Positions 1 through 64,000 of a stretch of 64,000 nucleotides of DNA are shown piece after piece (the stretch's first letter is position 1; every line of letters begins with the position of its first letter). The position numbers and the translations under genes were made by a program. The DNA is from Acidobacteriota bacterium (GTDB taxonomy: Bacteria > Acidobacteriota > Terriglobia > Terriglobales > Acidobacteriaceae). The notes under the pieces are model-generated. The model was not told the origin of the DNA, did not search any database, and worked only from the letters and a program-made list of their open reading frames with translations. The stretch lies in NCBI GenBank assembly GCA_003225055.1, contig QIAU01000131.1, positions 1 to 64,000 on the forward strand. The letters run 5' to 3'.

Positions 1-1
1 G

Positions 2-340
2 TTCCCGTTTGTTTTCATTAGGGCCCTGGGGGCAGGCGATTGGAAACTGGTGGGCGCGATCGGTGGCTGTCTGGGCAGCCATGAGATCTTAACCGTGCTC
101 GCAGGTGCGGTGCTGGTTGCCGGGGTTATGGCCATGGCGCTGGTGATTTACAAGAAGCGTTTTCGGGAAACGGTGCGCAATATTGGAAGGTTGCTGCTGG
201 CCTTCCTTTCGTTACATCCGGGAACGCCTTCCATCTCGCTCGACAACCCGGAGACCTTGAAGGTTCCTTTTGGTGTCGCCGTGGCCATTGCCGTGATCCT
301 CGTGGTGAGCGGCCGTCTGGCTTTTAACATCTCGCTTTAG
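2..340 (+). CDS. Prepilin peptidase, A24 family (CpaA/TadV-like), 3' part only
   Basis: The reading frame is open from the window edge, so the N-terminus is missing. It carries the motif GAGDWKL, matching the GxGD signature of A24 aspartic prepilin peptidases; the Asp is one of the two catalytic aspartates. The motif is followed by hydrophobic membrane segments and a final segment ending GRLAFNISL. The family cleaves the leader peptide of Flp/Tad pilins at the inner membrane. It ends four bases before the first tadE-like gene, so the genes very probably form one operon. The first catalytic Asp lies outside the window and cannot be checked. A GTG at position 50 could give a shorter ORF, but that would cut off the GxGD motif, so I read the gene as entering from the left. 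Confidence 0.82.
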   Translation, partial: FPFVFIRALGAGDWKLVGAIGGCLGSHEILTVLAGAVLVAGVMAMALVIYKKRFRETVRNIGRLLLAFLSLHPGTPSISLDNPETLKVPFGVAVAIAVILVVSGRLAFNISL

Positions 341-343
341 TAC

Positions 344-898
344 ATGAAGAAGCTGCTCAAACTCGTTGGTGATTGCTCTGCATCCGAAATCGCTGAATTT
401 GCGGTGGTCGTACCGCTGCTGATGACCGTCATTCTCGGTATCTACTCCTTCGGGCGGGCGTACAACATCTATTCGACCGTAACCCGGGCAGCGCAAGACG
501 GCGCGCGCATGGCGGTGACCCCAGTCTGCGCCTACTGCAGCTACACGTGCGGTGGGGTAAGCTCCCAGTTCCCGTGTGACGCGGATGTGGTCGACGCAGT
601 CACGAGTGCCCTGGCGGCCTCGCACCTGGATCCGATGCGCACTTTGCAGCTGGTGCCGACGACATCGGGTGCTGCCTGTCCTGCCCCGGCCCCCGCTAAA
701 ACCTGCGCGGCCGCGACAGGTGCCGGCGGAACCACGATTTACATTTGCCGCAATGTGTTGATCAATCCCAACACCAACCCGCAGACTTGCGGCACCATTG
801 TGAGCTTTCGGTATTCCTACCAGTTCCTTCCCATTCTCTTTGCGCCGAGCATTTCCATCAATATTCCGGCCCAGGGCCAGATGCGTATGGAGTACTAG
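344..898 (+). CDS. TadE-like pilus assembly protein
   Basis: The 184-residue protein has a short basic N-terminus, then the TadE signature (SEIAEFAVVVPLLMTVILGI followed by YSFGRAY): an acidic residue just before one hydrophobic helix of about 20 residues. The rest is predicted outside the membrane and contains many cysteines (CAYCSYTC and several more), suggesting disulfides. TadE-type pseudopilins are minor components of the Tad/Flp secretion pilus and are processed by the prepilin peptidase encoded just upstream. The start ATG follows the upstream stop by three bases, and the stop directly abuts the ATG of the next tadE-like gene, a tight translational arrangement. Family assignment is solid; the specific role is inferred. 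Confidence 0.87.
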   Translation: MKKLLKLVGDCSASEIAEFAVVVPLLMTVILGIYSFGRAYNIYSTVTRAAQDGARMAVTPVCAYCSYTCGGVSSQFPCDADVVDAVTSALAASHLDPMRTLQLVPTTSGAACPAPAPAKTCAAATGAGGTTIYICRNVLINPNTNPQTCGTIVSFRYSYQFLPILFAPSISINIPAQGQMRMEY

Positions 899-1519
899 AT
901 GTTAAGCCTGCTGCAACTCATCCGGCATCGAGGACGCAACCGGTTTTGTGTCTTGTGGGCGCGGGCCTGTCGAACCGAGGCCGCGCAGATCGTTGAGCTG
1001 GCTGTGACCTTGCCTCTCCTCATGGTTCTCGTCGTCGGGATCTACGATTTCGGACAAGCCTTCAACCTCAAGCAAAAACTCGCCGGCGCCGCTCGTGAGG
1101 GTGCGCGCTTCGCCGCCAATCAGAGCACCGGTGACCTGAGCAACCCATCTCCTGCTTCCCTGCTGGCCGTGCGCGACGTCGTGGACTCTTACCTCAAAGC
1201 TAATAATGTCAACGATCTAGGTCTGGCCACAGCGAGCCCGTTACCCCCAACCAACTGGAGCTGGACTTTCCCGGGGACTGGCACGACCTGTATCGATTCG
1301 ATCGGAAACTCCAAGCAGTTCACCATGATCGTGAATCGCGGATTCTCGTTTAACGTGACGAGTGGCGGCAATACCGTAACCGTTGAGGCTACTCAAGTCA
1401 CACTGAGTTATCCCTACCAGTGGCAGTTCAACCGGGTGATTAAGCTTGTCGTTGGAAGTGCCAGCTATGCTGCGACCAGCTGTATTGCGACCAGTGCTGC
1501 GATGCAGAACCTGAACTAA
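899..1519 (+). CDS. TadE-like pilus assembly protein (second copy)
   Basis: The 206-residue protein starts immediately after the stop of the preceding gene. About 30 basic N-terminal residues precede the TadE motif AAQIVELAVTLPLLMVLVVG and then IYDFGQAFNLKQKLAGAAREGARFA. The conserved Glu before the hydrophobic helix and the AAREGAR stretch after it are typical of TadE/TadF pseudopilins. The extracytoplasmic part is Ser/Thr-rich with few cysteines, unlike the first copy, so the two are diverged paralogues rather than a recent duplication. Probably a minor pilin of the same Tad apparatus. Confidence 0.87.
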   Translation: MLSLLQLIRHRGRNRFCVLWARACRTEAAQIVELAVTLPLLMVLVVGIYDFGQAFNLKQKLAGAAREGARFAANQSTGDLSNPSPASLLAVRDVVDSYLKANNVNDLGLATASPLPPTNWSWTFPGTGTTCIDSIGNSKQFTMIVNRGFSFNVTSGGNTVTVEATQVTLSYPYQWQFNRVIKLVVGSASYAATSCIATSAAMQNLN

Positions 1520-1530
1520 GGGGGATTGTC

Positions 1531-2883
1531 ATGGATCGAAGCGCATTCCGCGATCGGAAGAAGGAGCGCGGGCAGACCATTATCCTGGTGGCATTGTCCA
1601 TGACGGCCCTGCTGGCTATGGCGGCAATCAGCATCGACGTGGTCAGCCTGTATGTGGCACGTAGTGAAGCCCAACACTCCGCCGAGGCCGCCGCGCTGGC
1701 GGGAGCTAAGGCTTTCGTAACCTCTGGATATACCTCCGGGTTTGTCAATGCCACCACGCTGTGCAGCGGGGGCGCCGGATTGGCAGAATTGCAGGCTCAG
1801 GCCGCCGCTATCCAGAACAAGATTGCGGGAGTTGTGCCTTCCATTGTCTGGGCAGGCAGTTCCTGCGATTTGAACACCCAACCGGAAAACCCGCGCATCA
1901 CGATTCAGGTGCAGCGCACCGGCCTGCCGCTGTTCTTCGCCAAAATCTGGAATGTGGCGGCTCCCACTGTGACCGCCACGGCCACGGCCGAGGCCTACAA
2001 TCCATCCGGCGGCCCGGCGCCCATTCAAGTCAGCGGGGTTAAGCCATGGCTCGTGCCAGACTGCGCGCCTAGCAATGCGCTACCCCCGAACCCAAAATGC
2101 CAACTGCCTTATTCGCCTTATTTTGTGAACGTCACTGACGGTACCCTCGCAAATGGTGGCTCGTTCATCGGCCAGAAAATTACACTCACCATTGGCTCTG
2201 GTGGGCCCCTTACGGGACCGGCAGCGCCTCTGCCGAATAACAGCACACTGACTTTCTACCCTTTAGTAATCGACGCCCCAACACCGCAGTGCCCCTCGCC
2301 TAACCAGCTTGGTTGCAACAACAATCCAGGTCCTTACTACAACAATATCTCTTGCTTTAACCCAACGCCGCTTGCGTGTGGAGAATCCATCACCAATCCC
2401 CCCCTTCCTCCTCCGACGATTGCGGTGGATGACCGCATCTATACTGGCTTACTTAAGGTACGAACTGAGCAGGGGACACAGTGCCTGATCCATGCTGGCG
2501 GATATGGACTTGGCCAGGGCCAAGATATTTTCCCGACTCCCCCAATCGCGCCAGGCCAGCCGGTACTTATTAGCCCGGGCTCTGACAATCCGGATGTGCC
2601 TCTACGAAGTGCAGCCTACGTGAGTCGCAGCGATTCGGTTGTAACCGTGCCACTGTTTGACGGAAGCCAGCTGTGTCCTCCAGGAGGCGGTAGTACCAAT
2701 TGCGCTGGTACTACAAAGGTGGTTGGATTCCTTCAGCTCGGAATTATTGACAGTGCCCCAAATGGAACAGTAGATGCAATTATCCTCAACGCCTCCGGTT
2801 GCAATTCAGGAAGCAGCGGAACGGCTGTATCTGGCGGAGACGTCTCGCCCATTCCGGTCCGCCTGGTACGTCCGGGTGGATAG
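1531..2883 (+). CDS. TadG-like Flp pilus-assembly protein
   Basis: The 450-residue protein begins with RGQTIILVALSMTALLAMAA and then ISIDVVSLYVARSEAQHSA, the usual N-terminal anchor of TadG-like proteins (Flp pilus-assembly TadE/G-like family): one membrane helix followed by an Ala-rich amphipathic stretch. The rest is a Pro/Gly/Asn-rich exported region with paired cysteines. No von Willebrand A metal site (DxSxS) is visible, so it is the short TadG-like form rather than a full vWA TadG. It lies 11 bases after the second tadE-like gene in the same operon. Codon use in the C-terminal third looks less G+C-rich than in its neighbours. The gene ends 15 bases from a convergent gene. Confidence 0.8.
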   Translation: MDRSAFRDRKKERGQTIILVALSMTALLAMAAISIDVVSLYVARSEAQHSAEAAALAGAKAFVTSGYTSGFVNATTLCSGGAGLAELQAQAAAIQNKIAGVVPSIVWAGSSCDLNTQPENPRITIQVQRTGLPLFFAKIWNVAAPTVTATATAEAYNPSGGPAPIQVSGVKPWLVPDCAPSNALPPNPKCQLPYSPYFVNVTDGTLANGGSFIGQKITLTIGSGGPLTGPAAPLPNNSTLTFYPLVIDAPTPQCPSPNQLGCNNNPGPYYNNISCFNPTPLACGESITNPPLPPPTIAVDDRIYTGLLKVRTEQGTQCLIHAGGYGLGQGQDIFPTPPIAPGQPVLISPGSDNPDVPLRSAAYVSRSDSVVTVPLFDGSQLCPPGGGSTNCAGTTKVVGFLQLGIIDSAPNGTVDAIILNASGCNSGSSGTAVSGGDVSPIPVRLVRPGG

Positions 2884-2898
2884 AAGAAGGTTCCCGTT

Positions 2899-4278
2899 TT
2901 ACTGCGGTTGATCGGGTGGCGGCTCCGCGGGTGGGACGTTCTGGTCCGGCGGAAGGGGAACCTGCGGTAGGCTGGAGACCGGTGGAGCTACTGCTGGCAT
3001 ATTATCATTGCCTGCAGGCACCTCGCTGGGTACTTCCTCGCTCACTGCAGCTGGTGATTCAGGAAGAGGCGGGGATTCCTCTCCATTCTTCGCGATCAGA
3101 ATGATTGCGCGCAATGCATTCTGATCCTGCTCAGAGCCCACAACCACGAAATTGAAACGTGAGCCGTTGAGTACGGTCGCCATCACTTGGGTTGCCGGTC
3201 CAGGTCCCGCCTTGACGATGACTGTCTCCCGCTCCGCTCCGGCGGGAATGGCAATGTCCGCTCCGGTGCTCATGTGGACCTGATACAGCACCTCGGCCAA
3301 AGTGGCTTTGTCGGTCTCGATGCTGAGCTGCCCATCTTTGAAACTCACCGCAACTCGAGGCAACGGCGGAAGCGCCGCACGTGGCGGTGGCGCAGAGTGC
3401 GCAAGGGCGAGCCCTGCTGAGAGGTTCGGTCGACTGCCCAGCTTCACCAGAACCGTATTGCCGGAAGCAAAAACCTGGTAAGGGTTGGGCGCATTGAGAT
3501 CGACGACTACGCGCGTGGTAGGGGGACTAGACGAAAGAAGCCCGACCCGCACTCCCTTCATCGCGCCCTGATTGACGGCAAAACCCTTCAGCTGATCCCC
3601 TGGGACTGCACCCGGAAAGTCGATGACCACGCGATCCGGATCGGTCAGCACTCGCGTGTCAGTCGCGACGGGTTGGCTGGCGCTGATTTCCAGTTCCATC
3701 CCTGTCTCGCGGCCGAGAAGCGCTATGCGCTTGATCGTCGCTTTTGGGGGCAATGGCGCCCGAGGCGCCCGCACCACTATCGGAATCAGGGCCCGAGGGG
3801 CCGGGTCGGGAATCGGGGCCGCAGGAGCCTCATCAACCGCTCCGCCCACCGGTCGAGCCGGAGTCCCGCCCAATTTCACAATCACACCACTGCCGGAGGC
3901 AAGAACCTGATAGGCGGTGGGGGCTCTCAGATCAATCACCACCCGTGTTATGGGCGGATTCGATGTGTATAGTGCCGTCCGCACTGCTCTGATTGGCCCC
4001 CGATTCACAGGAAAGCCCTTTTGCACCTGGTTGCCCGGCAATGCACCTGGCAAATCTATGACTATGCGATCGGGATCGGTAAGCACTCGCGTGTCTGTGG
4101 CAACTGGCTGGTTGGCGATGATTTCCAGGTCTGTGCCCTTCCCGCCTTCCGAGATGGCGACGCGCTTGATAGTCGTGCCCGCAGACGCTTGGGCAAAAGT
4201 TAGTGATGGGGACAGCGCCGCTAAGAAGGCAGAAAGAGCCGCTACCCAGACGAAACCGAGCCTGGAAAACTTCTTCAT
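2899..4278 (-). CDS. Exported protein with two AMIN domains and a secretin-N-like region
   Basis: The 459-residue protein has a clear signal peptide (MKKFSRLGFVWVAALSAFLA). Two AMIN domains follow, at about residues 38-135 and 179-280; they are internal duplicates sharing the segment NQPVATDTRVLTDPDR or SQPVATDTRVLTDPDR. A third region (about 310-395, VSFKDGQLSIETDKATLAEV) resembles the short STN/secretin N-terminal fold. The tail is Pro-rich and probably disordered. AMIN domains bind peptidoglycan or locate envelope proteins, classically PilQ secretins and AmiC amidases. No secretin pore domain is present, so this may be a periplasmic accessory or anchoring protein. It is convergent with the Tad pilus operon, which makes a pilus-related role plausible but unproven. 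Confidence 0.8.
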   Translation of the reverse strand: MKKFSRLGFVWVAALSAFLAALSPSLTFAQASAGTTIKRVAISEGGKGTDLEIIANQPVATDTRVLTDPDRIVIDLPGALPGNQVQKGFPVNRGPIRAVRTALYTSNPPITRVVIDLRAPTAYQVLASGSGVIVKLGGTPARPVGGAVDEAPAAPIPDPAPRALIPIVVRAPRAPLPPKATIKRIALLGRETGMELEISASQPVATDTRVLTDPDRVVIDFPGAVPGDQLKGFAVNQGAMKGVRVGLLSSSPPTTRVVVDLNAPNPYQVFASGNTVLVKLGSRPNLSAGLALAHSAPPPRAALPPLPRVAVSFKDGQLSIETDKATLAEVLYQVHMSTGADIAIPAGAERETVIVKAGPGPATQVMATVLNGSRFNFVVVGSEQDQNALRAIILIAKNGEESPPLPESPAAVSEEVPSEVPAGNDNMPAVAPPVSSLPQVPLPPDQNVPPAEPPPDQPQ

Positions 4279-4447
4279 GGGGAGGAACTTACCCAGGCGA
4301 TTCTATCAGGCTTTCGGGATGGGTGCTCCTATTCCGTTGGTCGTAGTACCAATCGCAGGGGCCAATAGGAACGTACGCTGAAGGTCGCGAGTCGAAGGGG
4401 ATCTCGCGTGGGCCAGAAGGCGTCGAGCGTCACCGAGAACTCTAGAT

Positions 4448-5785
4448 TTATTGCTGATCCTGAACCGAACCCGTCCACCCTTCCTGACGGGCTTTGTCGA
4501 GAAGCCACTGCTCGAGTTCCCTCTCGAGCGCGGGATGTATCTCCACAAAACTCAAGCCGGCCAGGCCTCCGGGGCTGGTCCACGCCAGCTTGGCCTTGGC
4601 TTCCAGAGGAGAAGAAATTCCCGGCAAGGGCAGACTGATATCGAAGGTGGAATCATGCTTCAAGGAAGTGAGCGACCTGATTGCAATTCCGCCGGAGCTG
4701 ACATTCACAGTGGTCGCATTCACCGGCTCACCTTCGGGATCGCGAATCACGATCGGAACTTCGATGCTGACGCGGAAGTAACGTTGCTGCTGCGCGCTGA
4801 TCGTGCCCAGGGAAACGCCTCCGGATCCTTCCATCCCCAGGGCGCGATACTTCTGCAGTTTTCGCCGCAGGGTGCGGCTAGAGATTCCTAACTGCTGTGC
4901 CGCCTTGGATTGATTGCCGCCGGCCTGATCCAGAGCCTGGAAAATCATGCGCCGTTCCATGTCATCCAGATTGCCGGTAAGTGCCTGGTTGGTAGCCGTC
5001 TCCGGAACTCCGCATATAACCGCAGGCAAGTCTCTGCCGCGGAACTCATGCATGCCCGGCTTGGCATTCAGCGTAGTTTTGAAAATCACGTTCTTGAGTT
5101 CGCGAACGTTTCCCGGCCATGGGTATTGTCTGAGCGCTTCGAGGGCATCCTCGCTGAAGTGCGCGGCGGGACAGTGCTTTTTCAAAAAATGATCGGCCAA
5201 CGCGTCAATGTCCTCTGCCCTCTCGCGGAGCGGTGGTACATGCAACTGAAATTGAGTGAGCCGGTGATAGAGATCGCTGCGGAACCTGCCCGCGGTGACT
5301 TCCTCTTCCAGATTCCGGTTGGTGGCCGCGATGACCCGGACATTCACACCCACCTTCCGGCTTCCACCCAGGCGATAGTAAGGAACTCCATCTAGTACAC
5401 GTAACAGCTTGGCCTGAACCTTGATGTCCAGCTCTCCGATTTCATCCAGAAGGATCGTGCCGTGGTCAGCCAATTCAAACAGTCCTGGCTTAGTGCCATC
5501 GGCCCCGCTGAAGGCCCCCTTCTCGTATCCGAATAGCTCGCTTTCGACCAAGTGCTCGGGGAGGGCCGCACAGTTCACGTCCACAAAAGCCTTGCTGCAG
5601 CGTAAGGAATGTTCATGGATAGTGCGGGCCACTAGTTCTTTGCCGCTTCCGGTTTCGCCGACGATCAATACGGCTGCGTCACACCTGGCCACGCGCTCCA
5701 CCATAGCCATCAACTGCTGCATGACCGCACTGCGCACCACCGCAGTCGTGCCGTCGGTCAAATGCATTCGCGCCGCAGATTCCAT
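4448..5785 (-). CDS. Sigma-54-dependent activator with C-terminal PilZ domain
   Basis: An AAA+ domain begins almost at the N-terminus: Walker A GETGSGKE (about residue 43), the sigma-54 contact loop as GAFSGA (about 90, usually GAFTGA), Walker B ILLDEIGE (about 111), arginine-finger region and WPGNVREL. A Fis-type helix-turn-helix follows (GGNQSKAAQQLGISSRTLRR), then a PilZ domain from about residue 330 (RYFRV, then NVSSGGIAI). There is no receiver or GAF input domain, so the PilZ module is the only visible sensor and suggests c-di-GMP input. The frame is open further upstream to a GTG at 5869; I chose the ATG at 5785 because the conserved region starts right after it, but no good ribosome site is seen at either. 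Target promoters are unknown; the adjacent subtilases and Tad locus are candidates. Confidence 0.85.
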   Translation of the reverse strand: MESAARMHLTDGTTAVVRSAVMQQLMAMVERVARCDAAVLIVGETGSGKELVARTIHEHSLRCSKAFVDVNCAALPEHLVESELFGYEKGAFSGADGTKPGLFELADHGTILLDEIGELDIKVQAKLLRVLDGVPYYRLGGSRKVGVNVRVIAATNRNLEEEVTAGRFRSDLYHRLTQFQLHVPPLRERAEDIDALADHFLKKHCPAAHFSEDALEALRQYPWPGNVRELKNVIFKTTLNAKPGMHEFRGRDLPAVICGVPETATNQALTGNLDDMERRMIFQALDQAGGNQSKAAQQLGISSRTLRRKLQKYRALGMEGSGGVSLGTISAQQQRYFRVSIEVPIVIRDPEGEPVNATTVNVSSGGIAIRSLTSLKHDSTFDISLPLPGISSPLEAKAKLAWTSPGGLAGLSFVEIHPALERELEQWLLDKARQEGWTGSVQDQQ

Positions 5786-5944
5786 GTAGGTGGGCGCCGG
5801 TTGAGGAGAGACGCATTCTGGGCTTCTAAACCCAAAACGTGCGCATCCGGCATGCCTCTTGGTTAACACGTTTGCCCGGGCACAGGAAGGTTACTTCGGT
5901 TATCTCACCAAATGGGAGAACCGACCCTGGGTTCCCAGAACTGC

Positions 5945-5966
5945 GAAAAAGATCCCGCACCGGGAA
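5945..5966 (-). terminator. Rho-independent terminator after the first VWGN subtilase
   Basis: Read on the minus strand, just past the stop codon at 5969, the sequence forms TCCCG-GTG-CGGGA followed by TCTTTTT: a short G+C stem with a 3-base loop and a T tract. It would end transcription of the subtilase gene before the convergent-free gap to the sigma-54 activator. The stem is only five base pairs, so moderate confidence. Confidence 0.55.
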
Positions 5967-5968
5967 GA

Positions 5969-7723
5969 CTAGTTATCGCCGTTGATGGCGATGGACATGG
6001 CCTCGGTAGTATTGTTGCCCCAAACTGCGCTATTACCCCAGACTGCGCTGTTGCCCCAAACCGCGCTGAAGCCAGTATTGTTGCCATTGCCCCAAACCGC
6101 ACTATTGCCCCAGACCGCGCTGTTGCCCCACACAGCCGAGTTTCCCCAGACCGCTGAATTGCCCCACACGGCGGAGTTCCCCCATAGCGCGGAGGCGTCA
6201 TAGACGAAACCTACGGTGTGTGAAGCTGAGTCGTAATAGACGGCGAGGGATTTAGCGGATATTTGATTGGGTACCACATCGGTGTTGTTCAGTGCGGCTT
6301 GGAGGTCCAGGTAACCGGCGCCGACCGTGAAAGCATCGTAATAATCCGTATAAGTTGTGCCCGTGGATGGGTCTGTGACGCTGCTGGAAAAAGGAAAGAT
6401 CTTGTACGCGGTCTTCATCAGCCGCGCCTTCACCTGGTCAGGCGTCAGTTGCGGCTGGGCCTCCAGCAGGTCCGCTACCCCACCGCTCACCACGGCGGCC
6501 GCCATGCTGGTGCCGCTCAAAACGTAGTATTTATCCGAATAGCCTGTCTTCCCTGTTTGGTATGACGAGAGCAGCGACCTGTTGTTGGGATAACTATGCT
6601 CCAGGGTCGCTCCCACTTGCAACGACGTCATGACATTGCCCGGCGCAACCAGATCCGGTTTCAAAATATGATCAATGCCGGTCGGACCCTTTGAGCTGTA
6701 ACTGGCCATCAGGTCGTCAGCGCGATCCGGTGTGCCCATGGTCCTCATGGCACCCACCGTGATCACATAGGGATCATTGCCCGGCGCAGTGATGGTTCCA
6801 TACCCCTGCTCGCCGACAGAGTTGTCGCGGCCATAGTTTCCGGCAGCAACGACGACCACAATGCCAGCCTTCCACGCGGATTCAACAGCTTGGCAGAGCG
6901 GGTCTTGCGTGTAGCTCTCGAAGACCGGACGTCCCAGCGAGAGATTCAGGACGCGAATGTTATACGTGCTCTTCAACTGAATGGCTTTGTTGATGGCGTT
7001 GATCACCGAGCTGTCACTGCCCTGCCCATTCTTGTCGAGGGCACGAAGATTGATGAACGTTACCTTCGGGGCAATGCCTTTAATGACCGCAAAACAATTG
7101 CTGCAGGTGGAATCCTTGCCCGTGCCGCCAATAATGCCCGCAACGTGCTCGCCGTGCCCGAAGGCGTCGCCGGTGCCTCCATCCGAAGCAAAATCGGCCT
7201 GATAGACAATGCGATTGTGGCCACTTGAATCCTTGAGGTCATCGTGGTCGCTGATGCCGCTGTCCACAACGGCTACGCCAATTCCGCTTCCGTCGTAGCC
7301 TAGGCCCCAGGCGTAAGGAGCATTGACGGCGGGAGCGGCATTGCTGAGAAGCGATTTCACCGGGCGATCGGGACTGATGTAGACCACATCGGGATCGGCT
7401 GCCAAATGCTTAAGAGCCTGGGCCGGCAGATGAAAGGCTGCTCCCCGGATTGAAGGCAGTTTCGTTATTGTGGTTCCACCCAGTTGGGCAGCCTTCGCGT
7501 AATGCTCAGCAGTGGGAATAGGACCGTACTGAACGATGACATCCAGATAGGTACCAGGCTTGACGTGCGCCAGGTCGGCAGAGAACTTCTCATACGTGTG
7601 GGAGGAACGGGCAGCTTGCGCGAACACCAGTTGCGCACCAAGCACCATCAAGACCGCAAGCCCGGTTCTCAACCTAAAACTCTTGGTGTTCTTGTAACCG
7701 AAAGCCACCGTGCCCTCCGTCAT
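5969..7723 (-). CDS. Secreted S8 subtilisin-like protease with C-terminal SAVWGN repeats
   Basis: The 584-residue protein has an N-terminal hydrophobic signal (LRTGLAVLMVLGAQLVFAQA), an I9-like propeptide region (about 45-130) and an S8 catalytic domain. The triad is Asp in VVDSGISDHDDL (about 156), His in GHGEHVAGI (about 191) and Ser in SGTSMAAAV (about 404), with the oxyanion Asn in VVAAGNYGRDN. The residue before the His is Glu where Thr is usual (GHGTH). After the protease domain, about residues 510-571 consist of SAVWGN hexapeptides, interrupted once by NGNNTGF. The protein ends NGDN with no sorting motif. It is probably exported, with the repeat tail mediating surface attachment or assembly (inference). 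A paralogue with a different repeat consensus lies upstream on the same strand. Confidence 0.9.
   Translation of the reverse strand: MTEGTVAFGYKNTKSFRLRTGLAVLMVLGAQLVFAQAARSSHTYEKFSADLAHVKPGTYLDVIVQYGPIPTAEHYAKAAQLGGTTITKLPSIRGAAFHLPAQALKHLAADPDVVYISPDRPVKSLLSNAAPAVNAPYAWGLGYDGSGIGVAVVDSGISDHDDLKDSSGHNRIVYQADFASDGGTGDAFGHGEHVAGIIGGTGKDSTCSNCFAVIKGIAPKVTFINLRALDKNGQGSDSSVINAINKAIQLKSTYNIRVLNLSLGRPVFESYTQDPLCQAVESAWKAGIVVVVAAGNYGRDNSVGEQGYGTITAPGNDPYVITVGAMRTMGTPDRADDLMASYSSKGPTGIDHILKPDLVAPGNVMTSLQVGATLEHSYPNNRSLLSSYQTGKTGYSDKYYVLSGTSMAAAVVSGGVADLLEAQPQLTPDQVKARLMKTAYKIFPFSSSVTDPSTGTTYTDYYDAFTVGAGYLDLQAALNNTDVVPNQISAKSLAVYYDSASHTVGFVYDASALWGNSAVWGNSAVWGNSAVWGNSAVWGNSAVWGNGNNTGFSAVWGNSAVWGNSAVWGNNTTEAMSIAINGDN
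6010..6195 (-). repeat. 18-bp coding tandem repeat (SAVWGN units)
   Basis: Inside the first subtilase gene, an 18-base unit encoding Ser-Ala-Val-Trp-Gly-Asn is repeated about nine times, with one spacer of roughly seven codons in the middle. Copies differ mainly at third codon positions (for example gcg/gct/gca for Ala), so the peptide is better conserved than the DNA, which argues for selection on the protein. It is not a CRISPR array: there are no unique spacers and the frame stays open. Confidence 0.9.
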
Positions 7724-7762
7724 GCCCGTTGGTATCCCGTGATTGTCAATATCCCTTGCTTG

Positions 7763-7873
7763 CTAACTGCCCCACACCGCCGAAGCGCTGCACGCCAAAG
7801 CCAGCACGGTTACCACTGCACCTGCCAGAAGGATGTGGCCAAGTGCCTTCAATTTCTTCAAGCCTTCCTTCAT
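7763..7873 (-). CDS. Small membrane or exported peptide ending in SAVWGS
   Basis: A 36-codon ORF between the two subtilases on the same strand. It reads MKEGLKKLKALG, then a hydrophobic stretch (HILLAGAVVTVLALACSASA), then VWGS and stop. A Shine-Dalgarno-like AGGAG lies about six bases before the ATG. The layout is a Lys-rich N-terminus, one hydrophobic segment, and a last hexapeptide, SAVWGS, nearly identical to the SAVWGN unit of the adjacent protease. A Cys sits next to the small-residue stretch, so a lipobox-like site (ALAC) is possible. It could be a real short peptide working with the proteases, or the truncated head of a third VWGN protein. No family is recognised. Confidence 0.55.
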   Translation of the reverse strand: MKEGLKKLKALGHILLAGAVVTVLALACSASAVWGS

Positions 7874-7919
7874 ACTCTGCTCCTTCTCCCAGAATTTTTC
7901 TTTCCAACGTCTTTTCTAT

Positions 7920-9728
7920 CTACTGGACGCTTCCCGCATCATCGCCGAAGCCGTCGACACTCAACGCTGCGGTGCCATTTACGCTGCTGCCCCAGATGAC
8001 GGAGTTGCCCCAGATCACGCTGTTGCCGGCCAGGGTGCTATTGCCCCACACCACCGAGTTCCCCCAAATCACCGAATTGCCGCCTAGGACCAGATTGCCC
8101 CAAACCACGGAATTGCCCCAGATCACCGAGTTCCCCCAGACCACGGAGTTCCCCCAGATCACCGAATTGCCGAACAGCGCCGACAAGTTCGTCTCGAGAG
8201 AAATGGTGCCATCTGCGTTCTCGACCGCCACTGGCGAGAATGACGCCCCTTGCACCGGGTCGTTGTTGCCCATTGCCGCCGGGATGTTCAGATATCCCGC
8301 GCCCACAGTAAAAATATCGTACTGTTCCGTGTAGGTAAGCCCTGTAACCCGATCGAAGATGGTCGACTGGGACGGGAACGTCTTGTCAGCTGTCTTCATC
8401 AGCCGGCCTTTCACCGTGTCCGGGCTCAAGGCGCTGTTCTGCTGCAGCATCAACGCAGCAGCGCCACTAACCACGGGCGTGGCCATACTGGTGCCGCTTA
8501 GTGTGAAATAGCTTGGTAGAGCAAAGACACCATAGGTCAGGGGAAAGACCTCGTTGAACGGCATCAACTTGTCCAGGGTGCTGCCGGAAACCAACAGTGA
8601 CCGCATCTTGTTTCCGGGCGCCACCAGGTCGGGCTTCACGACATGATCCACCGGACTGGGTCCCTTCGAGCTGTAAGTTGCGATTTGGTCATCCGACTTG
8701 GAAGGGCTATTGCGGGTATTCATCGCGCCCACGGTGATCACAAAAGGATCATTCCCGGGGGCCCCCACGGTGCCGTATCCGTTGATACCCTGCGTGTTGT
8801 TACGGCCCCAGTTGCCGGCCGCTGCCACCACCACCAGCCCGGCATTCCACGCCGCTTCCACCGCTTGGCAAAGCGGATCTTGCGTGAAACTCTCATATAC
8901 CGAGCGCCCCAGTGACAAGTTGACAACCCGGATGTTATAGGTGGTCTTAAGCGCGACAGCTCGCTGCAAAGCGGCGATTACATAGGAATCCTGGCCTGCG
9001 CCATTGCTGTCCAGTACCTTCAGGTTGATCAAGTTTACATGCGGCGCCACACCAAAAATCAGGCCATTCGACTTTGAGCCGTTGCCGGCAATGATCCCGG
9101 CGACGTGCGTGCCGTGGCCGTAGCCATCGCGGGTATCTGTTCCGGGGACAAAGGTCTCGCTGTATACCACGCGGGATAACCCGGTGGCCGGGTCGTGCAA
9201 GTCGGGATGATCGCTGATCCCGCTGTCAATCACAGCTACGCCTATGCCGGTGCCATCCCAGCCGGCGGCCTGCTCGATATTGGCGCCTACCGTCTGCTCG
9301 GCATAGTCCGCCGCGCCGCTCACCGACCGGTTAGGTGAAATGTAGAGCACATCGGGATCTTCGGCCATCTGCGCAATGGCGCTGAGCGGGAGATCGAAGA
9401 CCTCACCCCTGATCAGCCTCAGATGGCGTATATATGTGCCGCCCAGGTTCGTCATCTTTAGCCGTTCAAGCCGGGTAGGCCGCGCTCGGAACTGAACAAT
9501 CACTTCGAGCTTCTCGTTCGCGAGCGGCGTATTCTGAGCGGCGGCTACGAGCTGCTCTAGTTCCGGAGATGTACGGTCGTCGCTGCGGCCCTTTCCCTTT
9601 GTTCCCCCCGGCCTGGCAAAGCACATGCTGGCCGACAACAGCAGCACAATCAGTCCTGCGAGTTGCCATCTCCAATTGCGGCCCTTGTTGCTTCTCTGCC
9701 AGCGGTTCGTTCTCTGGTGCTGACCCAT
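7920..9728 (-). CDS. Secreted S8 subtilisin-like protease with C-terminal NSV(I/V)WG repeats
   Basis: The 602-residue protein has a long basic N-terminus followed by a hydrophobic signal (WQLAGLIVLLLSASMCFA), a propeptide region and an S8 domain. Triad: Asp in AVIDSGISDHPDL (about 164), His in GHGTHVAGI (about 206), Ser in LSGTSMATPVVSG (about 413); oxyanion Asn in AAAGNWGRNN. Residues about 519-581 are hexapeptides of the form NSVIWG/NSVVWG with small variants (NLVLGG, NSTLAG). The ATG at 9728 is preferred over the in-frame TTG at 9746 because GGAG lies upstream of it. Roughly half the catalytic domain can be aligned by eye with the neighbouring subtilase, so the two arose by duplication and their repeat tails diverged separately. 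Confidence 0.9.
   Translation of the reverse strand: MGQHQRTNRWQRSNKGRNWRWQLAGLIVLLLSASMCFARPGGTKGKGRSDDRTSPELEQLVAAAQNTPLANEKLEVIVQFRARPTRLERLKMTNLGGTYIRHLRLIRGEVFDLPLSAIAQMAEDPDVLYISPNRSVSGAADYAEQTVGANIEQAAGWDGTGIGVAVIDSGISDHPDLHDPATGLSRVVYSETFVPGTDTRDGYGHGTHVAGIIAGNGSKSNGLIFGVAPHVNLINLKVLDSNGAGQDSYVIAALQRAVALKTTYNIRVVNLSLGRSVYESFTQDPLCQAVEAAWNAGLVVVAAAGNWGRNNTQGINGYGTVGAPGNDPFVITVGAMNTRNSPSKSDDQIATYSSKGPSPVDHVVKPDLVAPGNKMRSLLVSGSTLDKLMPFNEVFPLTYGVFALPSYFTLSGTSMATPVVSGAAALMLQQNSALSPDTVKGRLMKTADKTFPSQSTIFDRVTGLTYTEQYDIFTVGAGYLNIPAAMGNNDPVQGASFSPVAVENADGTISLETNLSALFGNSVIWGNSVVWGNSVIWGNSVVWGNLVLGGNSVIWGNSVVWGNSTLAGNSVIWGNSVIWGSSVNGTAALSVDGFGDDAGSVQ
7984..8172 (-). repeat. 18-bp coding tandem repeat (NSVIWG/NSVVWG units)
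   Basis: About ten in-frame 18-base units in the second subtilase encode Asn-Ser-Val-Ile/Val-Trp-Gly. The consensus differs from the neighbour's SAVWGN by a one-residue register and by Ile/Val alternation, while Trp-Gly is invariant in nearly all units. Two units are degenerate (NLVLGG and NSTLAG). Confidence 0.88.
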
Positions 9729-10126
9729 AGTTAAGTGACTCCGCAAACAGCCAGTCTTGATTCGCTGCGGGGAGTGTGGGACGTATTTTCAATTGCAGCC
9801 TTGATTCCATATCGCCCCAGAACCTAAATCGTTGAAAAGGTGTTGTTCACGGTGAATGCGCCCGAAAGAAGGGGGACAATCTGTCCTATAAAAGCCGTGG
9901 AAAAACCGCACCGGGACGATCTAAGCCAATCCCACTTAGCCACTTAGCCTGAAATCCTCTGGCAGCGGACAAGTTGTCCTAGCCAGGCAAAACCGCTGAG
10001 TCGGCATATTACGGACAACACGAAGGTTACTAAAGTTCTCTCCCCACCCTACTAATCGTTTGGTTTCTGAGCACTTAGTTGGTATTCAGGTATCTACCAG
10101 GCCCAGAGTCTGGATGAGGAAGGGGT
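9729..10126. other. Divergent intergenic region (398 bases)
   Basis: This lies between the divergent second subtilase (minus) and the HD-GYP protein gene (plus) and must hold both promoters. I see no ORF with a ribosome site, no tRNA and no match to the c-di-GMP riboswitch core. The right end contains AGGAAGGGG, the ribosome site for the TTG start at 10127. No confident -35/-10 pair was found. Confidence 0.5.
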
Positions 10127-12886
10127 TTGTCTAACCAAGAACAGTCGTGGCGCTACATGTCGCTGCGGGCACGCGGATTTATCAGCGTTGTCACCGCTGC
10201 CGGTGTGTGTGTGCTGGGTTGGGCCGTGCTGAATTGGTCTAGCCACGAACCGGTCAAGTTTTTCTGTTATCTGCTGGTGGCGCTTCTCGCTTCACGCCTC
10301 AAGGTTCATCTTCCCGGCATTACCGGCACGATGTCAGTCAATTTCTTATTTATTTTGTTGGGCGTCGTGGAACTCAGCCTGCCCGAAACCCTGGCCATGG
10401 GCTGCGCGGCGATTCTCGTGCAGTGCTTTCACCGCGATCGTCCTCAGTTTGTGCAAGTGGTCTTTAACGTTTGCGGATCGGCTTGGGCAGTTGCCGCTGC
10501 CTATCAGGTTTATGATCTGACCACGCTGCGCGCTCACGGTACTAACTTCTCTCTACAGCTGATTGCCGCAGCCTGCACTTACTTCGTGGGCAACACGGTT
10601 CCGGTTGCCACCGTCATTTCTCTTACCGAACACAAGTCGCTGCGCAAGATTTATTCCGAATGCTATTTCTGGTCCTTACCCTACTACTTGATGGGTGCAG
10701 GCGTTGCCGGCCTGGTGAGCTATTTCAATCGGATGGTGGAATGGCAAACCTCGCTGCTTGTTTTGCCCGCTGTTTACCTGATTTACCGGTCCTACCGGCT
10801 CTATCTCGGAAAGCTGGAAAACGAGAAGAAGCACGTTGAGGAAATGGCCAATCTGCACCTGCGGACGATTGAAGCGCTGGCCCTGGCTATCGAAGCCAAA
10901 GACCACACCACCCATGACCACCTGCAGCGGGTGCGGGTCTACGCCATTGAAGTGGCCAAGGAACTCAAACTGCCGCCTGGCGAGACGGAGGCCTTGCATG
11001 CCGCCGCCCTCCTGCACGACATTGGCAAACTGGCCGTCCCCGAGCACATCATTTCCAAGCCCGGCCGCCTCACCCCCGAAGAATTTGAGAAGATGAAGAT
11101 CCATCCCGTGGTTGGGGCGGAGATTCTGGAGCGCGTCCGCTTCCCCTATCCTGTGGTTCCCATTGTTCGCGCTCACCACGAGAAGTGGGACGGCACGGGA
11201 TACCCCCATGGCTTGAGAGGCGAAGAGATTCCCATGGGCGCCCGCATTCTGACCGCCGTCGATTTTCTGGACGCCTTGTCTTCCGATCGCCAGTACCGCC
11301 GCGCCATTCCCCTGCAGGAAGTCATGTCCCGGTTGAACCAGGAGTCGGGCAAGTCATTCGATCCGAAAATCGTGGAAGTTCTCCGGCGCCGATACCTGGA
11401 CATGGAGAGACTGGTACAGCGGCAGACGCAACAAGTAGAGTGGTCGAAGCTTTCCACGGACGTTAAAGTTGAACGTGGAGAGGCGCCGGCCACCGGTTTA
11501 ACCCATTCCGAGGAACGACAGCAATCCAATGAAGCCACCTTTCTGGCCTCTATTGCTGCTGCCCGGCAGGAAGCTCAGGCTCTCTTTGAGCTGAGTCAAG
11601 ACCTCGGCGCTTCTCTCAGCTTGGGCGAAACCCTGTCCGTCTTTTCGGTGAAACTTAAGCGACTCGTTCCCTACGATTCGATCGCGATCTACATTCGCCG
11701 CGATGACCAGCTGGTTCCCGAGCACGTCAGCGGGGACAACTTCCGCCTCTTCGCGTCCTTGCGCGTTCCGGTGGGCGCTGGCGTCTCCGGCTGGGTTGCG
11801 CAAAATCGTAAGCCGATGATTAATGGCAACCCTTCGGTTGAGCCCGGCTACTCCACCGACGGCGGCAAATACACGACCATGCGCTCCGCCCTGGCCGTAC
11901 CTCTGGAAGGCCTGGATGGCGTCGTCGGCGTCCTCACGCTTTATAAGTTGGAAAAAGATGCCTTCACCGCGGACCATTTGCGCGTTCTGCTGGCAGTCAG
12001 CTCTAAGATGGCCCTCTCCATCGAAAATGCTCTTAAGTACCAGCAGGCTGAAAGCTCCGCGACGACTGATTATCTGACGGGACTGCCCAACGCCCGCTCG
12101 TTGTTTCTACAACTGGACCGCGAGTTGGCGCGCTGCAAGCGGAGCAAGTCCACTTTGACGGTGATGGTCTGCGACATGGACGGCTTTAAGCAGATCAACG
12201 ATCGCTTCGGACACCTCGAAGGTAATCGCGTCCTCAAGCTATTTGCCCAGCGATTGAAGGAAAGCTGCCGCGAATACGACTATGTAGCCCGCATGGGTGG
12301 TGACGAATTCGTTGTCGTTGCTCCCGGTCTCACCGCCGACGCGTCACGGGTCAAGACTTTGACGCTGCGCGAGATGGCCAAGAAAGCCGGCTTCGAAATT
12401 TGCCGCGAAGATATTCTTTCCCTCAGCATCGGTCAGGCCGTTTACCCGGAGAACGGACTGGACGCGGAGGAATTGCTGGCGGAAGCCGACCGGCGCATGT
12501 ATCTCGAGAAACAGCAGCAACCCTGGCGCAAGAATCGTCGTTCCCAGCCGCGCCTCGTGTGTCGCGTCACGGTCACTCTACAGCCTGAAGGCAGCACCGT
12601 TCCGATTCTCGGCAACCTGTCCAATATCAGCCTGACTGGCGGCTATGTCGAGACCGGCGCGCTCCTGCAATCGGGCGCACGGGTCAGGATCTTTTTTTCG
12701 TCTGAAGACAACAGCCTGCAAAACGAAGGCACGGTGGCGCGCAGCAATCCTGGATCGGGTGTCGGTATCCAGTTCTCCGACTCGGAAGATCGCGACAAAA
12801 TGCACCGTATTCTGGCACACGTGGAGAGTGCTACCAAGTTTTACGACCGCGAACTGGGCTACATTGCCAGGATGGTCGCGCATTAA
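10127..12886 (+). CDS. Membrane c-di-GMP enzyme: HD-GYP, GAF, GGDEF and PilZ in one chain
   Basis: The 919-residue protein starts at TTG preceded by AGGAAGGGG. Residues about 15-225 contain six or more membrane helices (MASE-like sensor). An HD-GYP phosphodiesterase domain follows (about 235-430: LLHDIGKLAVPEHI and HHEKWDGTGYPHGLRGEEIP). A GAF domain occupies about 480-640. A GGDEF cyclase domain has an intact MGGDEF (about 724), a RxxD product-inhibition site exactly five residues upstream (REYD-YVARM-GGDEF), and the ending YPENG then AEADRRMY. A C-terminal PilZ domain (about 803-919) has NISLTGGYVETG. Synthesis, breakdown and binding modules of the same second messenger therefore sit in one polypeptide. 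Both catalytic signatures look intact; which activity dominates cannot be told from sequence. Confidence 0.93.
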   Translation: MSNQEQSWRYMSLRARGFISVVTAAGVCVLGWAVLNWSSHEPVKFFCYLLVALLASRLKVHLPGITGTMSVNFLFILLGVVELSLPETLAMGCAAILVQCFHRDRPQFVQVVFNVCGSAWAVAAAYQVYDLTTLRAHGTNFSLQLIAAACTYFVGNTVPVATVISLTEHKSLRKIYSECYFWSLPYYLMGAGVAGLVSYFNRMVEWQTSLLVLPAVYLIYRSYRLYLGKLENEKKHVEEMANLHLRTIEALALAIEAKDHTTHDHLQRVRVYAIEVAKELKLPPGETEALHAAALLHDIGKLAVPEHIISKPGRLTPEEFEKMKIHPVVGAEILERVRFPYPVVPIVRAHHEKWDGTGYPHGLRGEEIPMGARILTAVDFLDALSSDRQYRRAIPLQEVMSRLNQESGKSFDPKIVEVLRRRYLDMERLVQRQTQQVEWSKLSTDVKVERGEAPATGLTHSEERQQSNEATFLASIAAARQEAQALFELSQDLGASLSLGETLSVFSVKLKRLVPYDSIAIYIRRDDQLVPEHVSGDNFRLFASLRVPVGAGVSGWVAQNRKPMINGNPSVEPGYSTDGGKYTTMRSALAVPLEGLDGVVGVLTLYKLEKDAFTADHLRVLLAVSSKMALSIENALKYQQAESSATTDYLTGLPNARSLFLQLDRELARCKRSKSTLTVMVCDMDGFKQINDRFGHLEGNRVLKLFAQRLKESCREYDYVARMGGDEFVVVAPGLTADASRVKTLTLREMAKKAGFEICREDILSLSIGQAVYPENGLDAEELLAEADRRMYLEKQQQPWRKNRRSQPRLVCRVTVTLQPEGSTVPILGNLSNISLTGGYVETGALLQSGARVRIFFSSEDNSLQNEGTVARSNPGSGVGIQFSDSEDRDKMHRILAHVESATKFYDRELGYIARMVAH

Positions 12887-12909
12887 GCTAAGATATCGCC
12901 GGCATCCCC

Positions 12910-12944
12910 CGCCGGCTGTCGCGAGGACGTTTCGCCCTCGCCTT
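12910..12944 (+). repeat. 35-bp intergenic palindromic repeat, copy 1
   Basis: This sequence matches 38427-38461 at 32 of 35 positions. It contains the hairpin GCGAGG-(9 bases)-CCTCGC. Both copies lie in short gaps between same-strand genes, shortly before a ribosome site (GAAAGG, then CTCC). It is a dispersed REP-like element of unknown function. Confidence 0.75.
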
Positions 12945-12970
12945 CACTTCTTTCGAGAAAGGCCTCCGGA

Positions 12971-13831
12971 TTGCGTCAATTGGCAAAACACGTTGCAATC
13001 ATCCTGGTCACGGTCCTTCTTGGCGGACTTCTCGGTGCCACCCTGATTCGCTTTGCCCCCGGCTACGGCGTGGATGAGCAAGAGCTGGACGCTCGTTTGA
13101 GTGCCGGCAGCATTGAGGCGCTACGCCGCGCGAGTGCTCCTGATGAGAATCTATTCCTCTTCTACGGCCACTACCTCAAGCGGATGGTTCACGGGGACTT
13201 GGGAACCTCCCGCACTCTTCAGCGCCCCATTGCGCAACTGCTGCGCGAGCGCTTGCCCGACACCATGAAGTCAGTCGGACTTGGAGCGCTGCTGGGCTGG
13301 GCCCTCGGGCTGGCCTTGGCAATTCCAGTAGCGATGTCGCGCGCTTGGCTGGTCGATGCGCTCGCCAGTGTGATGGCAGGAATCTTGCTTTGTATCCCGG
13401 TGGCGGTTCTGGCACTGCTCTTCGTGCTGACACGTGCGCCCGCGCGCTTGGTCATTGCGCTCATTGTTTTCCCCAAAGTCTTTCGCTATGCCCGCAACTT
13501 GCTGGTACGAAGCGCCGCCTTGCCTCACGTGCTCACAGCTCGCGCCAAGGGTTTGAGCCATGCCGGCGTGTTTGTTTGGCATGTTTTGCCCCTGGCGGGA
13601 GCACAACTTCTAGCGCTGGCCGGGGTTTCGGTCAGCCTTGCCTTTGGGGCCTCCATCCCGGTCGAAGTTGTCTGCGATCTGCCTGGAATTGGCCAACTGG
13701 CTTGGAAGGCTGCTCTCGGACGCGACCTGTACCTGCTTATTAATCTGACGATGATGGTGGCGGTCGTGACCCTGGCGGCGAACTCCGCTTCCGACCTCTT
13801 GGGTGGCGCATTCGGCAGGAGCGAAGCATGA
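12971..13831 (+). CDS. ABC transporter permease, DppB/OppB type
   Basis: The 286-residue protein starts at TTG after a GAAAGG ribosome site. It has about six membrane helices. The N-terminal extracytoplasmic region contains YLKRMVHGDLGTS, typical of the DppB/OppB permeases, and the coupling helix region is RAKGLSHAGVFVWHVLPLA, the EAA loop. It would form half of the inner-membrane channel for peptide- or nickel-type solutes. Its stop overlaps the ATG of the next permease by four bases (ATGA), implying translational coupling. The substrate cannot be read from the permease. Confidence 0.88.
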   Translation: MRQLAKHVAIILVTVLLGGLLGATLIRFAPGYGVDEQELDARLSAGSIEALRRASAPDENLFLFYGHYLKRMVHGDLGTSRTLQRPIAQLLRERLPDTMKSVGLGALLGWALGLALAIPVAMSRAWLVDALASVMAGILLCIPVAVLALLFVLTRAPARLVIALIVFPKVFRYARNLLVRSAALPHVLTARAKGLSHAGVFVWHVLPLAGAQLLALAGVSVSLAFGASIPVEVVCDLPGIGQLAWKAALGRDLYLLINLTMMVAVVTLAANSASDLLGGAFGRSEA

Positions 13832-14634
13832 AATGGGTGCGTCGGGCAGCGATTATTTTTCTTCTTGCCGTCGCACTGGCCTGTGTCTTCGCCGAACGGC
13901 TTGCTCCCGCCGATTATGCGCATCAGTTCCGTGATATTCCGGATGCTCCCGCTTCTGCTGCCCATTGGCTCGGGACGGATGACTTGGGACGCGACCGTTT
14001 CTCGCGCGTTTTGCATGGAACGCGAATCTCGCTGCTGCTGGCCCCGGCCGCCGCGTTGATCGCAAGTTTCCTGGCTGCGGTGGTCGGAGGAACGGCTGGC
14101 TTTGTAGGTGGCGCGCTCGAGCGTGCGGTCATGTCGGGCACGGACCTGTTTCTCTCGCTGCCCTGGTTCTTTTTGTTAATCACGGTCCGGGCTCTGATGC
14201 CGCTGAATGTCTCGCCCATCACGTCGGTGATCATCACTTTTGCCCTGTTGGGTTGTCTGGGGTGGGCGGCGGCGGCCCGCGTTGTCTGTGCCGACGCCAG
14301 GTCCCTGAAGAACTCTGATTTCGCCCTCCAGGCGAGGGCTTCCGGAAGCAGCGGATATCGTCTGCTGCGTCATCATCTCTTGCCCAATCTCCGGCCAGTT
14401 CTTTATGCCCAGTTCTGGATTTCGATTCCGGTTTTTATTTTGACGGAGGCCAATCTTGGAATTCTGGGCCTCGGCGTCTCCGAACCGTTGCCCTCCTGGG
14501 GGAGCCTGCTGCGCGAACTGGAAGGCTATTCCTCCGTTACCTCCAACGCCTGGCAATTCGCTCCTCTGCTGTTATTCATTTCGGTCGTCAGTTGTTTTCA
14601 CCTCGTCGTGCTCGATCGGGAGTTACCTGCATGA
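13828..14634 (+). CDS. ABC transporter permease, DppC/OppC type
   Basis: The 268-residue protein shows the DppC/OppC N-terminal pattern: one helix, then HWLGTDDLGRDRFSRVLHGT, a hallmark of this family. It is followed by further helices and the EAA loop (LQARASGSSGYRLLRHHLLP). It pairs with the upstream permease and overlaps it at the start and the solute-binding-protein gene at the stop, both with ATGA junctions. This gives a tight permease-permease-binding protein operon. Confidence 0.9.
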   Translation: MKWVRRAAIIFLLAVALACVFAERLAPADYAHQFRDIPDAPASAAHWLGTDDLGRDRFSRVLHGTRISLLLAPAAALIASFLAAVVGGTAGFVGGALERAVMSGTDLFLSLPWFFLLITVRALMPLNVSPITSVIITFALLGCLGWAAAARVVCADARSLKNSDFALQARASGSSGYRLLRHHLLPNLRPVLYAQFWISIPVFILTEANLGILGLGVSEPLPSWGSLLRELEGYSSVTSNAWQFAPLLLFISVVSCFHLVVLDRELPA

Positions 14635-16253
14635 GCAAACGCTGGTTCGCATCGCTTTTCGTAATGGTCCTTACCCTGGGCTCCGCCACCGCTCAGTCCG
14701 GGACGGAACTGCGGTTCTGCCTCTGGTCCGAACCCAAGACTTTTAATCCGCTCCTCGTCCAGGACGATTCCTCCGAGACCGTCCGCTATCTGACCGGGGG
14801 CGTGCTGGTGCGCTTGAACCGTCAGACTCAGCAGCTTGAGCCAGAATTGGCAACGGCTTGGAAGACCAGCAGGGATGGCAGGACGATCACGTTCGCGCTG
14901 CGCCAGAACGTAAAGTTCTCAGACGGCACAGCGTTTTCCGCTGAAGATGTCGCTCACACAATTCAGCAAATGATGGACCCGAATCTGCACTCACCCACCG
15001 GCGATTCCTTCCGTTCCGGCGAAGGCAAGGTGGAAACCAAGGTCCTGTGGGCCGACAAGATCGCAATCCTTTTCCCGGCCCCCATTGCCGGCCTGGACAA
15101 ATTGTTTGATCAGGTAGCGATCATGTCGGCCAAGTCGCCGAAGAAAGAAAGGGCCGTGCTCGGACCGTATTATGTCGCCGAGTACAAGGCCGGGTCTCAC
15201 TTAAACCTCGAGCGCAACCCGAACTACTGGAAGCACGACTCCTCCGGACATCAACTGCCCTACATTGATTCGGTCCGCCTCGATATCCAGCAGAATCGCG
15301 ACATCGAAATCCTGCGCCTCCTGCGCGGAGAAATTCATCTCGTTAATTCGCTGAACGCGGAATATTTCGACAAAGTCATCGCGGAGAAGCCCGCGCTCGT
15401 GCACGATGCCGGCCCTTCGATGGACTCCGAGCAGATCTGGTTCAATCAGGTGGCGAGCGCGCCTCTTCCCGCCTACAAGAAGGCATGGTTCGGTTCCACC
15501 AATTTCCGGCGCGCCATTTCAGAATCAATCAACCGTGAGGATCTCTCCCGCGTCGTCTTTCGCGGACACGCTCGTCCGGCCACAGGCCCTGTATCTCCAG
15601 GGAATCAATTCTGGTTCAACACCAGGCTGCAACCGCATCCGTTCGATCAGAAGGCGGCCATGAAACGGCTCGAGCAGGACGGCTTCCGGGTGCAAAATGG
15701 CGCGCTGCGCGATAAAGACGGAAACGCCGTTGAGTTTTCGGTGGTCACCAACGCCGGCAACAGGTATCGCGAGCGCATGGCCACCATGATTCAACAGGAC
15801 CTTGCGGGCATTGGCATTAAGCTCCACGTTGTCACTCTCGACTTCCCTTCTCTCATCGAACGCATCGCCCGCACGTTTAATTATGAGGCTTGCCTGCTCG
15901 GCGCGGTGAATATTGGACTTGATCCCAGCGAGCAGATGAATATCTGGCTGAGTTCGGCGGAAAACCACCAGTGGAATCCGGGACAGAAGGCCCCTGAAAC
16001 AGCCTGGGAGGCGGAGATCGACCGCCTGATGCGGGCTCAGGCTTCTGAATTGAATGAGAAGAAAAGAAAGGAATACTTCGATCGCGTCCAGGAAATCGCT
16101 TGGGAGCAGGAACCCTTCATTTATTTGGTGAACAGAAATGCGTTGTCGGCTATCTCGACTTCGGTGCAGAATGCTCACCCGGTGGTGCTGCGGCCCCAGG
16201 TTTTCTGGAATATTGATCGGCTAAGTTTGGGTTCCGAGGTCGCGCAAAAATAA
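14631..16253 (+). CDS. Periplasmic solute-binding protein, SBP family 5 (peptide type)
   Basis: The 540-residue protein starts at the ATG overlapping the previous stop; the longer frame from 14592 lies inside the upstream gene and is less likely. A signal peptide (MSKRWFASLFVMVLTLGSAT) is followed by the family-5 pattern: LTGGVLVRLNRQTQQLEPELA, then FALRQNVKFSDGTAFSAEDV and LNLERNPNYWK. The length is normal for DppA/OppA-like proteins. It delivers an oligopeptide or similar ligand to the two permeases encoded upstream. No lipobox Cys is evident, so it is probably a soluble periplasmic protein. Confidence 0.9.
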   Translation: MSKRWFASLFVMVLTLGSATAQSGTELRFCLWSEPKTFNPLLVQDDSSETVRYLTGGVLVRLNRQTQQLEPELATAWKTSRDGRTITFALRQNVKFSDGTAFSAEDVAHTIQQMMDPNLHSPTGDSFRSGEGKVETKVLWADKIAILFPAPIAGLDKLFDQVAIMSAKSPKKERAVLGPYYVAEYKAGSHLNLERNPNYWKHDSSGHQLPYIDSVRLDIQQNRDIEILRLLRGEIHLVNSLNAEYFDKVIAEKPALVHDAGPSMDSEQIWFNQVASAPLPAYKKAWFGSTNFRRAISESINREDLSRVVFRGHARPATGPVSPGNQFWFNTRLQPHPFDQKAAMKRLEQDGFRVQNGALRDKDGNAVEFSVVTNAGNRYRERMATMIQQDLAGIGIKLHVVTLDFPSLIERIARTFNYEACLLGAVNIGLDPSEQMNIWLSSAENHQWNPGQKAPETAWEAEIDRLMRAQASELNEKKRKEYFDRVQEIAWEQEPFIYLVNRNALSAISTSVQNAHPVVLRPQVFWNIDRLSLGSEVAQK

Positions 16254-16377
16254 TACGGTGGTCATTGTGACCAGCGGACCGTCAGTTGCTGTCATTCCCA
16301 GACGCTTCCGCGCCGAGGAATCTGGGTTTTGTTTGGCTTGGCGCATGTTGATTCGAGTTTAGGGCCCTGAGGACATT

Positions 16378-17196
16378 GTGGACACAACCGACCTCCTATT
16401 GAAGCTTCGCCTGAGCGCCGGCTACCCGGGCAAACCGGGCGTCTTGCAGCACCTTGCCCTCGATATCAATCCTGGGGAAATCGTCGGGCTGGTGGGTCAA
16501 AGCGGCTGCGGCAAAAGCACGCTGGCGTTGGCGATCCTAAAGCTTCTTTACCTGAAAGGCGCGAGCGCCGAGGGCTACGTTCACTTTAACGGCCGTGACC
16601 TGATGGTCCTCAAAGAACGCGAGATGCGCAAGCTGCGCGGAAAGGAGATCGGCCTGGTTCTGCAGAGCCCCATCTCATCCCTCAATCCCGCGCTCAAGAT
16701 CGGGACGCAATTAAAGGAAGCCTGGAAGGTCCATGCTCGTGGGACCCGCGATGAACGCCAGCAGGCGATTGCGGAAGCCATGAGAAACGTGAGCTTGCCC
16801 GAGGAAAAAGACTTTCTGAAACGTCGTCCCTCCCAGCTGAGTGTTGGCCAGGCGCAGCGGGTGCTCATTGCGATGGCGATCCTGCACCGGCCTTTGCTGC
16901 TCATCGCCGACGAGCCGACCAGTGCCCTCGACCTGATTACCCAATCAGAAATCTTGAAGCTGTTTGTCAGTCTCAACCGGAACCTCGGTATGAGCATTCT
17001 GTACATCTCCCACGACCTGCTTTCCCTTGCCACCATCAGCCAGCGCGTGGCTGTAATGGACAGGGGCACCATCGTGGAATGCCGTGCCACCGAAGAAATC
17101 TTCCGCACACCCAGCCATCCCTATACTCGGCAACTCGTACGTGCACTGCCGGTCGCCCCGCAAACCGTCGCGGCCGCTGCTAGGGCGGCTCTATAG
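16378..17196 (+). CDS. ABC transporter ATPase, DppD/OppD type
   Basis: The 272-residue protein starts at GTG. It has Walker A GQSGCGKST (about residue 40), a Q-loop in GLVLQSPISSLNP, signature LSVGQAQRV (usually LSGGQ, so the second position is Val), Walker B LLLIADEPTSALD and a switch His in YISHDLLS. The C-terminal TPSHPYTRQLVRALP is the oligopeptide-transporter extension. It lies 124 bases after the binding-protein gene, presumably in the same operon. Most Dpp/Opp systems have a second ATPase (DppF); none follows here, so this one may act as a homodimer or with an ATPase encoded elsewhere. Confidence 0.88.
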   Translation: MDTTDLLLKLRLSAGYPGKPGVLQHLALDINPGEIVGLVGQSGCGKSTLALAILKLLYLKGASAEGYVHFNGRDLMVLKEREMRKLRGKEIGLVLQSPISSLNPALKIGTQLKEAWKVHARGTRDERQQAIAEAMRNVSLPEEKDFLKRRPSQLSVGQAQRVLIAMAILHRPLLLIADEPTSALDLITQSEILKLFVSLNRNLGMSILYISHDLLSLATISQRVAVMDRGTIVECRATEEIFRTPSHPYTRQLVRALPVAPQTVAAAARAAL

Positions 17197-17202
17197 CGGG
17201 GC

Positions 17203-17270
17203 GAGAGAGAAGAAGGAGAAGAAGGAGAAGAAGGAGAAGAAGGAGAAGAAAGAGAAGGAGGAGGGAGGAG
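17203..17270 (+). repeat. 68-base homopurine tract with GAAGGAGAA units
   Basis: All 68 bases are A or G on the plus strand. The middle contains about four to five tandem GAAGGAGAA units, with degenerate flanks. It starts seven bases after the stop of the ABC ATPase gene. Mirror-like homopurine runs can adopt triplex structure; here it may simply be a slippage product. Confidence 0.85.
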
Positions 17271-17508
17271 CACAACAGTTAGTTAGTGTGCAAGCCTGGT
17301 TGCTGGTCATTGAGCCGATCTGCCAGTGGTCCTCAACCCAGACGGATGCGATTAAGCCCTGCCGCGACTTTACTCCGGCGTTGACGTCTCCCCGACGGGC
17401 AAACAGGTTAAAGTTCTCGGTTCATACCTTTTGGATAGGGAGGTTGACCACGACGGGATGGAGATACACGCTGTGACCAGCATTAGCGAAGATTAAAGCG
17501 ATGAGTCG

Positions 17509-17528
17509 AGACGCGGCTCGCCGCGTCT
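17509..17528. terminator. Hairpin between convergent genes (AGACGCGG stem)
   Basis: AGACGCGG-CTCG-CCGCGTCT is a perfect 8-bp stem with a 4-base loop, placed between the ABC ATPase operon (plus) and nuoB (minus, stop at 17539). A pyrimidine-rich TTCCGTTCTTCTC follows on the plus strand. The same stem recurs at 39621-39640. It could be a bidirectional terminator or a REP-like repeat. Confidence 0.5.
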
Positions 17529-17538
17529 TCCGTTCTTC

Positions 17539-18109
17539 TCAGGACTTGCTGTCCAGGTTCAAAGCCCGCTTGATGGTTCCGCGTTCTTTCTGGATTTTCT
17601 CCTGCAGTAGGTTGATGGCATAAATCAGCTGTTCTGGACGGGGCGGGCATCCTGGCACATAGACGTCCACGGGAATCACCTGGTTCACGCTCTGCACCAG
17701 CGCGTAGTTGTTAAACACGCCACCCGAGGTCGCGCAAGCACCCATGGAAATAACCCACTTCGGCTCCGGCATTTGTTCCCACAATTGCCGGATGACAGGT
17801 GCCATCTTTTGCGACACTCTGCCGGCAATGATGATGAGGTCGGATTGCCGGGGCGACGGCCGGAACACCTCGGCCCCAAACCGCGCGATGTCAAACCGCG
17901 CTGCCCCCATTGACATCATTTCGATCGCGCAACAAGCCAGGCCGAAGGTCATCGGCCAGATGGAGTTCTTCCGCATCCAGTTGACCGCATTGTCGAGTGT
18001 GGTAAGTACCACCCCTTCCGGCGCAGGGTTACCGTAGGTCAACTCCTTGACCACCCTCTTGCCTCTTTCGACCGTGACGTAATTGCCGAAACTGAGTTCG
18101 CGAGCCATC
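17539..18109 (-). CDS. nuoB: NADH-quinone oxidoreductase subunit B
   Basis: The 190-residue protein is read from ATG at 18109 (MARELSFGN); the frame is open to a GTG at 18159. It contains the four cysteines that bind the N2 [4Fe-4S] cluster: the tandem pair in [10 protein letters not shown], one in GACATSGG, and one in [11 protein letters not shown]. NuoB sits in the peripheral arm of respiratory complex I and passes electrons to quinone. The gene is alone: no other nuo gene is adjacent, although a nuoI-like gene lies at 60642-61103. Length is normal. It may be a spare copy, or this genome has a split complex I gene set. Confidence 0.93.
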
Positions 18110-18187
18110 TGATTTATTCTAAATGTCGCTCTCGCAAGATTCCAATCAGCGGTTTTCACCGCCCAGAGCGCCGGGTGCGCGAAGAAG

Positions 18188-19210
18188 CTATAGGTTGAGC
18201 ACGATCTTCCCGAACATCTCGCTGTTCTCCATGTACTCGTGCGCGGCGCGAACGTCTTTCAAGGGGAACGTGCGGTCCACCACCGGTTTCAGCTTGCCGC
18301 TGAAAACATGTTCCAGAACCTCATTCAACTCGCCCATAGTCCCCATATAGGACCCCAGCAGGTTGAACTGCTTGGAATATAGAAAGCGCAAGTCGATTTT
18401 CACGTCCGGCCCGGTGGTGGCCCCGCAGGTGACCAGGGCTCCGCCCGGCTTGAGTGACTTCACGCTCTCGTCCCACGTAGAAGCCCCTACGTGCTCGACC
18501 ACGATGTCCACCCCTTCACGTTTGGTGATCTTCTTCACTTCCTCGCCGATCTTCTGTTTGTAGTGATGGATGACATGATCGGCGCCCAATTCGCGCGCCC
18601 TTTCGATTTTTTTCTCGTTTCCAGCAGTAGCGATCACAGTGGCGTTAAAGAGTTTGGCAATCTGAATGGCGGCGATACCCACACCCGAGTTGGCGCCCAG
18701 CACCAGCACAACGTTCGCGGGACGAATCGAGGCTCGTCCGGTCAGCATATGAAAAGCGGTCAGGAAGACCAAGGGAACGCTGGCCGCCTGGTTGAAACCC
18801 AGGCTGTCTGGGATGGGAATGACATTCACCTCAGGAACCGCCATGAGTTCACAGTTGCCCCCATCCACCAGGTTCCCGAGCACGGTGTACTCCCGGCACA
18901 TGTTCTGGCGACCTGCCGTGCACTGCGCGCAGTGATTGCAGAAATGCATTGGGGCCAGGAGCACGCGTTGTCCCAGCTTGTAGCCGGTCACGTATTCGCC
19001 AACCTCAACAATTTCACCGGCGATGTCGCTGCCGAGAATGTGCGGCAAGGGCGACTTAGTCGTGCCCTTCCGCACCCAGAGATCAAGGTGGTTCATGGCG
19101 CAGGCCTTCACCCGCACCAGCACCTGATCTTTGCGCAATGCCGGATCCGGCACATCTTCGTACTTCAGTACCTCCGGCCCCCCGTACTGATGAATGCGCA
19201 CCGCTTTCAC
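18188..19210 (-). CDS. Zinc-type alcohol dehydrogenase/quinone oxidoreductase (MDR superfamily)
   Basis: The 340-residue protein has the MDR two-domain layout. The structural-zinc lobe is complete: four Cys in [15 protein letters not shown] (about residues 92-106). The catalytic-zinc His of classical ADHs (GHE) is not seen; the segment reads [13 protein letters not shown], and [12 protein letters not shown] resembles the quinone-oxidoreductase branch. The Rossmann motif is [17 protein letters not shown]. It probably reduces alpha,beta-unsaturated carbonyls or quinones with NADPH; the substrate is not predictable. It lies downstream of a DUF4242 gene on the same strand, with nuoB next. Confidence 0.88.
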
Positions 19211-19390
19211 GATCGCGCTCCTTACAGAAGATTTTCCCGGAGAGCAGCAACTCCAAAACCTCGGCTGTCGCCTCGAACTGCCGACACAGCACCCGACATA
19301 AACAGCGAGGGATTTTCAAACCTGCTCGGCACCCCAGAAAAAGGGCCCGCACGAGGTTGGGCCTCGGTAAGCTCCAGCTGAGCTCGCGAA

Positions 19391-19657
19391 TTACTTCGGC
19401 GTCAAATCCATGGCCTCGACAATTCTCTTAAACGGAATCTTGGCCGTCTCATTCAGTTCCTTAACCACCTCCGGATTGGCTGCCTCGAAGAAGCACATGC
19501 AGTGCGCCTCGCCGGGCACAAAGGCGCTGCGGATGTAGCGGACCTTCTTGCCTTGGGCAGTCATCTTCTGGCTGAGTTCAATAGCAGCTTTCTGGGCTGC
19601 GGCCAGTTGCTCCATCTTGATTCCAGGCAGATCGCGGTCAACCATGTAGACAGGCAC
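19391..19657 (-). CDS. DUF4242 (SCO4226-like) small protein
   Basis: The 88-residue protein starts at GTG with AGGAGG five bases upstream. MVDRDLPGIKMEQLAAAQKAA, RYIRSAFVPGEAHCMCFFEA and the ending match the DUF4242 family, whose Streptomyces member SCO4226 is a small nickel-binding ferredoxin-fold dimer. Two cysteines in HCMCF and nearby His/Glu residues could be ligands. The true function of the family is unsettled. It is divergent from the xdhC-like gene and upstream of the MDR oxidoreductase. Confidence 0.75.
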   Translation of the reverse strand: MPVYMVDRDLPGIKMEQLAAAQKAAIELSQKMTAQGKKVRYIRSAFVPGEAHCMCFFEAANPEVVKELNETAKIPFKRIVEAMDLTPK

Positions 19658-19782
19658 AGGTACCTCCTCACCCCATGGGGTGCTGGAAGCCTAGTCCCGC
19701 CTAAACGGATTTGCAAGATCCAGCCCCGGCCCGCCCGGCCCGCATTGACTACCCCGGCAAAAACCCCAATAATCAAGCAGGG

Positions 19783-20667
19783 ATGGACATCTACGAGGAA
19801 ATCGTCAAGTTGCGCCAGCAAGCTCGCCGCGGGGCCGTAGCCACCATTGTCAACGTGCGCGGTTCGATCCCATCCTTCAAAACGGCCAAGATGTTGGTGC
19901 GTGACGATGGCTCGATTGTGGGGACCATTGGCGGCGGCTGCGTCGAGGCCGAGGTCTGGCAGGCCGCCCGTGAGGTCATGGAGTCAGAGAAGCCGCGCAA
20001 CCTCACTTTCAACCTGAATCAGGATCCCAAGTACGACACCGGCCTCGTCTGCGGCGGCACCCTCGACATTTTCATCGAGCCGGTCCTTCCTCCAGCGCTA
20101 CTTTACATTTTCGGGGCAGGTCACGTATCGGTAAACCTTTACAAAGTGGCCCAAAACGCTGGTTTTGATGTCATCGTGGTTGACGATCGCGATGCCTACG
20201 CCAACCGGGACCGCTTTCCCCATGCCAACGAGGTCATGGCGGAGGATTTCGATCAGGCTATGGCGCGCCTGACTCCGAATGAATCGTCCTATATCGTGAT
20301 TGTCACCCGCGGTCACCGTGATGACATGCGCGTGCTGCGCTGGGCCGTCCAGACTCGCGCCCGTTATGTAGGCATGATCGGTTCCAAGCGCAAAACGATC
20401 GCGATTTTCAAGGAACTTCAGAGGGAAGGTCTGCCCGCACAGCGGTTCGAGCGCGTCCACGCCCCGGTGGGACTCGACATAGGCGCAGTCACTCCGGAGG
20501 AAATTGCGGTGTCCATCACTGCCGAGTTGATTGCGGTCCGCCGCCATGCCGAGCGCGCTTTGCCGCATATGAGCTGGTTCCTCAGCCATAAACCGCATTC
20601 CGAACCTGGTCCGAGCGCGTCCGACGATGTTGCTTCCCCCGCCGAGACAAGCGGCGAGCAGGAATAA
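19783..20667 (+). CDS. xdhC: XdhC/CoxI family molybdenum-enzyme maturation protein
   Basis: The 294-residue protein starts at the ATG at 19783 (MDIYEEIVKLRQQARR), preferred over the longer frame because the family begins here. The XdhC_CoxI motif is NVRGSIPSFKTAKMLV, with GGGCVEAEVW and GLVCGGTLDIFIEP; a C-terminal Rossmann domain has LYIFGAGHVSVNL and TRGHRDDMRVL and GMIGSKRK. Members bind and hand over molybdenum cofactor, often its sulfurated form, to xanthine-dehydrogenase or CO-dehydrogenase-type enzymes. A MocA-like nucleotidyltransferase gene follows. No molybdenum hydroxylase is encoded in this window. Confidence 0.9.
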   Translation: MDIYEEIVKLRQQARRGAVATIVNVRGSIPSFKTAKMLVRDDGSIVGTIGGGCVEAEVWQAAREVMESEKPRNLTFNLNQDPKYDTGLVCGGTLDIFIEPVLPPALLYIFGAGHVSVNLYKVAQNAGFDVIVVDDRDAYANRDRFPHANEVMAEDFDQAMARLTPNESSYIVIVTRGHRDDMRVLRWAVQTRARYVGMIGSKRKTIAIFKELQREGLPAQRFERVHAPVGLDIGAVTPEEIAVSITAELIAVRRHAERALPHMSWFLSHKPHSEPGPSASDDVASPAETSGEQE

Positions 20668-20784
20668 TCTCGATCTCAGATTCTTGATTTCAGCTTGCAG
20701 ATTTCCCCTTTTTAGAGTCTTCCAATCCAACAATCGACAATCAAAAATCAAAAATTCTGTTCTTCCTTCTGCTATCTTCCCCTC

Positions 20785-21426
20785 ATGAGCCGCTCGCCGA
20801 GCCTGTGCGGGGTAATCCTTGCCGCAGGCCTCTCTACGCGCATGGGCACGGATAAGGCGCTCCTACCCTGGCCTCCGCCGGCTCGCGGCGCAGCAGCAGT
20901 GGGACAAACCTTTTTGTCAGCCGCGATTCGTTCTCTGTCGCTCGACACCGACGCGGTGATCGTCGTCGCGGGAGAGAATGCTCCGCGCCTGGCCCCTGTG
21001 ATCTACGCGCATGGCGCCTACCTGGTGAAAAATCCAGCGCCAGAACGGGGTCAATTCAGCTCCCTGCAAGTAGGATTACAGGAGGTTCTGAACCGCGGAC
21101 GCGATTCGGCAATCGTCACGCTGGTCGATCGCCCCCCCGCGCGACTCACAACCATCGAGAAGCTGCGGCAAGTGTTTTCAGCGGCGCCGATCGAAATCTG
21201 GGCGGTTGTTCCGGAGTACGCGGGCAAGCACGGCCACCCCTATGTGGTAGCTCGGGAGCTGATCGAAGTCTTTCTTAAAGCTCCCTTAACGACCACGGCT
21301 CGCGAGATTGAGCACCAGCATCGCCAGCATATTCGGTATTTCGCGGTTGACGATGCTTTTGTCACGACCAATGTCAACACACCCCAGGAGTATGCCGCCC
21401 TGCAAAGTCAATCGGCCCTGAGCTGA
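20785..21426 (+). CDS. MobA/MocA-like nucleotidyltransferase
   Basis: The 213-residue protein begins with GVILAAGLSTRMGTDKALLPW, the NTP-transferase P-loop of MobA/MocA proteins, and has GQFSSLQVGLQEVL, then LVDRPPARLTTIEKL and AGKHGHPYVVA. These enzymes attach CMP or GMP to molybdopterin. Next to xdhC the MocA role (cytidylyltransfer for xanthine-dehydrogenase-type enzymes) is likely. The usual metal site after the central strand (LVDxP) is present as LVDRP. The 117-base gap after xdhC is A+T-rich with short AATCAAAAATC repeats, so the two genes may or may not be co-transcribed. Confidence 0.85.
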   Translation: MSRSPSLCGVILAAGLSTRMGTDKALLPWPPPARGAAAVGQTFLSAAIRSLSLDTDAVIVVAGENAPRLAPVIYAHGAYLVKNPAPERGQFSSLQVGLQEVLNRGRDSAIVTLVDRPPARLTTIEKLRQVFSAAPIEIWAVVPEYAGKHGHPYVVARELIEVFLKAPLTTTAREIEHQHRQHIRYFAVDDAFVTTNVNTPQEYAALQSQSALS

Positions 21427-21516
21427 AGCAACGAACTGCTGCAATCGGTTACTATTCTGCTTACGGTTTCGCGACCCAGATCGGGTGCGACAACGAATCA
21501 ATTCGGACCGACAACT

Positions 21517-22239
21517 TTGGCTGCTCCTCGTCAGCTTACCCGCCGTTCCTCCGAGTTCATTGACTCGGTACTCAAGCTCAAACCGCGCATCGCAGCCTTC
21601 GATTGCGATGGCACCCTCTGGGCCGGCGACGCCGGGGAGGGCTTCTTCCATTGGGAACTCGATCAGCGTCTGGTCTCCGATGAGATTGCCGCGTGGGCAC
21701 GACGTCGCTATGCGGCTTACCGCGCCGGGCAGGTCGCGGAAGATGACATGTGCGGTGAGATGGTTTCCATGCATCGCGGGTTGAGTGAAAACTTGGTTCA
21801 GGCCGCTGCCAACCGCTACTTCGACGAGAACTTTGTCCGCCAGATCTTCCCTGAGATGCGTGCCCTGGTGCAGAAACTCCAGGAGCAAGGCTCTCTGGTC
21901 TGGGCCGTTTCCTCCACCAACCAATGGATGATCAGGGCCGGAATGCGCTATTTCGGTATCCCGCAGGAGAGGATTCTCGCAGCCGCGGTCGAAGTCCGCG
22001 ACGGCATTATCACCGACCTGCTCACACGCGTGCCCAGTGGCGACGGTAAACCCCAGGCGATTCGCGCGACGGTCTCAGGGCCTTTGGACATCGCTTTTGG
22101 CAATTCCCGGTGGGATATGGCTATGCTCGCGATGGCCCGCCAAGGTTTTGCCATCAATCCCAATCCTGAGCTGGAAACGGTGGCAAGGCAGAATGCCTGG
22201 CCCATCTATTTTCCCGACTTGTTGGCGGACTCAGGGTAA
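21517..22239 (+). CDS. HAD-superfamily hydrolase, phosphoserine-phosphatase-like
   Basis: The 240-residue protein (TTG start) has motif I AAFDCDGTLWAGDAGEGFF with the nucleophile Asp and DxD acid/base, motif II Ser in WAVSSTNQWM, motif III Lys in GDGKPQAI, and motif IV GNSRWDMAML with GN where GD is common. A helical cap lies between motifs I and II. This is the HAD-IB (SerB-like) arrangement; the substrate could be phosphoserine, a phospholipid head group or another small phosphate ester. A strong terminator follows immediately. Confidence 0.82.
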   Translation: MAAPRQLTRRSSEFIDSVLKLKPRIAAFDCDGTLWAGDAGEGFFHWELDQRLVSDEIAAWARRRYAAYRAGQVAEDDMCGEMVSMHRGLSENLVQAAANRYFDENFVRQIFPEMRALVQKLQEQGSLVWAVSSTNQWMIRAGMRYFGIPQERILAAAVEVRDGIITDLLTRVPSGDGKPQAIRATVSGPLDIAFGNSRWDMAMLAMARQGFAINPNPELETVARQNAWPIYFPDLLADSG

Positions 22240-22245
22240 AAAGGG

Positions 22246-22274
22246 AAAGCGCCCCGCTGGAGGTAGGGCGCTTT
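22246..22274 (+). terminator. Rho-independent terminator after HAD gene
   Basis: AAAGCGCCC and GGGCGCTTT form a perfect 9-bp stem around an 11-base loop, starting seven bases after the HAD stop and ending in TTTAATGTTCTT. The A/T ends of the stem would work in both directions. Confidence 0.75.
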
Positions 22275-22472
22275 AATGTTCTTGCTGAGATCCAGGATCT
22301 ACTTGACCCTAAGGGTAAGATATTTCCGCTTACCGACTCCATCGGGTAGTTGCTGTAGGGTTACTGTAGGGTCTTTACCGAGAAGCGCCGTAAAGCCCGG
22401 CCCTTTAGGGCTGGGGATATAAGGCGTGATTTTGCCTTGTCTTAGATTGCTTCATTAGGTATAAACATCAGT

Positions 22473-22874
22473 ATGGCCCTGGAAGGCTACAAATCAAACC
22501 GCAACGTGGTCTATTCAAGCAAGTACCATTGTGTGTGGACACCTAAGTATCGGCGAGCTGTGCTGGTCGGACGAGTCGCTAAACGGTGCGAACAGGTGCT
22601 TAGACAAGTGGCAGACAAATATCGTGCCGAAATCATGGCTCTGGAAATCATGCCCGACCACGTACACGTGCTGGTAGAAGTAGACCCGCAGTTGGGTATC
22701 CATCGCTTGGTTAAGCACCTCAAGGGGGTTTCCTCGCACATCTTGCGGCAGGAATTTCGCACCCTGAAATCACGGTTGCCGACGCTGTGGACGAACAGCT
22801 ATTTCGTGTCCACCGTTGGGGGGGCGCCGCTGGCGGTCATCCAACAATATGTCGAAAAGCAGAAGAACGTATAA
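22473..22874 (+). CDS. tnpA: IS200-like Y1 (HUH) transposase
   Basis: The 133-residue protein has HCVWTPKYRRAVL near the N-terminus, the HUH metal site as MPDHVHVLVEV (about residues 61-71), HLKGVSSHILR, and the nucleophilic Tyr in VIQQYVEKQKNV near the C-terminus. All catalytic residues are present and the length fits TnpA of IS200/IS605, so it may still be active on matching ends. Its 3' end overlaps the 5' end of the tnpB remnant by 26 bases, the arrangement usual for overlapping tnpA-tnpB pairs. Confidence 0.92.
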   Translation: MALEGYKSNRNVVYSSKYHCVWTPKYRRAVLVGRVAKRCEQVLRQVADKYRAEIMALEIMPDHVHVLVEVDPQLGIHRLVKHLKGVSSHILRQEFRTLKSRLPTLWTNSYFVSTVGGAPLAVIQQYVEKQKNV

Positions 22875-23311
22875 ATATCGGCTGTGGCCAAACCGCAAAC
22901 AGCGGGAAGTCTTGTTTTCGAAGCTGGAAGTGTGCCGCCAGTTGTACAACGATGCGCTCGAAGAGCGGCGCGAGGCTTGGAAGTTGTGCCGCACCTGGGT
23001 ATCTTTAACTCCATGCAATCGGCGCAGTTGGCCGCCGGCAAAGCAGCCGACCGTACAAGGCTGAAAGCGCTGGTCGATGGCTGGTGAAAGTGAATGCCCG
23101 TGGCACATGGCAACCATGCCGGTGGGGTCGAGCTGTGCCCAAGCAGTTGTGGGACAGGAAGCACCCTTGTTCGGCTTGCGGTTTGGAGACCATCCGCGAC
23201 CACGCCTCGGCATTGGAGATTTTAAGGCGTGGACTGCGCCTAAGGACCGAAACGCCTGCGCTAGCTGGCGTGGCCCTTGAAGCCCCTAGTTTCTTTAGCT
23301 ACGGGGCGTAA
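22849..23311 (+). pseudogene. tnpB: tnpB remnant (RNA-guided nuclease family), internally deleted and frameshifted
   Basis: Two parts of TnpB survive. The N-terminal piece (22849-22998) reads MSKSRRTYKYRLWPNRKQRE and continues to ALEERREAWKLC, as in TnpB proteins, then runs off frame to a stop at 23064. The C-terminal piece (about 23088-23311, another frame) has VNARGTWQPC, PKQLWDRKHPCSACGLETIR and DHASALEILRRGL: the zinc-ribbon and the last RuvC Asp region. The first CxxC of the ribbon is damaged (QPCRWG). The middle of the protein, with the first two RuvC catalytic residues, is gone. About 460 bases remain of an expected 1.1-1.2 kb. It cannot encode a nuclease, but the 3' part that supplies the guide RNA in active elements is largely still there. 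Confidence 0.85.
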
Positions 23312-23375
23312 GTCACCGACGTTGTTGGGCCAAAAAAAATACCGAGTGCTTTTCGACTTCCTCCGGCGGTGCACC

Positions 23376-25049
23376 ATGCGTCTGGCTGCTGCGATAGCAT
23401 TTAGTGTACTTTTGCCTGTTTCCACTATGTCTGGTCAGGATCGTTCCCACGCCCGCTCCATGGTTGTAACCCCGTTTGGGATCGTGGCGACGACACACGT
23501 GCAAGCCTCGCAGGCCGGAGCTCAGGTCCTGGCGCGAGGTGGTTCCGCCGTTGACGCGGCGATTGCTGCCAATGCCGTTCTGGGCGTCACAGAGCCCATG
23601 ATGAATGGCATGGGCGGTGACTTGTTCGCCATCTACTGGGAGGCCAAGCCGGGCAAGCTTTATGGTCTCAACGCCAGCGGCTGGGCGCCCCAGGGACTCA
23701 CCATTGAGCACATCCAAGCTAAGGGTCTGAGGGAGATGCCCCTTGCAGGAATCGATTCGGTAACAGTTCCCGGCGCCGTGGCCGGCTGGAATGCCTTGCA
23801 CCAGCGTTTCGGCAAGCTGGCCTGGAAAGACCTGTTCCAGCCCGCCATCTTCTACGCGGAAAACGGCTACGCCGTCCCCGAAATCATTCATGGCTATTGG
23901 GAAGGCAGTCGAGAAACGTTGGCCTCCGATCCGGAAAGTCGGCGCGTGTTTCTGCTCAACAGCAAAGTGCCTGCTGTCGGCGAAATCTTCAGAAATCCTG
24001 ATGTCGCCAAAGCGCTCCGTCTGGTTGCGCAAGAGGGCGCCAAGGATTTTTATCGCGGAGAAATTGCGCGGGCCATCCTGCGCACCTCGCAAGCGGCCGG
24101 CGGCACCATGGCGGCATCCGATCTTGCCGAGTTTTCCCCCGAGTGGGTTGAGCCGATCTCAACCACCTACCGGGGCTGGATGATCTACGAACTGCCTCCC
24201 AACGGCCAAGGCATGGCTGCCCTGGAAATGCTCAACCTCATGGAGCTCACGCCGGCCTCGGCAGACGGTCCGCTCAGCGTGCGGGAACTGCACAAGAAAA
24301 TAGAAGCCATGAAGCTGGCCTACGCCGATCTTGCCCGCTACAATGCCGATCCGCGTTTCGCTAAGGTACCACTGAAGGGACTGCTTTCGAAGGATTACGC
24401 CAAAGACCGAGCCAAGTTAATTGATCCAAACCAAGCGAACTGCCAGGAAGCATCCGGCACGCCGCCGATGAGTGACACCACCTATCTCTCGGTTGTCGAT
24501 CGCGACGGCAACATCGTTTCCCTCATCCAGAGTAACTACGAAGGTTTTGGGTCGGGCATCACGGTTCGGGGCATGGGATTTGCGCTACAGGACCGTGCCG
24601 CCCTGTTCTCGCTCGATCCCGCCAGCCCCAACGCGTTGGCACCGCGCAAGCGTCCGTTTCACACCATCATTCCAGCGTTCCTCGAGCGCGGCGACCAGCA
24701 TATTGGTTTCGGAATCATGGGAGGCGCGAACCAACCGCTGGCCCACGCGCAATTCGTCTCCAATGTGGCGGATTACGGCATGAACATTCAGGCTGCGATG
24801 GAAACCGCACGCTTCACCGTGAGCCCGGAGCGTGGCTGCCACATCCGCATCGAGTCGCGAGTGAAATCAGAGGTTCTTGCAACGCTTTCTGCGATGGGCC
24901 ACCAACTGGAACTCCGCGGCGCGTTTTCGACCACCATGGGACGCGGTCAGGCGGTACTGCACGATTCCAAAAACAAAATGAACTACGGCGCCTCCGATGC
25001 GCGAGCCGATGGATCTGCGGAACCGGAACTCCCGCCGGTCAATTGGTAG
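23376..25049 (+). CDS. ggt: Gamma-glutamyltransferase
   Basis: The 557-residue precursor is read from ATG at 23376, which gives a signal peptide (MRLAAAIAFSVLLPVSTMSG); the longer frame runs back into the IS end. Large-subunit motifs are GGSAVDAAIAANAVLGVTEP and GMGGDLFAIYW. The autocleavage Thr starts the small subunit in SDTTYLSVVDRDGNIVS, followed by FGSGITVRGMGF and HTIIPAFLERGD. The enzyme hydrolyses or transfers gamma-glutamyl groups (glutathione and relatives) in the periplasm. The gene directly follows the IS200/IS605 right end, so its own promoter region was disturbed or is supplied by the element. Confidence 0.92.
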   Translation: MRLAAAIAFSVLLPVSTMSGQDRSHARSMVVTPFGIVATTHVQASQAGAQVLARGGSAVDAAIAANAVLGVTEPMMNGMGGDLFAIYWEAKPGKLYGLNASGWAPQGLTIEHIQAKGLREMPLAGIDSVTVPGAVAGWNALHQRFGKLAWKDLFQPAIFYAENGYAVPEIIHGYWEGSRETLASDPESRRVFLLNSKVPAVGEIFRNPDVAKALRLVAQEGAKDFYRGEIARAILRTSQAAGGTMAASDLAEFSPEWVEPISTTYRGWMIYELPPNGQGMAALEMLNLMELTPASADGPLSVRELHKKIEAMKLAYADLARYNADPRFAKVPLKGLLSKDYAKDRAKLIDPNQANCQEASGTPPMSDTTYLSVVDRDGNIVSLIQSNYEGFGSGITVRGMGFALQDRAALFSLDPASPNALAPRKRPFHTIIPAFLERGDQHIGFGIMGGANQPLAHAQFVSNVADYGMNIQAAMETARFTVSPERGCHIRIESRVKSEVLATLSAMGHQLELRGAFSTTMGRGQAVLHDSKNKMNYGASDARADGSAEPELPPVNW

Positions 25050-25059
25050 ATTGGTAGAT

Positions 25060-25212
25060 CTAGCCACGGCGCTTAAAGAACTGCACCGCGCGTTCGTGGG
25101 CTTCGGCCGCTCTCCGGCTGCGAAATGTTCCCAAGTTCCGTCGTCTACCACTGCTAGGATCTTTCTTGCGCGAATAAAGTCGGTACTCCCCGGATTTGAG
25201 CTTGCGAATCAT
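25060..25212 (-). CDS. Small conserved-type protein of unknown function (50 aa)
   Basis: ATG at 25212 is preceded by GGAGGAG at a six-base spacing, which decides this start over the longer frame to 25326. The peptide begins MIRKLKSGEYRLYSRKKD, continues to a Gly-Thr-Phe-Arg-Ser stretch and ends AVQFFKRRG. It is very basic (about one third Arg/Lys). I recall similar short ORFs with the RKLKSGEYRLYSRK start in other bacterial genomes but know no function. A nucleic-acid or ribosome-associated role is possible on charge alone. It is convergent with ggt. Confidence 0.7.
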   Translation of the reverse strand: MIRKLKSGEYRLYSRKKDPSSGRRRNLGTFRSRRAAEAHERAVQFFKRRG

Positions 25213-25957
25213 TTCGAACTCCTCCGCACCGGCATTTAAGATGCCAGCCACCGTGCTGAGGAGGCTCTTGGCCAAACCAACTGAGGTTAAGATCGAACGG
25301 TCTCGAGCGCGCCCAATTTCTCCCATACCGATTCCAGCAGAGTTTCTTTCTGCTTAACTTCCACCCTGGAAGCCATGATGGGCAGCCCGGGATATCTCTG
25401 CTAACAACTCTCCCTGCCGCTCCACGATGATCTCGGTCAGCGGTTCGCGTTCTTCAGGAGTTCAGGGCCAGTTCCGTGGGACGGCAGTCCGCGAAGAGTC
25501 TGGCGTGTCCCAGCGGGAAGTTGCTGGGGAGCCGGGGAAAAATCTTCCCAAAAATAAGAAGCGCCCCAGACCCTAGTTTGAGTCATGGGACGCCCGAACA
25601 GCCCTCCCCCAGAACTGCTCGCCACCCACCCTAAATTCGCGTTCCAGAACTGTAAATTACACTTCCGTGCCATAGGTCTGGCACCAAATGGCTACTCTTG
25701 ACGTGCGGTAAGGCCCGGCCTCCGGCCATGATTCGCTAGACCTTGGTTACCTCGGCAAAACTGCCCGACTTCTGCACTCGGCTGTCGGTTCTGCCCAATC
25801 CAGCGTGCACCCGACTTTTGGCGGTGCTTTTCAGAGGATTAGAACCACGCCCACCTACCCTTTCGGACCCGGCTAGCCGTTACCCCGGTAATCGATGCAG
25901 GGGGATTACCGTTGACTGCTTGCATATCCGCCCTTACAGTCGCCCCCAGGGGGAACT
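25213..25957. other. Long intergenic region without recognised gene (745 bases)
   Basis: Several short frames exist (for example minus 25437-25673) but none has both a ribosome site and plausible protein composition. No tRNA fold is evident. The region includes GGCCCGGCCTCCGGCC-type palindromic sequence near 25710. The right end carries AGGGGGAACT, the ribosome site of the next gene. Confidence 0.5.
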
Positions 25958-26224
25958 ATGAAGGACATCCACGAGGTCTTGCGTCGCAAGCAAGCCCAAT
26001 ACGCAGCGTTGGCCAAGCAGATCGAGGCGCTCCAGGCCGCCGCCGACAAGCTTCGCGAAGTCGCTCCACTGCTAGCAGATGGCGAGGAAGAAGCGGTACC
26101 GGTAGTCGTCGACGAAGGCGGGGAAGAATCTCGCGCCATGAGCGCCAAAGCCAGCTCTGCTCCCGCGAGCGCTCCGCCTGCCGCCAAAGCCCCGAGCCGC
26201 GGAACCGCTCCGCGTTGGCCATAA
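25958..26224 (+). CDS. Small coiled-coil protein, unknown function
   Basis: The 88-residue protein starts at ATG with GGGGGAACT upstream. Residues 1-42 form a strong amphipathic helix (HEVLRRKQAQYAALAKQIEA then LQAAADKLREVAPLL) with heptad spacing; the rest is acidic, then Ala/Pro/Ser-rich and disordered. No domain is recognised. It ends 29 bases before a REC-PilZ-PilZ gene on the same strand and may be co-transcribed with it. The compact helix plus flexible tail suggests a scaffold or partner protein (inference). Confidence 0.7.
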   Translation: MKDIHEVLRRKQAQYAALAKQIEALQAAADKLREVAPLLADGEEEAVPVVVDEGGEESRAMSAKASSAPASAPPAAKAPSRGTAPRWP

Positions 26225-26253
26225 TCGCCTCTGTCAGGCCCACTGAGGGGGAT

Positions 26254-27378
26254 ATGCAATTTCAGGCACTGCTGGTTTTGACTGACAACAGCGCGGCCGA
26301 GCTGCTCAGTCCTGTGCTAGCAAAGTTCCAAGTTGATGGCGACCTGTGTGCTAACTCTGCCGATGTGGCTCTACTGCTCGAAGAAAAATGCTTCGATATC
26401 ATTCTTGCCGATTTTGACGATTCTCATGCGGCCGCCCAAGTAATCGAAAATGTAAGGCATTCCGCCAGCAAGAATGCAATTGCCGTCGGTCTTCTGAGTG
26501 ACCCTTCCAATGTGCGCCGCGCCTTTGGGCGGGGAGCGAATTTTGTTCTCTATAAGCCCATAAAGAGTGAGCAGGCCCACGCCAGCCTTCGCGCAGCCAT
26601 TGCTTTACTAAAGCGCGAGCGCCGCCGCAAGTTTCGTCTGCCCGTGCAGTTGCCCGTTACTTTGAGTTGGCAGGATGCGCCCGAAGTAGAAGGCATCATG
26701 CTGGACGTCAGCGAAGACGGAATGGATGTGCTTTCCGCTCAGCCGCTCGAGGGCTCACAGAATGTAGAGGTTCAATTTTCTCTGCCCGATTTGACTCAGC
26801 TGCGCGCGCAAGCCCAAGTAGTGTGGGCCAACACCAACGGGCAAGCCGGGCTTCAGTTCGTGGATTTCCCCGAAGCCAATCGGGAAACCCTCTGCGCCTG
26901 GCTGGGCGCCAATTCGCCAGAAGTACCGGCGGAACCTGAGCCTCTCTCGCAGTGCACTTTGTCCGACCTGAGCTTGGGCGGATGCTACGTGGAGACCGAA
27001 TCCCCATTCCCGCGTCAGACCAAAATTGATCTCTGCTTGCGGGCAGCCGCTTGGGAAGTTCACACCCAGGGCATAGTGCGTGTCATGCACCCCGGTCATG
27101 GCATGGGTGTCGAGTTTGCCTCGCGAACCGGCGATGAGCGCTCCCAGGTCGAACACTTTATCGAGTTCCTGACCAACCAGTCGGAGGTGATGCCGCAGCT
27201 TTCCGTGGCGCCTAAATCCATCGACTTCTCACCCCAGGATGGACACTCACCTTCTTACCAGGACGCACTAAAAGACGACTTGCTCCAGTTGCTGCGCCAG
27301 GAACAAAACATGACCCAAGAAGAATTCCTGACTGAGTTACGCAGCCAGCGCCGTTCCCAGGCGCAAGCCACAGCCTGA
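26254..27378 (+). CDS. Receiver-like protein with two PilZ domains
   Basis: The 374-residue protein starts at ATG 26254 after TGAGGGGGAT. Residues 1-120 have a response-regulator fold (LLVLTDNSAAELLSPVLAKF, CFDIILADFDD as the phosphoacceptor strand, LYKPIKSEQ with the conserved Lys-Pro). A first PilZ domain spans about 125-215 (RRRKFRLPVQLPVTLSW, DVSEDGMDVLS, GLQFVDF) and a second about 220-320 (TLSDLSLGGCYVETESPFP, GMGVEFASR). The first has DVSEDG rather than a clean (D/N)xSxxGG, so the second is the more likely c-di-GMP binder. The C-terminal helix ends in a charged segment (LLQLLRQEQNMTQEEFLTEL). There is no DNA-binding or enzymatic output, so it probably acts by protein contact. Confidence 0.88.
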   Translation: MQFQALLVLTDNSAAELLSPVLAKFQVDGDLCANSADVALLLEEKCFDIILADFDDSHAAAQVIENVRHSASKNAIAVGLLSDPSNVRRAFGRGANFVLYKPIKSEQAHASLRAAIALLKRERRRKFRLPVQLPVTLSWQDAPEVEGIMLDVSEDGMDVLSAQPLEGSQNVEVQFSLPDLTQLRAQAQVVWANTNGQAGLQFVDFPEANRETLCAWLGANSPEVPAEPEPLSQCTLSDLSLGGCYVETESPFPRQTKIDLCLRAAAWEVHTQGIVRVMHPGHGMGVEFASRTGDERSQVEHFIEFLTNQSEVMPQLSVAPKSIDFSPQDGHSPSYQDALKDDLLQLLRQEQNMTQEEFLTELRSQRRSQAQATA

Positions 27379-27423
27379 GTCCTCCACCCCGCATTCCACC
27401 TAAACCCTCGGTTCACTAAAGCC

Positions 27424-28009
27424 AACATCCTTGTTCACCACAGATTTTTCTGCGACCTCCGAGCGCGCCTGAGCTTCGCGCTGGCTATCGCCCCCTGGTA
27501 CGGTTCTAAAGTCCTGCCAGTCGATACGGTGGAGCTGGCAGAGACGATTTTTCGGCAAGCATGCTGTCCGGCGATGACCATCGGGCCGCAAGTGGCTCTG
27601 GTCGAAGTCCATACCTGGAAGCCGAAAAATATAGTCTTCCCCGCCGACTTCTCCGAAACTTCGTTGCATGCCCTTCCTTTTGCCTTGTCGTTGGCCGAGG
27701 AGACCCAGGCCAACCTTATCCTGCTGCATGGGCCGGCGATGGTCGCCATGGACGCAAGGATGATCTTGAGGGACAAGATTCTGAAGCAACTCAACGATCT
27801 GTTACCCCGCGATGCATCCGATTGGTGCAACCCCGAGGGCATGGTGTTATATGAATTCGAGGCCGAGAAATCTTGCGCCTCGCCCAGGAACGCGCGTTGC
27901 ATCGGATTGCGATGAGGTAGGAAAGGGGGGCGCTGCCTCAACTCACTTGCCCCGGGCCACCGAGATGGTAAGCGGTGCGCCTGGTCCGGTCTTAACTGTT
28001 CGGGTTTAA
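27424..28009 (+). pseudogene. Universal stress protein (double UspA domain), degraded
   Basis: Fragments of a tandem Usp protein occur in order in different frames. FTTDFSATSERA (frame stops at tga) continues after a shift as LSFALAIAPWYGSKVLP. The reading then jumps directly to AETIFRQACCPAMTIGPQV, normally the end of domain 1, so most of domain 1 is deleted. Domain 2 begins KPKNIVFPADFSETSLHALPF and FALSLAEETQANLILLHG. After another break the typical end appears as GAASTHLPRATEMV then SGAPGPVLTVRV. At least two frameshifts and one large deletion are needed, so the gene is dead. It is convergent with the thioredoxin-fold gene. Confidence 0.8.
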
Positions 28010-28022
28010 CCGGGGAAGCCGA

Positions 28023-28910
28023 TTAGCGCTTCTCCGGCTTCCACCGGTTGAGAAATCGCGCCAGGTCCTCCGGTGCTAATGCCCGGGCATGTTCGAATTC
28101 GCCGTTCTTCTGGCTGTAGAGAAGTTTTCCGCTGCCGTCCAGGACGGCGAGCCCAGGAATGCCTTTGGACATAGGCACTTCATACAGCTTCATCAACTCC
28201 TGGTTTCTGTCGCCTTCGCCCACATCCACATGCACGACTTCGAAATTCTTTTCGAGAAGCGCGGCCAAGTCGGGCCGATGAAAAGCAGCCTCTAGCACAT
28301 GGCAGTCGTAGCACCAGTTAGCGCCGAAAACAAGCAGCACGTGTTTTCCACTCTTGGCAGCGTGCTCTCGCGCTTCCTTGATCGCCGCCTCGGCATCGAC
28401 CCCCGCAGGATACAAATCCTTGTTGGTCGAAATGGGCTGTTCTAGCCGCGCAATATCGCCGCGTTTAGCTGCTACAATGCGCCACTGCTCGCCTTGTTGT
28501 GCCCATAACTGCCCTTCCGAAACATAAACTGTGCGACCCGGCGCTTTGGCAGCCGACTTCACCTCGGCCACAAAAACAACTTGATGCAACCCGGTTTGCG
28601 GCGAGTTCGACTGATCGATCTTGAGATTGATGCCCTGGACCTTGAGGCTCCGCCAAAAGCCTATTTCCGCATCAGCATTGACAGGTGTTTCACTGGCCCC
28701 TGCTCCAATCGTGGCAGGCGGATTCACGCTATAGAGCATCTTCAGCCTCAGCGTGTCTCCGGCGAGTATTGCGCTTCTCCATTGTTCCAGCGGCCCGAAA
28801 GGAGCCCCATTGGAAGGGGCTGGAAGAAACTGCGCCCAGCCCGCGGATCCAACCAATGCGCCATATAGACCGAGGATACTAAGGATTCTCCGAATAACCG
28901 ACACGTACAT
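28023..28910 (-). CDS. Exported thioredoxin-fold protein with N-terminal NTF2-like domain
   Basis: The 295-residue protein has a signal peptide (RRILSILGLYGALVGSAGWA). Residues about 40-160 look like an NTF2/SnoaL fold (EQWRSAILAGDTLRLKMLYS, then EQWRIVAAKRGD). A thioredoxin domain follows with the active site GANWCYDCHVLEAAF (CxxC = CYDC), KNFEVVHVDVGEGDRN, and the cis-Pro region KGIPGLAVLDGSGKLLYSQ. It resembles the single-domain thioredoxin part of DUF255/DsbD-type proteins acting in the periplasm. The fusion of the two folds is unusual to me. Substrate unknown. Confidence 0.8.
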   Translation of the reverse strand: MYVSVIRRILSILGLYGALVGSAGWAQFLPAPSNGAPFGPLEQWRSAILAGDTLRLKMLYSVNPPATIGAGASETPVNADAEIGFWRSLKVQGINLKIDQSNSPQTGLHQVVFVAEVKSAAKAPGRTVYVSEGQLWAQQGEQWRIVAAKRGDIARLEQPISTNKDLYPAGVDAEAAIKEAREHAAKSGKHVLLVFGANWCYDCHVLEAAFHRPDLAALLEKNFEVVHVDVGEGDRNQELMKLYEVPMSKGIPGLAVLDGSGKLLYSQKNGEFEHARALAPEDLARFLNRWKPEKR

Positions 28911-29072
28911 TCACGACTCCGACGATTCGCGTGTAGCCAAGGGTTGAGTATATCGCAGCAGGTTGTAACCCACTCACAGCCGGTTTTGCTCTATGCTTTC
29001 TTCGGTAAACACCGAAACCGGCTGGCATTTCGAAAAGGAGCCCTTCTCAAATTACCCCTTTCCAGCAAGACG

Positions 29073-30740
29073 ATGACCATAGCTTGTGAAGAACACGCCA
29101 GTGAAGCGCGCCTGCCTCACTTGTTTCCTGGACCCGCAATCCTCATTGCGGTAGCAGCTTTCGCAGTGCTGGTCCCGATGTTTTTCCTCGGCAACCCCTC
29201 CGGGCACGATTTCGAATTTCATCTCAACTCCTGGATGGAAGTAGTCAATCAGTGGAAGCAAGGCATCGTCTACCCACGCTGGGCCGCGATGGCGCACTAC
29301 AGCTACGGCGAAGCCCGTTTTCTTTTCTATCCGCCCGCTTCCTGGGTACTGGGCGGACTGCTGGGATTGGTACTTCCCTGGGCCTTGGTTGCGCCGGCAT
29401 TTATCTGGATTGCACTCAGCACGGCCGGTGTCTCCATGTTCTTTCTCGCGCGCCAATGGCTCTCACGAGCTGATGCCACTTTCGCTGCCGCTCTTTACGC
29501 GATCAACCCCTACCACATCGTGATCGTCTATTGGCGAAGCGCATTTGCCGAGTTGTTGGCCGCCGGGTTGCTCCCCTTGCTCTTGCTGTGGGTGCTGCGC
29601 GCCCAGCAAGACGGACGCAAAATAATTGTTCCGCTTTCCCTAGTCGTGGCCGGCGCATGGCTGACCAATGCCCCCGCAGCAGTCATGGTGAATTACTCGC
29701 TCGCGCTCTTGGTGGTGGCTGTTGCCATGGTTCGACGCGCGCCGCGAATTTTGCTCTGTGGAGCCACCGCGGTGATCCTGGGGGCTGCCTTGTCTGGCTT
29801 CTATCTACTGCCAGCCGTCTATGAAGAGAAGTGGGTGAACATCGCGCAAGTGCTCTCCCCTGGTGTGCGCCCGCAGGACAATTTTCTGTTCACGGTCATC
29901 CCCGACCCCGACCACAACCGCTTCAACCTGCTGGTCTCCACAGTCGCACTTAACGAAATCGTCGTGTTGGTGGCTGCGGCATTTCTGGCGCGCAATTCGC
30001 GACGCAACCAGCCGCTGCTCTGGTGGGCGCTGACAGCCTGGAGCGCAGCCGCCCTGCTGCTGATGTTTTCCGTCACGTTCTTCTTTTGGGAGCACCTGCC
30101 TAAGCTCCGCTTCGTGCAATTGCCCTGGCGCTGGCTGCTTTGTCTCAACCTGGCGTTCGCCCTATGGGTCACGCTGGGAATGGGACGCTGGATAAGCAGA
30201 ACCCTGGTATGCCTTCTCATGCTTGGGGTAATCGCCACCGGCTGGTACAAAATCCAAACTCCATGGTGGGATGGCGCCGATGACATCGCCGAAATGCGTG
30301 ACAACTTGGAAGAAGGCCAGGGCTACGAGGGCACCGACGAATATGTCCCGACCGGCGCGGACCCTTACGAGATCAAGCAAAACGTCGGCCAAGTCATCGT
30401 CGAAGGAGCCAGCCAGGCTCGCATTCACGTCCAGCAATGGTCGCCCGAATTCAGGCTCTTCACCGCTGACGTGACGCAACCCGCCCGCGCCGTCTTGCGA
30501 CTATTCAATTACCCAGCCTGGACGGTAGAGGTGAACGGCCACCTTGTCCCGACTGAAGCTCACGAAGTGACGGGACAGCTGATGTTTCAACTTCCGCCCG
30601 GCGACAACCGTGTCCGGGTCACGCTGACGCGCACCTGGGACCGCACGCTGGGAGGAGTGGTATCGGGAGTGACTGCGGTTCTCCTAGTTGCCGTCATCCG
30701 AGCGGACAAGAGACGATCAAAATATATGTTGTCATCCTGA
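29073..30740 (+). CDS. Large membrane protein, glycosyltransferase-C-like (YfhO/PMT-related)
   Basis: The 555-residue protein has about ten to twelve membrane helices. The first loop carries GHDFEFHLNSWMEVVNQWKQ and YPRWAAMAHYSYGEARFLFY, the pattern of predicted GT-C type membrane proteins with an acidic residue (D in GHDFEFH) where lipid-linked sugar transferases place their catalytic Asp. A soluble C-terminal beta domain follows (about 430-530). The ATG at 29073 is favoured because the alternative TTG at 28944 would leave only 33 bases to the divergent neighbour for two promoters; the start remains uncertain. Probably a sugar or polyprenyl-linked envelope enzyme, substrate unknown. Confidence 0.7.
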   Translation: MTIACEEHASEARLPHLFPGPAILIAVAAFAVLVPMFFLGNPSGHDFEFHLNSWMEVVNQWKQGIVYPRWAAMAHYSYGEARFLFYPPASWVLGGLLGLVLPWALVAPAFIWIALSTAGVSMFFLARQWLSRADATFAAALYAINPYHIVIVYWRSAFAELLAAGLLPLLLLWVLRAQQDGRKIIVPLSLVVAGAWLTNAPAAVMVNYSLALLVVAVAMVRRAPRILLCGATAVILGAALSGFYLLPAVYEEKWVNIAQVLSPGVRPQDNFLFTVIPDPDHNRFNLLVSTVALNEIVVLVAAAFLARNSRRNQPLLWWALTAWSAAALLLMFSVTFFFWEHLPKLRFVQLPWRWLLCLNLAFALWVTLGMGRWISRTLVCLLMLGVIATGWYKIQTPWWDGADDIAEMRDNLEEGQGYEGTDEYVPTGADPYEIKQNVGQVIVEGASQARIHVQQWSPEFRLFTADVTQPARAVLRLFNYPAWTVEVNGHLVPTEAHEVTGQLMFQLPPGDNRVRVTLTRTWDRTLGGVVSGVTAVLLVAVIRADKRRSKYMLSS

Positions 30741-30838
30741 ACCGGCCTGCGGCCCGCGAAGGAGCTGGCGTGCACGACTGAGCTTACGATATTCGCGGGA
30801 TGCTTCGGGGATCTAGAAGGTGTCTCTCAGGATCACGA
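30731..30838. repeat. Intergenic repeat with imperfect inverted ends (GTCATCCTGA family), copy 1
   Basis: The element opens with GTCATCCTGAACCGGC and closes with TCAGGATCACGAC, whose reverse complement matches the opening (11 of 13 counting the preceding GTT). Its first 44 bases resemble 35358-35398 read on the minus strand. It begins within the last codons of the membrane-protein gene and fills the gap to rdgB. Confidence 0.65.
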
Positions 30839-30919
30839 CATGGAAACGATAGATGATAGACCCTTGGCCTTCTGCTCTTGCTTTCCCGGAGCCTAGCGCC
30901 GAGGGCTCAGCGCTAAGGC

Positions 30920-31534
30920 ATGAAACCCATCCTCATCGCCACCTCGAACTCGGGCAAGCTTCGCGACTTCGCGGGCGCTGCCCAGTCGCACGGTGTGGAA
31001 GTGAAAAGCGTGCCTGGATTCTCTTCCCTTCCGCGAGCAATCGAAGACGGGCCAACCTTCGATTCTAACGCCCGCAAGAAAGCCGAGCACTACAGCCGCT
31101 TTCTTTCTGGAGAAATTGTGTTGGCAGACGACTCTGGCCTGGAAATTGATGCTCTGGGCGGCGCTCCAGGCGTCCATTCAGCCCGCTACGCCGCCGAGAA
31201 ACCCCACCGCACCGAGACCAACACGGACGACGAGGCAAACAACGCGCGCGTTCTCCGACAGCTCAAGGGCATGCCTCGAGATCGGCGAACGGGGAGGTTT
31301 GTCTGTGTGATTGCCGCCGCCCGCGATGGCCAAACCGTTGCCACCTTCCGTGGCGAGGCAGAAGGCATCATTCTGGACCGGCCTCGCGGTTCCGGCGGAT
31401 TCGGTTACGACCCGCTTTTCTACTTCCCGCAAATCCAGAAAACCTTCGCCCAACTCGCGCCAGAAGAGAAGGCCCGTTACAGCCATCGTGGAGCGGCGTT
31501 CCGCAAATTCCTAGCGTGGTACGACCAGAAATGA
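30920..31534 (+). CDS. rdgB: XTP/dITP pyrophosphatase (RdgB/HAM1)
   Basis: The 204-residue protein has the family landmarks in order: ILIATSNSGKLRDFAG at the N-terminus, LADDSGLEIDALGGAPGVHS with the metal-binding acidic residues, GSGGFGYDPLFYFP for base recognition, and SHRGAAFRKF near the C-terminus. It hydrolyses non-canonical purine triphosphates (ITP, XTP) to monophosphates, keeping them out of DNA. Length is normal. It is followed by a 190-base gap containing the sdh promoter, so it is probably a separate transcription unit. Confidence 0.94.
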   Translation: MKPILIATSNSGKLRDFAGAAQSHGVEVKSVPGFSSLPRAIEDGPTFDSNARKKAEHYSRFLSGEIVLADDSGLEIDALGGAPGVHSARYAAEKPHRTETNTDDEANNARVLRQLKGMPRDRRTGRFVCVIAAARDGQTVATFRGEAEGIILDRPRGSGGFGYDPLFYFPQIQKTFAQLAPEEKARYSHRGAAFRKFLAWYDQK

Positions 31535-31654
31535 CATGCGATGCCACGAAACCTCGTCTCCGATGGCAGTGGCGAAACCGTTTCCGGCCTCACGCATCCT
31601 CGGTGACTGCCGTCACATCATTATGTTTCCCGTGGTTCTGCACTTCCTCTTTTC

Positions 31655-31684
31655 TTGACTTCATTTCTGTAGCACCAAGATAAT
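31655..31684 (+). promoter_or_regulatory. Probable sigma-70 promoter of sdhCAB
   Basis: TTGACT (31655-31660) and GATAAT (31679-31684) are separated by 18 bases, each one mismatch from consensus. The start codon of sdhC is 43 bases downstream, with ribosome site AAGGAG at about 31713. It is the best promoter-like pair I can see in the window. Confidence 0.65.
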
Positions 31685-31726
31685 GAAAGGTTCCATCACC
31701 GTTCGGGAACCTACAAGGAGCATTCC

Positions 31727-32458
31727 GTGGCAACGACGGCCGGTCCAGCGGCTCCGACCCAAGGCAAAGGCGTCGCCCCCCTGCGAGCCGGGCAGGGTCA
31801 TTCCTTCCTTTTGCGCCGGCTGCACTCATTGACCGGCATCATCCCGATTGGGGCGTTTCTGGTCGAGCACTTTTTTTCCAATTTCGTCGCGACCCAAGGC
31901 CCCTCGGCCTACACCAAGCAAGTCGCGCTGCTTGCCGGTCTTCCATTCGTCTTTTTTCTGGAGCTGTGCTTCATTTGGATTCCCATCGCGTTTCACGGCC
32001 TGTATGGCTTTTACATCTGGTACCGCGGCGAAACGAATGTAGGAGACTATCCCTGGATGGGCAACTGGATGTATGCGGCCCAGCGCTGGACCGGCGCCAT
32101 CGCGTTTTTCTACATGGGTTATCACGTCTGGCACCTGCGCTTTTACGGAGTGCATATTCTCTCTGAACCGGCCGCCGCGTTTCCTAAAGTGCAAATGGAA
32201 TTTCAGCATCCCTGGATCCTTGCCTTTTACGCGATCGCCGTGGTGGCAGCCTCCTGGCACTTTGCTTATGGATTGTGGCTGTTCGCCGCCAAGTGGGGCA
32301 TTACCAGCGGCGACAACGCGCGCCGCAAGTGGGGCTACGCTTGCCTCGCCATTGCGCTGATCTTCATCGCGGCCGGGGTGGCCACCATGTATGCGTTCTT
32401 GAGAACGCCGTTGCAGCCGATGCCGAGCGCGGCGCATTCGGCTGTTTTACGTTCATAA
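31727..32458 (+). CDS. sdhC: Succinate dehydrogenase cytochrome b subunit (B. subtilis type)
   Basis: The 243-residue protein starts at GTG after AAGGAG. It has five membrane helices and heme-ligand histidines in LRRLHSLTGI, VEHFF, AFHGLYGFYIW, GYHVWHLRFYG and WHFAYGLWLF, the pattern of the di-heme b558 subunit of Bacillus-type succinate:menaquinone reductases, which use one membrane subunit rather than SdhC plus SdhD. The soluble sdhA and sdhB follow in the order C-A-B. It anchors the complex and carries electrons to quinone. Confidence 0.92.
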   Translation: MATTAGPAAPTQGKGVAPLRAGQGHSFLLRRLHSLTGIIPIGAFLVEHFFSNFVATQGPSAYTKQVALLAGLPFVFFLELCFIWIPIAFHGLYGFYIWYRGETNVGDYPWMGNWMYAAQRWTGAIAFFYMGYHVWHLRFYGVHILSEPAAAFPKVQMEFQHPWILAFYAIAVVAASWHFAYGLWLFAAKWGITSGDNARRKWGYACLAIALIFIAAGVATMYAFLRTPLQPMPSAAHSAVLRS

Positions 32459-32495
32459 ACCGGGCTGAATCCCGGCAGATGGGAACTCGAGTGAC

Positions 32496-34265
32496 ATGGC
32501 ATCAAATCCTAGAATCATCGTCATAGGCGGCGGGCTGGCAGGACTCTCCGCCGTCATCAAGATCGCCGAAATGGGCGGCCAGGTGGACCTGTTCTCCATC
32601 GTACCCGTGAAGCGTTCTCACTCCGTTTGCGCGCAAGGTGGCATCAATGCAGCCAAGAACCTGAAGGGCGAAGGCGACTCCCCCTGGCAGCACTTCGACG
32701 ACACCGTCTACGGCGGCGATTTCCTGGCCAACCAGCCTCCGGTCAAGGCGATGTGCGAGGCGGCCCCCGGCATCATCGATCTGCTCGACCGCATGGGCGT
32801 TCCCTTCAATCGCACTCCCGAAGGCTTGCTCGACTTCCGGCGCTTTGGCGGCACCCTCTATAACCGCACTGCATTCGCCGGCGCCACTACCGGCCAGCAA
32901 CTGCTCTATGCACTCGATGAACAAGTGCGCCGCTATGAATCAGAGGGCAAAGTCACCAAGTACGAGGGCTGGGAATTCCTTTCCGCGGTCATTGATCCCA
33001 CTCGCGTGTGTCGCGGCATCTGCGCCATGGATTTGCGCTCCATGGAGGTGCGCACCTTCCCGGCGGATGCGATTATCGTCTCGACCGGCGGAATCGGCGC
33101 CATCTTCGGAAAATCTACTAACTCGGTCGTCTGCACGGGCTCGGCCCAGTCGGCCCTTTATCAGCAGGGCGTCTATTACGCTAACGGCGAATTCATCCAG
33201 GTCCATCCAACCTCCATTCCGGGCGAAGACAAGCTGCGTCTGATGTCCGAGTCAGCCCGCGGCGAAGGCGGACGCGTCTGGGTGCCGAAGAAATCAGGTG
33301 ACCAGCGCGATCCTAAGTCCATCCCGGAAAGCGAGCGCTGGTACTTCCTCGAAGAGTGGTATCCCAAATACGGCAACCTGGTCCCGCGCGATGTCGCCAC
33401 CCGCGCCATTCACAAGGTCGTTTACGAGCATCACTTGGGGATCGATGGCAAACCGATGGTCTATCTCGATCTGACCCATATCGACCGCAAAGTGCTCGAT
33501 CGCAAACTGGAAGGCATCCTGGAAATCTACGAGAAGTTCGTCGGCGACGATCCGCGCGCCACGCCCATGAAGATTTTCCCCGGGATGCACTACACCATGG
33601 GCGGACTCTGGGTGGACTTCAAGCAAGCCACGAACATTCCCGGAATTTACTCTGCCGGCGAGTGCGAGTACCAGTACCATGGCGCCAATCGCCTGGGAGC
33701 AAACTCGCTCGTCTCGTGCATTTTTGGCGGATTTGTTGCCGGACCGGAAGCGGTCAAGTACGCCCGTAATTCCACCAGCGCTGCCAGCAACGGCTGCTTC
33801 GACGCGGAGCGCAAGCGCCAGGAAGAAATCAATGCCCATCTGATGAAGGCGGAGGGCAACGAGAATCCCTTCTTGCTCTGGCGCGAGTTGGGCGACGTGA
33901 TGACCAAGAACTGCACCGTCATCCGTTATAACAAGAACCTGAAGGAAACCGATGCCAAACTGGTCGAACTGCTGGAGCGCTACCAGCGCATCAATTTGAG
34001 CGATCGCACGCAGTGGGCGAATACGTCGTTTGTGTTCGCGCGCCAGCTCTACAACATGCTGCAACTGGCGCGAGTGATTGCCCAGGGAGCGATCATGCGC
34101 GACGAGTCCCGCGGCGCGCATCACAAGCCTGACTTCCCAGAGCGCGACGACAAGAATTGGCTCAAGACAACCAAGGCCACCTTTGCGCCGGATGCCGACG
34201 AACCCAAATTCGAATTTGAACCGGTAGACGTTTCACTGATTCCGCCGCGAACCAGGAAGTACTAA
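32496..34265 (+). CDS. sdhA: Succinate dehydrogenase/fumarate reductase flavoprotein subunit
   Basis: The 589-residue protein has the FAD-binding start IIVIGGGLAGLSAVIKIAEM and the covalent-FAD His in KRSHSVCAQGGINAA. Catalytic and substrate regions are IQVHPTSIPGEDKLRLMSES (with the RGEGGRVW loop) and YHGANRLGANSLVSCIFGG. The C-terminal helical domain is complete. It oxidises succinate to fumarate in the TCA cycle. It lies 37 bases after sdhC and shares its operon. Confidence 0.96.
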   Translation: MASNPRIIVIGGGLAGLSAVIKIAEMGGQVDLFSIVPVKRSHSVCAQGGINAAKNLKGEGDSPWQHFDDTVYGGDFLANQPPVKAMCEAAPGIIDLLDRMGVPFNRTPEGLLDFRRFGGTLYNRTAFAGATTGQQLLYALDEQVRRYESEGKVTKYEGWEFLSAVIDPTRVCRGICAMDLRSMEVRTFPADAIIVSTGGIGAIFGKSTNSVVCTGSAQSALYQQGVYYANGEFIQVHPTSIPGEDKLRLMSESARGEGGRVWVPKKSGDQRDPKSIPESERWYFLEEWYPKYGNLVPRDVATRAIHKVVYEHHLGIDGKPMVYLDLTHIDRKVLDRKLEGILEIYEKFVGDDPRATPMKIFPGMHYTMGGLWVDFKQATNIPGIYSAGECEYQYHGANRLGANSLVSCIFGGFVAGPEAVKYARNSTSAASNGCFDAERKRQEEINAHLMKAEGNENPFLLWRELGDVMTKNCTVIRYNKNLKETDAKLVELLERYQRINLSDRTQWANTSFVFARQLYNMLQLARVIAQGAIMRDESRGAHHKPDFPERDDKNWLKTTKATFAPDADEPKFEFEPVDVSLIPPRTRKY

Positions 34266-34284
34266 ATCGCGGACCAACTAGAAG

Positions 34285-34455
34285 ATGCACTTGGAACGGA
34301 ACCTCAACTCGCGACTGAGCATCCTGTACGTCGTCACGGGCGTGGTTCTGTTGGTCGTGCCCTTGTTAGGCTTTGAGTTACTTCCCTGGCTGACCGTGGT
34401 GGTCCTGATCCTAGGCGGCGTGCGGGCAATTTTAAGCGGGTGTCTACATCATTGA
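34285..34455 (+). CDS. Small membrane protein inside the sdh operon (56 aa)
   Basis: A 56-codon ORF lies between sdhA and sdhB on the same strand, 19 bases after sdhA. It begins MHLERNLNSRLSILYVV, then forms two closely spaced hydrophobic segments (VVTGVVLLVVPLLGFELLP and WLTVVVLILGGVRAILSG) and ends CLHH. The RxL start and two-helix hairpin recall DUF2892-type (YgaP-like) small membrane proteins. It is flanked by conserved operon genes, which argues that it is translated. It might be an accessory membrane subunit of the complex or a quinone-site helper; this is inference. Confidence 0.65.
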   Translation: MHLERNLNSRLSILYVVTGVVLLVVPLLGFELLPWLTVVVLILGGVRAILSGCLHH

Positions 34456-34504
34456 ACGATGTGCCAGGTGTTAGGAATTAACACCCACCAGAAGACCGAT
34501 ACTC

Positions 34505-35257
34505 ATGGCTGATCATAAAAACGTAATTATTCGAATCAAGCGTCAGGCAGACCCAGAATCCCGGCCTCACTGGGAAGAGTTCGAGCTTGCCTGGAAGCCG
34601 GGCATGAACGTCATCTCGTCCCTGATGGACATTGCCACGAACCCGGTGACGCGCGGCGGCACAAAAACTACGCCCATCACCTACGACTCCAACTGTCTCG
34701 AAGAAGTGTGCGGCTCCTGCGCCATGCTCATCAACAACCGCGCCCGCATGGCGTGTTCCGCGTTGGTCGATCAGCTCGAGCAGCCTATCAAGCTGGAGCC
34801 CTTTTCGAAATTTCCCGTGATCCGCGACCTCTCGGTTGACCGCAGCGTGCTGTTTGAGAATCTCAAGGCCGTAAAAGCATGGGTGCCGATTGACGGCACC
34901 TACGATCTCGGTTCCGGACCCCGCCTAAGCATGGAAGACCAGGAGCAGGCCTATCCGCTTTCCCGCTGCATTTCCTGCTGCTGTTGTATGGAAGCCTGCC
35001 CGCAGTTCAACGAAAGCACTGGATTCGTGGGTGCCGCGACCATTTCGCAAGTCCACCTTTTCAACACCCACCCCACGGGAAGAGCCCTCAGGCGCGAACG
35101 TCTAGCAGCCCTTATGGGAGACGGCGGCATCCAGGAGTGCGGCTATGCCCAGAACTGCGTCGAAGTCTGCCCCAAGGACATCCCCTTGACGCGCTCCATT
35201 GCGCAAGTCGGCGGCGAGGTCATCAAGCAAGCCATCGGCGATTTGTTCAGGAAGTGA
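34505..35257 (+). CDS. sdhB: Succinate dehydrogenase iron-sulfur subunit
   Basis: The 250-residue protein binds three clusters. The [2Fe-2S] Cys are in DSNCLEEVCGSCAMLINNRA and a fourth in RMACSAL (about residues 62-85). The [4Fe-4S] site is CISCCCCMEACP (about 157-168; note four Cys in a row) and the [3Fe-4S]/last cysteines are CGYAQNCVEVCPKDIPL (about 211-227). It links SdhA to the cytochrome b subunit. It starts at ATG 34505, 49 bases after the small membrane ORF. A GCGGGC/GCCCGC hairpin follows the stop at 35267-35293 but lacks a T tract. Confidence 0.95.
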   Translation: MADHKNVIIRIKRQADPESRPHWEEFELAWKPGMNVISSLMDIATNPVTRGGTKTTPITYDSNCLEEVCGSCAMLINNRARMACSALVDQLEQPIKLEPFSKFPVIRDLSVDRSVLFENLKAVKAWVPIDGTYDLGSGPRLSMEDQEQAYPLSRCISCCCCMEACPQFNESTGFVGAATISQVHLFNTHPTGRALRRERLAALMGDGGIQECGYAQNCVEVCPKDIPLTRSIAQVGGEVIKQAIGDLFRK

Positions 35258-35357
35258 CGCCGTTTAGCGGGCGGGAGCGGAGCGGGAGCCCGCCGGCGCA
35301 TCCTCAGCGGTCTCAGGCCGGAAAGGATCTCGCATCGAGAACGACAACATTTTCATT

Positions 35358-35398
35358 GCACGCTAGATCCCTCTCCGGCTACGCCGGTTCGGGATGAC
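35358..35398 (-). repeat. Intergenic repeat (GTCATCCTGA family), copy 2
   Basis: On the minus strand it reads GTCATCCCGAACCGGC, then GGATCTAGCGTGCA, paralleling 30731-30774 (GTCATCCTGAACCGGC and GGAGCTGGCGTGCA). It sits in the 330-base gap between sdhB and the DUF5715 gene. The rest of that gap (35258-35587) shows a G+C hairpin and no gene. Confidence 0.6.
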
Positions 35399-35587
35399 GA
35401 CATGAAAATCGGGATGTCGCCGGTACGCCAGGCGCGTAATCGGTAATCTCTCTTCCGTAACTGCCCTCTCGCATATCTTTGGTAACGACAATCACCGTTT
35501 CTTGAGTACTTGCTTTCTTCCTACTCTGGTTTACAATCGCATTCTGCCTTAAGCCACAGGCAGCCCCCCGGAATTGAGGCCACTTCG

Positions 35588-36325
35588 TTGCCCGTAAGAC
35601 TCCCACGCTCCCTAGCGCTGCTGGCATTGCTGACTCTCGCCCTTTGCGGCCCGGTCTTTGCCATGCACCACAATGGAACGGCGCAGCGCCCGCGCACCTG
35701 GAAACGGCACTTCCGCCGCGTGCGCTGGAACCCCATGTTCCGGCCATCCCATGATTCCCTGCTCCGGCAGAACGAGGAAATCGATCGCCTGGAGCTTCCC
35801 CGTATTGCCGACGATCAGGAATTGGAACAACTGAAGGCCAAGGAGGCTCTGGTGCCGATCCGCGAGAGTGAATCCCTGCGCTTCGACCCGCGCCTCGACC
35901 CCGCCCGCCGCTACTGCCGTGCCTGGACGAGAGAATTCGTCGAAGATTTGAGCCAGGCCTACTACCGCCAGTTCCATGCTCAGATTCAGGTCAACTCCGC
36001 TGTCCGCACGGTGAGGGTGCAGCGCAGGCTCCGCCGACGCAACTCTAATGCCGCCCCGGAAAAGGGCGAAACCGCCTCGTCACACCTGGCGGGAGTCACA
36101 CTGGACCTGCAGCGACGAGGTATGAGCAAGGCGCAAATTCGCTATGTCGAGAGTTATTTGTTCTACCTCAAAGCGCTCGGGCTGGTTGAGCCCGAAGAAG
36201 AGCGCCGTCAGTGGGTTTTTCACGTAATGGTTTCCGATCGCTATTCCGATTGGCGGCAAAATCAGACTATCTTCCCAACCGAACATCCGCTGCCGGCCGA
36301 TACCGCTTTGACTCGCGCTGAGTAG
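35588..36325 (+). CDS. DUF5715-type exported protein with M15 peptidase-like motif
   Basis: The 245-residue protein is read from TTG 35588, eight bases after GAGG, giving a signal peptide (LPRSLALLALLTLALCGPVF). An Arg-rich linker precedes the conserved part. Residues about 162-174 read TASSHLAGVTLDL, which fits the SxHxxGxxxD zinc-ligand pattern of M15 D-Ala-D-Ala peptidases (His, six residues, Asp). A third His occurs in WVFHVMV (about 211), where M15 enzymes have their last zinc ligand. I recall this layout in acidobacterial DUF5715 proteins. A periplasmic peptidoglycan L,D/D,D-peptidase role is a reasonable inference; an M19 dipeptidase gene follows on the same strand. Confidence 0.75.
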   Translation: MPVRLPRSLALLALLTLALCGPVFAMHHNGTAQRPRTWKRHFRRVRWNPMFRPSHDSLLRQNEEIDRLELPRIADDQELEQLKAKEALVPIRESESLRFDPRLDPARRYCRAWTREFVEDLSQAYYRQFHAQIQVNSAVRTVRVQRRLRRRNSNAAPEKGETASSHLAGVTLDLQRRGMSKAQIRYVESYLFYLKALGLVEPEEERRQWVFHVMVSDRYSDWRQNQTIFPTEHPLPADTALTRAE

Positions 36326-36400
36326 CCGCTCGAATTTCCATCTCGCCCCCGACCCCGTATACAATCCTTCCCTTGCGCCTGAACTCAGACGCGTGGACTC

Positions 36401-37660
36401 ATGCCAAGACTCGACTGCCGACCCTGCCTTCTCCTGCTTATCTCGACTTGTGCGATCGCTGCCGCCCAGAATGACAGCCTCGAGGTCGGTCCACATGCTC
36501 AGGCCCTGCATGACTCCGCCCTAGTGGTGGACACGCACGCCGACACCCCCCAGCGGTTTCTCGAACGTGGCTTCGACATCGGCAGCGCTGATCCCCACGA
36601 CAAAGGCCAGATCAGCCTCGACAAGGTCCGCGCCGGAAACCTGGGAGCGGAGTTTTTCTCGATCTGGGTGGACCCGCAAACTACGCCGCCGGCGAACTAT
36701 GCTAAACAAGCGTTTGATCTGATCGACTCGGTCTACCAGCAGGCGGCCCATCATCCCGACCGAATGACGATGGCCTTCAGCGTAGCCGACATTGAGCGCG
36801 CTCACCAGGAAAAGAAATTTGCCGCCTTAATGGGAATCGAAGGCGGCCACGCTATCCAGAATGGCTTAGGTCTGCTCCGCGATTTCTATCGTATTGGCGT
36901 GCGCTACATGACCCTGAGTTGGTCGAATACGAACGAATGGGCCGATTCCTCGGGCGACATCAACGATCCCAAGGTCCAGCATCACAACGGGCTCACTGAT
37001 TTCGGTAAGCAAGTGGTCCTCGAGATGAATCGCCTGGGCATGATGGTCGACATCTCCCACGTCGCAGACAAAACCTTCTGGGATGCGATCGCGGTCAGTA
37101 AAGCCCCAGTCATTGCGTCCCATTCCTCGGCACGGGCCCTCACCAGCGCACCACGGAACATGACCGATGACATGCTGCGCGCGGTGGCAAAGAACAATGG
37201 CGTGGTCATGGTTAATTTCTATGCAGGGTTCGTTGACGAGGATTTCTTGAAAGCAGAAGCAGCCCAGAGCAAAGCCCGGGAAGGCGCCGTTCAAGAAGCT
37301 CTCGCCAAACAGAAGGCCGAGGGCAAGAAACCCGAATACATGGACGTGGAGCCTATCGAAGAACGGTGGCTGGGACGGATCCCGCGGCCGCCATTGAAGT
37401 CGCTGATCGACCACATTGACCACATCGCCAAAGTCGCAGGGATTGATCACGTCGGCCTGGGCTCGGATTTCGATGGAGTCAGCGGCGCACTGCCCCAAGG
37501 AATCAATTCCGCCGCTGACCTGCCCAAGATCACTCAGGCGCTGGTTGACCGCGGCTACAAAGACGAAGACATCAGGAAAATTCTTGGCGGAAACCTGTTG
37601 CGGGTCATGAGAGAAGTCGAACGCGTCAGCCAGCAAATCGAGGAGACACCCAGCAACTGA
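36401..37660 (+). CDS. Membrane dipeptidase (M19, renal dipeptidase family)
   Basis: The 419-residue protein starts MPRLDCRPCLLLLISTC, a signal peptide. Zinc-site motifs are VVDTHADTPQRF (HxD), MGIEGGHAI (bridging Glu), VDISHVADKTF and PVIASHSSARAL (two His), with GLGSDFDGV as the final Asp loop. M19 enzymes hydrolyse dipeptides, including D-residue ones, at the cell envelope. Adjacent to an M15-like protein it could take part in peptidoglycan peptide turnover (inference). An insertion near residues 270-310 is Lys/Glu/Ala-rich and helical. Length is normal. Confidence 0.92.
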   Translation: MPRLDCRPCLLLLISTCAIAAAQNDSLEVGPHAQALHDSALVVDTHADTPQRFLERGFDIGSADPHDKGQISLDKVRAGNLGAEFFSIWVDPQTTPPANYAKQAFDLIDSVYQQAAHHPDRMTMAFSVADIERAHQEKKFAALMGIEGGHAIQNGLGLLRDFYRIGVRYMTLSWSNTNEWADSSGDINDPKVQHHNGLTDFGKQVVLEMNRLGMMVDISHVADKTFWDAIAVSKAPVIASHSSARALTSAPRNMTDDMLRAVAKNNGVVMVNFYAGFVDEDFLKAEAAQSKAREGAVQEALAKQKAEGKKPEYMDVEPIEERWLGRIPRPPLKSLIDHIDHIAKVAGIDHVGLGSDFDGVSGALPQGINSAADLPKITQALVDRGYKDEDIRKILGGNLLRVMREVERVSQQIEETPSN

Positions 37661-37703
37661 ACCCGCTGTCGTACAATTCTTTAATCGCGACTAGCCAGGG
37701 CAC

Positions 37704-37736
37704 CGTGATCCGTGTTCATCCGTGCTAATCCGTGGC
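37704..37736 (+). repeat. 10-bp tandem repeat CGTGnnnATC
   Basis: Three to four units of the form CGTG-NN(N)-ATC follow each other with 10-base period (CGTGATC, CGTGTTCATC, CGTGCTAATC, CGTGGCC). It lies directly upstream of the first cyclophilin gene. Confidence 0.7.
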
Positions 37737-37763
37737 CAAGGCGAATATCTGAGGAGTGATTGA

Positions 37764-38411
37764 ATGGGAAAGGTTCTGGCAACACTCTCGTTTCTATTCA
37801 TTTCCCTGGCGGTATGGTCGCAAGCAGGGACCAACAAGGTCTCTAAAGCCGCCCCTAAGACTGCCTCGTCGGCTGAACCGGTGGCTGTTTTCGACACCAC
37901 GGCCGGCAAGATGCGCTGCACGCTATTCGAGAAGGAAACTCCCGAGACGGTGGCCAACTTCATCGGATTAGCCACCGGCACCAAAGATTGGAAGAACCCG
38001 GCCAGCGGCGCGACCAAGCACGGAGTCCCTCTCTACGACGGCACCATCTTCCACCGTGTAATCCCCAATTTCATGATTCAGGGCGGTGACCCCGCCGGCA
38101 ACGGCACTGGCGATCCCGGCTATAAGTTCCGTGATGAAATCGTGCCCACCCTGACGTTCGACCGCCCTGGCCGCTTGGCCATGGCCAATTCAGGCCCTAA
38201 CACTAACGGTTCCCAGTTTTTCATCACCGAGGTGCCTACACCGCATTTGAACGGTCGCCATACCATCTTTGGACAATGCGATCCGGCGACCGTGACTCTC
38301 GTGAAGCAGATTGCCCGCATGGCCAGCGATCCTCGCGATAACCGCCCCTTTCGTCCAGTGAAAATCAATCACATCACCATCGAACGTGGAGGCGCGGCAG
38401 CCCCCAAATGA
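37764..38411 (+). CDS. Peptidyl-prolyl cis-trans isomerase, cyclophilin type, exported
   Basis: The 215-residue protein has a signal peptide ([20 protein letters not shown]) and a short Lys/Ala linker, then a cyclophilin domain. Active-site landmarks are [18 protein letters not shown] (catalytic Arg and Phe-Met-Gln), [16 protein letters not shown] and [12 protein letters not shown]. It catalyses proline isomerisation during folding of exported proteins. A second cyclophilin without signal peptide follows 73 bases later and shares most of these motifs, so the pair is a tandem duplication with one exported and one cytoplasmic member. Confidence 0.93.
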
Positions 38412-38426
38412 GTAGCGCCGCCGTCT

Positions 38427-38461
38427 CGCCGGCTGTCGCGAGGGCGTTCCGCGCTCGCCTT
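38427..38461 (+). repeat. 35-bp intergenic palindromic repeat, copy 2
   Basis: It matches 12910-12944 at 32 of 35 positions and again lies between two same-strand genes, just before a ribosome site (GAAAGGACTCCT). The hairpin arm GCGAGG pairs with GCTCGC only partly in this copy (one mismatch). Confidence 0.75.
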
Positions 38462-38484
38462 GATTATTTGAAGAAAGGACTCCT

Positions 38485-39012
38485 ATGACCCGCCAACCCG
38501 GCACCTACGCTGTTTTCGACACCACGGAAGGCCGGATCGTCTGCCGTTTATTTGAAAAAGATGCGCCCAAGACGGTCACCAACTTCATCGAACTCGCCGA
38601 AGGCAGGCGCGAATGGACCCACCCGGTTTCGCGCAAGAAGAGCAAGGACCGTCTCTATGACGGCACGATTTTTCATCGCGTGATTCCTGAATTCATGATC
38701 CAGGGCGGCGACCCCGCGGGCAACGGTATGGGCGGTCCGGGATACGAATTCGAAGACGAAACGCGTGGCTCGCCTCACCAGTTCGATACACCAGGCAAAC
38801 TGGCGATGGCGAACGCCGGACCGAATACTAACGGGTCACAGTTTTTCATTACGGTTGCGCCCACAACCTGGTTGACGGGCAAGCACACCATCTTCGGTGA
38901 AGTGGTAGAGGGCCAAGATGTGTTGAGTAAGATCACGGCAGTACCCCGGAACCGCCAAGACCGGCCAATGAAAGATGTAACCCTGAAGTCTTTGACTATC
39001 GAGCGCGCCTAG
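38485..39012 (+). CDS. Peptidyl-prolyl cis-trans isomerase, cyclophilin type, cytoplasmic
   Basis: The 175-residue protein starts at ATG after GAAAGGACTCCT. It has no signal peptide. Landmarks: [56 protein letters not shown] and LTGKHTIFGEVVEG, all typical of active bacterial cyclophilins. It is the cytoplasmic partner of the exported copy just upstream. Its C-terminus ends in TLKSLTIERA, shared with the exported protein's NHITIERGG end, supporting duplication. Confidence 0.93.
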   Translation: MTRQPGTYAVFDTTEGRIVCRLFEKDAPKTVTNFIELAEGRREWTHPVSRKKSKDRLYDGTIFHRVIPEFMIQGGDPAGNGMGGPGYEFEDETRGSPHQFDTPGKLAMANAGPNTNGSQFFITVAPTTWLTGKHTIFGEVVEGQDVLSKITAVPRNRQDRPMKDVTLKSLTIERA

Positions 39013-39025
39013 TTCACTTCCATCT

Positions 39026-39575
39026 GTGCTGACTCCTCAACCACTACTCGATGGTGAGACCCCGAAGTACCTGGCGCTGCTGGGCTGCGCCGCAGGGTTG
39101 TGGGCCTTCGCCCGCTGGGCATCTCGTTTGGGCGGCCATGATCGTTCCCTTTCGTATCCGCGAGCCCCGGAATTGGACACTTCCGTACCGGCCAGGCCTG
39201 CCGTGGATCCCCAGTCGGTACTGGCCTTTCTGCCGCCGGATCCGCGGCTCGGTTCCATTCGCATCACACGCCTTTATTTTTTCCAAGTTCGACGCCGTGC
39301 CCGGTCCGACCGATCCGAAACGCGTCTGTGACGAACTGTTTGTGGAGCTCTACGACCCCGCCGCGGACTATTCCTGGACTCAGTCGTATTTGGTTGCCAC
39401 TCCGGAAGGTCTAGCCGATCTCCTCGAGGAGAAATCCTGGAAATACTTGCGTACTAGCTCTGTCATCATCGTTCGCCGCTACGATGTCGAAGATATTCGT
39501 GAGGCCGTGGTGGACTACCTTATCGGGGACCCGAAGCTCGCGTCCCCGGACGTCCCGCGCGAGCAGGCGGAATAG
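39026..39575 (+). pseudogene. Uncharacterised protein gene with an apparent frameshift
   Basis: The first half is open from GTG 39026 (MLTPQPLLDGETPKYLALLG) to LGSIRITRLYFF. The second half, one frame away, continues FDAVPGPTDPKRVCDELFVE and SYLVATPEGLADLLEEKSWK to a stop at 39575. The two halves join if one T is removed from the TTTTTT run near 39277-39282, giving RLYFSKFDAV. So either a one-base insertion killed the gene or this is a sequence error. The restored product would be about 183 residues, with no domain I can name; I have an uncertain memory of similar acidobacterial proteins with FSKFDAVPGP. Confidence 0.6.
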
Positions 39576-39620
39576 TTCTCTCTTAAGACCGTGTCGGCCC
39601 CGGTCTCTGATCCCGCCAGG

Positions 39621-39640
39621 AGACGCGGCAAGCCGCGTCT
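39621..39640. repeat. AGACGCGG hairpin, second copy
   Basis: AGACGCGG-CAAG-CCGCGTCT is an 8-bp perfect stem identical in both arms to that at 17509-17528; only the loop differs. It lies between convergent genes here too (39575 plus and 39751 minus). Confidence 0.65.
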
Positions 39641-39750
39641 CGACTCGGAAGATTTTCTCTGACAACTGAACCTGTCGAATGGTGGATACTTAAATATGAA
39701 TCCCGCTTTCGCGGACCCGATTAAGTGAGAACCGATAACTGAGACGGCTC

Positions 39751-40677
39751 TCATACTCCAATCACGCTCACCAACTCCTTGACCGCCCCAGCACTCTTTT
39801 CCAGTGCCGATTTCTCCTGGGGCGTGAGCTTGATTTCGATGATCTGCTCGATACCGCGCGTCCCCAGCTTGCAAGGCACCCCGACGAACAAGCCCTCGAA
39901 TCCGTATTCGCCTTCCAGATACGCAGCGCACGGCAGGATCTTCTTCTTGTCTTTGAGAATGGCCTCAACCATTTCCGTCACCGCCGCCGAAGGCGCGTAG
40001 TACGCGCTTCCAGTCTTCAAGAACTTCACGATCTCCGCCCCGCCATCGCGAGTACGCTGCACCAACCGTTCGATCGTTGCCGACTCCATCAGCTCGGTAA
40101 TTGGAATCCCGGCCACGGTAGAGTAGCGCGGCAAGGGCACCATGGTATCGCCGTGTCCGCCCAGCACGAATGCCGTCACGTTTTCCACGCTGACCTGCAA
40201 TTCCCTTGCAATGAATGCCCGGAACCGCGCCGAATCCAGCACGCCTGCCATTCCGATCACACGATTGCGAGAAAATCCGCTCAGCTTGTAAGCCGCTTGC
40301 GCCATGGCATCGAGCGGATTAGAAACGATGATCAGGATACAGTTCGGCGAATACTGCACCACCTTGCCAACCACGTCGCGCATAATCTTGTGGTTGATGT
40401 TGAGCAGGTCATCGCGGCTCATACCCGGCTTGCGCGGCACGCCTGCGGTAATGACCACGATGTCCGAATTCGCCGTATCCGCATAATCTTCCGTGCCGAG
40501 CACGAAGGAATCTTTCTTCTCGATGGGCATGGCCTCGAGAAGGTCGAGCCCCTTCCCTTGCGGCACGCCCTCGATGATGTCAATCAACACGATGTCCGCC
40601 AGTTCCTTGGAGGCCATCCAGTGAGCGGCGGTAGCGCCCACGTTGCCCGAACCCACGATGGTTACTTTGTTGCGCAT
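39751..40677 (-). CDS. mdh: Malate dehydrogenase (LDH-like class)
   Basis: The 308-residue protein starts at ATG 40677, nine bases after AAAGGA; the frame six codons longer begins within that ribosome site. NAD motif [15 protein letters not shown], substrate loop [14 protein letters not shown] with the Arg that selects oxaloacetate, [10 protein letters not shown], and the catalytic His in [10 protein letters not shown]. Length and motifs fit the LDH-like malate dehydrogenases common in Acidobacteria and Bacteroidetes. Together with icd upstream and sdhCAB nearby it supplies TCA-cycle reactions. Confidence 0.94.
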
Positions 40678-40751
40678 GAAAAAGTCCTTTCTCATTTGGC
40701 CGCGCTGGGCGCGGAAAAGAATAACTGGGGAAGGAAGGGCAAAAGTCTAAC

Positions 40752-40815
40752 CCACAGAGGGCACAAAGGACCACGAAAGCGGATTACTCTTCGCGCCCCT
40801 TTCTGCCCTTTGTGG
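40752..40815. repeat. Imperfect inverted repeat between mdh and icd
   Basis: A 28-base segment at 40752-40779 (CCACAGAGGGCACAAAGGAC start) and the reverse complement of 40788-40815 (CCACAAAGGGCAGAAAGGGG start) agree at about 21 of 28 positions, so the RNA could fold into a long imperfect stem. A further GAGCGC/GCGCTC hairpin at 40828-40848 lies nearer the icd stop. Confidence 0.5.
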
Positions 40816-40868
40816 TTTCACGTAAGCGAGCGCACTCGTCATGCGCTCCCTTTAGGTTACCGGTTTGC

Positions 40869-42296
40869 TTAATCAGCCACGGTCAGAACCGCGGCTTCCA
40901 TGTTCTCGATGATCGAGCTGCCGAACTCGCTGGTTTTCACTTTCTTGGCGCCTTCCATGAGCCGCTCGAAGTCATAGGTGACCTTCTTTTGCTCGATGGT
41001 GCGCTCCAGCCCTTGCTCGATCAGGTCAGCCGCTTCGTTCCAACCCATGAAGCGGAACATCATCACGCCTGATAGAATGACCGACCCTGGATTGATGACG
41101 TCCTTGTCGGCATACTTGGGCGCCGTGCCGTGCGTGGCTTCAAAGATTGCGTATCCGTCGCCGATGTTGGCTCCGGGCGCGATCCCGAGCCCTCCGATCT
41201 GAGCGGCGCAGGCATCCGAAATATAGTCGCCGTTCAGGTTGGGTGCGGCCAGCACTTGGTATTCATCCGCGCGGGTCACGATTTGCTGGAAGATCGAATC
41301 CGCGATGCGATCGTTGATCATCAGCTTCTTCTTCCAGGCGCCGTTGCCATGCGTCTTGTAGATCTTGTCCAGCACGTCCCTCACTTCCTTGTAGATCGAC
41401 TGCCGGAACTGCTCGGCCGCAAATTCCAGGCCGGGCTCCACCAGGCTGGCATTCTGCTCGACTGTGATGTTTGGGTTCTTATCCTTGTTATCGACAATCC
41501 AGCTCTCGCGCTCGGTGATGAGCTTATCGCGAAACTCCTCGGTCGCCAGCGCATAGCCCCACTTGCGGAACGCACCCTCGGTGAACTTCTGGATGTTGCC
41601 CTTGTGCACCAGCGTGACACTCTTCTTGCCAGTCTCGAGTGCGAACTTGATGGCCATCCGCACCAGGCGTTTGGTGCCCGTAACCGAGATGGGCTTGATG
41701 CCGATACCCGAGTCCAGCCGGATTTGCTTTCTACCACCCTTAAGCATTTCCTGGTTGAGGAAATCGATCAGCCGGGCGACTTCGGGCGTGCCCTGCTCCC
41801 ACTCGATCCCGGCATAAACGTCTTCCGTGTTCTCACGGAAGATAACCAGGTTCATGCGCTCGGGATGCTTCACCGGCGAAGGCGTGCCTTGGTAGTACTT
41901 CACCGGACGCACGCAGCTATAAAGGTCAAGAATCTGCCGCAGCGCCACGTTAAGAGAACGGATGCCGCCACCCACCGGCGTAGTCAGAGGCCCTTTGATC
42001 GCCACCCTGAATTCACGGATAGCATCGATCGTGTCATCCGGCAGCCAGGTATTGAAATTCGTCATGGCTTTCTCGCCGGCAAAAACTTCGAACCAGGCCA
42101 CACGCCGCTTGCCCCGGTAGGCTTTCTCCACGGCCGCGTTGAATACGCGCACCGATGCCTTCCAGATATCCCGGCCCGTGCCGTCACCCTCGATGAATGG
42201 AATGATGGGATTATCAGGCACGGTGTAGCGCCCCTTGTCATAGCTAATCCGGGCGCCGTCGCCAGGCACCGGAACAGCGTTGTATGAACCCGCCAT
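40869..42296 (-). CDS. icd: Isocitrate dehydrogenase, NADP type
   Basis: The 475-residue protein has [20 protein letters not shown] at the N-terminus and the substrate loop [17 protein letters not shown]; its phosphorylatable-type Ser lies in IRSLN. Further motifs are [14 protein letters not shown], the catalytic Lys region [15 protein letters not shown], the metal Asp region [19 protein letters not shown] and the cofactor region [20 protein letters not shown]. It is longer than E. coli Icd (416) mostly through an insertion around [19 protein letters not shown] to [11 protein letters not shown]. It converts isocitrate to 2-oxoglutarate, which also feeds the glutamine synthetase encoded 9 kb away. 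Confidence 0.95.
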
Positions 42297-42513
42297 GAAT
42301 ACACCTCCGGAAGCGTTGAAATACCCCCCCGATTATAAAGAAAGCCGTGAACAGACGAGAAATGACATCGGTCACATGCTCCTTTTGACAATGTCACCAG
42401 GCGTGGAAAATCGCCCCTTCTCGTCTACCTCCTGCTCCGCAGTCGGTAATCTCTGGCATAATCCCTAACCGATACCGTGCCGGTGTGTGCCTTCGGCTCT
42501 CAGGAGGAATCGT

Positions 42514-43041
42514 ATGAACCGCCATATTCTCGGCTTAGCCTGCGCTCTGCTGGTGGTTTTCATCTTGCCGCTATCTGCATTGGCCAAGGCCAATTCCGAA
42601 GTGACCCAATTCAGCCGTGACATTCGTGTCGAAGCGGGACAGAAAACCGGAGAGGTTACCTGCATAAACTGCTCGGTTTATGTGCGTGGTCAGGTGGATG
42701 GGGAGGTGACCGTCATACACGGCAACATCATGATCGAGGACGGTGCGGAAGTGACGGGAGATGTAACCTCGATCTGGGGCGACATCCGCGTGGCCAATGG
42801 CACGCGCATCGCCGGCGACGTCACGTCCGTAGCCGGAGCCACCCGTGTACAGCCGCAGGCCTCCATTACCGGCGACCGTACTTCCTTGGAAGGGACACGC
42901 TGGTTGCTCGCGATTATTCTGCCCCCGCTGATTTGCCTCGGTCTGATTGTGACCCTCATTGTGACCCTCATCATCTGGCTGGTCGAGCGCAGCCGCCGGC
43001 CGCAGATGCCGGGCGCCGCTAGCCAGGGTGTGATCGGCTAG
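42514..43041 (+). CDS. Bactofilin-like (polymer-forming) exported/membrane protein
   Basis: The 175-residue protein starts at ATG 42514 after AGGAGGAAT. A signal peptide (RHILGLACALLVVFILPLSA) is followed by short beta repeats of the form VxGxVDGEVTVIHGNIMIED, GAEVTGDVTSIWGDIRVANG, GTRIAGDVTSVAG, similar to the beta-helix of bactofilins and polymer-forming cytoskeletal (DUF583/DUF4097-like) proteins. A C-terminal membrane helix (WLLAIILPPLICLGLIVTLI) and a basic tail end the protein. It likely forms a short beta-helix outside the membrane, anchored by the C-terminal helix. Its stop codon shares the tetranucleotide CTAG with the stop of the convergent glnE. Confidence 0.75.
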   Translation: MNRHILGLACALLVVFILPLSALAKANSEVTQFSRDIRVEAGQKTGEVTCINCSVYVRGQVDGEVTVIHGNIMIEDGAEVTGDVTSIWGDIRVANGTRIAGDVTSVAGATRVQPQASITGDRTSLEGTRWLLAIILPPLICLGLIVTLIVTLIIWLVERSRRPQMPGAASQGVIG

Positions 43042-46022
43042 TCAAGCACGCGCTGGTAAATTTCACGTACTTTTTGCATGTCGTGCTGCAACTCTGCCTC
43101 CAGTCCTTCAGCGAATTCGCGCCTCAATATTTTTGCCGTCAATTCTGCCGTGACTTGCCGCGCGTGCTCGGTGCCGGGCAGCCATTTGCGAGTCCGGCCA
43201 ACCACCAGCCGCACCACATGCTCCACGGTGCGCAACAGCTCCGCCGCGTGATCCAGCCGCCCCGCCTCCGTCTTGTCTAGAATCCCGGCGTCCGCACATC
43301 GCCATAGCCGATCGCGCAGGCTTCCGCTCGTCTCGGGCAAGCCATGCTTGATCAGCAGGTAGCTGGCGATGAAGTCGATGTCGTAGGCTCCGCCGGGAGA
43401 AGTCTTGAAACTTTTCTCCGCGCTTTCCAGCCGCGTCCGCATCTCGCGGATTGCAGGCAAGAAATTCGAATCTGCCGCGAAGCGTTGAAACAGCGTTCTG
43501 ACCGCGGCACTGGTTCTCTCCCCGACTCGCCGCGACCCAACCAGGAAGCGCAACTTGGTATACATCAAGGCTTCCCAGGCTTGCGCCTCCTGCGCAAAGT
43601 AAACCTCCAACTGCTTCGGCGTGACCAGCAATTCCCCTTCTCCCCCCCGCGGACGTAATCGCGGATCTACGGGAAACACCATGCCCTCGCGCGTGTAGGC
43701 AGCCAGGGCATGCATCATCTGCTCGGCTGCCTTGGTCAGAGCGGCGCGATCGTGGGTCTCTTCGCACCCGAACAGCACGTCCGCATCCGAGAGCAGGTCG
43801 AACTCCCCCGTGCCGAGCCGTCCCAGCGCCATCACGGCTAGACCGTCCGGGTGCTCAGCGATACCGAATGCTGCTAGAATCGCGCCTTCGGCAGCGGCTG
43901 TCGCACTGGCCAGAGACTCGTGCACGTCCCGCAATTCGGTGATGTCCTTAGCCCCACCGGCAAACGTCCGATGCCGATAATGCTGCCGCAGCAGCGAAAG
44001 CTTCTCGCCGTAGGCAGCCGATGAGGTTGCTAGGTAGGCAAACACCGGATCGCCCCAGGCCGGCCCCGCTCCCCCTGGCCCATCGAACAGGTATCCGCTC
44101 GCCACGCGTGACGGCGTCTCGCCTTGTTCAGCGAGGGTAGCGATTTCTTCAGGGTGCCGGATCAGGATGTCCGTCAGATAATCGCTGGTGTCGAAGAGCA
44201 CCAACGCTCGCGAGACAGCTTCGGGATGCCGCACCACCGCCGCATAGCGCTCCGAACTGGTGAACGCGGAACTCAGAAACCGATACAGGTTCCGCCGTGT
44301 CTGGGGTCCGAGATCGCTGCGGCCAGCGACTTCGTGCAGTCGAGGCACATCCGACGCCAGTCGTTCCAGAATTTGTTGGTTCGACTGGTCCGTTCCACTA
44401 AGCTCCACCCGGCTGCGCAGCTGAAACTCTCTGTCGGCCGCCTCTTGGTCCTTGCGCGCCTGCTGGTGATAAATGATCCGGTTATAAATCTCCGTCACCG
44501 CTGCCATGCGCCGCCGCACGGCTTCCAGTATGTCGGCAGAGCGGTCTTCGCCCATGAGGAGCCGTACCATCGACCGCCGCAGAATGTCCAATTCCACTGG
44601 ATTGCCGGGCAACCGGTGCGTCTGCTGACCTTGTCGCAGTTGCAGCCGGTGTTCCAGGTGCCGCAGAAAGACATAAGCGCTGGTCAGTTCATGAAACTCT
44701 TTCCCGCTGATGTGTCGCTTGTCATGAAGCTTCTGAAGCGAGAACAGGGTGCCGCCTGAACGCAGCCACGGCTCCGCTCCCCCATACACCCGTTGCAGAC
44801 ACTGCACCAGAAACTCGATGTCGCGAATCCCACCGTGATCGATCTTCACATCTAACGAATGATCATCATGTACGACCCGAGGTCGCCGCCGCGTCTGCAT
44901 CTTCTCCCGCGACACCAGTGCTGTCTTGATCGCCGCGAAATTCACCCGCTCGCTGTACACGTGCGCCTGCACGCCGCGGATGAACTCCCGTGCCAGCAAA
45001 GGATCCCCAGCCGAGCAGCGCACTTTGATCAACGCCTGTCGCTCCCAATCGTGCGCTGTTTCCGCATAGTAACGCAGCGCATGACCCAGGCTGACCGCCA
45101 GCTCACCTTCATTTCCTTGCGGACGAAGCCGCAGGTCAATGCGAAAAGTCGGTCCTTCCTTCGTGACCCGCGACAGTATCTCGGTAACCTGCTGGGCGAG
45201 GCGGATGAAATACTCCTTGTTCGACAGGGAAGCTTGTGCCGGCTCCTTGCCGTCGCCGTACAGAAAAAGCAAGTCCACGTCGGAGCTGTAATTCAATTCG
45301 TTGCCCCCCAGCTTGCCTAGGGAAAGAATCGTGAACGAGGTATCCACCAGGCGTCCTTCCGCGTCGAGATGCTGCGGAGCTTCGTACCGCCGCTGCAAGT
45401 AATTATCGGCCTCCCGCAGAGCGTCTTCGATCAGCGCATCGGCAAGCGCCGAGATTTCCGCCGTGGTCTCCGCCAGCGGCGCGATCTTCAGCACGTCGCG
45501 CAGCATGATTCGCACGTATTCCCGCCGCTTGAAGCGTGCCAGCAACAACGACACGTCGGTCTCGAACGACCGCGACCGGAAGCGTGCCAGAGCTTCGTGA
45601 AACTCTTCTCGCGACAAACTGCGGTCCAGATTTTTTTCCCTGAGAAAAGACTGCAGCAGATCGGGATTCTGGATCAGCGTTTCTCCCAGATAGCGGCTGT
45701 GCCCAAAGACGGCAATGGCATAGTGCGCGAGAAAGTTATGACGCTCCAGCCAGCGCACCATTTCTCCTCCCGGCTCGCTAACCAGCCGGTCAAAGAGAAT
45801 AAGGGCAGAGTCGGGATCCGGAATTTCCGCCAGCAACGCCGGAAGGGCAGCCGCCAGACCAGGGGAAACGAGCCTCACAGCTCGCGAAAGATTCTGCCGC
45901 GCCGCCTCCGGATGCTGGAACGCGATGCTGGCCACAGCCGCAGCAACATCGAGCGGCTCCCGCGAGTCGATTGGAGCTTCAGGCGTGGGCAAGGCGATTG
46001 GCTCGAAACCTGAGCATAGCAC
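43038..46022 (-). CDS. glnE: Glutamine synthetase adenylyltransferase/adenylyl-removing enzyme
   Basis: The 994-residue protein (GTG start) contains two nucleotidyltransferase domains with the expected motifs. The N-terminal adenylyl-removing domain has LGKLGGNELNYSSDVDLLFL (about residues 250-270). The C-terminal adenylylating domain has MALGRLGTGEFDLLSDADVL (about 715-735). Each has a helical bundle after it. Length matches GlnE. The enzyme switches glutamine synthetase off and on by adding or removing AMP at a Tyr, in response to nitrogen status. glnA is 5 kb away on the same strand and keeps that Tyr. No glnB/glnD gene is in the window. Confidence 0.96.
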   Translation of the reverse strand: MLCSGFEPIALPTPEAPIDSREPLDVAAAVASIAFQHPEAARQNLSRAVRLVSPGLAAALPALLAEIPDPDSALILFDRLVSEPGGEMVRWLERHNFLAHYAIAVFGHSRYLGETLIQNPDLLQSFLREKNLDRSLSREEFHEALARFRSRSFETDVSLLLARFKRREYVRIMLRDVLKIAPLAETTAEISALADALIEDALREADNYLQRRYEAPQHLDAEGRLVDTSFTILSLGKLGGNELNYSSDVDLLFLYGDGKEPAQASLSNKEYFIRLAQQVTEILSRVTKEGPTFRIDLRLRPQGNEGELAVSLGHALRYYAETAHDWERQALIKVRCSAGDPLLAREFIRGVQAHVYSERVNFAAIKTALVSREKMQTRRRPRVVHDDHSLDVKIDHGGIRDIEFLVQCLQRVYGGAEPWLRSGGTLFSLQKLHDKRHISGKEFHELTSAYVFLRHLEHRLQLRQGQQTHRLPGNPVELDILRRSMVRLLMGEDRSADILEAVRRRMAAVTEIYNRIIYHQQARKDQEAADREFQLRSRVELSGTDQSNQQILERLASDVPRLHEVAGRSDLGPQTRRNLYRFLSSAFTSSERYAAVVRHPEAVSRALVLFDTSDYLTDILIRHPEEIATLAEQGETPSRVASGYLFDGPGGAGPAWGDPVFAYLATSSAAYGEKLSLLRQHYRHRTFAGGAKDITELRDVHESLASATAAAEGAILAAFGIAEHPDGLAVMALGRLGTGEFDLLSDADVLFGCEETHDRAALTKAAEQMMHALAAYTREGMVFPVDPRLRPRGGEGELLVTPKQLEVYFAQEAQAWEALMYTKLRFLVGSRRVGERTSAAVRTLFQRFAADSNFLPAIREMRTRLESAEKSFKTSPGGAYDIDFIASYLLIKHGLPETSGSLRDRLWRCADAGILDKTEAGRLDHAAELLRTVEHVVRLVVGRTRKWLPGTEHARQVTAELTAKILRREFAEGLEAELQHDMQKVREIYQRVLD

Positions 46023-46144
46023 GAGCCTTGAACAGAGCCGTTTGCTACCGGCGGGTGGTTGTCAGGGGACGATTTCAGACCTGGAGGAATCTGGGTTTTT
46101 GCAACGTCTCGAATTCGCCTGCTTCGTCAAAGAGTTGTGTAACC

Positions 46145-46708
46145 CTACTCACCCTCCCTCCTGTACCCGAAATATTTCCTCACGCCGATCACGTTATAGC
46201 GTCCCCATGGCCCGTTTACGCCCAAGTCCGCTGGCCCCAGGTAGCGATCTCGGGAGCCGAATCGCTGAAACAGAAAGTGCTGGGTCACTCGGACTTCAAA
46301 CCCATGCCCAACTTCGATTCCCGCACCCCACGACCGCTCCCACCCGATCCCAGCCATTGACCAGGTATACCGCGCCTGGGGCACATTCCTCCCGAATAAG
46401 AAACGCGGCTCGCCAAAAAACAGCAGCCGCCGCAGGGGCGTTCGCGCAAACGGACGCAATTCCACATATCCCCACAACAGGTAGCGTGCAAAGGCGTTGC
46501 AGGGGGCATTGGCGCCGCCGAAATCGCGCGCATTGGCGGCGCACAGGTTCGGATCAGGCTCGTTGTGCGGCGGGGCAATATCGAATTGCGCGTATCCCCA
46601 GACAAAATTCTTCGGAAGCAATAGGCGGCCCGAGTCCGCTGGCGGGGCGGTTTGCCCCCCGGCGGCGCAGGTCAGGGTGAACAGAGAAAGCCACAGGAAC
46701 TGCTTCAT
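46145..46708 (-). CDS. Exported protein of unknown function, outer-membrane-like
   Basis: The 187-residue protein starts at ATG 46708 with GGAGGG six bases upstream. A signal peptide (MKQFLWLSLFTLTCAAGG) precedes an aromatic-rich chain with alternating beta pattern (FVWGYAQFDIAPPHNEPDPN, GIGWERSWGAGIEVGHGFEV, VTQHFLFQRFGSRDRYLGPA) and it ends NVIGVRKYFGYRREGE. Four Cys are present, two near the N-terminus. The pattern suggests an outer-membrane barrel or a lipid-binding beta protein. No family name comes to mind. A short GAGGAATCTGGGTTTT sequence, also found at 16315, lies downstream at 46084. Confidence 0.6.
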   Translation of the reverse strand: MKQFLWLSLFTLTCAAGGQTAPPADSGRLLLPKNFVWGYAQFDIAPPHNEPDPNLCAANARDFGGANAPCNAFARYLLWGYVELRPFARTPLRRLLFFGEPRFLFGRNVPQARYTWSMAGIGWERSWGAGIEVGHGFEVRVTQHFLFQRFGSRDRYLGPADLGVNGPWGRYNVIGVRKYFGYRREGE

Positions 46709-46893
46709 CAAAGACCCTCCAGTTCTCGAATTACTTTGAAACTGCGCGGTACGGGAATGGAGCCTTGGGTGCGGCGGACGAAAATGCGAACTCTGTGAGC
46801 ACTCCGAGTCCGATCCTCAAGCCAAGGGAAGCGGCATTCTCGACTCGGTGGCGCTGATTGGAAAAGCTGGAATTCCGCCGAGGCGGCACACGC

Positions 46894-48957
46894 TCACCAG
46901 ACTCGGCACCGGCTGGTCCCGACCATGGGCTGGCCCGCCTGGCAGGCAAACGCCTTCTGGAATTCAGGCATATTGGAAACTACTCCGTTGGCCCGGTATT
47001 TGTCGGGCGAGTGCGGATTCATCGCCGCCCGCATGCGCAGCCGCTCGGGAGTTTCATTCGTGCACCAGCCCTGGCCATAACCCAGGAAGAAGCGCTGCTC
47101 GGGAGTAAATCCATCCATCGCCGCCCGCTTCTGATTCCGTGTCGCCTCCTGCCACGCCATGAACGCCAAAGTGAGCCCGCCCAGGTCGGCCACATCTTCC
47201 CCCAAAGTAAGCTTGCCGTTGATCTTGATGTCGTCTACCACCGGGTATTCGGAATACTGGTCTGAAACACAGCTCGCACGTTTCTCGAACTCTTTGGCGT
47301 CCGCTGCTGTCCACCAGTCGCGCAGATTGCCCTGGCCATCGAACTGCCGGCCTTCGTCGTCGAAACCATGCGTGAGTTCATGTCCGATGATTCCGCCAAT
47401 GTCACCGTAGTTCACCGCGTCATCTATCTTCTTGTCGAAAAACGGCGGCTGTAGAATTCCCGCAGGAAAGTTGATGTCGTTCATCTGAGGGTTGTAGTAG
47501 GCGTTCACGGTGGCAGGCGTGATCTGCCATTCTCCGCGATCAATCGGCTTACCAATCTTGCTCAACTGCCGATGGAACTCAAATGCGACGGAACGTTGCA
47601 CGTTGCTCAGGGCATCCTCACGCCGAACGGCAATCGAACTGTAGTCTCGCCAGCGGTCCGGATATCCGATCTTGTTGCGGATCAGGTGAAGCTTGTCGAG
47701 CGCCTGCTGCTTCGTGGCCTCCGACATCCAGGGGAGCTGATGAATATCTCGCTCCATGGCCTGTTCAATCTCCTGGACCATTTTCAAGGTGCGCTGCTTG
47801 CCGTCCGGGCCAAAAGTCTTTTCCACGTAGATTTGGCCCAGTGCTTCCCCCAAATCGCGATCCACCAAGCGCACACAGCGTTTCCAGCGCGGTTGTAGCT
47901 CTTTCTGCCCGCCCATCGTTTTGCTGAAGAAATCGAAATCCGCATTCACGAAAGCCGCCGGCAAATAACGCGCACTGGAATGCAGCAAATGCCACCGCAG
48001 GTAAGTCTTCCACGCATCCACGGGTTGTGACTTCAATTCCTGTTCTAGCGTCTTGAAAAATTCCGGAGCGACAACGTTCAATGACTGCGCGCCCGCCAAT
48101 CCGACTCCGGCGAGATAGGCGTTCCAATCAAACGACGGCGTAAGCGCCTGCAACTCTGCCCGCGTCATCTTGTGATAGAGGCTGGCCGGGTCCCGCCGCT
48201 CGACGCGGGTCATCGATCCTTTCGCCAGCGCGGTTTCCAGCCGCATCACGGTCTCAGCATTCGCGGCCGCTACCTCGGGCTGTTCACCCAGCAGTTCGAA
48301 CATCTTCTCGACGTGCGCCAAGTAGCCTGTCAGAATCTCCCGTGACTTGGCATCTTCCTTTGTGTAGTAGTCGCGATCGGGCAGCCCGATCCCGCCCTGG
48401 TCGGCCTCAGGAATATATTGCGTCGAGTCCTTGAAGTCCTGGTCTGCGGTAAAAGAAAAAAGCGTGGCGGTGGGCAGCACAGTGAAAACATCGCGCTCAT
48501 GATAACTGGCCAGGTATCCAGCCAAGTCCCGCGCGGATTTGAGTTCTCGAATGCGCTTCAAGTCTGGTTGCAGAGCTTTCACACCCGATGCCTCGACCGC
48601 CGGCTCGTCCATGCACGCTGCATAATAATCGCCGATCTTCTGCTGAACTGCTGTGCGCGCTGGATTAGGCTGAGCCGCCTCTTCCAGGATCTGACGCAGG
48701 ATGAGCCGGTTCTTTTCCTGCAGCTTCGAATCCTGACCCCAGCTGGTCTGATCCGGAGGAATGGGATTCGTCTTCAGCCACCCCCCGCAGACGAACTGAT
48801 AAAAATCCACGCAAGGATCGACGCTCCGGTCGAGCGACTTTAAATCGAGACCGGGCGTGTACTCGATCTTCTGCGTGTCGCTTGCTCTCGGAGCCGATCC
48901 TAATAACGCCGTCGCACCCAGGATTGGAAGAAGCAAGACTGCCTTTGGAATGCGCAT
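46894..48957 (-). CDS. M13-family metallopeptidase (neprilysin/PepO type)
   Basis: The 687-residue protein is read from ATG 48957, giving signal peptide RIPKAVLLLPILGATALLGS; the longer frame lacks a ribosome site. N-terminal motif DPCVDFYQFVCGGWLKTNPI is typical of M13. The zinc site is IIGHELTHGFDDEGRQFDGQ (HExxH plus the following Asp/Glu pattern), third ligand in GEDVADLGGL, substrate residues NAYYNPQMNDINFPAGILQP, and the C-terminus ends CRVW, a family signature. It is probably exported and cleaves peptides. Length is normal. Confidence 0.94.
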   Translation of the reverse strand: MRIPKAVLLLPILGATALLGSAPRASDTQKIEYTPGLDLKSLDRSVDPCVDFYQFVCGGWLKTNPIPPDQTSWGQDSKLQEKNRLILRQILEEAAQPNPARTAVQQKIGDYYAACMDEPAVEASGVKALQPDLKRIRELKSARDLAGYLASYHERDVFTVLPTATLFSFTADQDFKDSTQYIPEADQGGIGLPDRDYYTKEDAKSREILTGYLAHVEKMFELLGEQPEVAAANAETVMRLETALAKGSMTRVERRDPASLYHKMTRAELQALTPSFDWNAYLAGVGLAGAQSLNVVAPEFFKTLEQELKSQPVDAWKTYLRWHLLHSSARYLPAAFVNADFDFFSKTMGGQKELQPRWKRCVRLVDRDLGEALGQIYVEKTFGPDGKQRTLKMVQEIEQAMERDIHQLPWMSEATKQQALDKLHLIRNKIGYPDRWRDYSSIAVRREDALSNVQRSVAFEFHRQLSKIGKPIDRGEWQITPATVNAYYNPQMNDINFPAGILQPPFFDKKIDDAVNYGDIGGIIGHELTHGFDDEGRQFDGQGNLRDWWTAADAKEFEKRASCVSDQYSEYPVVDDIKINGKLTLGEDVADLGGLTLAFMAWQEATRNQKRAAMDGFTPEQRFFLGYGQGWCTNETPERLRMRAAMNPHSPDKYRANGVVSNMPEFQKAFACQAGQPMVGTSRCRVW

Positions 48958-49183
48958 GAAGACCTCGCAGCAAAACGAAATTCGATGAGATCGGTTGGTT
49001 AGCGAAAAAGGAATTATATAAGCGGCAGGAAATTCGACGGTATTCGTATCCGGACACCGCTTTAGCGGGCTCCTGACACGGAGCAAGCGGGTCGAGCACT
49101 CCTGATCGACTGACAATCGGCACCACGCCGCGCGGCAGCCCACGCAGGCTGCCGCTCACGATCACGGGTTTTTGCTCACCGGT

Positions 49184-49780
49184 TCAGAACCGGATCGCCG
49201 GACCGAAGGTAAGCCTCAGGTTATTCCGCGCTCCATTATCGAAGTAGATGTCATCCCCAAGGTCGAAGCGCAATCCGAACGGTCCCCAGAAGCCTTCCAA
49301 TCCCACGCCAGGATAGAGTGCCGGCCGCGTGTTGCCCGTAGTGATCGTTCCCACCGCGTTGGTGAATCCGGATGGTGGGTTCTCTGTGGTGGTGCTGAAG
49401 TTCACGAACCCGGCTTTAAAAGTGAAGAAAGCCCGGGCCTCACCGACATTGGTATTGAACTTCGGTCCAAACAGCGCGCTCAAAGGGCGTAGACGCGTGG
49501 TTACAAACTGCGTGCTGACGCCGTTCGAGATCTCGTTGGTGTAATTACGCTTGAAGTCGTAATTCATCTCGGCTTCAACTTGCGCATACCGGCCGGCGTT
49601 GAAAGCCGCGCGCCCTCCCAGCCCAAAAAAGTTGATATGCGGATGCGTCCGAGCATAATTAAGATAATCGACGAACACTCCGACTTCAGCGTGGTTGTAC
49701 TCGTTTCCTTCCTGCGCCAGTACCAGCGATGGGGCGGAAAGACAAAAAGCCAGTGCCGCGATTCCAAGAAGATATTTCAT
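49184..49780 (-). CDS. Outer-membrane beta-barrel-like protein
   Basis: The 198-residue protein has a signal peptide (MKYLLGIAALAFCLSAPSLV) and alternating aromatic strands: EVGVFVDYLNYARTHPHINF, QVEAEMNYDFKRNYT, ARAFFTFKAGFVNFST, GPFGLRFDLGDDIYFDNGAR. It ends LRLTFGPAIRF, with a terminal Phe as common in barrel proteins recognised by BamA. The size fits an 8-strand OmpA/OmpW-like barrel. The function is unknown; a similar small barrel may be encoded at 46145-46708. Confidence 0.75.
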   Translation of the reverse strand: MKYLLGIAALAFCLSAPSLVLAQEGNEYNHAEVGVFVDYLNYARTHPHINFFGLGGRAAFNAGRYAQVEAEMNYDFKRNYTNEISNGVSTQFVTTRLRPLSALFGPKFNTNVGEARAFFTFKAGFVNFSTTTENPPSGFTNAVGTITTGNTRPALYPGVGLEGFWGPFGLRFDLGDDIYFDNGARNNLRLTFGPAIRF

Positions 49781-50040
49781 GCTCTCACTTCCCCCGGTGT
49801 CGGTTCTGTTTTGCTCTCTAGGCGCCGCCCTCGACCGGTCGAAGCGGCCGAAATCCGGCTGAAGCGGTACTTAGGTTGGATGCCGCTCCCGGCTTGGGGT
49901 TTGGCTGCGGTTGTCTTGGCAACCGACACCTGCCGAGAAGGTTATGGTTTGGGGGCCCATGCCGCGGTTGGGTTTCTCTCTGGCCAGACTAGGTTTCCCT
50001 AAAGTTGTGTCGTGGACCGAATGCGGCTTTGCAGCAGGAG
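49781..50040. other. Intergenic region without recognised gene
   Basis: It separates the start of the barrel protein gene from the stop of the M48 peptidase gene, both minus. It has no convincing ORF, hairpin with T tract, or RNA fold. Promoter signals for the barrel gene presumably lie near 49800-49850. Confidence 0.45.
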
Positions 50041-51198
50041 TCAATTCCAGCTCAGGACTGGGGTGGGAGGAGGTTTGGTTCCGGCGTCTGGCGAATCCGG
50101 CACTCTGCCCCGGCGCAGTACCGGCCCAGCCTTGCCCGGGGTGCCATCTGGCGAATGCCGGCGCAACAGGGGAGCCTCAGCGCTGGCCAGTCTGGATTTC
50201 ACTTCCTGGAACTCGCTGGTGTCGAGAATGTAGTCGGTTTTGCCCGGTAGGACAGTGGAGATCTCGGCTTGAAGTCGGCGTAGCCGGTCCTCCGTCGTAG
50301 GATAGTTGGAGAAGGCCTTACGCAGTCGACTGTGCAATGGCACCTTGGTCATCAAGTGGTAACCGGGCGCCTTCGTCCAGAGATTGTGCATTCGTTTTTC
50401 GATTGCCTGCAGTTTCTCCAATGCAACGACGAAAGCTTCCGGATCGTAACCTGCGGCATATTGATACTCGATTCCCAGCAGGTCTGCTTCGCGCTCGGCG
50501 TCGCGGCTGAATTTCTTCAACGAAAATGGGACTGCGATGCCGCCGCCTTCTTCTATTCCGATTCCGATCGGACCCCCCATCAGGCTCACAGGAAACAACA
50601 GGTCCCAGAAATACCGGCGCGTGGTGGCGCGGGTGGCGTGCCGGGCCGCCACGTGCGCAATCTCGTGGGCCAGGACACCGGCCAGCTCCGCCTCGCTGTC
50701 GGTCGCCAGAAGCAAGCCGCTGTCCACGTACAAGAATCCCCCGGGAAGGCCGAGGGCGCCAATCCCCGGCGAATCCAGGACTTTGATAACGAATGGCACC
50801 TCGGCATCGGAATTACGAACGATCTTCTGCGCGACCCGATTCACGTAATCGGTCACGACCGGATCGTTGAGCACCTTGGAATGCTGCTCAATCGCCCGGG
50901 CGAGGGATTCACCGATGCTGCGTTCGTGGCTAAGCGAGTACATATTGACTCCATGGCCGACTCCGCGATTGCCAATGCGGTCAACGTCGTACTTGGCACG
51001 AACCTTGTCCTTTTTTCTCTGGATTGTGTCTTGCGGGTCTTGGGAGATGGAAACAGAAGCGATCTCCCGCGACTGAGTCGTGGCTTCCGGCGCTTTCTGC
51101 GCCAGACAAGTTCCGAGTGAGAGTATTGCGTCGAACACAACGCCGGAAATCGCTAAGTGAAGCCAGCGCGGGCAGCGCGAGGGTCCCCCAAAAACCAT
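50041..51198 (-). CDS. M48-family metalloprotease
   Basis: The protein is read from ATG 51198 (about 385 residues), which gives a hydrophobic N-terminus (WLHLAISGVVFDAILSLGTC then LAQ); an upstream start at 51255 is possible. Key motifs: LDSPGIGALGLPGGFLYVDS, the zinc site GVLAHEIAHVAARHA (HExxH at about residue 178), and the third ligand in SRDAEREADLLGIEY. This is the BepA/LoiP-like periplasmic branch of M48, which degrades misassembled outer-membrane proteins. The last 60 residues are a Pro/Arg-rich tail not found in the core family. A Cys in the signal region could be a lipobox (SLGTC). Confidence 0.87.
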   Translation of the reverse strand: MVFGGPSRCPRWLHLAISGVVFDAILSLGTCLAQKAPEATTQSREIASVSISQDPQDTIQRKKDKVRAKYDVDRIGNRGVGHGVNMYSLSHERSIGESLARAIEQHSKVLNDPVVTDYVNRVAQKIVRNSDAEVPFVIKVLDSPGIGALGLPGGFLYVDSGLLLATDSEAELAGVLAHEIAHVAARHATRATTRRYFWDLLFPVSLMGGPIGIGIEEGGGIAVPFSLKKFSRDAEREADLLGIEYQYAAGYDPEAFVVALEKLQAIEKRMHNLWTKAPGYHLMTKVPLHSRLRKAFSNYPTTEDRLRRLQAEISTVLPGKTDYILDTSEFQEVKSRLASAEAPLLRRHSPDGTPGKAGPVLRRGRVPDSPDAGTKPPPTPVLSWN

Positions 51199-51350
51199 TC
51201 TTGGCAAGAGAAGACCGCGTGGAGCGTCGCCGTGCAAAAGGGACCCGTACAGCATGGTTCACCAAGCGAGCTAGGCATTGTACTTTGATTTACCGCGAAG
51301 AATTCAGAATATTTCGAAAAAATCTTCCCGCGGCGCTCGGGGCACAATGA

Positions 51351-51378
51351 ATAAAAGGCCCGGCTTTGACCCGGGCCC
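51351..51378 (-). terminator. Rho-independent terminator of glnA
   Basis: On the minus strand, 32 bases after the glnA stop, GGCCCGG-GTCAAAG-CCGGGCC forms a perfect 7-bp stem and is followed by TTTTATT. It has all the features of an intrinsic terminator. Confidence 0.85.
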
Positions 51379-51410
51379 AACTGACAGCTGATAGTTGAAA
51401 GCTGACAGTT

Positions 51411-52823
51411 TTAAATGTCGTAGTACAGCATGAACTCGTGCGGGTGGGGCCGCAGACGAACTGCGTCCACTTCCTTCGAGCGCTTGTACTCGATGTAGGT
51501 GCTCAGCAGCTCTTCGGTGAAGACGTCGCCTTTGAGCAGGAATTGATGATCCTTCTCCAGAGCGTCGAGAGCATCTTCGAGCGAACCGGGCATGGAAGGA
51601 ACTTTGGCGAGCTCCTCCGGACCCAGATCGTAGATGTCCTTGTCGAGCGGTTGGCCAGGATCGATCTTGTTCTCCACTCCGTCCAATCCCGCCATCATCA
51701 TCGCTGCAAACGCCATGTAGGGGTTGCAGCTCGGATCAGGTGGCCGGAACTCGACGCGCTTCGCCTTCGGCGATGCCGAGTACATTGGGATACGGCACGC
51801 CGCCGAGCGATTGCGCCGCGAATACGCCAGGTTCACCGGGGCTTCGAAGCCTGGCACCAGGCGCTTATACGAGTTAGTGGTCGGCGCGATGACCGCCGAC
51901 AGCGCAGGCCCGTGCTTAATCAGTCCGCCGATATACCACAGTGCGAGTTGCGCAAGTCCCGCATAGCCGTCGCCGGCGAACAGCGGCTTGCCGTTCTTCC
52001 ACAGCGACTGGTGGGTATGCATGCCGCTGCCGTTGTCCTGGAAAATCGGCTTGGGCATAAAGGTCACGGTCTTGCCGTACTGGTTGGCAACGTTCTTGAC
52101 CACATACTTGTAGAGCATCATGTGGTCGGCCGAGCGCACCAGCGAATCGAACTTTAGGTCAATTTCGGTCTGCCCGCCGGTTGCTACTTCGTGGTGATGG
52201 CACTCCACCTCGAGCCCGCAGCTCTGCATGGTCATAACCATCTCAGAGCGCAGGTCCTGGTAGTGATCGGTAGGAGGCACCGGGAAATAGCCTTCCTTGT
52301 AGCGCGGGCGGTATCCCAGGTTGTTTTCCTGGCGACCGGAATTCCAGCGACCCTCTTCCGCGTCGATGAAATAAAAGCCGTGCTGTTCCCTCTGATCGAA
52401 GCGGACGTTGTCAAAAATGAAGAACTCGGCTTCCGCGCCGAAGTACGCGGTGTCGGCGACGCCGGTCGAGCCCAGGTACATCTCGGCCTTGCGCGCGATA
52501 TAGCGCGGATCACGGTCATAGCGCTGCTTGGTCACCGGATCAATCACGTCGGCCACCATCACCAGGGTCGGCACCTCGGTGAACGGGTCGAGCATGTGCG
52601 TGTTCGGATCGGGGATGAGCAGCATGTCGCTCTCGTGGATGGCCGCCCAGCCGCGAATGGACGAACCGTCCATGCCGAAGCCCTCTTCAAACGAGGACTC
52701 GCTGAACTGGTCGATGGGGTAGGAAACGTGGTGCCAAAGTCCGGGAAGATCCGTGAAGCGCAAATCCAACAACTTGACGTTGTTCTTCTTCACGAATTCC
52801 AGGACACTCTTCGGGTCAGCCAT
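51411..52823 (-). CDS. glnA: Glutamine synthetase type I
   Basis: The 470-residue protein has the GS-I layout: [27 protein letters not shown] (latch and metal region), the ATP/Glu sites in [23 protein letters not shown] and [20 protein letters not shown], and [16 protein letters not shown]. Near residue 395 it reads [12 protein letters not shown], matching the adenylylation site with the Tyr kept, consistent with glnE in this window. It makes glutamine from glutamate and ammonia. Ribosome site AAAGGAG lies seven bases before the ATG, and a hairpin sits directly upstream of it. A strong terminator follows the stop. Confidence 0.97.
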
Positions 52824-52829
52824 GGAATG

Positions 52830-52860
52830 CTCCTTTGCGCCTCCAACTCAGACGGAGGCG
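52830..52860 (-). promoter_or_regulatory. Hairpin next to the glnA ribosome site
   Basis: On the minus strand, CGCCTCC-GTCTGAGTT-GGAGGCG (7-bp perfect stem) ends one base before the AAAGGAG ribosome site of glnA. It could influence translation start. I see no similarity to the known glutamine riboswitch. Confidence 0.4.
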
Positions 52861-53521
52861 AGAAATTAGCGGCGCAGCCACACGCGGATTTCCGGCAGCT
52901 TCGGTCGCAATAAAAGCCTTCATTTGGGAATTTTGGGAGTTTTGTGCGCCTGCTATCTCGCGCGGCAGGCCCTAAGTCAGGATAGTACCTTGGCGGATTC
53001 CTGCGAAATTGATTGTTTTTATGGCCCGCATAAGCGGAGGTTATCCGTGCCCAAGCGGCAGAAACTCAATCACTTATACAGGGAGAGGGGGAGCAGGTGA
53101 AAGTGCTTGGCCACACCCCCGTCGGGGAAGGGTTTTCAACCGAGGATCAGTCCGGACTTGCCTCGTTCAGAAGCCGAATGTGGCTTCGCCGGATATTCCG
53201 CCGCAGCCTCTCCCCAAGGTCGGGAAACCTTCGCCGTCGGTTCCGCTTTGCCCGGCCAGACCGGAGGCAGACCCAAGCAGGTTTCTCCCGGGCTGCAATC
53301 CACGCCGGGCATAAAAACCTCCGCGACTATGAATCGAGAGCGCAGGAGCCTTCCCCCCGCCGGTGAAATTCATAATTTCAATAGCTCGCATAGGAACGAT
53401 TTATGATGGTGGCGAACGGCACTGAGCAACCGGCACTTGCCATTTAGCCATTAAACTTGATCGCCGCTCGAACCACCCCGAAGGGCCAAGTGCTAAATGC
53501 TATTTGCTAACCGCTGCTTTT
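52861..53521. other. Intergenic region between glnA and lysR (661 bases)
   Basis: This is a divergent region holding the promoters of glnA (minus) and the LysR gene (plus). It contains a perfect TTATG-N5-CATAA dyad at 53019-53033 and a related sequence at 53379-53393. Short ORFs at 53009-53406 in all three plus frames overlap each other, have no ribosome sites and look non-coding. Confidence 0.5.
53019..53033. promoter_or_regulatory. LysR-type operator candidate
   Basis: TTATGGCCCGCATAA is a perfect dyad (TTATG-N5-CATAA) containing a T-N11-A core (TATGGCCCGCATA), the usual LysR box shape. A weaker relative, preceded by the same GAAATT, lies at 53379-53393. The two flank the region between glnA and the lysR gene. 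Confidence 0.5.
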
Positions 53522-54430
53522 ATGGACTTTGACCAACTAGAAACCTTTCTCGAAGTAGCGCGCCTCTCCAGCTTCTCGCGGGCGGCCGAGAAGCGCTTCC
53601 GCACGCAACCGGCGATCTCCTCGCAAATTCGTGCCCTGGAGGAAGAAGTTGGCGCCAAGCTGCTCGACCGCTCTGGTGGCAAAGTTTCGATCACAGCTTC
53701 GGGAAAAATTTTTCAGAAATATGCCGAGGAAACGCTGGAAGCGCGCAAGACTGTCTTCACTGCCATCGCCGAAACCGAGCGTGTTCCGCGCGGCGAAATA
53801 GTCGTGGGCGCCAACGAAGGCACGTGCCTGCATATCCTGCCGGAAGTGTTCGCAGAATTTAAGCAGCAGTATCCGACGGTCGCGGTGAACATCAAGCGCG
53901 CCTACTACGGCCGAATCCTGGAGAGCGTGATCGACAACTCCGTGGATTTTGGGGTGGTCTCCTTACCTGTGACCGACAACCGTCTGACCGTGGTCTTGAT
54001 TCACCGCGACGAACTCGTCACCATTTCGCCCCCGCACCATCCCCTGGCGAAACTGAAATCGGTCTCGATCGCGGAAGTCGCAAAATTCCCGCTGCTCGTT
54101 CCCAAGGCTGGCCACACTCGTGATGCCCTGGAACAGCTATTCCATGAGCGCAAGCTGAAGCCGCATTTTTCCATGGAGCTCGATTCCAGCGAATTGCTGA
54201 AACGCTTCGTAGCGGCCGATGTGGGCGTCGGCTTCATCGCCCGCTCCAACGTCCTGGAAGATGTTCGGGCCAACGCACTCGCTGCCATCCCGATTTCAGA
54301 CGCCCAGGTCCGCCGCGATCTTGCCCTGGTCTTCCGCAAGGACAAAGCCCTCAGCCGCGCCGCTCTTGCCTTTATCGACATCGCGGTTAAACTCAAACCG
54401 GCGCAGGCCGCCACTCCCGGCAAGCACTGA
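53522..54430 (+). CDS. LysR-family transcriptional regulator
   Basis: The 302-residue protein starts at ATG 53522 (MDFDQLETFLEVARLSSFSR). The winged helix occupies residues 1-60 (SRAAEKRFRTQPAISSQIRA then LEEEVGAKLLDRSGGKVSIT), followed by a linker helix and a periplasmic-binding-protein-like effector domain (GEIVVGANEGTCLHILPEVF, VDFGVVSLPV, FVAADVGVGFIARSNVLEDV). It resembles the CysB/CbbR-like branch. It is divergent from glnA, with a dyad operator candidate in between, and its stop overlaps the start of the POTRA gene (TGATG), so it is co-transcribed with that gene. The effector is unknown. Confidence 0.9.
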   Translation: MDFDQLETFLEVARLSSFSRAAEKRFRTQPAISSQIRALEEEVGAKLLDRSGGKVSITASGKIFQKYAEETLEARKTVFTAIAETERVPRGEIVVGANEGTCLHILPEVFAEFKQQYPTVAVNIKRAYYGRILESVIDNSVDFGVVSLPVTDNRLTVVLIHRDELVTISPPHHPLAKLKSVSIAEVAKFPLLVPKAGHTRDALEQLFHERKLKPHFSMELDSSELLKRFVAADVGVGFIARSNVLEDVRANALAAIPISDAQVRRDLALVFRKDKALSRAALAFIDIAVKLKPAQAATPGKH

Positions 54431-55749
54431 TGCGTAGTCTGGTTCGCGCTCCCATCGTTCTTGTGCTCTCGACGCTTCTGGTCGCGCAGGGCAAGCCTGC
54501 CAGCCCCCGCCATCGCCCGGGCACAACTTCCCCCTCCGCCCACAAGCTTCTCTCGATCAACATAACCGGGACGAAGCGCTACACGCCGGAGGAGGTCATC
54601 GCGGCCATCGGTCTCGAGATCGGACAGCAAGTAACGGAGCAGAATTTCAAGCAAGCCAGTCAGAAGCTGGGTGAGACCGGGGCCTTTACCGAAATCGCCT
54701 ACAGCTATTCCTACTCTTCCGCGGGAACCAAACTAGAAATCCAGTTGGCCGACAGCGATCAACTCATTCCTGTCTACTTCGATAATTTGGTGTGGTTCTC
54801 CGATCAGGAACTGAGGGAGGGCCTGCGCCAGCACGTTCCGCTGTTTAAGAATCGCCTTCCGGTTGGCGGTCATTTGGCCGACGAGCTAGCCGACCGCCTC
54901 AACACGATGTTGTCCGAACGCCGCGTAGCCGGCCATGTGCACTATCTTCGGTTTAGTGACTCACCTGAGGGTCCGATTCAGTCTTTCCTTTACTCCGTCG
55001 ATGGCACGGACATTACGATCCGAAATGTCGATTTTCCAGGGGCTAGTCCTTCGCAACTCCCGATACTCGATGACGTCGCCAAGAAAGAAATTGCGGAGGG
55101 CGAGTACCTGCGCTCCAAGCTTGCGGCCATCGCCAAAGTTGCCCTTCGCCCTATCTACCTGAAGCAGGGTTACCTGAAGGTCGCCTTTGGCGACGCCCAG
55201 CCTGAATTGGTGAGCACGTTGCCGAAACAGACGATTGTCGATGTGAAGCTCCCGGTGGAAGAGGGCCGTCAGTACAAAGTGGACCAAATCGTCTGGACCG
55301 GCAACACCGTCTTTCCCGCCGACAAGCTTCGACCGCTGATCCACCTCGATATCAATCAGCCCCCGAATGCCGTCCAACTCGAGGACGACTTCCACGCCGT
55401 CGAGCAGCTCTATGGTTCGCGAGGGTACCTCAAAGCAAGGGTGACCTCTCAGCCGGAATTCAACGACAGCGACAGCACGGTGGCTTACACGCTCCAAGTC
55501 AAAGAAGGCGACCTCTATCGCCTGGGAGAGGTCGACATCGAGGGTCTGGACGAAAAGGCGGCCCTACGCCTGCGTGAGGATTGGAAGCTCCGCGAAGGCG
55601 AGCCTTACGATTCCAGCTATCCGCAGCGCTTCTTCAAAGATGCCGCTGCCGACATGCCTGCATCGGCTCGCTGGAATATGAAAGTCGATGAAAGCTTGAA
55701 CAACAAAGACAAAACCGTGGACGTCACCCTGCGCTTCTCCCCGCAATAG
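54430..55749 (+). CDS. Exported POTRA-domain protein without a barrel
   Basis: The 439-residue protein has a signal peptide (SLVRAPIVLVLSTLLVAQG). POTRA-like units occur at about residues 38-115 (LLSINITGTKRYTPEEVIAA), 115-190, about 195-270, 280-360 (VDQIVWTGNTVFPADKLRPL then YGSRGYLKARV) and 365-439 (LYRLGEVDIEGLDEKAALRL). They match BamA/TamA/TpsB periplasmic domains, but the chain stops before any beta-barrel. It may be a soluble periplasmic partner of outer-membrane assembly, or a decayed BamA homologue that kept its soluble part. It overlaps the upstream lysR gene by one base. Confidence 0.82.
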   Translation: MRSLVRAPIVLVLSTLLVAQGKPASPRHRPGTTSPSAHKLLSINITGTKRYTPEEVIAAIGLEIGQQVTEQNFKQASQKLGETGAFTEIAYSYSYSSAGTKLEIQLADSDQLIPVYFDNLVWFSDQELREGLRQHVPLFKNRLPVGGHLADELADRLNTMLSERRVAGHVHYLRFSDSPEGPIQSFLYSVDGTDITIRNVDFPGASPSQLPILDDVAKKEIAEGEYLRSKLAAIAKVALRPIYLKQGYLKVAFGDAQPELVSTLPKQTIVDVKLPVEEGRQYKVDQIVWTGNTVFPADKLRPLIHLDINQPPNAVQLEDDFHAVEQLYGSRGYLKARVTSQPEFNDSDSTVAYTLQVKEGDLYRLGEVDIEGLDEKAALRLREDWKLREGEPYDSSYPQRFFKDAAADMPASARWNMKVDESLNNKDKTVDVTLRFSPQ

Positions 55750-55809
55750 ACTGAAACTTTCCCGCGCCTGATGGCTCTATAATGGTGCCATCCACCTTAG
55801 GATGACAGG

Positions 55810-55825
55810 ACCGGCGTGAGCCGGT
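55810..55825 (+). other. Perfect ACCGGC-GTGA-GCCGGT hairpin
   Basis: A 6-bp perfect stem closed by a GTGA (GNRA-type) tetraloop lies in the leader of the following gene, 25 bases before its ATG. It may stabilise the leader or be part of a dispersed palindrome family. Confidence 0.45.
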
Positions 55826-55850
55826 GTACCCAAAAACTCAGGAGAACACG

Positions 55851-56222
55851 ATGAGCTCTGGTTTGAGGAAATTCGAGATTTACCTAGCTGGCGCGCTTTT
55901 GCTGGTTTCCCTCAGCCTGCCCGCTGTGGCGGGCGATAAGAAAAGCACCAAGAAGGATTCCGGCAAGCAGACCCTCGCCGGCGTAGTCAGCGACTCCATG
56001 TGCGGCGCTCACCATATGATGGAAAACGCAGCCGACTGCACCCGCGCCTGCGTCTCCAAAGGATCGAAGTACGCCCTGGTCGTGGGCGACAAGGTCTACA
56101 CGCTTGACAGCGAAGACAAAACCGTTCTCGACGAACTCAACCAACACGCCGGGGACAAGGCCAAGGTCACTGGGACCGTCAATGGAGACAACATCCAGGT
56201 GAGCTCGGTTTCGGGCGCTTGA
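55851..56222 (+). CDS. Small exported protein with Cys motif, unknown function
   Basis: The 123-residue protein starts at ATG 55851 after CAGGAGAACACG. A signal peptide (FEIYLAGALLLVSLSLPAVA) and Lys-rich linker are followed by LAGVVSDSMCGAHHMMENAA, DCTRACVSKGSKYALVVGDK, VYTLDSEDKTVLDEL and KAKVTGTVNGDNIQVSSV. The Cys (SMC, DCTRAC) and paired His (HH) could bind metal or heme. The second half looks like a small OB-type beta barrel. I recall acidobacterial proteins with SDSMCGAHH but no function. It is monocistronic with a terminator after it. Confidence 0.75.
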   Translation: MSSGLRKFEIYLAGALLLVSLSLPAVAGDKKSTKKDSGKQTLAGVVSDSMCGAHHMMENAADCTRACVSKGSKYALVVGDKVYTLDSEDKTVLDELNQHAGDKAKVTGTVNGDNIQVSSVSGA

Positions 56223-56250
56223 TCGACTAAGCTCCCTTCGAATCGATACG

Positions 56251-56274
56251 GCGGAGGCTGCCTTCAGCCTCCGC
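56251..56274 (+). terminator. Terminator-like hairpin
   Basis: GCGGAGGCTG-CCTT-CAGCCTCCGC is a perfect 10-bp stem with a 4-base loop, 28 bases after the stop of the small exported protein gene. It is followed by AAAATTTCT, so the T tract is weak. Confidence 0.6.
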
Positions 56275-56375
56275 AAAATTTCTCGGCCTCGGCCACAAAA
56301 ATTTCACATTGTGTTCATATTTCGCTGTGTTAGATTCTGTTCTTTCCACTTCAGGGCGAGGCGGAGGCACAAGAA

Positions 56376-56933
56376 TTGTCCAAAGACATGGTCCCCAAGC
56401 GGATTTTCTTTACCAAGGGGGTCGGAAAACATCGTGAGCGTCTAACATCCTTCGAGCTGGCCCTACGTGACGCCGGCATTGCCGCACAAAACCTGGTGCG
56501 CGTCTCCTCCATCTTCCCGCCGAATTGCAAGCTGATCGCGCGATCGCAAGGCCTGAAGTACCTGAATCCGGGCGAAGTGGTTTTTGCCGTCGTGGCGGAA
56601 AACTCTACCCACGAACCGCACCGCCTGCTGGCATCCAGCATCGGAGTGGCGATTCCCGCTGATCGCAATACTTACGGCTATCTGAGCGAGCACCACTCTT
56701 TTGGCGAAACCGAGGACGCGGCCGGCGACTACGCCGAGGAACTTGCAGCCGAGATGCTCGCTACGACGCTTAACGTCGAATTTGATCCCGACCGCTCCTG
56801 GGACGAGAAGAAGCAGATCTACCGCCTGTCAAACAAGATCGTCCGAACCGCCAACGTGACGCAGTCCGCCGTGGGCGACAAGCGCGGCCTGTGGACTACC
56901 GTCATCGCGTCAGCAATCTTTATCTTCGATTAG
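56376..56933 (+). CDS. Pyruvoyl-dependent arginine decarboxylase
   Basis: The 185-residue proenzyme starts at TTG eight bases after [25 protein letters not shown] at the start, the self-cleavage region [13 protein letters not shown] (cut expected between the two Ser, making the pyruvoyl group), [16 protein letters not shown] and [20 protein letters not shown] match the PvlArgDC family. The enzyme turns arginine into agmatine. Within 4 kb are the next two enzymes, agmatine deiminase and N-carbamoylputrescine amidase, so it is the entry step of a putrescine route. Length (about 150-190) is normal. Confidence 0.9.
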
Positions 56934-57166
56934 GTGCTTGAGTGAAAGTCCTCACTCGCCAGCAAAAACGCTCAGCGTATCGCCCTCCTCTCAAACGTCC
57001 GGAAAAGGGCAGCCTTCGATCCTGAACCAAGCCTGGGCGGGCAATAGCGAGCCCAAGCGCCGCCCCCGAGGGCCCCCTTTCGACATGCAGCACTGCAGCC
57101 AACCCAGGGCATTTCTTCATCGACCCAAGGAACCAGCCCCGGAGTGGCGCAAGAACCACGAACCCG

Positions 57167-58279
57167 CTACTTACGCGCGAGAATCTTTTTCCCTTTGCTG
57201 GCTTCGGCACGCGCCTTACCCCGGTCAAGCCGCTCCAGAACCGCGGCCACAATCAGCGGTAAGCCCACCGTGGCATCTAGGAAGACCTCGCCGAACCTCC
57301 CCCCTTCCGCCGGGGGAACGAATTTTCCCCACGAAACGGCCTCACTGTAAGGGCTGCCCGATAAACCACCCCAATAGACCGGCTCGGGGCAAATGCGCAG
57401 GCCATAGTGGTAGCGCTTCAAGGGGATGTCCTCGCCGAGTTGCCGGTGCCGCAATTCAATGAAGGGCCCGAACTGCTGCGACCAGTTCCGCGGCACCCCG
57501 CCGCCGACGGTGAATATCCCGAGGCGCTTCTGTTTCAAGAGCGTCGCCGCGAAATATTCCAGATCGAGAAAAGGATCGAACCGTAGCTTGGGTTCGTTTT
57601 CCTTTTCTCGACCCCGGTTGGCCAAAGCGAAATCCAGGCCCAGTTCGGAATCGGTAAAGGCGGGCACAAACACGGGAACGCCTTTCTCATACGCCGATTT
57701 CAAAATGCCTCGCTCCTCGGCATTCTTGCTCAGGTGCTTCCCAATCACCTGGTTCAGCTTGTAGGAGCACAGTACCTCGTTAGCGTCCCATTCAGACAGG
57801 ATCCGGAACATGACCTGTTCCACATCGTCCAGGTTGGTCTCCGGCTCCAGCGTGTCGTACACGCGGTTGTACCCCTGCCGGTAGAGCTCTTCGTCGGAGA
57901 CTTCAGGGTTGTAGCGGAAATGGGCGCGACCGGTGGCTTCGACCAACCCGTGCGCCATCAAGGCCCCCGTGGAAACGATTGCGTTCACGATGCCGCGATC
58001 GATCAGCTCCGTGATGATCAGTCCCTGCTTGGCCACCGTCATGGCGCCGGCGAGCGTCATTACTTTGAAGCAGTCCTGGTCGCGGGCCATCGCTTCCAGC
58101 ACGTCGGCCGCCTCGCCCAGTTGCCGCCCGGTAAACGCCGTTTTGGCCATGCCTCGCACCAGGTCGTCAATTGAGTGCACACGCGACAGATCGAGCGGCT
58201 CCAGCGGCGTCAGCCGATCCTCGATGGGATCGTGCAAACGCCGTTCAACCCCCGAGCCGTCGCGATTGGCATGCTTCAA
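57167..58279 (-). CDS. Deoxyhypusine-synthase family protein (possible homospermidine synthase)
   Basis: The 370-residue protein starts at TTG six bases after GGAGGT. It has TAFTGRQLGEAADVLEAMAR, MTLAGAMTVAKQGLIITELI, STGALMAHGLVEA, GVPVFVPAFTDSELGLDFAL, GIFTVGGGVPRNWSQQ and, near the C-terminus, SEAVSWGKFVPP, which contains the catalytic Lys of the DHS family. Bacteria lack eIF5A, so bacterial members are thought to act on polyamines (homospermidine synthesis from putrescine and spermidine) or unknown targets. It lies opposite the putrescine genes, which supports a polyamine role. The NAD-binding regions appear complete. Confidence 0.88.
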   Translation of the reverse strand: MKHANRDGSGVERRLHDPIEDRLTPLEPLDLSRVHSIDDLVRGMAKTAFTGRQLGEAADVLEAMARDQDCFKVMTLAGAMTVAKQGLIITELIDRGIVNAIVSTGALMAHGLVEATGRAHFRYNPEVSDEELYRQGYNRVYDTLEPETNLDDVEQVMFRILSEWDANEVLCSYKLNQVIGKHLSKNAEERGILKSAYEKGVPVFVPAFTDSELGLDFALANRGREKENEPKLRFDPFLDLEYFAATLLKQKRLGIFTVGGGVPRNWSQQFGPFIELRHRQLGEDIPLKRYHYGLRICPEPVYWGGLSGSPYSEAVSWGKFVPPAEGGRFGEVFLDATVGLPLIVAAVLERLDRGKARAEASKGKKILARK

Positions 58280-58437
58280 GGTGGCACCTCCGGCAAGCCC
58301 ATGGTTACGAATTGATTAACTCAAATTTACCGTAATGACGGAGCTACAGCTACTCCCATTTGCTTGTGAGCGAAGCAGGTGCCGTTGGCGGCGAGCCCTC
58401 TGATATTCTATGACGTCGAAATTCCCCGGAGACAATC

Positions 58438-59340
58438 TTGGCGCTTCAAAATTTCCGCCTCGCCCTGATCCAGATGTCGTGTGGCCCGGGGCCCGAGCAG
58501 AACATGCAAAGAGCCCTCGAGGGCGTGGGCGAGGCCGCCGGGCGCGGTGCGCAGGTGGTCTGCCTCCCCGAGCTTTTTCAGACCCAGTATTTCTGCCAGC
58601 GTGAAGACGCTTCCCTGTTTGACTTGGCCGAGCCGATTCCCGGGCCAAGCTCCGCGAAACTGTCCGACGCCGCTCGCAGACACAGAATCGTACTGGTCGC
58701 CTCGCTTTTCGAAAAACGCGCGCCCGGGGTGTATCACAACACGGCTGCGGTCTTCGATAACGACGGCACGCTCCGCGGTATTTACCGCAAGATGCATATC
58801 CCCGACGACCCTCTCTATTACGAGAAGTTTTACTTCACTCCCGGCGACCTGGGCTTTCGTGCTCATGATACCGAGGTAGGCCGGCTAGGAGCTTTGGTGT
58901 GCTGGGACCAGTGGTATCCCGAAGGCGCTCGCCTGACCGCGCTGCAAGGGGCCAACCTGCTTCTCTACCCGACTGCAATCGGCTGGCATCCTGCGGAGAA
59001 GGCAGACTTGGGAAAGGCCCAGCACGATGCCTGGCGCACCATCCAGCGCGCTCACGCCATCGCCAACGGTGTCTACGTGGGCGTAGTTAACCGGGTTGGA
59101 TTTGAGACCGGCAACATTCGCGGCCAATCAGCGCCCGGCCAGGGACTCGAGTTCTGGGGCGCATCGTTCCTCTCTGATCCTTTTGGCACGGTGATCGCCG
59201 AGGCTTCTCACGACAAAGAAGAAATCCTTTTCGGCGACGTGGATCTTGGTAGGCTCGAAGACATCCGCCGGAACTGGCCGTTCCTGCGAGACCGCCGCAT
59301 TGACAGCTACGCGCTCATAACAAGCCGCCTGCTCGATTAG
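58438..59340 (+). CDS. aguB: N-carbamoylputrescine amidase (nitrilase superfamily)
   Basis: The 300-residue protein starts at TTG after GGAGACAATC. The Glu-Lys-Cys triad is visible: Glu in CLPELFQTQYF, Lys in GIYRKMHIPDDPLYYEK and Cys in LVCWDQWYPEGARLTALQGA. The WDQWYPE segment with the flanking PDDPLYYEKFYF is typical of plant-type AguB. It hydrolyses N-carbamoylputrescine to putrescine, ammonia and CO2. The agmatine deiminase gene starts seven bases downstream, so the two are one operon. Confidence 0.94.
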   Translation: MALQNFRLALIQMSCGPGPEQNMQRALEGVGEAAGRGAQVVCLPELFQTQYFCQREDASLFDLAEPIPGPSSAKLSDAARRHRIVLVASLFEKRAPGVYHNTAAVFDNDGTLRGIYRKMHIPDDPLYYEKFYFTPGDLGFRAHDTEVGRLGALVCWDQWYPEGARLTALQGANLLLYPTAIGWHPAEKADLGKAQHDAWRTIQRAHAIANGVYVGVVNRVGFETGNIRGQSAPGQGLEFWGASFLSDPFGTVIAEASHDKEEILFGDVDLGRLEDIRRNWPFLRDRRIDSYALITSRLLD

Positions 59341-59347
59341 GAAACCG

Positions 59348-60529
59348 GTGACTCCGCGCCCGACCCCACAGAAAACCGATACACCAGCCGTGCAGGGATT
59401 CCACATGCCTGCTGAATGGGAACCCCACGCCGCTACCTGGCTGGCATGGCCGCATTATCGTGGCGATTGGCCGGGCAAATTTGAGCCCATCCCCTGGGTC
59501 TATGCTGAAATCATTCGTCATTTGTCCAAGCATGAACGTGTCGAACTGATCGTCAACGACGCAACTTCCGAGAAACAAGCAAAGAAGGTCCTTGAGCGTG
59601 CAAATGCCCTGGCAAAAAACGTTCGCTTCCACCGCTGGCCGACAGATCGCGTCTGGACCCGCGATTCCGGCTGCACCTTTCTCACGAAATACGTAGGGAC
59701 AGCCGCCCTCGGCTGCCCAACCGAGGCAACGAACCAGGGAGGGACAGGCGCCCCCGACTGTCCGGCCGAGCGGAGCTCGGCCATTCTCGCCGTCAAATGG
59801 CGCTTCAACGCCTGGGCTAAATACCCTAACTGGCGCCGCGATGAGAAAATTGGCAGCCGCGTGGCCAACGCCGCTGGGGCGATGGAGGTGCGCCCGCTCT
59901 TCGCCAAGCAGCGCGTGGTGCTCGAAGGGGGCTCGATCGACGTGAACGGCAAGGGCGCACTGCTAACCACGGAAGAATGCCTGCTCAGCCCCGAGCAACA
60001 GCGCAATCCCGGCATGGGTCATGAAGATTACGAAAAAGTCTTCCGCGATTACCTGGGAATTAAAACCGTGATCTGGCTGGGCCGCGGCATTGTGGGTGAC
60101 GACACTCACGGCCACATCGACGACATCTCCCGCTTCGTTTCCTCGGATTCGGTGGTTACGATGGTTGAGGCCGATCCCAGAGACCCCAACCATGCTCCCC
60201 TAAAAGAAAACCTGCGTCGCCTGCGTGCTGCTGCCGATCAGGATGGCAAACCACTGCGTGTGATCGAACTGCCGATGCCAGGTCCGGTGGTCTTCGAGAG
60301 CCGCCGCCTGCCCGCCAGCTATGGAAACTTCTACATCGCCAACGGAATTGTTCTCGTCCCTGTCTTCAACGATCCCAATGATCGTGTGGCGCTCAATATC
60401 CTCGCAGACCTCTTCCCCGATCGCGACGTCATCGGCATCTACTCCGGGGATCTGATCTGGGGTTTCGGGGCAATGCACTGCATGACGCAGCAACAACCAG
60501 CTCTTAAGCCTTTAGCCTTTACCTCTTAG
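59348..60529 (+). CDS. aguA: Agmatine deiminase with an internal palindrome-rich insertion
   Basis: The 393-residue protein (GTG start; a later ATG at 59405 would still keep the domain) has MPAEWEPHAATWLAWPH, DRVWTRDSGCTF (catalytic Asp; Cys where Pro is usual), RVVLEGGSIDVNG, GDDTHGHIDDISRFV (catalytic His/Asp), LPASYGNFYIANGIVLVPVF and GAMHCMTQQQPA (nucleophilic Cys). It turns agmatine into N-carbamoylputrescine. About 30 residues (YVGTAALGCPTEATNQGG and following, to PAERSS) interrupt the strand after RDSGCTF where other members have a short link; the DNA there is made of three palindromes. The insertion keeps the frame, but its effect on activity is unknown. Confidence 0.92.
   Translation: MTPRPTPQKTDTPAVQGFHMPAEWEPHAATWLAWPHYRGDWPGKFEPIPWVYAEIIRHLSKHERVELIVNDATSEKQAKKVLERANALAKNVRFHRWPTDRVWTRDSGCTFLTKYVGTAALGCPTEATNQGGTGAPDCPAERSSAILAVKWRFNAWAKYPNWRRDEKIGSRVANAAGAMEVRPLFAKQRVVLEGGSIDVNGKGALLTTEECLLSPEQQRNPGMGHEDYEKVFRDYLGIKTVIWLGRGIVGDDTHGHIDDISRFVSSDSVVTMVEADPRDPNHAPLKENLRRLRAAADQDGKPLRVIELPMPGPVVFESRRLPASYGNFYIANGIVLVPVFNDPNDRVALNILADLFPDRDVIGIYSGDLIWGFGAMHCMTQQQPALKPLAFTS
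59696..59782 (+). repeat. Palindromic repeat cluster inside aguA
   Basis: Two related 23-base palindromes, at 59696-59718 and 59741-59763 (19 of 23 identical; both begin GGGACAG and end in TGNCC), are followed by GGCCGAG-CGGAG-CTCGGCC (59764-59782, perfect 7-bp stem). They lie within the coding frame and account for the extra residues of the enzyme. Confidence 0.75.
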
Positions 60530-60641
60530 CTCTTGGCTGGGGGGTGAAGAACCTTCTGTGAAGCGTTCAGGAAGATAGTAGGTAGGGCAGACGATCAATT
60601 TCCCGGAGCTCAGGGCTAACTAAGAGCCAAAAGCTTAAGAG

Positions 60642-61103
60642 TTACCTCCGGTACTGCGTCGGCTGAGGGCCCTTCTCCAGGGTCTCGCGATCCCAGATCG
60701 CTCCCTCGCGGGTGTAATTGGCCAGCTCGAAATCCTGGGTTAACTCAAGAGCGTCGGTAGGACAGGCGTCCTCGCATAGGCCGCAGAACATGCAGCGGCT
60801 AAGATCGTAGGTGAAGGTCGTGAGTTCTTTGCGGCGGGTCTTCTCGTTTCTTTCACTGGAAACAACGATCAAGTTCTCCGGGCAAGCTAAGGCACACAAA
60901 TCACAGGCAATACAAAGTGTCTCATTGGTATCGGGGTTGACATTGAGGCGAGGCGCTCCTCGATACCGCTCAGCCACTTGCGGCCGCTGCAAGGGATACT
61001 GTTCGGTATAGATCTGCTTAGGATCCTGGTAGCGGAACGTGACTTTGAGACCCTTAATCAGGTCCACCAGGAGCATTTTGCGAAGCAGAGCCGGCATGCC
61101 CAT
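60642..61103 (-). CDS. nuoI: NADH-quinone oxidoreductase subunit I (2[4Fe-4S] ferredoxin)
   Basis: The 153-residue protein has two CxxCxxCxxxCP motifs: CIACDLCALACPENLIVV (about residues 63-80) and CMFCGLCEDACPTDALELT (about 103-121), which bind the N6a and N6b clusters of complex I. RYRGAPRLNVNPDTNETLC upstream of the first motif is typical of NuoI. The gene stands alone, convergent with aguA; nuoB lies 43 kb away, also alone. A CTCTTAAG-type inverted pair occurs around 60503 and 60630 and may form a shared terminator. Confidence 0.92.
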   Translation of the reverse strand: MGMPALLRKMLLVDLIKGLKVTFRYQDPKQIYTEQYPLQRPQVAERYRGAPRLNVNPDTNETLCIACDLCALACPENLIVVSSERNEKTRRKELTTFTYDLSRCMFCGLCEDACPTDALELTQDFELANYTREGAIWDRETLEKGPQPTQYRR

Positions 61104-61252
61104 AGAAGTTAGGATAACACTCTCACCAAGAAAATGCAGAGCTCACCGGTGCGCAACTGACCCTGTAGCCGGGGTTTGCAGACGGGCACGAGGCGGGCAC
61201 CGGGGAGGGAACTTGCCGGCATGTCTCAACGTAGAAGGGAGTGGAGAACATC
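61104..61252. other. Intergenic region upstream of nuoI
   Basis: This presumably holds the nuoI promoter on the minus strand. It is G+C-rich with short palindromes (GGGCACGAGGCGGGCACCGGGG). No gene was recognised. Confidence 0.4.
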
Positions 61253-61357
61253 ATGAAGATTTTTGTCTTCTGTGCCGACCATCGCGTGGGCTGCGCTAAA
61301 GTTGCCGGCGATAGTCATCTCATACATCGTGGTAACAGCGGTAGGTGCCGGAAGTAG
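61253..61357 (+). CDS. Possible 34-aa ORF
   Basis: ATG with GGAG six bases upstream opens a 34-codon frame, MKIFVFCADHRVGCAKVAGD and then SHLIHRGNSGRCRK. It has three Cys and three His but no hydrophobic segment, and no similarity that I recognise. The ribosome site is good but the peptide is not convincing; it may be the truncated start of a lost gene. Confidence 0.25.
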   Translation: MKIFVFCADHRVGCAKVAGDSHLIHRGNSGRCRK

Positions 61358-61525
61358 TGCGGACGGTCTTCCTCGCGGTGTTAAGGGCCTTGCATCCGTA
61401 GTCGGTCGGGGCCAATTTGCAAATTAGGTCGTTGGCCTGCCTGCGTCCCGCTACAATCAGATAGGATTCGGCAACCAGCCACTGACCATTAGCCACTGAC
61501 CACTGCCATTACCGACGAACTCTGG

Positions 61526-61981
61526 ATGGAAGAGGCGCTGCGTGCCGCGCAGCGTGCTCTCGAGGCAGGCGAGGTCCCAGTAGGCGCCGTGGTGGTTTGC
61601 AAGGGACGCCTTGTCGGCCGCGGCTGGAACCGCAATCTTGCCGACTCCGATCCCACCGCTCACGCCGAGATCGTTGCCCTGCGCGAGGCCGGTGCCGCCG
61701 TTGGCAACCACCGTCTCGCCGACTGTGACCTGTTTGCTACAATTGAACCGTGCGCCATGTGTGCAGGCGCGGTGGTCCACGCCCGGCTTAAGCGACTGGT
61801 TTACGGCGCGGACGACCCTAAGGCTGGTGCCGTTCATTCAGTGATCGAGGTGCTGAATCACCCGCAACTCAACCATCGCATCGAAGTTCAGGGGGGCGTA
61901 TTAGCCGGTCGCAGCGCAAAGTTGTTGCAGGAATTCTTCCGGAAAAGGCGAACTGAGCAACCAAGAGACTGCCGATCATAA
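61526..61981 (+). CDS. tadA: tRNA-specific adenosine deaminase
   Basis: The 151-residue protein starts MEEALRAAQRALEAGEVPVG. The zinc/catalytic site is TAHAEIVALREAG (HAE) and IEPCAMCAGAVVHARL (PCxxC), followed by VYGADDPKAGAVHSV, all typical of TadA. It deaminates adenosine 34 of tRNA-Arg(ACG) to inosine. The ATG lacks a clear ribosome site; a repeated phrase (AGCCACTGACCA, twice, 61478-61510) lies just upstream, perhaps from a dispersed intergenic repeat. Confidence 0.93.
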   Translation: MEEALRAAQRALEAGEVPVGAVVVCKGRLVGRGWNRNLADSDPTAHAEIVALREAGAAVGNHRLADCDLFATIEPCAMCAGAVVHARLKRLVYGADDPKAGAVHSVIEVLNHPQLNHRIEVQGGVLAGRSAKLLQEFFRKRRTEQPRDCRS

Positions 61982-62031
61982 ATCCCGAGAGTAGCTAGCT
62001 GCTGACTACTACTACGCTATTGTTCTCACCC

Positions 62032-62083
62032 GGAGAGGTGCGTGAGCGATTGAAACGATCCGCCTCGAAAGCGGGTGAAAAAC
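62032..62083 (+). pseudogene. 5' fragment of tRNA-Ser(CGA)
   Basis: The acceptor start GGAGAGG, U8-G9, the D-stem CGT/ACG around a GAGCGATTGAA loop, and an anticodon arm TCCGC-CTCGAAA-GCGGG with anticodon CGA are all present in order. The variable arm, T arm and the matching CCTCTCC are missing; the sequence departs from tRNA after the anticodon stem. G19 of the D-loop is A. It is not a functional tRNA; it looks like the leftover of integration, excision or deletion at a tRNA gene. Confidence 0.7.
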
Positions 62084-62256
62084 TCCAACGCCAACGGAAA
62101 TAAACAACTTATCTCGCCGAGTATAGCCCAAAATGGCGTATGTGCGGCGAATTCTTGCCTCCTCGCTCTCCATCATTCTCATTCCAGAGTTACTCACAAA
62201 ATCTATTGATGTCAATCCTTGACATGTTCAATTCATACTCCCCCAACGTCCTGCCA

Positions 62257-62379
62257 TCACAACCCCAACCACCGAGCGATTCGGAGAATGGCGTCGCAAG
62301 CGCAACTAATTAACTCCGAACTTTCGAAAGGACGGTGGCCGGTGTCCTGTTCCGCTTTGCCATTTTTCTTGGCTGACAT
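62257..62379 (-). CDS. Possible 40-aa protein with a strong ribosome site
   Basis: ATG at 62379 is preceded by GGAGAGGAGGGAAGGGAA, a very purine-rich Shine-Dalgarno region. The peptide reads MSAKKNGKAEQDTGHRPFES then SELISCACDAILRIARWLGL: a charged first half and an amphipathic last half with CAC. No family is recognised. It lies in the gap between the tRNA fragment and the GntR gene. It could be a small regulatory or toxin-like peptide, or chance. Confidence 0.4.
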   Translation of the reverse strand: MSAKKNGKAEQDTGHRPFESSELISCACDAILRIARWLGL

Positions 62380-62535
62380 TTCCCTTCCCTCCTCTCCAGG
62401 TCCTTTGCGCAACGAGTTGGCGTCCTGCATGTCAATCTGAGTCATGCTTGCATACAATAGCCATATCAGACCGCTGACAAAGGGCCGTCCTGGGCAAGCA
62501 TCAACTGACTTGTGTGGGTGCAGCGCAAACTCGGC

Positions 62536-63273
62536 CTATCGCCGCGTAGTCCGCGTAGTGGAAGGACTGGTCAGTCGGAGGACTTTGTGTTTGGACTGGA
62601 CGATGTGATCGTACATACGCTTGCGGGCCGCCTGGGGATCGTGCTCGCGGATGGCCTTGATGATGTCGCGGTGCTCCTGGATCGGAACTTCGCCATAGTA
62701 ATGAATGTCGACAACCGCGTACATAATTCGCTCCATCAGAGAGCGCGCTTCGGCTACAGCCCTTACCAACATCTGATTGCGCGACAGGCGGGCGATTCCT
62801 ACGTGAAAACGAGTGTCCCCTTCAATGAACTCCATATACTTTTCCAGGCTATCGGTACGGTAGGAAGTCTCGGCCCAGTCAGCCAGTTCCTCCAACAATG
62901 CCGAGTCAATGGCCTTTCTCGCGGCCAGCTCTGCCGCCGCGCATTCCACCGCAGTCCGGAATTCATAAACATCATTGAGTTCCTGCAGGGTTATTTGGCT
63001 GACGAAATAACCGCGGTTGGGAACAATTCGCAGCAGTCGTGCTTCCTGCAGGCGTAGTGCAGCCTCGCGCACGGGCGTCCGGCTCGACCGGTATCTTCGT
63101 GCCAGATCTTTCTCGGTCAGGGCCTGACCGGGAGCATGGACGCCGCGTATGATGTCGCGCTTCAGGTCCTTATAAACCTTCTCGCTGAGCTTGTCTCGAG
63201 TGCCGGACGCGTAAGAAGCTCGGGCTCGCTTTCGAATTACAGCTGTGGCCACCTGTGTCTGCGTCCTCTCCAA
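62536..63273 (-). CDS. GntR-family regulator with FCD ligand domain
   Basis: The 245-residue protein has a winged helix (GVHAPGQALTEKDLARRYRS then SRTPVREAALRLQEARLLRI) at about residues 35-95. An FCD alpha-helical domain follows (YEFRTAVECAAAELAARKAI, then FIEGDTRFHVGIARLSRNQM) with the Asp/His metal-binding pattern expected for organic-acid sensors. It is divergent from the amidohydrolase gene and probably represses it. The N-terminal 30 residues are an Arg/Ala-rich tail. The true start may be internal. Confidence 0.9.
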   Translation of the reverse strand: MERTQTQVATAVIRKRARASYASGTRDKLSEKVYKDLKRDIIRGVHAPGQALTEKDLARRYRSSRTPVREAALRLQEARLLRIVPNRGYFVSQITLQELNDVYEFRTAVECAAAELAARKAIDSALLEELADWAETSYRTDSLEKYMEFIEGDTRFHVGIARLSRNQMLVRAVAEARSLMERIMYAVVDIHYYGEVPIQEHRDIIKAIREHDPQAARKRMYDHIVQSKHKVLRLTSPSTTRTTRR

Positions 63274-63465
63274 TAAATGGTTGACTTGCGATATGGACTT
63301 ACTGCAGCAGTCCTGCCTCGGGCAAAATCGTAAGCGCGCCGGTCATGCAAGTTACCTCGGCCACATTGGCCTGTCAACGACATTCCCCTGCGCCACCCTC
63401 CGTGTACAGCCAGAGCCGCGGCCAATCCATGTAGCATACTATTGATATACCAAAACACAATATCC

Positions 63466-63495
63466 TTGACACCGCGGGATGACTGGAGGTACGTT
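63466..63495 (+). promoter_or_regulatory. Promoter candidate for the amidohydrolase gene
   Basis: TTGACA (63466-63471, perfect -35) and TACGTT (63490-63495, weak -10) are 18 bases apart. Just upstream is the A+T-rich segment ATACTATTGATATACC (63437-63452), the most A+T-rich stretch in the region and a possible GntR operator. Confidence 0.4.
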
Positions 63496-63538
63496 TCGCG
63501 ACTCAGACAACTACGTTTCCCCGCACCAGGGAGCACCC

Positions 63539-64000
63539 ATGGCTCTCAGCCATCGCCGCACTGACGGGTTCTGGCTCATCGCTCTGATCGCGATTTGCTT
63601 TCGCTTTGGGCCGGCGCTTGCCCAGCCGCAGGCAGAGGCGGCGCAAACCATCATCATTCGGGCGGGGAAACTTTTTGATCCGGCCGCCGGCCGCGTGCTC
63701 AACCACCCTGTAGTGGTGATCCGCGGTAACAAGATCGAATCGGTTTCATATGGGACAACGGTTCCCGTCTCTGGGGCCAAGCTGATTGATCTGGGAGAAG
63801 CAACTCTCCTGCCAGGTTTCATCGATGTGCATACGCATCTGACGATGAATGCTGGTGGCGGCGGCTACGAGAGCTTGGGCATCTCTACGCCTCGCGCAGC
63901 TCTGATCGGGGCAAAGAATGCGCGGCTTACCTTGCTGGCGGGATTTACCACCGTCCGTAACGTCGGCGCTCAGGGTTATGCCGACGTGGCGCTCCGCGAT
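63539..64000 (+). CDS. Exported amidohydrolase, 3' end outside the window
   Basis: ATG at 63539, with GGGAG seven bases upstream, opens a frame that stays open to the window edge (154 codons). A signal peptide (FWLIALIAICFRFGPALAQP) is followed by the amidohydrolase start: IIIRAGKLFDPAAGRVLNHP, VVVIRGNKIESVSYG and LLPGFIDVHTHLTMNAGGGG. HTH holds the first two zinc ligands (HxH), and LLAGFTTVRNVG follows. It resembles imidazolonepropionase-like or Xaa-Pro dipeptidase-like amidohydrolases. The remaining ligands lie beyond the window. A divergent GntR regulator probably controls it. Confidence 0.85.
   Translation, partial: MALSHRRTDGFWLIALIAICFRFGPALAQPQAEAAQTIIIRAGKLFDPAAGRVLNHPVVVIRGNKIESVSYGTTVPVSGAKLIDLGEATLLPGFIDVHTHLTMNAGGGGYESLGISTPRAALIGAKNARLTLLAGFTTVRNVGAQGYADVALRD

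Follow-up and report, generated by a model that had tools for sequence, protein, structure and literature searches.

A 36-codon open reading frame (ORF) lodged between two S8 subtilases in a member of the Acidobacteriaceae encodes, to judge from its conservation, a real microprotein, and its relatives appear to constitute an undescribed family of small genes that the annotation libraries searched (Pfam and NCBIfam) have missed. The microprotein is strictly linked to one part of the tree of subtilases with VWGx-repeat tails, and a conserved micropeptide that is tied to a protease and accompanied by an oligopeptide transporter and c-di-GMP enzymes makes the locus a candidate peptide-signalling system in Acidobacteriota.

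A small gene between two subtilases

The window, i.e. the whole stretch of 64,000 nucleotides of contig QIAU01000131.1 that we analysed, carries the features collected in Table 1. A first-pass annotation had pointed to an overlooked ORF between two VWGN subtilases, with a good ribosome-binding site, a lysine-rich start and one hydrophobic segment, and all of these features are borne out. The ORF runs from an ATG at 7873 to a stop ending at 7763 and its product is MKEGLKKLKALGHILLAGAVVTVLALACSASAVWGS; the ATG is preceded by gggagaaggagcagagt, in which AAGGAG is followed by a six-base spacer, the lysines of the start are K2, K6, K7 and K9, and the single hydrophobic stretch reaches its best 15-residue Kyte-Doolittle mean, 2.73, over residues 14-28. 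The three genes stand in a tight row, with 46 nt between the stop of the 608-aa subtilase and the microprotein gene and 39 nt between the latter and the ATG of the 584-aa subtilase. Consensus scans recovered no promoter-like site in the region. Terminator-like sites are absent from the minus strand inside the row, and one lies just past its last gene; such sites number 5 in the region against a shuffle mean of 3.9, which is near random. No Pfam family matched the window's microprotein and no NCBIfam family matched three microproteins that included it.

Table 1. Features of the microprotein locus in the window
Feature	Position	Strand	Remarks
Sigma-54 activator with C-terminal PilZ domain	4448..5869	minus	conserved neighbour
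584-aa S8 subtilase, SAVWGN tail	5969..7723	minus	PF00082 E 1.7e-49; different clade
36-aa microprotein ORF	7763..7873	minus	basic N-terminus, hydrophobic segment, C-terminal ASAVWGS
Ribosome-binding site region gggagaaggagcagagt before the microprotein ATG	7874..7890	minus	
608-aa S8 subtilase, SVIWGN/SVVWGN tail	7920..9746	minus	PF00082 E 4.8e-54; cognate partner by tree and gene order
MASE9-like membrane domain (below Pfam cut-off)-HD_5 (HD-GYP type)-GAF-GGDEF-PilZ protein	10127..12886	plus	divergent, conserved neighbour
Oligopeptide-type ABC permease 1 (BPD_transp_1)	12971..13831	plus	
Oligopeptide-type ABC permease 2 (BPD_transp_1)	13828..14634	plus	
Family 5 solute-binding protein (SBP_bac_5)	14592..16253	plus	co-distributed with VWGx subtilase
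ABC ATPase with oligo_HPY C-terminal region	16378..17196	plus	

Distribution of the microprotein family

A search of 61 related genomes with the 36-aa peptide alone recovered only the query itself below E 0.2 and no convincing relative, a result that by itself would make the ORF look like an orphan. Loci fetched by way of the subtilase held three further small ORFs ending in SAVWGS. A DNA pattern was run on 398 genomes of the family and 39 regions, chosen from the matches listed, were then read; the choice required a Ser codon (G001:C225 has Arg) and a true stop, as against Thr and other endings. Beside a subtilase, 14 of these regions contained a total of 16 microprotein-type ORFs; in the remaining 25 no subtilase was found and none had an ORF ending in ASAVWGS, and these 25 regions, of 3-8 kb each, serve as control loci below. 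A profile built from 16 members detected 24 places at E≤2e-6, in 20 of the 398 genomes and in eight genera, all 24 of them adjoining a VWGx-repeat S8 subtilase; two more matches, at E 0.009, resemble noise. Nothing convincing emerged outside the family in even but incomplete draws at the level of the class (399 genomes: seven places at E≤2.4e-7, all inside the family, the next at 0.009) and of the phylum (396 genomes: the window alone at E≤0.005).

Presence is patchy within genera: in g67 six of nine genomes have a profile match, and the same-genus genome G001 has none anywhere. The conserved ORF in relatives that the first-pass annotation had proposed to look for thus exists across eight genera, though it is absent from the one same-genus genome compared. 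In that genus the locus L011/L013 has an orthologue of the 584-aa subtilase and no small ORF. A scan for hydrophobic basic small ORFs within 400 nt, considering ATG starts only, found none in 21 microprotein-free neighbourhoods (23 subtilases), and as a positive control it recovered the microprotein in 16 of 22 loci carrying one. Two short-form microproteins (see below) stand in tandem in G092 and in G165.

Sequence conservation and selection

The microproteins are 33-44 residues long, lengths that depend on our choice of starts, and follow a common plan of a basic start, a hydrophobic middle and ASAVWG plus one variable residue. In 23 sequences the net charge before the best hydrophobic 15-mer is +2 to +4 and the mean hydropathy of this 15-mer is 1.73 to 2.91; the N-terminal part is conserved mainly as basic and hydrophobic, as in export signals. 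The ending ASAVWG is identical in 24 of 24 microproteins, an invariance that rests on the profile matches since the pattern behind the 23-sequence codon set itself requires ASAVWG, and the last residue is S, N, G or A. In G200 an extra Cys follows the ending, and in G270 the stop after ASAVWGS is lost to TTG and the frame continues for at least 20 residues (G270:C432:7017-7145, L190).

Within the ending of the 23 sequences the two Ala residues use all four codons, Ser both TCN and AGC, and Val and Gly three codons each. Of 16 pairs compared, the 15 with a usable dS all have dN below dS, as exemplified by G074/G153 (0.057 vs 1.07) and the window's own microprotein with G165_1 (0.41 vs 1.31); the G015/G074 pair is saturated. 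On this codon-level evidence selection acts on the protein sequence of the microprotein, and the profile counts, the codon evidence and the controls together make the ORF more than a product of chance.

Two forms can be recognized. In the short forms (33-36 aa) the ending comes right after the hydrophobic segment, with 5-9 residues from the hydrophobic stretch to the V, while in the long forms (41-44 aa) a linker, for example NLSSPQVKHALSAV, separates the two and the corresponding distance is 17-22 residues. Relative to the cognate subtilase, the short forms are downstream in g1 (the window), g15, g66 and g84; in g24 they are upstream, as are the long forms of g29, g67 and g71. We rejected a lipoprotein, as a Cys just before the ending occurs in only 5 of 23 sequences (the window's own, G092_1, G165_1, G172 and G192) and there is no conserved lipobox Cys.

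The cognate subtilase and its repeat tail

The first-pass annotation had equated the terminal SAVWGS with the SAVWGN unit of the neighbouring protease. The two agree at five of six positions, and the likeness, which is to the 584-aa protein, points to the wrong neighbour; the tail units of the 608-aa protein are SVIWGN/SVVWGN plus one SVIWGS. We built a tree of 55 VWGx subtilases, labelled by whether a microprotein is lacking, upstream or downstream. The label requires 4 changes against a shuffled mean of 18.4, and none of 200 shuffles reaches 4, with near-copies adding to the clustering. The 608-aa protein forms a clade with those of G015, G165, G074 and G153, each of which has a microprotein just downstream, and with a fifth companion on contig C500 of G001, which shows none in the 729 nt that remain visible on the contig. 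The 584-aa protein groups with its G001 orthologue (C521/L011), which lacks the microprotein, as does every other member of that part of the tree. This grouping makes the SAVWGN likeness misleading, and we rejected the 584-aa protease as the partner; the tree and the order of the genes identify the upstream 608-aa subtilase as the cognate one. Subtilases in sister clades are without a microprotein, and in the wider cognate clade none was seen at L027, L030 and L031; the same holds for L024, whose frame begins late, and L163 is truncated at the 5' end. Since G001 and most of the VWGx subtilase loci that we saw lack the microprotein, the protease can evidently work without it.

An A-x-A before the V is found in all 24 microproteins, as A-S-A, compared with 5 of 362 tail units of the 55 subtilases (there counted before V, I, L, M or F followed by WG). 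The microprotein ending would thus not be simply a copied tail repeat, and A-S-A is what might be expected for a role in processing.

Asp, His and Ser of the usual subtilase motifs, which we take to be the catalytic residues, are invariant in an alignment of the 608-aa and 584-aa proteins and the L011 relative. Both proteins fall below the cut-off of every NCBIfam S8 model listed, the best being mycosin, and their prodomain matches are likewise below cut-off (19.3 and 18.6 bits for the 584-aa, 12.7 bits for the 608-aa protein). The subtilase adjoining the microprotein falls into two frames in L197 (G092) and L195 (G015), owing to a frameshift or an assembly error, and in L165 (G007:C23, 2789-4610) the repeat tail has an ambiguous codon and a frame break, for which repeat slippage or misassembly is conceivable. 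Many VWGx subtilases (L011, L021, L110, L147, L166 and others) have a short acidic end after the repeats, such as GEN, GED, GEE or GDDDGE, possibly a sorting or capping element.

The 608-aa tail matched Hexapep at E 0.027 (14.6 bits, cut-off 27) and the LpxD profile at E 0.012, also below cut-off. An AF2 model of the full-length protein was too poor for use (mean pLDDT 34), and five models of the tail alone disagree, with mean pLDDT from 58 to 36. The best of these five is all-beta, its block means lying at 60-75 pLDDT for residues 21-90; Foldseek returned 89 fold matches for it, the best at E 0.42 and none at E≤0.001, and 17 of the first 30 of these 89 are, as we take it, left-handed beta-helix proteins. 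The all-beta model, these fold matches and the weak profile matches together make a beta-solenoid tail a plausible prediction.

The wider gene neighbourhood

Whether or not the microprotein is present, VWGx subtilases of many genera repeatedly have as neighbours a MASE9-like/HD-GYP/GGDEF/PilZ sensor gene, the four genes of an oligopeptide ABC transporter and the gene of a sigma-54/PilZ activator (window 10127-17196; loci L200-L239). We compared 41 loci of 7-20 kb, several of them cut by contig ends, 20 with and 21 without the microprotein; the former cover 18 of the 20 genomes, with G245 and G356 left out for their short contigs and G270 counted as having the microprotein. The MASE9-like domain is present in 18 of the 20 and 16 of the 21 neighbourhoods, respectively, either fused to HD-GYP/GAF/GGDEF/PilZ or as a separate gene of ~242 aa just downstream of the subtilase. 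The stand-alone version shares 43% identity with the window's domain; three such genes (L192:8124-8852, L193:7926-8663 and L188:5040-5777) match no Pfam family above cut-off. At least three of the four transporter genes occur in 10 of 20 neighbourhoods with and 8 of 21 without the microprotein, and the transporter hence failed as a microprotein-specific partner. The 25 control loci, which are shorter, gave no MASE, SBP5 or S8 match and one distant match each to EBP and OppD. In G154, G231, G181 and G200 the genes are arranged as sensor, OppB, OppC, SBP5, OppD, microprotein, subtilase.

Among 61 relatives (G000-G060) 14 have the binding protein (E≤1e-150) and 14 the subtilase (E≤1e-60): 13 have both, 1 and 1 have one alone and 46 have neither, so that both occur in 13 of the 15 genomes with either (Fisher p 3e-11, not corrected for phylogeny; the table was tallied by hand with these differing cut-offs, and G034 passes narrowly at 45% identity). 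In 18 further genomes with the microprotein, the binding protein is present in 16 at E≤1e-100 and in 15 at ≥53% identity. It is missing from G356 and G153, G245 has no more than a 38% relative, and in the g71 genomes binding protein and microprotein are on different contigs. As the binding protein tracks the subtilase, and the transporter occurs at loci with and without the microprotein, the transporter belongs to the subtilase system as a whole, to which one section of the tree has the microprotein as an addition.

In three of five g71 genomes (G079:C43, G156:C50, G201:C130) the binding-protein match runs across one TGA, and in G181:C197 and G270:C432 across one TAG, which may reflect decay, an assembly error or recoding. 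A further ORF, marked by a KKE-rich run (window 17084-17476), overlaps the end of the transporter ATPase gene.

Possible functions of the microprotein

The reading that we favour, tentatively and at somewhat less than even chances, is an exported pre-peptide with a VWGx ligand end, Phr-like in its logic. The basic start and hydrophobic segment suggest that the microprotein would be inserted by Sec in an N-in orientation that leaves its ASAVWGx end outside, and this short end would carry the function. A-S-A before V fits the signal peptidase I consensus, and in the short forms this enzyme might cut between A-S-A and V to leave VWGx; in the long forms the end could be trimmed by the neighbouring subtilase or another protease. 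As the hydrophobic stretch of the long forms ends so far before the V, their A-S-A is probably part of a recognition motif or used by another protease. Once released, the VWGx-containing peptide would serve the locus as a ligand, which the oligopeptide transporter would take back up or the MASE9-like c-di-GMP protein would sense; the VWGx unit repeated in the cognate tail may share its receptor. We infer all of these steps, from export and cleavage to the ligand role and the receptor. The secreted peptide of the first-pass annotation survives to the extent of a conserved, by prediction probably exported, small peptide tied to VWGx subtilases. Against the pre-peptide stand the 17-22 residues of the long forms, which seem too far for an ordinary signal peptidase cut, yet their A-S-A is invariant; the frequency of transporter and MASE9-like genes at microprotein-free subtilase loci (8/21 and 16/21); the G001 cognate-clade subtilase without a microprotein; the scan of nine window neighbours, among which no RRNPP-type TPR receptor was found; and the lost stop in G270.

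It is possible, if rather doubtful, that the microprotein instead stays in the inner membrane (N-in, C-out) and that its single SAVWGx strand docks onto, or caps or nucleates, the cognate hexapeptide-repeat tail, tethering or organising the protease at the cell surface. The SxVWGx unit common to peptide and tail, the strict link to one part of the subtilase tree and the linker of the long forms would all suit such a dock, as would the below-cut-off Hexapep and LpxD matches and the all-beta tail model with its left-handed beta-helix matches; a fibril-assembling S8 protease is known in Vpr (PMC10657474). However, the microprotein units differ systematically from the cognate tails (ASAV vs xS[VL][VI]), most VWGx subtilases seen do without such a peptide, and the tail models disagree among themselves while the full-length one is poor. 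The operon-like 46-nt spacing and the clade-specific pairing could also speak for a microprotein devoted to the neighbouring subtilase as its substrate, as its inhibitor or as an aid to its activation, and PMC10657474 describes Vpr cutting the C-terminal pentapeptide from PhrC; but sister-clade subtilases lack the peptide and the proteases may have their own pro-region, weak as the prodomain matches are, and we regard this role as unlikely.

A leader ORF that regulates the next gene by being translated, with no role for its product, would account for the position directly upstream of the subtilase in g71, g67, g29 and g24, and in the window the ORF also precedes the 584-aa subtilase. We rejected it as very improbable: in four of the eight genera (g1, g15, g66 and g84) the ORF is downstream of its cognate subtilase, and the end is conserved in amino acids, not in bases. 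The lack of the microprotein in a same-genus genome and the failure of the peptide alone to find a convincing relative in 61 genomes might be taken to indicate a chance ORF or, as the first-pass annotation had considered, the stub of a third repeat protein. With 24 copies in eight genera beside the same neighbours, dN below dS, no ASAVWGS ending in the 25 subtilase-free pattern regions and no comparable ORF in the 21 microprotein-free neighbourhoods, by a scan that recovers 16 of 22 true loci, chance is a negligible prospect, and the recurrence of the same conserved small gene with the same end under purifying selection rules out a stub or decayed repeat protein.

Returning to the exported pre-peptide, a bolder and in our estimate improbable extension is that VWGx is an extracellular peptide signal of Acidobacteriota. 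The microproteins would be its single-copy precursors, and the subtilase tails, with the same unit in tandem, would store it, dock it or act as a decoy; a dedicated oligopeptide importer and the MASE9-like c-di-GMP sensor of the same locus would read the signal. If so, protease, signal, importer and second messenger would be one circuit. The microprotein would offer a purpose for the VWGx repeat tails, and its family hints at a new peptide-ligand or docking system. Bacillota are the best-known setting of peptide signalling via oligopeptide-permease import.

Comparison with known systems

Among the matches listed, no literature title or abstract concerned VWGx repeats or such microproteins, a text search on such peptide signalling in Acidobacteriota returned no paper uniting all four terms, and the text of PMC2447325 has no occurrence of the VWGx unit. 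A Paenibacillus proteusin (RiPP) precursor in a table of PMC11594732 ends in NAVWGN, probably by chance.

Both window neighbours score far above the cut-off of the S8 subtilases (PF00082), but they lie under that of all NCBIfam S8 models listed. With the hexapeptide left-handed beta-helix proteins (PF00132, LpxD) the 608-aa tail shares a six-residue period with an aliphatic residue and Gly; unlike them, the VWGx tail has a Trp in nearly every unit and is joined to no acyltransferase. Vpr, as described in parts of PMC10657474, is an extracellular S8 peptidase that forms fibrils and cuts a signal precursor, features that recall the present system, whereas those parts describe no VWGx tail or linked microprotein for it.

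The closest parallel in logic is with the Phr/RRNPPA systems as portrayed in PMC11343458, which likewise names Bacillota as the group where peptide signalling with oligopeptide-permease import is best known. There Phr propeptides have a Sec leader and pass signal peptidase and extracellular proteases (Bpr/WprA; Epr/Vpr in earlier work cited there) to yield a C-terminal pheromone taken up by Opp; one pathway can thus combine a small precursor exported by Sec with extracellular proteases and an oligopeptide permease, and tandem pheromone copies occur. The microproteins differ in their length (33-44 aa vs 50-120 for Phr), in having no RRNPP receptor next door in the window and a repeat-tailed subtilase as partner, and in their candidate sensor, of MASE9-like/HD-GYP/GGDEF type, and host, Acidobacteriota rather than Bacillota. 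They resemble Phr in the basic and hydrophobic export-type start of 23 microproteins, with predicted export, in a conserved short C-terminal end, which in Phr is the active part, and in a precursor gene beside its partner, in a system to which an extracellular protease and an oligopeptide permease belong.
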